This document shows positions 1 to 22,500 of a DNA stretch of 22,500 nucleotides, piece by piece; the stretch's first letter is position 1; each line of letters begins with the position of its first letter. Made by a program: the position numbers and the translations under genes. The DNA is taken from assembly GCA_018398765.1 (NCBI GenBank), contig JAHBMJ010005839.1:1-22500 (forward strand), written 5' to 3'. The DNA is from Chromera velia. Lineage: Eukaryota > Sar > Chromeraceae. Under the pieces are notes generated by a model, which was not told the DNA's origin, ran no database searches, and saw only the letters and a list, made by a program, of their open reading frames with translations.

Positions 1-1509
1 ACCTAAGAAAAAGCAAAGAAGCCAATCCTCTGGGCTTTCGATAAAGCCTACTTTCATCGCTGGAGAGCAAGTCTGTGTGATGGGAGAGAGGCGGCACTAG
101 GTCGTGCTCTGATCGACTTGAAACATTCGACAGAAAGCCGATTTTGGGAGCCGACTTTAGATTGGCCAATGTGACGGCCCCGGAAGGCAAACTACGCGTT
201 GCGAGCCAGGGCTCGGCCGGCCACCAAGGCCAAAAAGCACTTCCCGGCTGCGCGCTGACCCATCAAAAATTTGATTCAAAATGCCGATCTGAAAAATTCT
301 CAGTCAGGTCTTCAGAAAGTTCTCCTCCAGTCAGAAAGTCGGGTCAACAGAATGGGCCTCTATCCACAAAATCTCGTTGTCAAGCGTTCCATTGAATTAT
401 ATTGGAAAGCTTGATAACGACGAAATCGTGTTCAGCTTGTTGTTCTAGAACCTCATTTTTGGAGGGGTTACAGATTCCGGAATTTTTTCCCCCTCCGGTA
501 TCTGTGTTGGCTGGACACCTTTAGTTGCTCGTGGGAGTGGTTGCCTCGGTACAAAGGAGTTGTACAACAACTAAAAGGGTTGGCGGACTGGTTTGGATCG
601 CTCAATCAGGTCAGTTCGTTTTGTGTCGTTCCACCAGCAACAGAAGGGGGTGGACCCTCTCGCAGGGGTACGAAGCGGGCCAATTTGGTACCCCTGGTGG
701 AGGGAGGGGGTCCGACCTGCTCTGCAGGTTTGCGTCCAAAATGTGTCAAGGAAACACTCCTCGATACATTTTGGACGCAAACCTGCAGAGCAGGTCGGAC
801 CCCCTCCCTCCACCAGGGGTACCAAATTGGCCCGCTTCGTACCCCTGCGAGAGGGTCCACCCCCTTCTGTTGCTGGTGGAACGACACAAAACGAACTGAC
901 CTGATTGAGCGATCCAAACCAGTCCGCCAACCCTTTTAGTTGTTGTACAACTCCTTTGTACCGAGGCAACCACTCCCACGAGCAACTAAAGGTGTCCAGC
1001 CAACACAGATACCGGAGGGGGAAAAAATTCCGGAATCTGTAACCCCTCCAAAAATGAGGTTCTAGAACAACAAGCTGAACACGATTTCGTCGTTATCAAG
1101 CTTTCCAATATAATTCAATGGAACGCTTGACAACGAGATTTTGTGGATAGAGGCCCATTCTGTTGACCCGACTTTCTGACTGGAGGAGAACTTTCTGAAG
1201 ACCTGACTGAGAATTTTTTAGATCAGCATTTTGAATCAAATTTTTGATGGGTCAGCGCGCAGCCGGGAAGTGCTTTTTGGCCTTGGTGGCCGGCCGAGCC
1301 CTGGCTCGCAACGCGTAGTTTGCCTTCCGGGGCCGTCACATTGGCCAATCTAAAGTCGGCTCCCAAAATCGGCTTTCTGTCGAATGTTTCAAGTCGATCA
1401 GAGCACGACCTAGTGCCGCCTCTCTCCCATCACATAGACTTGCTCTCCAGCGATGAAAGTAGGCTTTATCGAAAGCCCAGAGGATTGGCTTCTTTGCTTT
1501 TTCTTAGGT
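1..1509. repeat. Near-perfect large inverted repeat (palindrome), 744-bp arms
   Basis: Positions 1-744 are the reverse complement of 766-1509, so each base n pairs with 1510-n; the spacer is 745-765. Reading the arms against each other I found only three differences, at 75/1435, 285/1225 and 291/1219, all transitions. Two of them would be G-U wobbles in a + strand RNA hairpin and the third a C-A mismatch. The left end is the window edge, so the palindrome may be longer. Open frames inside the arms occur as mirror-image pairs on the two strands and end in the spacer, so I do not regard them as genes. It could be a fold-back element, a duplicated inversion or a fold-back assembly join; the three substitutions argue mildly against a pure copy artefact. 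Confidence 0.97.
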
Positions 1510-3142
1510 TTATGACATTCACTCTACTGGTTGCCCTGAGAGGGCAATTTTGATCTTCCATCACGAAGGGCACGGCCCGTCTCCACGCAAAGGGGCCTAC
1601 GAAGTTGCCCCAGTAAAGTTTCCATTGAATCCCTTCCGTACGTGCGCTCTAACAAGCTCTAGATGAGGAGCTGGAAAGGCTTTCTGGATGAGGGGGCCAG
1701 CTCTGGGTGGCCAGAAGGTGAGCCACTTTATGAATTTTTGCATATCTGTGCTGCAGGTCAGACTGAGCCTTTCTCGGAGGACCGTTTGTCGGTGCTTACG
1801 TTTCGTGAGGAAGCATTGCGGCTGGTAATCTCGGGTGATCTGAAGTTGTGGGAGTGAGGCACAGCTCTTGTTTGCATGAGAATTTGGAGGTAGGGCTCCT
1901 GGGTGGACTAAGACCTAGTGGCCAGTGCCGGGCCTCACTCAGAAAAAACAAGAACGCTATGATGGCTAGTCGTGGGCAAGGCCCTCTGGCTAGAGGCCAT
2001 TGATCGATCAGGCTTTCAGAAGCTAAGCATTTACCTCTTGCACGGTCATAGTGCTCAACATTTGTTTGGTTGAACTGCTTTTTGTGGGTGTGAAATCGGC
2101 AGATCTGTTTGCGGATATTCATTCTTACCTTTCATGGAGGTTGCCCACTGTGTGCTCCCTCCTTACATCAGTGTGTGAATTCGGAGTATTCCATTAGAAG
2201 TAAAAGTTAGCTTGTCTGTGTATTACACTGCGTATTGTCACATGTCTGTAGAGTCTGCAATCACTCCCCGACATATCAACATACTATAACTCTTTCACCT
2301 CACTCACGTCCAATAATTTCCAACATACACACCACAAACCCATTAAACCTTATCTTTAAAAGTTGTTCATACTTTCATGCAGGTAAGAAACAATAAATAG
2401 AATCATTCTAAGTGCTTTAAAGACTTAGTTTTTTATATAAAATTTAGTGTGATACATAGAAAATTAAAAGTCACTTTCTAGTACAAAAGTTTTAATTGTC
2501 AGTACAGTCAGTTACCGCCTGTTGCAGAACATTACAGAACATCCAATGGGACAGGAGTCACAGGAAAACCCGCCTCTCCACTTTTGCTGTAGCAGGTGTG
2601 ATGATCGTTGTTTCTTCACAACTATACCACCTTATCTGCTGAAACTTAGCCTGAAAGGAGTTAAGAGATTGTTAGAGAGAAATCAATGAGATTATGGTAC
2701 TGATTGTGAAATACAGAGCTGAAATGCAGAGCACATGCAGCGCTGCAATTTTGTCAAAGGTTTTTGCCAGCCAAGATTCTAAAGCGCGCACATTAAACTC
2801 CTTCTTGGATTTTCTTGGAACTTATATCGATATAGCTTTGGATGGCCAGTGCCTTTTCTGACAGTCGGCTGGAAAGAGCACTCGGCGTCTTCCCAAATTC
2901 TCAACTGAACAAGATTACAGCCCTCGATAGTGCCCAGGCAACTAACCTGTCAGGAGACATCAGGCATGTGCCACGTTTTGAGACGACGAACTGTGCCCTG
3001 AAAGTCTCGCTTTGCACCGAGCCAGCTTGTGTGGATATGGCTGTTTGACGAGAGGCCTCCTCGATCATTGTTTCGATCTCTGCTTCTTCGGGGGGATCAA
3101 TCGTTTCGCTTTTTAGAACCTCTTTTGTTGCGCTGAGCGTGA
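1510..3142. other. Non-coding region upstream of the DnaJ gene
   Basis: No convincing gene is visible. 1510-2130 is mixed-composition sequence holding a 64-codon open frame (1663-1857) without recognisable features. About 2160-2520 is AT-rich with many short A/T runs. The last few hundred bases before 3143 should contain the promoter and 5' UTR of the DnaJ gene, but no specific element can be named. Confidence 0.5.
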
Positions 3143-6100
3143 ATGACCGACGCAAACCGCAAAATGTCGCAGGACAGTCTTGAAGGGAGGTCCGAGAGTT
3201 ACTATGGCGTCCTCGGAGTCTCTCCCGAAGCTCCCCTTGACGAAATCAGAGCGGCGTACTATCAACTCGCAAGACAGATGCACCCAGACAGGTCTGTCAC
3301 AACGACGGACTTCGTTTGTTCTGCGCACAAAGACGTGAATACCAACATCTGACGTGCAGCAGTTCCCCTCAGTCTGACAAGAATCGATGCCGTCTCCTTC
3401 CTCCTTTTCTCTCATACGGTCTTGCATTTCCCCCCTCTCTTCTCAAGAAGCATTTGGGGAGCGCTTGTGCCCGTCCCTGCACATATGTCGTGTTCACTTA
3501 AATGGGTACACATCAGGTTCTCTCTCTCTCCTCCTGATCTGTGGTTTGCAGGGCCCCGACAAGCAACCTCGAGTACGAGAAGTGGTCCCGAGTGCAGTGC
3601 GCCTGGCGGTGTCTTCAGGACCCCACAAAAAGGTCTGTCTGTTCGATTGTGTGCTTTTTTTTGCAGCTCCTTCTCTTCCTCTTCCATCTCGTGACCTTTC
3701 GCTGACAGTCTCATTTCCTTTCTTTGGGCGCAACATGCTCTCATTGAATTCGTTGTCTAGTGTCCCTCTCGAGTTTGCCTCTTGCCATTTCTTTTGTTGC
3801 TTGCAAATGCTGTACCTTCCATGCCTTCTCAGCTGCCCCTCTCGCAGTTTTCCCCCTTCCTTCCTTCCTTCCTTCCTTCCTTCCTTCCTTCCTTCCGTCC
3901 TTCCTTCCTTCCATGTATACTTTGCCTTTGCTTGGCTTGCTTCTGCGCCTCCCCTTCCCTTTACCTTTCGTTCTTCTCTGCTGCTCTTGCAGGAAGTTGT
4001 ACGACATCCGCATGGGACACGCATCTGGGGAGGAGGAGGTGCGTTGGCTTTTTGTCCATCTATTTGTCTGTTGGTCTTGAGTTTTTCCTTCTCTCTGTAG
4101 GTCTGTCTTTCTGTTTGTCTGCCTCCTAGCATTTTTTGTTTTTTGCTCGTCTGTGCATCTGCAGTGCACGATTTGTTTGTTTTCCTCATCCCTTCTGTCT
4201 TAGTTGTCATTGTTTGTCGGCTCTGGATGTCCTTTCTCTTTGCCCTTCGCTTCCCTCCCTGCCTTTACGTGCGCAAGCGGGGCGGGGGTCTTTGCCGTCT
4301 CATTTTCTTCTGCTGGGCGACTGCTGTTTGAACGACAGTGTAGAAGGATGCATTTTGTCCCCTGCTTCTTTCCTTTTCTTGGTTTTTCTTCAGATGGAAC
4401 GATTGTACGAGATGCAAAGGAAGGACGCAGAGAGAGACCTCGAGAATATGGTCAGTCAGCCAATTGGCGTTGTCTTCTCTCAACGACCTGTATTCGATGT
4501 TCTGGTACTTCTTTGCGTCCTCTCCGTCGCCTTCCATCCTTCTTCTTTCTGCCCTGGTTGTTATTTTGCACTCGGATGCAGCAAAGGCAAGACTAGACAA
4601 GGCGTATCTAACACCAAGATTTCCTTTCTTCTTTGAATGCAGCAAGAGCACTATCGTTCGGTGGTTTCTAAGGAGAAGAAGGTGGGGGGTGTAATTGTTG
4701 ACATGGCCCTGTACGGCAACCTGAGGCACAAGGACGTGAGGAAACTGGCTCTAGAACCCCGAATGCAGGGTGAGTCCCCATCAGTCTGTCTGTTTGGATG
4801 AATGGATGGATGGATGGATGGATGGATGTAAGTCTTCCTTCCTCTCTCGTGATTGCCCACTCACCCTTCTTTTCCTTCCCCTCCCGCTCCCCCTTTTTTG
4901 GGTCCTTCTCGAGATGCACACATTGGGGGGTCTGTTCTTCGAGGCGAAGGGGAAGAGAAAGCTCGTGAGGGCATTTCATTTTCCTCTTTCTTCTTTCCCT
5001 CCGTGTGGGTGGCCTCTATTTCCATCTCGCCTAGGTTCATCTCCAGGGACCCTCTTCAGCCATTCCCAGATTTAAATGTGAACACATGTATGTGTGTCAG
5101 GTAGATTTTCCCGTCTGTCTGTTCGTTTGTTCAGGGTTCATCTCCAAAGACGACCTGGAGGGCCCCCTGGTGGACGTTGCCGTCCCTTGTCAGTGCCTGG
5201 TGGAGGACCACAGGCTTATTCTTCCAGGGAGTGGCACGGCCTCGAAGGAGGACATCGCGGGATTCTTCAACCCCCTTCCTCTGCTGCACCATAACGGGAG
5301 GGGGGAGAACGTAGAGTTGGGCCTGTATGTTAGGTGCGTGGGTGGGTGGGTATCTGGGGAGGGTCAGCATGCTGTGGTTTTGCAATCTGTTTGTTGTGGC
5401 CTTGCTTCCCCTTTTTCACTGTTCAGCTTTTCTACTTTTTTTTCTCAACCCCCCCTTCACTCCCTCTCTTCCCCCCTCCCCTTCTTCTCCTTTCCGTGCA
5501 TGTGTGTGTATGTGTGTGAGGGGGTTGCGCAGGTACATTTTCAAAGGAGCCCTTCATGAGGTGACGGTGGCAGACACAGACACGCTCATGTTGCCTCTGC
5601 GCAAGCACAAGTGCATGGGGGGCAAGCCGAGAGGACCTTTTTCGGAGACCAACGCGGACGTTTTGGCAACAGTGTTCGGTCCGGAGAGTTACAGTTCGTC
5701 GTCGTCAAGCGGTCTGGACTTCAAGGGGAGGAGTCAATTTGAACGTCGTCAAGCGGGGCACGCACGAGAGTGCATTTTTGGTCCCATGATGAACGCTTGG
5801 ATAGGCGGTGTCGCTGAAAAATTGGGGGGAGAGCTGTGGGGGGTTTCGGGTGCGCGTTTGTTTGCAGCGCTGTTCTCTGTTGGATGCTGTTTCTCCTACA
5901 TTTATCTGTTTCGGTACAATCGCGATCAGTGGCTTGCATCTCTTCGTCTGAACCCCACGTCCTTCCTGTTAGGGCAGATGAGGGAGGGGGCCCGCAAAGC
6001 TGTGGTGGGATGGTGGAACTCATTGGTTGAGCGCGTGTTGCCCTCTCAACCCTCGGAGAGGGCGAAGGAGTGGCTGTCTGACGTCACCGAAGTTTGGAGA

Positions 6101-6187
6101 AGGGGGGCACGGGATGCAGCAGAGGGAGCAAAGAAGGAATTCGACAGATTCAGATTCGCCCAGTTGAGGAATGCAGTGATCTTCTGA
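3143..6187 (+). CDS. DnaJ-domain protein with DUF3395 (DNAJC11-like), seven exons
   Basis: Exons: 3143-3291, 3552-3632, 3993-4038, 4394-4450, 4643-4769, 5135-5333, 5533-6187, all GT-AG with compatible phases, giving 437 residues. Residues 20-81 form a J domain (YYGVLGV, then AYYQLARQMHPDR with HPD at 47-49, ending RKLYD), the part that stimulates Hsp70 ATPase. Introns 1 and 2 interrupt it, intron 1 falling in the codon just after HPD. About 125-250 matches DUF3395, the C-terminal domain of DNAJC11, by its order of conserved segments (GGVIVDMALYG, VDVAVPCQCLV, IAGFFNP, FKGALHEV). Family DNAJC11 proteins sit at the mitochondrial outer membrane with MICOS. The long middle region of animal DNAJC11 is absent, and an extra C terminus carries a likely membrane helix at about 328-348 followed by a charged amphipathic tail. 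A second ATG lies at codon 8. Domain calls are strong; location is inferred. Confidence 0.85.
3854..3912 (+). repeat. (CTTC)n microsatellite in intron 2
   Basis: A run of CTTC units with one CTTC-to-CGTC interruption lies inside intron 2 (3633-3992) of the DnaJ gene. The whole intron is strongly pyrimidine-rich on the coding strand. Confidence 0.95.
4795..4828 (+). repeat. (GGAT)n microsatellite in intron 5
   Basis: About eight GGAT units with one GAAT variant, near the 5' end of intron 5 (4770-5134) of the DnaJ gene. Confidence 0.93.
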
Positions 6188-7127
6188 ATGCACTCGGACA
6201 ATTAACATCCGCTAAAACGGCCGTCAATTAAATGTCATTATGTCAATTTGAATTGAATTCATCTCCTCATTATGCTTCGAGTCGCTAGCATCCTTATTGC
6301 ATGCAGTGCTAGATATAGTGCTAGTTGGACTAGCTGCCAATGCTAGTGTCAATGCATGTTCAGAGATGTTCATTGAATTGATTTAGGACTAGCTAAAGCT
6401 AGAGCTAAAGCAGCACCTAGAGTAACACTATTATAAATGCAAATCTAAAGCTGTATGTAGTGCAAAAAGTAACAGAAAAAAAATATAAAATTAGAAAAAT
6501 GTACTCTATGTAGTGGGAGTCCGTATGACCTAGTAAGTGGGTATCTCTAAGGGTATCTGTACTGGCAGTAGAGTGCAACTTGAAGTTATTAAGCAGATTA
6601 CTATACGCTTAGCTATATACGCAGTACTAGAGGCAGACTCACGTTAATTGTGAACTAGGTTGTGAATACTAGTTGTGAATGCAGCCTGTATCTATATATT
6701 TCCATGCATGCTAATCATATGATAGCATGCATGGTAGCCTCCATCATAGACTCTATGAGTGATGTTCGCATATGACTCCTAAATCTGGCTCACTAGCTTT
6801 ATAAGCATCTCAATTCATTAATTCATTCATTCCTAGATTCATTCATTTACTTGTCATTCATGTATTCTTAACTAGATTCTCAAAAAATCTATAGATTGTC
6901 CATAGCTATAGCAAAGAGTGTAGGATTAATCATTCTAAACTAAATTCTAAGAAATATGTTTTTTGTAAAAATAGTTTAAAACCTTGAATTATATAATATT
7001 ATTTTTTGATCAATGTAGATCGAGTTAACGGGAAAGCCTAGGGAAAGGCATTTAATTATGTTGGCAGTTATATGCTTGATAAATGTATTTCATAGTAATC
7101 ATTTATGCTAGCATTTATGGTCTGTGT
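6188..7127. other. AT-rich, CTAG-dense spacer
   Basis: No gene is supported. After the DnaJ stop codon the composition shifts to AT-rich. The word CTAG recurs unusually often between about 6285 and 6425 and is scattered on to about 6880. An imperfect palindrome lies at 6702-6734. The first part presumably includes the DnaJ 3' UTR. Confidence 0.6.
6702..6734. repeat. Imperfect 33-bp palindrome
   Basis: Two 11-bp arms (CCATGCATGCT and its reverse complement) flank a core that itself contains the palindrome ATCATATGAT. A single extra A makes the whole asymmetric. It could be a cruciform or dyad protein site; function is unknown. Confidence 0.85.
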
Positions 7128-7327
7128 ACACTTGGACCTTAAGAGTTACTAAAGAACTTTTACAAAAAAGTTGGGTTACTAGAATTACATAACTTTTTAC
7201 TGGTTATCGACAGCTTTTTTTAGCCTGTTAGAGAGGTTAAGTTACCGTAATTTAACTCTTTTCTAGACCATGTTCAAAGACTTTTCGGGGCCGTTCCCGT
7301 GCGTCTCCACATGGTTAATAACCGTCT

Positions 7328-7334
7328 CTGTCCA

Positions 7335-7365
<31 letters not shown>

Positions 7366-7374
7366 GTCTGTTTG
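7328..7374 (+). repeat. (CTGT)n microsatellite
   Basis: Tandem CTGT units with CTAT/CTGTTT variants, the first of several CTGT tracts in the same orientation between here and about 8300. Confidence 0.93.
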
Positions 7375-7398
7375 ATCAACTAACAGTGATTCGTCGGT

Positions 7399-7491
7399 GA
7401 AAAGGAAAGAAAAAAAGAAAGAAAATGAAAGAAAGAAAGAAAGAAAGAAAAAAAAAAAAAAAGAAAGAAAAAAAGAAAGAAAGAAAGAAAG
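7399..7491 (+). repeat. (GAAA)n / poly-A purine tract
   Basis: GAAA units interrupted by longer A runs. The Lys/Glu-rich open frames crossing it are products of the repeat, not genes. Confidence 0.93.
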
Positions 7492-7855
7492 TACCCCCAA
7501 GAGGCTTTCCGTCTGTTTCAATGAGGCTCTTAAAACTGATGGCTTTGGCGGCCGAAGAGGCGGACTTGGCGGCCTTTAGATGTCTTCGACTAAAAAAAAA
7601 GAAGGAAAAAACAATTAAAATTTATTAAATAAAAAAAAATGTTGCATAATTTAAAAAAATTAATCCTATTCAATATATATTCTTTTCTTTTTAAAGATAA
7701 TTCTTATCAATCGTTTGGTTTCATTGAGCAATCTGGTTGCAGCTGTTCGATTCAATCCCCCTCCCCCCTCCTTTATCCCCCCTTAGCAAATTCCATATAC
7801 AAAGAGCCGGAATCGGCAGGCCTAATGGATAGACCACTGACCAGCCTCTTGGAGG

Positions 7856-7902
7856 TAAAAGAAAGAAAGAAAGAAAGAAAAAAAAAAAAAAAAAAAAAAA
7901 AT
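7856..7902 (+). repeat. (AAAG)n followed by poly-A
   Basis: AAAG units run into an uninterrupted A tract of more than 20 bases. Confidence 0.93.
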
Positions 7903-7942
7903 AATGCGGTCTGTCTGTTTGCCTGTTTACCTAACTGACTGT

Positions 7943-8246
7943 CAGTGTGTCTGCCTGTCTGTCTGTCTGTCTATCTGTCTGTCTGTCTGTCTGTCTGTCT
8001 GTTGTCTGCTGTGTTTATGAAGAAAAGAAGGGAGAAGAAGAAAAAATATAGAGCCTGTCTGTCTATCTGTCTGTCTGTCTATCTGTCTGTCTATCTATTT
8101 GTGTGTCTGTCTCTTTATCTGTCTCAGACTGTCTGTAACTGTCTGTTTGTCTGTCTGCCGGTCTGTCTGCGTGCCTACTTGTCTGTTTGTCTGTCAGAAA
8201 GAAAAGAGGTGATTCAGAAAAAGTGAAGTGAAGAACAGATGATAGA

Positions 8247-8296
<50 letters not shown>

Positions 8297-8305
8297 GAGA
8301 CTCCG
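7943..8305 (+). repeat. Three CTGT tracts separated by purine-rich spacers
   Basis: CTGT-based tracts lie at about 7943-8012, 8056-8195 and 8248-8300, with CTAT, TTGT and CTGC variants. GAAAAGAAGG-type purine spacers separate them. All have the pyrimidine strand on +. They generate Cys/Leu/Ser/Val-rich open frames that I do not count as genes. Confidence 0.92.
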
Positions 8306-8560
8306 TCTGCCTGTGACAGTTAAACGTCATAGCTGATCTCAATTTTTTACTGAATTTTCCCGTAGTGACGCACGATGACTTATGTGATAACTTCAAAAAA
8401 GTCTCTGAAGTGATGGTATTAGTCTATTTTCTTGAACTGATAGCTTTAAATCATTTTGCTGCATGTCTGAAGCAGAGAAAACATTTTAAAACAGTGTTAC
8501 ACTGGTAAAAAAAACTGTGTACATACTAGTTTCACTATGATAGCAGAACCTTTCTACTAT

Positions 8561-8662
8561 ACTTTAGTAACTTTAGGGCAACTCTCAAAGTTACTAAAGT
8601 ACGGTAACTTTAGGGGGTCTTGGACCCTAAAGTTACTGTGCAAGACCCCCTAAAGTTACTGT
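8561..8662. repeat. Cluster of inverted GTAACTTTAG / CTAAAGTTAC units
   Basis: Several copies of the 9-10 bp unit in both orientations lie within about 100 bp. They include a perfect 19-bp inverted pair, 8604-8622 with 8641-8659, around an 18-bp loop that carries another unit. Related AGTTACTAAAG sequence lies at 7144-7154, near the left inverted repeat, which supports treating the two ends as related. Confidence 0.85.
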
Positions 8663-8693
8663 GCTATTCGGGTAACGCTTAAAGTCCAAGTGT

Positions 8694-10442
8694 AGGTCCG
8701 TGCTATATATAGTTCGTGATTGTCTCTAAGACCGTCTGCTTGTCATTCGATCTGCCGTTCTTAACCGTTCTTCCTGTCGGCAAACACACGCCGCACAGGA
8801 ACGCTTAGACAGTATAGACTGTCTGGCTAGCTGTCTGGCAAACATGCATAGTGATGCACCAAGCGGTCCAAGCGTCGCGATTTTAGCTAGAAACTTAGTA
8901 GAAAGCCTAGGATCCAATTAAGCATTTAAACCGAAATCTCTCTGCTTTGCTTTTCTGAGCCTCTTCATTGAGGATCACATAATCAGCCGTGCGAGCAACG
9001 GGGAGGGAGCAAGTGATGAACCTGATGCTCCAATGCGCACACTTGACCGAGCGCCTCTCTTTTGCCAGGTGCATGGTCTTCGTCCTCCCTCAATCAGACA
9101 CGCACCCTCCACCCGAAGTCCATCTGTATGACAGACAGAGCGGAGTGCTGTCAAAAAGAGGACACAAACAATCTTCTCTCCTCCACTCCCATGGTCTTCT
9201 CATTTGGTCTTCTTGCCCGCAGCTGTTCTGCCATACCAAGCAATTCTTTCTACCGTTCCTTCTCTTCTCTCAATTGTTGCTTGTGGTTTCTTAGTTTTCC
9301 TTCTTTTGATGCCGATTTGCTGTTCAGATTTTATGGACGATCACGCACGCATTTTCATACATTCACGCACAAGCAACACACATACGCATACATTCACACA
9401 CAAGCACAGACGAATACGAAAACCATGTTCACGCATGTTTAGAAATACAGGCTCCCATGGGTGACCCCCAGCCGTTTCATGACGTCTTTCTGGTTTCTCT
9501 CACGTCTGATTCAGCCAATCGATCTGTGGCGGGCCTTTGCTTGCTTGCATGTTTTTATATATCAAAAGACAGAAAGACAGACAGATAGGCAGGAAAAGAG
9601 GCAGGCACAAAAACAGACAGGCAGAAAAACAGACAGAGAAAACATTAGAGCTGAGAGGTGGCCAGACCATCGCTGTGCCCCCTTTGACTTTCTTGGTATG
9701 AACACAAACCCAAAACCAGAACGACAGATAAGATAAACAAAGAAACAGACAGATTGAGGTCAGTCAAAGTGCAAACGGAGGGTAGGGGAAGCCTTCATTC
9801 ATGAGAGCGTCTCCAGCATTGTACTCTCTCCTATTTTCTTCAAGAAAGGAAGTCGAGAGGGGGTAGACGGGGGGGAAACCTTCTTGCTGGAAGTGAGGAT
9901 GGGACTGGATGGGCTTACTTGAAAGTGCAGGAAGATGTAACAGGAGCGAAGAAAAAAAGAAGACGGGCGCCTTGACGAACAACGCGGAGCTTTGCTCGCT
10001 CAAGCTGCGAGTTTGCGTCGATCCTTGTTTGCTTCCTGACATGCCGGGACATTTGGCCTCCCGACAGTCTGTGCTTGCTAAATTCCATACACGCCGACTT
10101 TTCGGAATTCTTCAGCATCGGAGCACCAGCCTCTCGCGGTGCTTTGATACACAGAAAGAAAGAACGATCAATAGGCAGAAAGAGAGGCAAAGATTGATGG
10201 AGAGAAGTAGAAAGATGGGGGTAGACGTCCATCGATAGAGAAGAGGGCCAAATAGAGAACACATAGATGAAGACAGATGGATGGAAGCTTTCTCTCTCTG
10301 TTTCAAGTTTCGCATGCAAAAAATCAACGTCTCTCTGTTTCCCTCGCCCCTTTACTCACTCCCGCTGCAAATGTCCTTCCCATTCCTCATCCACTCATTT
10401 AACTTGCATTTTTGTTCTTCACGTCCACCCCCCTGACTGATG
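8694..10442. other. Non-coding spacer downstream of the F-box-like gene
   Basis: No complete gene is visible. A stretch at about 8989-9130 reads as protein-like sequence (…FARCMVFVLPQ…EVHLYDRQSG…) but lacks an ATG and has no linked exon with clear phase, so it is at most an orphan exon or pseudogene piece. A 20-bp direct repeat with one difference occurs at 9356-9375 and 9387-9406 in a CA-rich patch. A degenerate GACA tract covers about 9567-9640. The right end should include the 3' UTR of the minus-strand gene ending at 10443. Confidence 0.5.
9567..9640 (+). repeat. Degenerate (GACA)n / (GGCA)n tract
   Basis: Units of GACA and GGCA interrupted by A runs. On the minus strand this is the same CTGT family as at 7328-8300, so the orientation is reversed here. 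Confidence 0.8.
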
Positions 10443-12588
10443 CTATTGCCCCCGCTGTGTCTCTTCGCTGCTTTCTGTCTGCACAGCACCATCTGACGCA
10501 AAAGCCCTCCTTGCCTGGGCCCCCATCACTCCTTCTCCACCTTCCACAAATACATTCTCCTTCTCCCTCTCCCCCCCCACATCCCCTGCCTCACTGCCCA
10601 CGGTCGTGTTCGTTCCAGAGGAAACCATGACTGCCCCCCCCTCTGCTTCCCTCGGTGCGACTACCCCACTGGGAGACGCATTGCTTGGCGAGGAACCCTC
10701 AAGCGAAGGTAGGGAAGCAGAGGAATCACGGTCGGCTGTTGGGGGAACAGAGGGGGTCTCGGAAGACAGAAAAGCCTGCCTGTCTCTCAGTACTGCCTCT
10801 CCCGCTGCCCCCTGAGAGACAGAAGGCCTCTCTCTGTCGTTCCTCAGTCCTTCAATGTTTCCAACGTCCTGTGGAGACGGGAGGGGAAGTGTTGTCTCAT
10901 CATCATCCTGAGTTGCGGCATCCCTCAGCCGCCGCCCCCGCACATTTCGAGCAATCCATCTGCGCACAAAGTCTTGCACTCTGCGAGCGGATTCAGCCAT
11001 TCGTGCTTCTGCAGATGCAAAGTCACTCGCTGCTTCAGGCTCTGTACCCCCCTCTGGAATGGGGGGAAGGGCAAGAAGGCCCTCCCCTCCTTCCTGTGTC
11101 TCAGCACCCCCCTCTGCCTCTCCCTGGTCTTCCTGGTTGGACATTGCATCATCGGACACTGGGATGTCCTCTTCCTCATTCTCTTCTTCCATCTCTCCCC
11201 CGTCATTCTCATCCTCACCCGCCCCGTCCTGATCATGCTCAGCGCCCCCCTCCCACACACCCCATCGGAGACGCACAACCCCCTCAGAGTCGGTCTCGAT
11301 CCCCCGAAGTTCGTGGTCGATCTCGGCGATGTACTCTGTCTGAGCCCGTTTGGCCGCAGACAGACGTGCAAGGGCGTCACCAAGAGCCAAGAACCGCAAC
11401 ACCTCTCGAATCTGCAAATAAAAACATGGGAAAGATACGCTCACCCACGTATACTTACACAAAAGGCAGTGACTGAAGAAACGAGAGAGACATACATGAA
11501 AACGCCTATACACGCTGAAGAGAAGGCTCAGAGGGCCCACACAGGAAAAGAAGGCCACGCTGGCAGCAGACACTCAGGAATAAACAGAGTCCGATGAATG
11601 CAAAGCAGCGACTGAAAAAACGTCTGAACCATGTCAGGCAGAAAACGGAAGGAGACGAAAAGAGAAAAATTAGAACCTGCCCCAACACAGAATGGGGAAA
11701 GCGTATGAATGTGAACAGTTTTGACCCCCTATGGCGAAACGGACGTACAGTAAAATATCCTCTTCCGTTTGGAGGGGACACCTCGAGAGGTTTCTCAAAT
11801 TCCTTCACACCAATGGACCCCCCAAGTTTCAGAGAGTGACCGTTGAACCCAACAGCCCTCGAGAACCCCCCCCCCTTCTCCACAAACTCAGGGAACACTT
11901 CCTCTGGATGGACAAGGTCTCCCACGGGAAGACCCACAGGATCCCTACGAGCAGCGTCGTCAGTTCGGTAGAGGAAGATCTCCTCGTCTTCCTCTTCCTC
12001 GTTGCCACATCCCTCCCAGGCATCCAACAGCCAATCCCACCCCAAGCGCTCTGCAAATTCCATCGTAGGCTTTCCATCCTTTCCCTTCTCGGACTCGGTA
12101 GGGATTCTGACGGCGGTGGCGATACCATCAAGGGTGAAGGGTGTGTCCCCCTCCATCAAACAGTGTTCGTGAAGCATCTCAAGGGTGTTTCTCGAGGGAA
12201 AGTGGTACCTGTCTCTGAACTGATATCCATTGTCAGTCATCTGAGTCTCAATCTCGGCAGAATCGAAAAGGGGGGCCAAGTGCCCTGCAGGGATATTGCT
12301 TGCATATCGCTTTTGCCAGTCATTCAACAGACCTCCCACATGACGGAGAGGTGTGGGCTGTCTTATCCTCGCGACGGGAGTGGGCAGAACCCCCCACTGA
12401 GCCTTGTAAGCAGACTCAACCACAGAGACGGTGCCTATGTTTCCATACACACTCTGGCAAGTGGGGAACAAAGCGGCCCAAGAGACAGGATCAAGGAATC
12501 TGACAATCGCGATCTGAGCATCTTCAGTAAGCTCCACGAATGTCAGCCCTTCCCCCTCTCCGTCGCTGTCTTCTTTTGTCAAAGCCAT
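10443..12588 (-). CDS. F-box-like protein with acidic region and IQ-like motif, two exons
   Basis: Exon 1 is 12588-11677 and exon 2 is 11411-10443. The 265-bp intron runs from CAG|GTTCTA to TTTGCAG, phase 0 on both sides, giving 626 residues. It starts at a true ATG in a TATGG context. Residues about 17-50 resemble an F-box (FVELTED…IVRFLDPVSW…LFPTCQSVYG), the Skp1-binding element of SCF ubiquitin ligases. Residues 51-304 are a soluble, Trp- and Gly-containing region I do not recognise, with an acidic run near 204. Exon 2 has a helical start, a very acidic stretch at about 361-412, then VQDFVRRWIAR at 449-459. That fits the calmodulin-binding IQ pattern (IQxxxRxxxxR) except for the usual Gly. 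The last ~150 residues are Ser/Pro/Glu-rich and probably disordered. The F-box is a motif-level match only; function is not established. Confidence 0.7.
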
Positions 12589-13273
12589 ATTTGTACTTCC
12601 TCGATCCCTCGGGACCTAAAGATCTTTCTTCCTCAGTAAAAGGGGACTACTCCCAGAACCCCCAAGTCCTCTCTACAAGCACAAAGCTCAGAAGCGTGAC
12701 TACAGACAACCTGACGGCCACTTAAGACAATGACCAAGTGTCAAGCAGCACCCGCACGACCGATCTAATTCTGAGGACAAGAAAAAGCCGGGCAAAAACT
12801 CACTCGAAAACCCTGGACTGTACGCAAAGCGGCAGAAAATGACAAGCTGGGGGCCTGGGGATGCTGAATCAAGCACTGCCAAGCGATTGCAAGAGGCTGG
12901 TCTGTTCGGAAACTTGGCACTGAAAGAGAGAAAGTCCCTCACTGAGAGGCCGGCTTGAGAGACGGCCCTCGAATAGTAGTAGTAACGCGCGGTCGACCAG
13001 AAAAGTCCCGGAAAGTCCACGCAAATTGATCGCAAATTGTGCTCCCGGCCCGGCAAAGCGATTTTGGACACTTCCGCGATCACAACAGACATCAACAGAC
13101 AGCAACGCGCAGTAAGTTGGCAACAGCTAGAGAAGGGATCGAACTTTAATTGTCGATGACTTCATTAAACGTCCTCAGTCATATATACCTTGGCACAACC
13201 TTTGACAGCACGTACCGAGAGTTCTCTGAAGCTGCTTCTTCAGGCCAAGTGCCAAAAATCTTCCCGCTTCAGC
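12589..13273. promoter_or_regulatory. Shared upstream region of two divergent genes
   Basis: 685 bp separate the start codons of the minus-strand F-box-like gene and the plus-strand LPMO gene, so both promoters and 5' UTRs should lie here. No TATA box or other element can be named with confidence. There is no supported coding sequence; open frames crossing the interval begin at non-ATG codons. Confidence 0.55.
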
Positions 13274-14872
13274 ATGTTGCCGAATTCTGTGGCGTCACTT
13301 CTTTCACTTGTCCTGGGTTTCACTCACTTTCATCAAGGAGAGGCGCACGGCTGGGCAGAGTTCCCCAAAGCACGGCAACAGTTCTGCTATGAAGATGGAA
13401 CGAACGGGAGGTGGTTCAACAGCTTCGACAACTCTGCGTGTCAGGCTGCCTTTGACGTTTCTGGAGAGTACGCAATGGTGCAGAGAAACGAGTTCGCTTC
13501 GAATGTTCTCAACTTCAATGATCAACAAGCAGTAGAGGCAGTCGTGAGGGACGGGCTTCTTTGTTCAGGTGGAGATACAAGGAAGGCGGGGATGGACGTC
13601 CTCACTGCATTCTGGCCGAGAACGGAGTTGGCTGCTGGACAAACGTTCACCTACAGATTCCGAGCAACCGCCCCCCACTCCCCCTCCTTCTGGAGGTTCT
13701 ATATCACCAAACCTGACTTCAATCCCGCAACTAAGGCTCTCGCATGGTCTGACCTCGAGTTCCTCGTAGAATTCGGGAATATTCCCGTTGTCAATGGATT
13801 CTACACAATGGATATCCAGATGCCCAACAGACCTGAAGGCTCCACCGCAACTTTCTACACCCGATGGCAGAGGGACGATCCTGCCGGTGAAGGCTTCTAC
13901 ATGTGTTCTGACGTCACCATCACAGGCGGCACCGGGACCGGCACAACCACCCCCTCTCCAGAAACTACCACCACTACCACTCAAGCCTCTTCAGGAAACC
14001 CCCAGTGCTCTGGTGCTCCTTGCCCAAACTCCTCCCAATGCCGCTCACGATGGAATTTCTGCGGAACTACCAGCGCTCACTGCAACGACCAATCCACCTG
14101 GGTGCCTTCATGCAACGGAGGAACTACACCCACAACCACCACACCTGCTCCCAGCACCACTACTACCACCACAACTCAAGCAGCAACTACAGCCTCACCT
14201 CCCACAAGCGGACAGTGCGGCACCCCCTGTCCTAATACCTCTCTTTGCCGTTCTAAATGGGGATTCTGTGGTTCCTCCCCTGCGTATTGTAACGCTGAGT
14301 CGCTCTGGACCCCCGCCTGTCTCTCTGACGGCACCCCCACGACAACCCCCACACCTCCTCCCACCACCACCACACCCGCTCCACCTACCACCACAGCCCC
14401 GACAGGCTCAGCGAAGTTCTACGCAAAGAGCTGGACGGGTGGTACAGTAGTGGGCGGAGTTTGGAGGCACTTCTGTGCGTGTGCAGAGGTTTCGTGGGCG
14501 ACCCCCTTCTCCTCTGAGGGTGCGTGCCTTGACAGCTGGAGAAACGAAGACGTGCCCTGTGCGGACGCACGGAGGCTGATGGGAGACGAGGACACCTTCC
14601 CACTGCGCACACAGGGTAAGTGAGAAGAGGAGAAGAGATAGTTACACCAAGAGAGGTCTGAGTGTACGTTCGATTTCTCGGTAGATCCCTCTATCTGTTC
14701 CCTCACACTCTCTCTCGCCTGTTCCGTCTCTCTCATCTCCCTTTCCTGCTGTCTTCGTCTATCTGTTCTCTTTCACTCTCTCCTTCTCTCTGTCTCGGGG
14801 TCCCTGTCTCTGTCTCTGTCTCTCTCTCTCTCTATTTATCTATCTATCTATCTATCTCTATCTATCTATCTA

Positions 14873-14914
<42 letters not shown>

Positions 14915-15152
14915 AGTGTGGGTGTATGTGTGCATACATGTGCGCGTGTGCTTGTGCTTGCATGCATGTGTTCGTGTGCGTGTGCGTGTACTTTTCGCCT
15001 TCGTCTTCCCCTCTCCGAGTCAAAAAAGTTCTCCGACAAAACAAGCAAGACGCAAGTCCAAAGATCGATACGGAGAGTTCTCTGTCTTGGAGATGCATGC
15101 ATGATCTTTTTTTTTTTTGCTATTTGCAGGCGTGCCTCGGGACGAACACTGA
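13274..15152 (+). CDS. Secreted AA10-type lytic polysaccharide monooxygenase with two hevein-like (CBM18) modules
   Basis: Exon 1 is 13274-14615 and exon 2 is 15130-15152 (AGG|GTAAGT to TTTGCAG, phase 1), giving 454 residues. The ATG at 13274 gives a signal peptide of about 24 residues ending GEA, so the mature protein begins HGW. A free N-terminal His is what the copper histidine brace of LPMOs requires. The second brace His is H135 in ATAPHSPSFWRFYITKP, and F208 in GFYMCSDV is the likely axial Phe. Residues 25-217 follow bacterial (actinomycete-like) AA10 enzymes, which oxidatively cleave chitin or cellulose. Thr/Pro linkers join two six-Cys hevein-like domains, 245-280 and 315-349 (CPNxSxCRSxWxFCG). 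Residues about 380-454 are an unrecognised Cys-containing tail. The long uninterrupted exon contrasts with the six-intron DnaJ gene. The LPMO call is strong; substrate is inferred as chitin from the CBM18 modules. Confidence 0.88.
14616..15129 (+). other. Intron of the LPMO gene, microsatellite-rich
   Basis: This 514-bp intron opens with GTAAGT and closes with a poly-T tract and TTTGCAG. It contains pyrimidine-rich TCTC/TCTG sequence (about 14755-14834), a TCTA tract and a TG tract. If retained, translation would stop at 14621-14623 and replace the last six residues with a single Lys. Confidence 0.85.
14833..14912 (+). repeat. (TCTA)n followed by (TG)n microsatellite
   Basis: TCTA units from about 14833 to 14873 change directly into an almost pure TG run at 14876-14912, all inside the LPMO intron. 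Confidence 0.94.
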
Positions 15153-16440
15153 TTGATAACAGATACCTTGAGGAGCAACCTCACTTTTCTGGAATTGACT
15201 GGCCATTTCGTCTTGTTGTTGGTCTTGAAACGGCAAGGTTGCCTGACCAAGACGACACTTCAAATACATGAAGATTCATCGAGATGAGTGAATCCTCTCT
15301 CATGCACTCTTCAGTTTTATTTCCTTTGTTTCGTGTTTGTTTAGATTGTTTCGTGTTTGTGTTGACTGACTTTGTGTGCATGAGTGAGGTTTTTTGGTTG
15401 GGAAAGGAATGGGGTTGGTTTGAAAGACTTCGGAAATGGGACTCTATATGCATGCAACGAGGAGTACAGACAGAAGACATCTCTCCTGCATGCCTGTCAG
15501 AACAGCAAGCAAGAGTTTTGATGGATCGAGGGAAGCGTGGATGCATCGACGCTTTGCGGGTTTAGTAGAAAGGTCACGTCAGACACATCCATCTGGCTCT
15601 TTAATTGTTCGACCTTCTTTTTCATTAAATGTGTGCAAGCTTGCTTTCGAAATGGGTGACTGGATCATTGAGTGCTTCTGTTTGGGGGTTCCAGCTGTGC
15701 AAATCCTGCCAGCGAGTATCAGATTGTTGTAAGAGCATTCTTGCGCGTCTTGCATGGTGTGCCTCTTCTTTTCTCTGCATACAGGGACCCGGTCCGCAGT
15801 TTCTGCAAACGACCAGAAAATCGTAGAGCGTACTTGCATGTTCATGTTTTGGATTCCAGTTTCTTCATGTTTTGGATTCGTCACGCTCCTCCTCGCTTCC
15901 AATTTGATCGTTCTTCTTCTTGAAGGAATGAGCGATATCTCTTTACCGACTTTTTGAAAAGTTCGAAGCCCTGCACAACAGAAATGAAAATGGTGCCGAT
16001 CGAGTCACTGTAGACGTGTTTTCTGAGAGTGGTAATGAAGGCATGCAAGGAAGGCCGGCCGGGGGAAGAACATGCAGGCAGGCAGCGCTCGTTGGTGCAT
16101 CAATTCAGACATAACATGGCAGCTAGTATGGCAGCCATATACTTGCTACAATGGCCATCGAAGGCTGCCTGGACGTTCTTGGGCCATGCAAATATATTTC
16201 TTGACGTACAGCCACTGACCCGTGCACTAGCTGGCTTTTGCACTGGCAGTCTACTAGGCAGTGTATCTATTATCTAGTTCTTGATTTAATTATAACACTT
16301 TGAAACTAGTTTTGAAACATCATACTAAAAAAGTAGATAAAAACTATGTTTATGGTATAAAAACTAATATTTCTAGGCAAAAACTAGGTTAAAGAATCAG
16401 TTCTGTAATTAGCTAGGTATCGGAATCTAAATCGGAATAG
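15153..16440. other. Non-coding region downstream of the LPMO gene
   Basis: No gene is supported. The start should hold the LPMO 3' UTR. Two short exact direct repeats are visible: 15 bp at 15326-15340 and 15346-15360, and 16 bp at 15841-15856 and 15864-15879. From about 16260 the sequence turns AT-rich up to the retrotransposon tail. Confidence 0.5.
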
Positions 16441-17440
16441 ACTTGATTGATTGATTGATTGATATATTCCGCCCTAGGGCTTTCCCGCTATGTTTATCTA
16501 TCGCCAGAGCTAGCAGGGCGGGGCGTTCTCCAGCCTAAGCTGAGGTATCAGACCCCACCCTCGGAGCCCGCCAGAGTCTGTTGCCCTGGCCGCTGCTACA
16601 TGATTATTCGTTGTTCGAGCCACGGCTCTGGATCCGTGTTGGCTTTCCGGCCTGAAAATCGATCTGAAACGGCATGCAATTTGGGCTTCCTCGCTCTTCT
16701 TGTTCGCTTTATCAATCTTCTTCTGCGGCTCCCTCCTTCCCCACCCTAATGCTCCTTCGGTCATCTCTAAGTTATCAATTGTCTCCTCATATTCTTTTGT
16801 TAGTTTCTCGATCGCCCGCTGCCTTCCGGTGATTCCTGCATGTCTGGCCGCCAGAGCATCTCCCTCTAGGTGTCCGTACCATCCTGGACACTCCTCAAAG
16901 ACCCTCCGTCTGAATGATGCCCATCCCAAAAACTTATCCACTGCGGTATGACATTCATTCAACAGAAAGCAGAAAAGCGTCGAGTTGTCTCTTTTTCTCT
17001 CTTCTCTGTTGAGCCCTTCTCTTTTTATGGCTGCCTTTCTGGCTCTTTCTTCCATCTTGCTATCCCATTTCTCTTCTATCTTCCTAAACATCTTTGCTCT
17101 CTCTCTCTGTCAAAAACAGGACATTCTGTCACCAGATGGATTTTATCTTCCACCACCTCGATTCCCAACCACCCTCGACAGAACTGGCACGTCCTTTTCT
17201 GTAACGGCACCTTCTCTCCCCCCCTTACCGGAATTTTTCCCTGAGTCGCAGCTATAGCCCTGTCTCTCACCCTGCATGTTGCTCTCCTCCTATGTTCCGA
17301 TCGCGGTGCCACTCTCATACAGCAAAAAGGGGCTCTTTTTATTCTCTCTCTGTCTATTTTCATTGTCGAGCCAACCTTTCTACCTGCTCTGTCTTCAATT
17401 AAACAAAGAAAGGTGGAGACTTGATGATAGGGATAGCTAT
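16441..17440 (-). pseudogene. Decayed 3' end of a non-LTR (LINE-type) retrotransposon
   Basis: On the minus strand, a frame from upstream of 17363 to 17076 encodes a basic segment ending in C-X2-C-X13-H-X4-C (TCQFC…H…TECP, 17189-17121). This is the zinc-knuckle-like pattern typical of the C-terminal end of LINE reverse-transcriptase proteins. The reading frame then shifts within a GA repeat near 17095-17105 and continues as a Lys/Glu/Arg-rich frame, 17091-16510. Beyond the stop codon, the 3' end is an untranslated stretch and a tandem TCAA tail (TTGA on +, 16446-16463), as in LINEs that end in simple repeats. The reverse-transcriptase core and endonuclease are missing, so this is a 5'-truncated, frameshifted copy. 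Element clade cannot be assigned by eye. Confidence 0.6.
16446..16463 (-). repeat. (TCAA)n tail of the LINE remnant
   Basis: Four to five TTGA units on the + strand sit exactly where the 3' tail of the minus-strand element is expected. Confidence 0.8.
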
Positions 17441-17527
17441 CGTATCGATATTATATCGGTATCGGTATTGAGGTATCGACTATCAGTTCTTTTTCGAGCG
17501 GCCGGCCGAGTATCGGTTAGTATCGGC
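17438..17527 (+). repeat. Degenerate TATCG(G) repeat cluster
   Basis: Seven TATCG words, several as GTATCGGT, lie within 90 bp, interrupted by a GC-rich patch with GGCCGGCC. It abuts the 5' limit of the LINE remnant. Confidence 0.75.
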
Positions 17528-18649
17528 CTGCTTAGAGCTTCACTGTGTAGGACTAGGCTATATACTATGTGGTAAGGCGCGCGCCGGGCCGCGGGCCTCG
17601 GTGACCACGGGCGTGGCTGGGTCCAGTAACACATATATACCGCTCCATGCATGCGGAACCGGCAACCGGCTCCAGCGCATGTACTGAATTCAGCCTTGGA
17701 ATAGCCCAACTTGCATCGCTTCAAGACAAACTAGACTGCACCGTTCCTGACTCGCTTTCACTAGGTTTCTAACTCGTTCATACCTTGATCTGTTTCTATA
17801 TGCTGAGCCATGCCTTTATCTTCGTTTGCTATTTATCTGTTTTTTTTTAACAAAAAAAAATTTAATATATATACCCTGCTAGGTACCCTGCAGGTAGCTA
17901 GGATTTCACATACAGGATTTTGAGCTATAGAATTTTATAGGATTTCAGCTAGAATTGTAGTAGCAGATTTTAATCGATCATTTTATGAGATTTTAACTAG
18001 GATTTAAGTTTATAGTAGTAGTGTTCCAATGATAGTGGTATAGTAGCTAAAAACAGGCAGATTTAGCGATATTTTGAATTAAACTTAACCTACAAAACCA
18101 ATTTTAGACTAGTAAAAATCATATTTTTAGTATTTATTAAAAGTTTATTATAATAAAACTGAATGTTCATCATTTTACGACTGAAGTATAACTACTATAT
18201 ATCATTGTGTATAGCCTATATTATTTGAGTATAATCATTCCAGGGCTTTAAATTGCTAATAAGTTAAGTAGTAGTTCAGCTTTAAAATAAGTCTAGCAAC
18301 TGTTTTTACCAGAGTTTTTCCTTGAACTACCATGGTAGTGGTACACGCCTTCAACTCCGCTGGTTACCATCTCATGCTTACCAAACTGACGGCAACTCGC
18401 TGCTTGCTAAAAGGGGCTGGTAGTAACTCCTAACCATACTGTGTAGATTTAACAGACTATTAGACTAAGAATCAGCCGCTATATAGAAACGTTCAGGATT
18501 TTGAATTTTTAAATTCGCTAAAAGAAAACCTTGACACTGAAAAAGAAATGTTCATTCATATTTAGTATCGTTTGGTGACAGGGTTTTTGAAATATAATAT
18601 CCTTTTCAATTAATAGAAGATCACTGGCATTTCACAACTATGCGAGTCA
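17528..18649. other. AT-rich spacer
   Basis: No gene is supported. A short GC-rich part to about 17760 gives way to AT-rich sequence. It includes a degenerate series of GATTT-type words (AGGATTT and close variants) at about 17900-18006 and TA/CTAG-containing stretches. It separates the LINE remnant from the 3' end of the minus-strand methyltransferase gene. Confidence 0.5.
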
Positions 18650-19700
18650 CTACGGTTTCGGCAGTGAATCCGGATTTTGAATTCGTGCGACCGCCGACTT
18701 CTTTTTCTTTTTTCTGTTTTTTCCTTGACGCCAATTCTCTTTGCCCCCTGATTTTTCAGCAGACTCATCTGAGGGCCTCACCCATGAGGATTTGGCAGTA
18801 AGGGGGTCAATCTTTGGTCGATCTGATGCTGAAGAACCCGCGACTTCTCGTGCACTCTGCACCAGACCACATTTATCCAGTGGTAAACCGTCCCATGCGA
18901 TTGAAAATTCATCTTCATCCTCATCATCTTCATCTTCGTCCATGGCTCTGTCTCTCCTCTGCTCCTTCCGCTTCTTCTTCTCAGTGTAGACCACTCGCTC
19001 GCCTTTGAACTTCACCCGCTCGAGCTCGGAGTTCGCCATACGGTCCTGCCGCGTAATCAGAATGCCCGACAGGGGCTCCAGAGTCCTGCAGCAAGGGGAT
19101 AAGCAACTCAAATCAAATACTGTACGCAAAAATACAAAACTATGCTGCAGTACAATCACACTTCTTGAGTCAGCGGCGAGGGCTCAAATCTTCCGTACTG
19201 AGTTCACAGCAATCTGGTGAGGTCTATTTGAATGAATGAGATGCGAAATCTGAATCAAGAGGAGGGGACCTTTCATCGGCAACTTCTCCGAAACGCCGCA
19301 CGCATGCCTCTTTCTCTTCCTTCTCCTCAACTGCTTTGAGAATGACGACTGAAGGTGAGGATGACGGACTCCATCTTCAGACAACGCCGGAATGGGTGTG
19401 CATACATATGTATGAAATGATTGTGCAGTTCCATCCAGCCGCCCTGCCTGGCTGCCTGATGCGAGCACTCACCTGTCTGCTGTGATGAAGATCCAGGGGT
19501 CGATGAGGTTCTGCTTCCGTGCGAAGCTGTACCTGAAATACTTCCGGATGTTTTTGTCCTCCAAAATGGCTGCAGGCAGGCAGGCAGGCAGGCAGGGAAG
19601 GAGGTAGGAGGTGAGAGACAGAAGAACTTGAGAGGAGAAATCGGAGAGGAGGGCAGACACATGAAACTCATTGCGAGCACACACGCACACACACACACAC

Positions 19701-19743
<43 letters not shown>

Positions 19744-22455
19744 CACACACACACAGAGGCACAGAGGGGGGGGGGGAAAGATTGGAAGCGGGAGGAAGAG
19801 GGAGAGAGAAATGGAAGGAAGCTCGCGAAGAAAAAGATACCCCCCTGAAACTCGTCTGAACACAAGCATTCTGACGGATATCCACGCGCTCTGCCGACCT
19901 GTAAAATTTTTCGAGGGGTCCGGAAAGGCTTTCAGTGGCGTGATCCAATCGGATGCTAGTGCGTACACATCTCGAAGCTTCGAGATCTGCAAAGAGATAC
20001 ACACACGTTCTTCACTCAGACAACTGTGTTGGATTCTGTTTTGCTGTGTGAGGATGTCTCTTTAAGATTCGGGATCTGCGAGGGGAAAAAAACATGAGTT
20101 CCATTGTCAGCGAGATCGAAAATATTCTTTTGATTTCTGTCTCGTGTTGGATACTGATGAGGCAAAGAGGAAGGATCAGAGAGAGGGGGAAAAAGAGATG
20201 CAATCCGAGGGTCACACACAAATGCAGTATCTGCCTGTGAATCACTCTCATCCTCGTTCGACGAAAGACGCACCGCCAAGACTAAAGTGCAAGAAATTCA
20301 CACACGGCAAGAAACGACGAGGCCAATCCTTACAGCTCACACACTCACCACCAGATCGTGAATTCACTCGGCTGACCCATCTGTCCGAATTTTTCCCAGC
20401 CCCGACTCAATTAACGAAACACAACTGCCTGCCCCAATTAATGAAGGAATACACTCACTCACCCATCCCCCCTGTCCGCTGTCTGGCTCCATGATGATCA
20501 GTCTGCCTCCAGGCTTCAGCATCCTGGCTGCAAATTGGATCACCTTGTCGGCATCTGGCCGTCTCGAGAGCGCCCTGATTGGTCGTGGCATCAGGGGGGG
20601 CACAGGACAGCACAGGGACCAGGCAGGAAGGCAGGCAGCCGGCGAGAGAGCAGATGGATTGCCAGGAGGCAGCAGCGGAGAAGCAAAGAAAGGAAGGGGG
20701 GAAGAAAGGAGATAGGGAAGAGCACACGAGGACAAATGCGAAACAGGCAAAAACGGAAAGGTACGCGATGACTCCCAATCATTTGAAGTTGCAAGAAAGT
20801 AAACTCTCTGTACAACAAGAGGACACCATACAAGGACACAACACTGAGCATGGATAAGAAAAGAAGTCACTTCCCCTCCCCCCAACAAAGAAAAGGAGCC
20901 CAGTTAGACCATCCAGAGCCCCCCTCACTCCGTTCTCTGCTGGCCTACCTATACGAGAGCACATAATCAAATTCCCTGGGTGGACCCATTTCGCCGATTT
21001 GTCGAACGTCTCTCGGGTCTCCGTACACGTTTTTGAGACCAAATTTCAAAGCCTCATTTTGCATTGCCACCTGCAAACCTCCACTTGTCGTTTCAGAATT
21101 AACCTCAGAGTCTCCGAAAAGAAAAAGGAATCGCGAGCATTGTCGGAGAGGAAAAAGGAGAGACACAAAACCGCAAAGCAAGCGAGCAAAAACAGAAAAA
21201 AAGTCAAACAGACGGCAAAGAACAACAAGGAGAGTCTGGTTCTTTCACACTGAAGATTCTCTGCCCCCTCTGATCGGTCGCCAAATGTATCTCCTGTTCT
21301 GTCTCCGCTCTCTGACAGGGAGGAAATCCCGCTGCCGATTTCTCAATCAATCCCTCTCCTTTCCTGATCTTCATTGACGAAAGAAAACAGAGAAGTAGCG
21401 TCGATACACAGACAGATAAGAATACTTTTCACGGATGGACAAGACCATTCTTGGTTGTGGGTGTTTTTGCTTGCCTGTGCTCTTCATTGACAGGCAGAGA
21501 GGGTCGACAGGCAGACAGACAGAGTGCCAAAAAAGGATAAATGGCCAAGAAGGAAAAGTGCAGAGTTTTCTAGCTTGACTGACGTCATCGGGTCCCCCCG
21601 GCGTGACTTGTTCCATTGTGATTCTCTTCAAATCTTTCCGGTAGTAATATAAATTCCTGCGTTGGACTCAAGCACGTACCCGGTATTTCAGGTTCAATCA
21701 AGAAAAAACACCAGAAAGAAAAGAAGACACTATAGCAATGGCGAAGCAGTGACTGAAAAGAGAAATCGAAGTGAAGGCACACAGGACGAGAACGGCCCGC
21801 ACGTGGTTCTTCTAATCCAAAGCCAACAAAAAGAGAGCCAGGAGAGCCTTCCCCTATGCACTCACATGCAGTGGTGGTAGGCATGAGATAATAATTTGCT
21901 GAGCTTCTTTCCCTCATTCTCGATCCAGCCCGTTGACTTGTGAGCTGAACGTACGAACTTCTTTCAACTCATTCCCGAATGGATTCCCCGCCTGTCACCA
22001 CGAATACATGTCTCTCTCTCTCTCTCTGTTCTGACGCGCCCCTAAGGGCAGCAGAAACGCAGCTCCTCCCTGGATGTACATGTAACTGTCCTCTCTGCTT
22101 GGACCCCTGGCCGACCGACCTAAAATTCCTTCCATCCAGTTGCAGAACAGATGCCCCCGGTTTAAGGCCTCTCTGAAGTACCTTCACCCACAGCTGCTCC
22201 ATCTGGAGGTATATCCAAAAGCGGAAGAGAAGAAAGAATCCAAAAGAAACAAACACAAACGCAACCGGATTCCAGACAAACAGGCCCGAGAAGATGGTCT
22301 TCAGTGATTGCACAAATTCCGCCACCTTCTGGTCTTCTGTTAATCCGGACGTGACTACGGCTGGCGTCTCCGCGTCTCCCAGAAGGAAAGAGAGCGCCGC
22401 ATCAGACGCACCAGAGACCACATCTGTCCCATCCCCCAGAGAAGATGGCGAGAAG
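18650..22455 (-). CDS. Membrane-anchored class I SAM-dependent methyltransferase, seven exons, 5' end outside window
   Basis: Exons in coding order: 22455-22120, 21656-21584, 21070-20949, 20574-20463, 19986-19899, 19569-19473, 19085-18650. All are GT-AG and phase-consistent, giving about 420 residues. The first begins at an acceptor (CCTGCAG), so the N terminus lies beyond the window. It encodes a transmembrane helix (NPVAFVFVSFGFFLLF). The fold then follows: motif I region LKPGASVLQLDGRN, an acidic ribose-binding candidate in ITMEQ, the GDP..REFDYVLSYR strand, and RMLKPGGRLIIMEP typical of class I methyltransferases. Later exons give DVYALASDWITPLKAF and KNIRKYFRYSFARKQ. The last exon adds a very acidic run (MDEDEDDEDEDE) and a Lys-rich, nuclear-signal-like end. 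Layout recalls METTL7-type membrane methyltransferases, but the substrate cannot be read. The first exon's donor and possible missed small exons are the main uncertainties. Confidence 0.75.
19573..19596 (+). repeat. (GGCA)n at an intron acceptor
   Basis: About six GGCA units. On the coding minus strand they form a TGCC tract running directly into the CTGCAG acceptor of the methyltransferase exon at 19569. Confidence 0.9.
19677..19756 (+). repeat. (AC)n microsatellite in methyltransferase intron
   Basis: A long AC run with scattered GC interruptions (CACGCACA). It lies in the intron between exons 19986-19899 and 19569-19473; on the coding strand it reads as TG. Confidence 0.95.
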
Positions 22456-22500
22456 CTGCAGGTATGAGAGCAGGGGGGTTGAAAGAAGCTGTGAAGAGAC

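Follow-up and report, generated by a model that had tools for sequence, protein, structure and literature searches.

Lytic polysaccharide monooxygenases (LPMOs) of family AA10 are predominantly bacterial (PMC3620520), and members of the family cleave chitin and/or cellulose (PMC10154629, PMC3620520). The characterised enzyme closest to the one described here is AsLPMO10B of Aliivibrio salmonicida, which cleaves chitin, serves chitin use and infection, and for which the residues His26, His136, Phe208, Glu206 and Trp46 are listed (PMC9361615). Eukaryotic AA10s have been described from fungi and ferns, namely the enzyme of Ustilago maydis, which acts on fungal-wall chitin, and the fern protein Tma12 (PMC10617569). 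A module of the CBM18 type is found on fungal LPMOs of the architecture AA9-X280-CBM18, whose catalytic family differs from that of our protein (PMC10154629, PMC8615602), and the pairing of AA10 with CBM18 has already been mentioned in print as a personal communication (PMC6767633). Reviews list other modules with AA10 (PMC3620520, PMC10154629); the available part of the 2023 review gives CBM18 with AA9 only (PMC10154629), and the term has 0 occurrences in the available text of the Ustilago AA10 paper (PMC10617569). Our literature search found no paper combining Chromera velia with lytic polysaccharide monooxygenase and no alveolate AA10, one dinoflagellate proteome paper containing LPMO only in its reference list, and the words chitin, hevein, cellulose and monooxygenase do not occur in the main text of the chromerid genome paper (eLife.06974). 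Three points appear new to us: the affinity of the gene to Gammaproteobacteria, its six-cysteine modules expanded in the host and a C-terminal module common to two LPMO families.

The window, i.e., the whole stretch of 22,500 nucleotides that was analysed, forms the beginning of a contig of 64.6 kb in an assembly of 177.8 Mb and 4040 contigs. A start ATG at position 13274 of the forward strand opens a frame that runs unspliced to a stop at 14621-14623. Removal of a predicted GT-AG intron at 14616-15129, whose donor and acceptor were read from the sequence, yields a protein of 454 amino acids with a TGA stop at 15150-15152, so that the initial annotation had placed both ends of the gene (13274..15152) correctly. 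Long TC and GT microsatellites are present at 14800-14920, within the predicted intron. The gene codes for an AA10 LPMO preceded by a predicted signal peptide and followed by two hevein-like modules with Thr-rich linkers and by a C-terminal module, and the mature protein would start with HGWAEFP after the predicted cleavage. The C-terminal module, like the two paralogous AA10-hevein loci described below, does not appear in the initial annotation. The features are as follows:

13274..13345, + strand: predicted signal peptide, aa 1-24, cleavage before His25 (between GEA and HGW; translation judged by eye)
13346..13927, + strand: AA10 LPMO catalytic domain, aa 25-218 (Pfam LPMO_10, PDB match, predicted fold)
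13346..13348, + strand: codon of His25, the mature N-terminal His of the copper brace (alignment)
13676..13678, + strand: codon of His135, the second brace His (aligns with His136 of AsLPMO10B)
13895..13897, + strand: codon of Phe208, the axial Phe (aligns with Phe208 of AsLPMO10B)
14006..14113, + strand: hevein-like module 1, C245-C280, CRSRWNFCG, hevein Tyr30 replaced by His (Chitin_bind_1 and module alignment)
14216..14320, + strand: hevein-like module 2, C315-C349, CRSKWGFCG...YC (Chitin_bind_1 and module alignment)
14402..14615, + strand: C-terminal module with four Cys, common to an AA15-like LPMO on contig C1284 (genome search and pairwise comparison)
14616..15129, + strand: predicted intron, GTAAGT...TTTGCAG (splice signals read from the sequence alone)
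15130..15152, + strand: predicted last exon, protein end GVPRDEH, TGA at 15150-15152 (sequence reading)

The family of the domain, its active-site residues and fold, the expansion of the modules and the paralogs were all established by computation. The Pfam profile LPMO_10 matched aa 25-214 with an E-value of 9.1e-42, but this profile (PF03067) alone is unspecific, as it also matched an AA15-like protein of the same genome (locus L004, see below). In the PDB, the domain matched 30 different sequences at E<=0.01, and 7okr, the AA10 domain of AsLPMO10B, ranked highest (E 3.8e-53). The fern AA10 chain 6if7 was farther away than the vibrio enzyme (E 1.8e-22), and the Ustilago enzyme is likened to our protein by description only. 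The AA15 structure 5msz was absent from these 30 matches and was found with the AA15-like protein of the genome, and judging by names, none of the 30 is presumably an AA15, AA11 or AA9 enzyme. The initial annotation had claimed a mature N-terminal His, a second His and an axial Phe, and all three are indeed present as His25, His135 and Phe208, invariant in 32/32 aligned rows. Every one of the residues listed for AsLPMO10B, including Glu206 and Trp46 of Loop 2, had a counterpart in the alignment, which covered the whole catalytic domain at 48% identity. The AlphaFold model of the protein showed pLDDT blocks of 75-98 across the catalytic part, most of them above 90, while the hevein-like modules had values of about 55-78 and most linker and C-terminal stretches stayed below 50. 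Foldseek again had 7okr at the top, with a TM of 0.94 (normalised by target) and an rmsd of 1.3, followed by other AA10s, while AA16 and AA9 entries came last among the 50 rows listed, with TM values below 0.6. A scan of NCBIfam gave GbpA as the sole match, at 43.7 bits far below its cut-off of 481. Because the profile, the best PDB match and the top Foldseek match all point to AA10, the family assignment of the initial annotation stands. An AA15 or AA11 identity was rejected, the closest PDB structures being AA10s. The catalytic domain is an AA10 domain with the residues of the copper brace, which would be expected to bind copper and to allow oxidative cleavage.

The part of the protein downstream of the catalytic domain sets it apart from its bacterial relatives. 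Chitin_bind_1 of Pfam matched two stretches, with 34.4 bits for the whole protein vs. a cut-off of 27.8. Each of the two modules contains six cysteines, whereas hevein has eight, and hevein Cys18 is replaced by Arg. Hevein and CBM18 share what we take to be an eight-cysteine pattern with a CC pair (the CC was seen in our hevein alignments), from which the modules in the window deviate. We therefore call them hevein-like rather than canonical CBM18; the initial annotation, which had named two CBM18 modules, is supported in so far as both are of the chitin-binding type. The sugar-binding residues of hevein are presumably Ser19, Trp21, an aromatic residue at 23 and Tyr30. The Ser, Trp and aromatic positions are kept in the window modules, module 2 retaining the complete set with Phe at position 23 and module 1 having His for Tyr30. 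With this replacement and two Cys fewer than in hevein, chitin binding by the modules appears plausible but not assured. Chitin_bind_1 was found in 0/10 bacterial AA10 proteins scanned at E<=0.01 (10 out of 88 loci), including 0/9 of the gammaproteobacterial relatives other than AsLPMO10B, whose full-length sequence was not among the scanned proteins.

Because a genome-wide search with the Pfam hevein profile was uninformative, giving no match even at known copies, we used the module itself as a query and obtained 37 matches on 11 contigs (E<=0.01), 31 of them outside AA10 loci. The position of hevein Cys18 was occupied by Arg (23) or Lys (1) in 24/24 distinct modules extracted (C[RK]S; loci L085-L116), a set that was found with a six-cysteine query, had to fit the pattern and left out matches on C1149 and others without a locus, so that eight-cysteine copies may be missed. 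One module-bearing frame was scanned on each of eight other contigs; all of them matched Chitin_bind_1, although below the cut-off on C1407 and C3885. No catalytic domain was found in these eight frames (E<=0.01); other exons and two more module-bearing frames (C1658 and C1662) lay outside the scan. On C3885 (L106) and C3915 (L134), six-cysteine hevein-like modules are joined to SUEL lectin domains. The initial annotation had described CBM18 as a type best known from plants and fungi, but borrowing of CBM18 from there is unneeded, as they belong to a six-cysteine hevein-like family that has expanded in the host genome.

LPMO_10 matches the genome four times, at the window and on contigs C1294, C3254 and C1284. 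The locus on C1294 is an open AA10-hevein-hevein frame, read without its 3' end, with a catalytic domain 65-67% identical to that of the window. The third AA10-hevein locus (L003, C3254:5496-8981) has its pieces in different frames and an internal stop and represents a pseudogene or an assembly error. The fourth (L004, C1284:23437-27147) codes for an AA15-like domain (5msz, E 1.8e-6) in one frame and for two CBM_1 stretches followed by a C-terminal module in the next, suggesting a joined protein across the two frames. This C-terminal module is the only recurrence of the window's own in the genome (E 4.2e-5); aligned with each other, the two are 39% identical across 59 columns (E 1e-10 in a single comparison). 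A model of the module had a mean pLDDT of 70, which is of moderate confidence, and matched no PDB fold at E<=0.001. The predicted LPMO on C1284 therefore shares its last module with the window protein but differs in its AA15-like catalytic domain and its CBM_1 modules. This suggests module swapping, in which AA10 and AA15-like LPMOs of one genome have different binding modules and one common C-terminal module.

Weighing these data, we lean slightly towards a secreted, copper-dependent and chitin-oxidising AA10 LPMO, whose AsLPMO10B-type domain would have been acquired by the lineage of the alga and joined to host modules, and whose likeliest substrate would be the alga's own wall. The alveolate alga would have taken up an AA10 domain of the gammaproteobacterial AsLPMO10B type and added two six-cysteine hevein-like copies together with, in this paralog, the C-terminal module of an AA15-like LPMO. 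The hevein-like modules would hold the enzyme on chitin, the Thr-rich linkers may represent flexible, probably O-glycosylated spacers, and the histidine brace would oxidise the chitin chains. A chitin-containing wall or matrix of the alga itself may be loosened in this way at division or spore release, with chitin from outside as a close second.

The case for chitin made by the alga comes from an exon matching Chitin_synth_1 with 27.1 bits (cut-off 25; E 3.7e-4) over 40 residues, a profile that matched 0/14 control genomes. The exon contains EDR and is weakly similar to solved chitin synthases (E 0.013 in the PDB), and its longer frame matched no Pfam family at E<=0.01. The chitin-synthase-like exons are located at about 2214-3000 of locus L133 (C3724:58000-66000), with QRRRW about 650 bases downstream of the EDR exon in another frame; we take both EDR and QRRRW to be chitin-synthase motifs. 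The statistically weak, motif-based match makes chitin of the alga's own plausible, and because the genome has such exons, its own wall is a real candidate substrate.

Somewhat less probable in our view is that the same chitin-oxidising enzyme is used on chitin of corals, crustaceans, diatoms or fungi, for feeding, attachment or defence. Judging by their names, its nearest bacterial relatives are mostly marine, and many come from genera known to be associated with animals. The infection-related role of AsLPMO10B (PMC9361615) would fit such a use, as would the presence of a GH18 piece, the only one from an exon-by-exon search of the genome, and a life near bacteria and corals, as stated for Chromera in the authors' response to the genome paper (eLife.06974). 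The chitin-synthase-like exons speak against it, as do the many hevein-like proteins that have no catalytic domain in the frames read and would fit a chitin-containing matrix of the alga's own.

As to the source of the catalytic domain, the initial annotation had called it actinomycete-like, which the comparisons contradict. A pattern scan of a bacterial and archaeal collection confirmed 190/232 candidate stretches, and the best 80 of these 190 were all gammaproteobacterial by organism name and mostly marine, headed by Endozoicomonas, Photobacterium and a Cellvibrionales MAG (52-56% identity), with Vibrio at 53%; the patterns came from an alignment including the Vibrionaceae sequence 7okr, so that the scan leans toward this group. 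The same collection of genome contigs gave no relative when scanned with the single window sequence, the alignment-derived patterns being required. When plasmids were searched with the window domain as the sole query, which avoids the Vibrionaceae lean, 43 records were obtained, comprising 14 of Vibrio and Pseudoalteromonas with 44-53% identity, 28 of Streptomyces, Nonomuraea and Embleya with 28-36% identity, some across only ~63% of the domain, and CbpD of Pseudomonas (n=1) with 35%. Scans of viral contigs yielded no confirmed relative of the domain. In a tree of 90 rows, the branch leading to the six actinomycete rows was 1.61 changes per column long. An actinomycete origin was rejected because of this separation and identities of 28-36%, compared to the 44-56% reached by the types from Vibrio, Endozoicomonas and Pseudoalteromonas.

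The same tree joined the window domain and its paralog as a pair (support 100/99) and placed this pair among the gammaproteobacterial rows together with two Vibrio-Shewanella groups at 85/80, and a tree of 53 rows gave 89/62 for the nesting of the host pair, both supports being below the tool's starred level. Nearest by path length were Endozoicomonas-type rows. Approximately unbiased (AU) tests did not reject, in the tree of 53 rows, a clade of all 49 gammaproteobacterial rows excluding the host pair (p 0.397) nor, in a tree without actinomycetes, a grouping of the host pair with five Endozoicomonas-type rows (p 0.208). Since alternative placements are left by both values, the trees prove neither the exact donor nor a strict direction. 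The domain is firmly bacterial-type by its sequence, and lateral transfer from bacteria is likely. The authors' response to the chromerid genome paper, in a section later removed, stated more than 100 lateral gene transfers per chromerid (eLife.06974). The transferred domain with eukaryotic modules proposed in the initial annotation is thus retained as to the bacterial-type domain and the chitin-binding-type modules, while its direction of transfer goes beyond the nesting in the trees.

The proteins of Endozoicomonas, Photobacterium, Thaumasiovibrio and Pseudoalteromonas share with the window protein an AA10 domain of up to 56% identity, the N-terminal His and a multimodular layout, but end in GbpA_2 (9/9 scanned, below the cut-off in L011) and partly CBM5/12 (3/9) instead of hevein-like modules. 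A more specific scenario is put forward tentatively: the coral-associated alga may have taken an Endozoicomonas/Vibrio-type AA10 gene from reef bacteria, swapped the GbpA_2-CBM5/12 tail for modules of its own, duplicated the gene and now oxidise its own chitin. If so, it would represent an alveolate AA10 with host-made targeting. Independently of this scenario, the gene ties a bacterial-type, presumably chitin-oxidising domain to a chitin-binding-type module expanded in a photosynthetic, probably marine relative of the malaria parasites, and it opens the synthesis and remodelling of chitin in such algae to testing.

We consider it unlikely that the gene does not go back to a recent bacterial transfer at all, but to an old eukaryotic AA10, a transfer in the reverse direction or a route via another eukaryote. 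A position of the host pair outside all gammaproteobacterial rows used would agree with the AU test (p 0.397), the identity of only 65-67% between the two paralogs in the catalytic domain indicates that the gene is not newly arrived, and AA10s do exist in fungi (PMC10617569) and ferns (6if7, the only eukaryotic AA10 in our comparisons). Against these points stand the much closer match of the domain with the vibrio enzyme, compared with that of the fern, and the predominantly bacterial distribution of the family (PMC3620520).

Returning to the preferred chitin-oxidising enzyme, a protein acting mainly on cellulose or another glycan appears improbable. The family includes enzymes cutting cellulose (PMC10154629, PMC3620520), and the AA15-like LPMO of the genome is paired with CBM_1, a fungal cellulose-binding domain, but the closest solved relative of the window domain is chitin-active, and the appended modules match a chitin-recognition family of Pfam.

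The gene looks like a genuine part of a nuclear genome. At 5086-6184, the window contains a DnaJ-like C11 C-terminal domain, the one known domain recognised among the neighbours of the gene (8 frames scanned), of which the piece at 5086-5559 scored 30.5 bits, above the cut-off, and a continuation in another frame scored a weak 12.9 bits, below it; this is probably a DnaJ-C11-like neighbour gene with an intron. With 0.61, the AA10 part has a GC3 close to that of two neighbours (0.56 and 0.60), but one of five bacterial relatives has 0.62, so GC3 alone is indecisive. The assembly contains 58 matches to light-harvesting proteins and 11 to the alveolin profile, which also matches Caulobacter among 14 controls, and no match to Photo_RC. 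The host is accordingly taken to be a photosynthetic alveolate, probably Chromera velia. The published Chromera velia assembly comprises 193.66 Mb in 5953 scaffolds after its authors removed bacterial contamination from the raw data (eLife.06974). Despite this precedent, bacterial contamination or an assembly chimera is rejected as practically negligible, given the predicted spliceosomal intron, the DnaJ-C11-like neighbour, the host-family modules within the same open frame as AA10 and the AA10-hevein loci on contigs C1294 and C3254, and the gene can be regarded as nuclear and, as initially annotated, eukaryotic. The contig itself starts with an inverted repeat at 1-1509, with arms at 1-752 and 758-1509 that are 99% complementary and separated by a 5-nt spacer; it may have arisen by folding back of the assembly where the contig ends, or represent a fold-back element.
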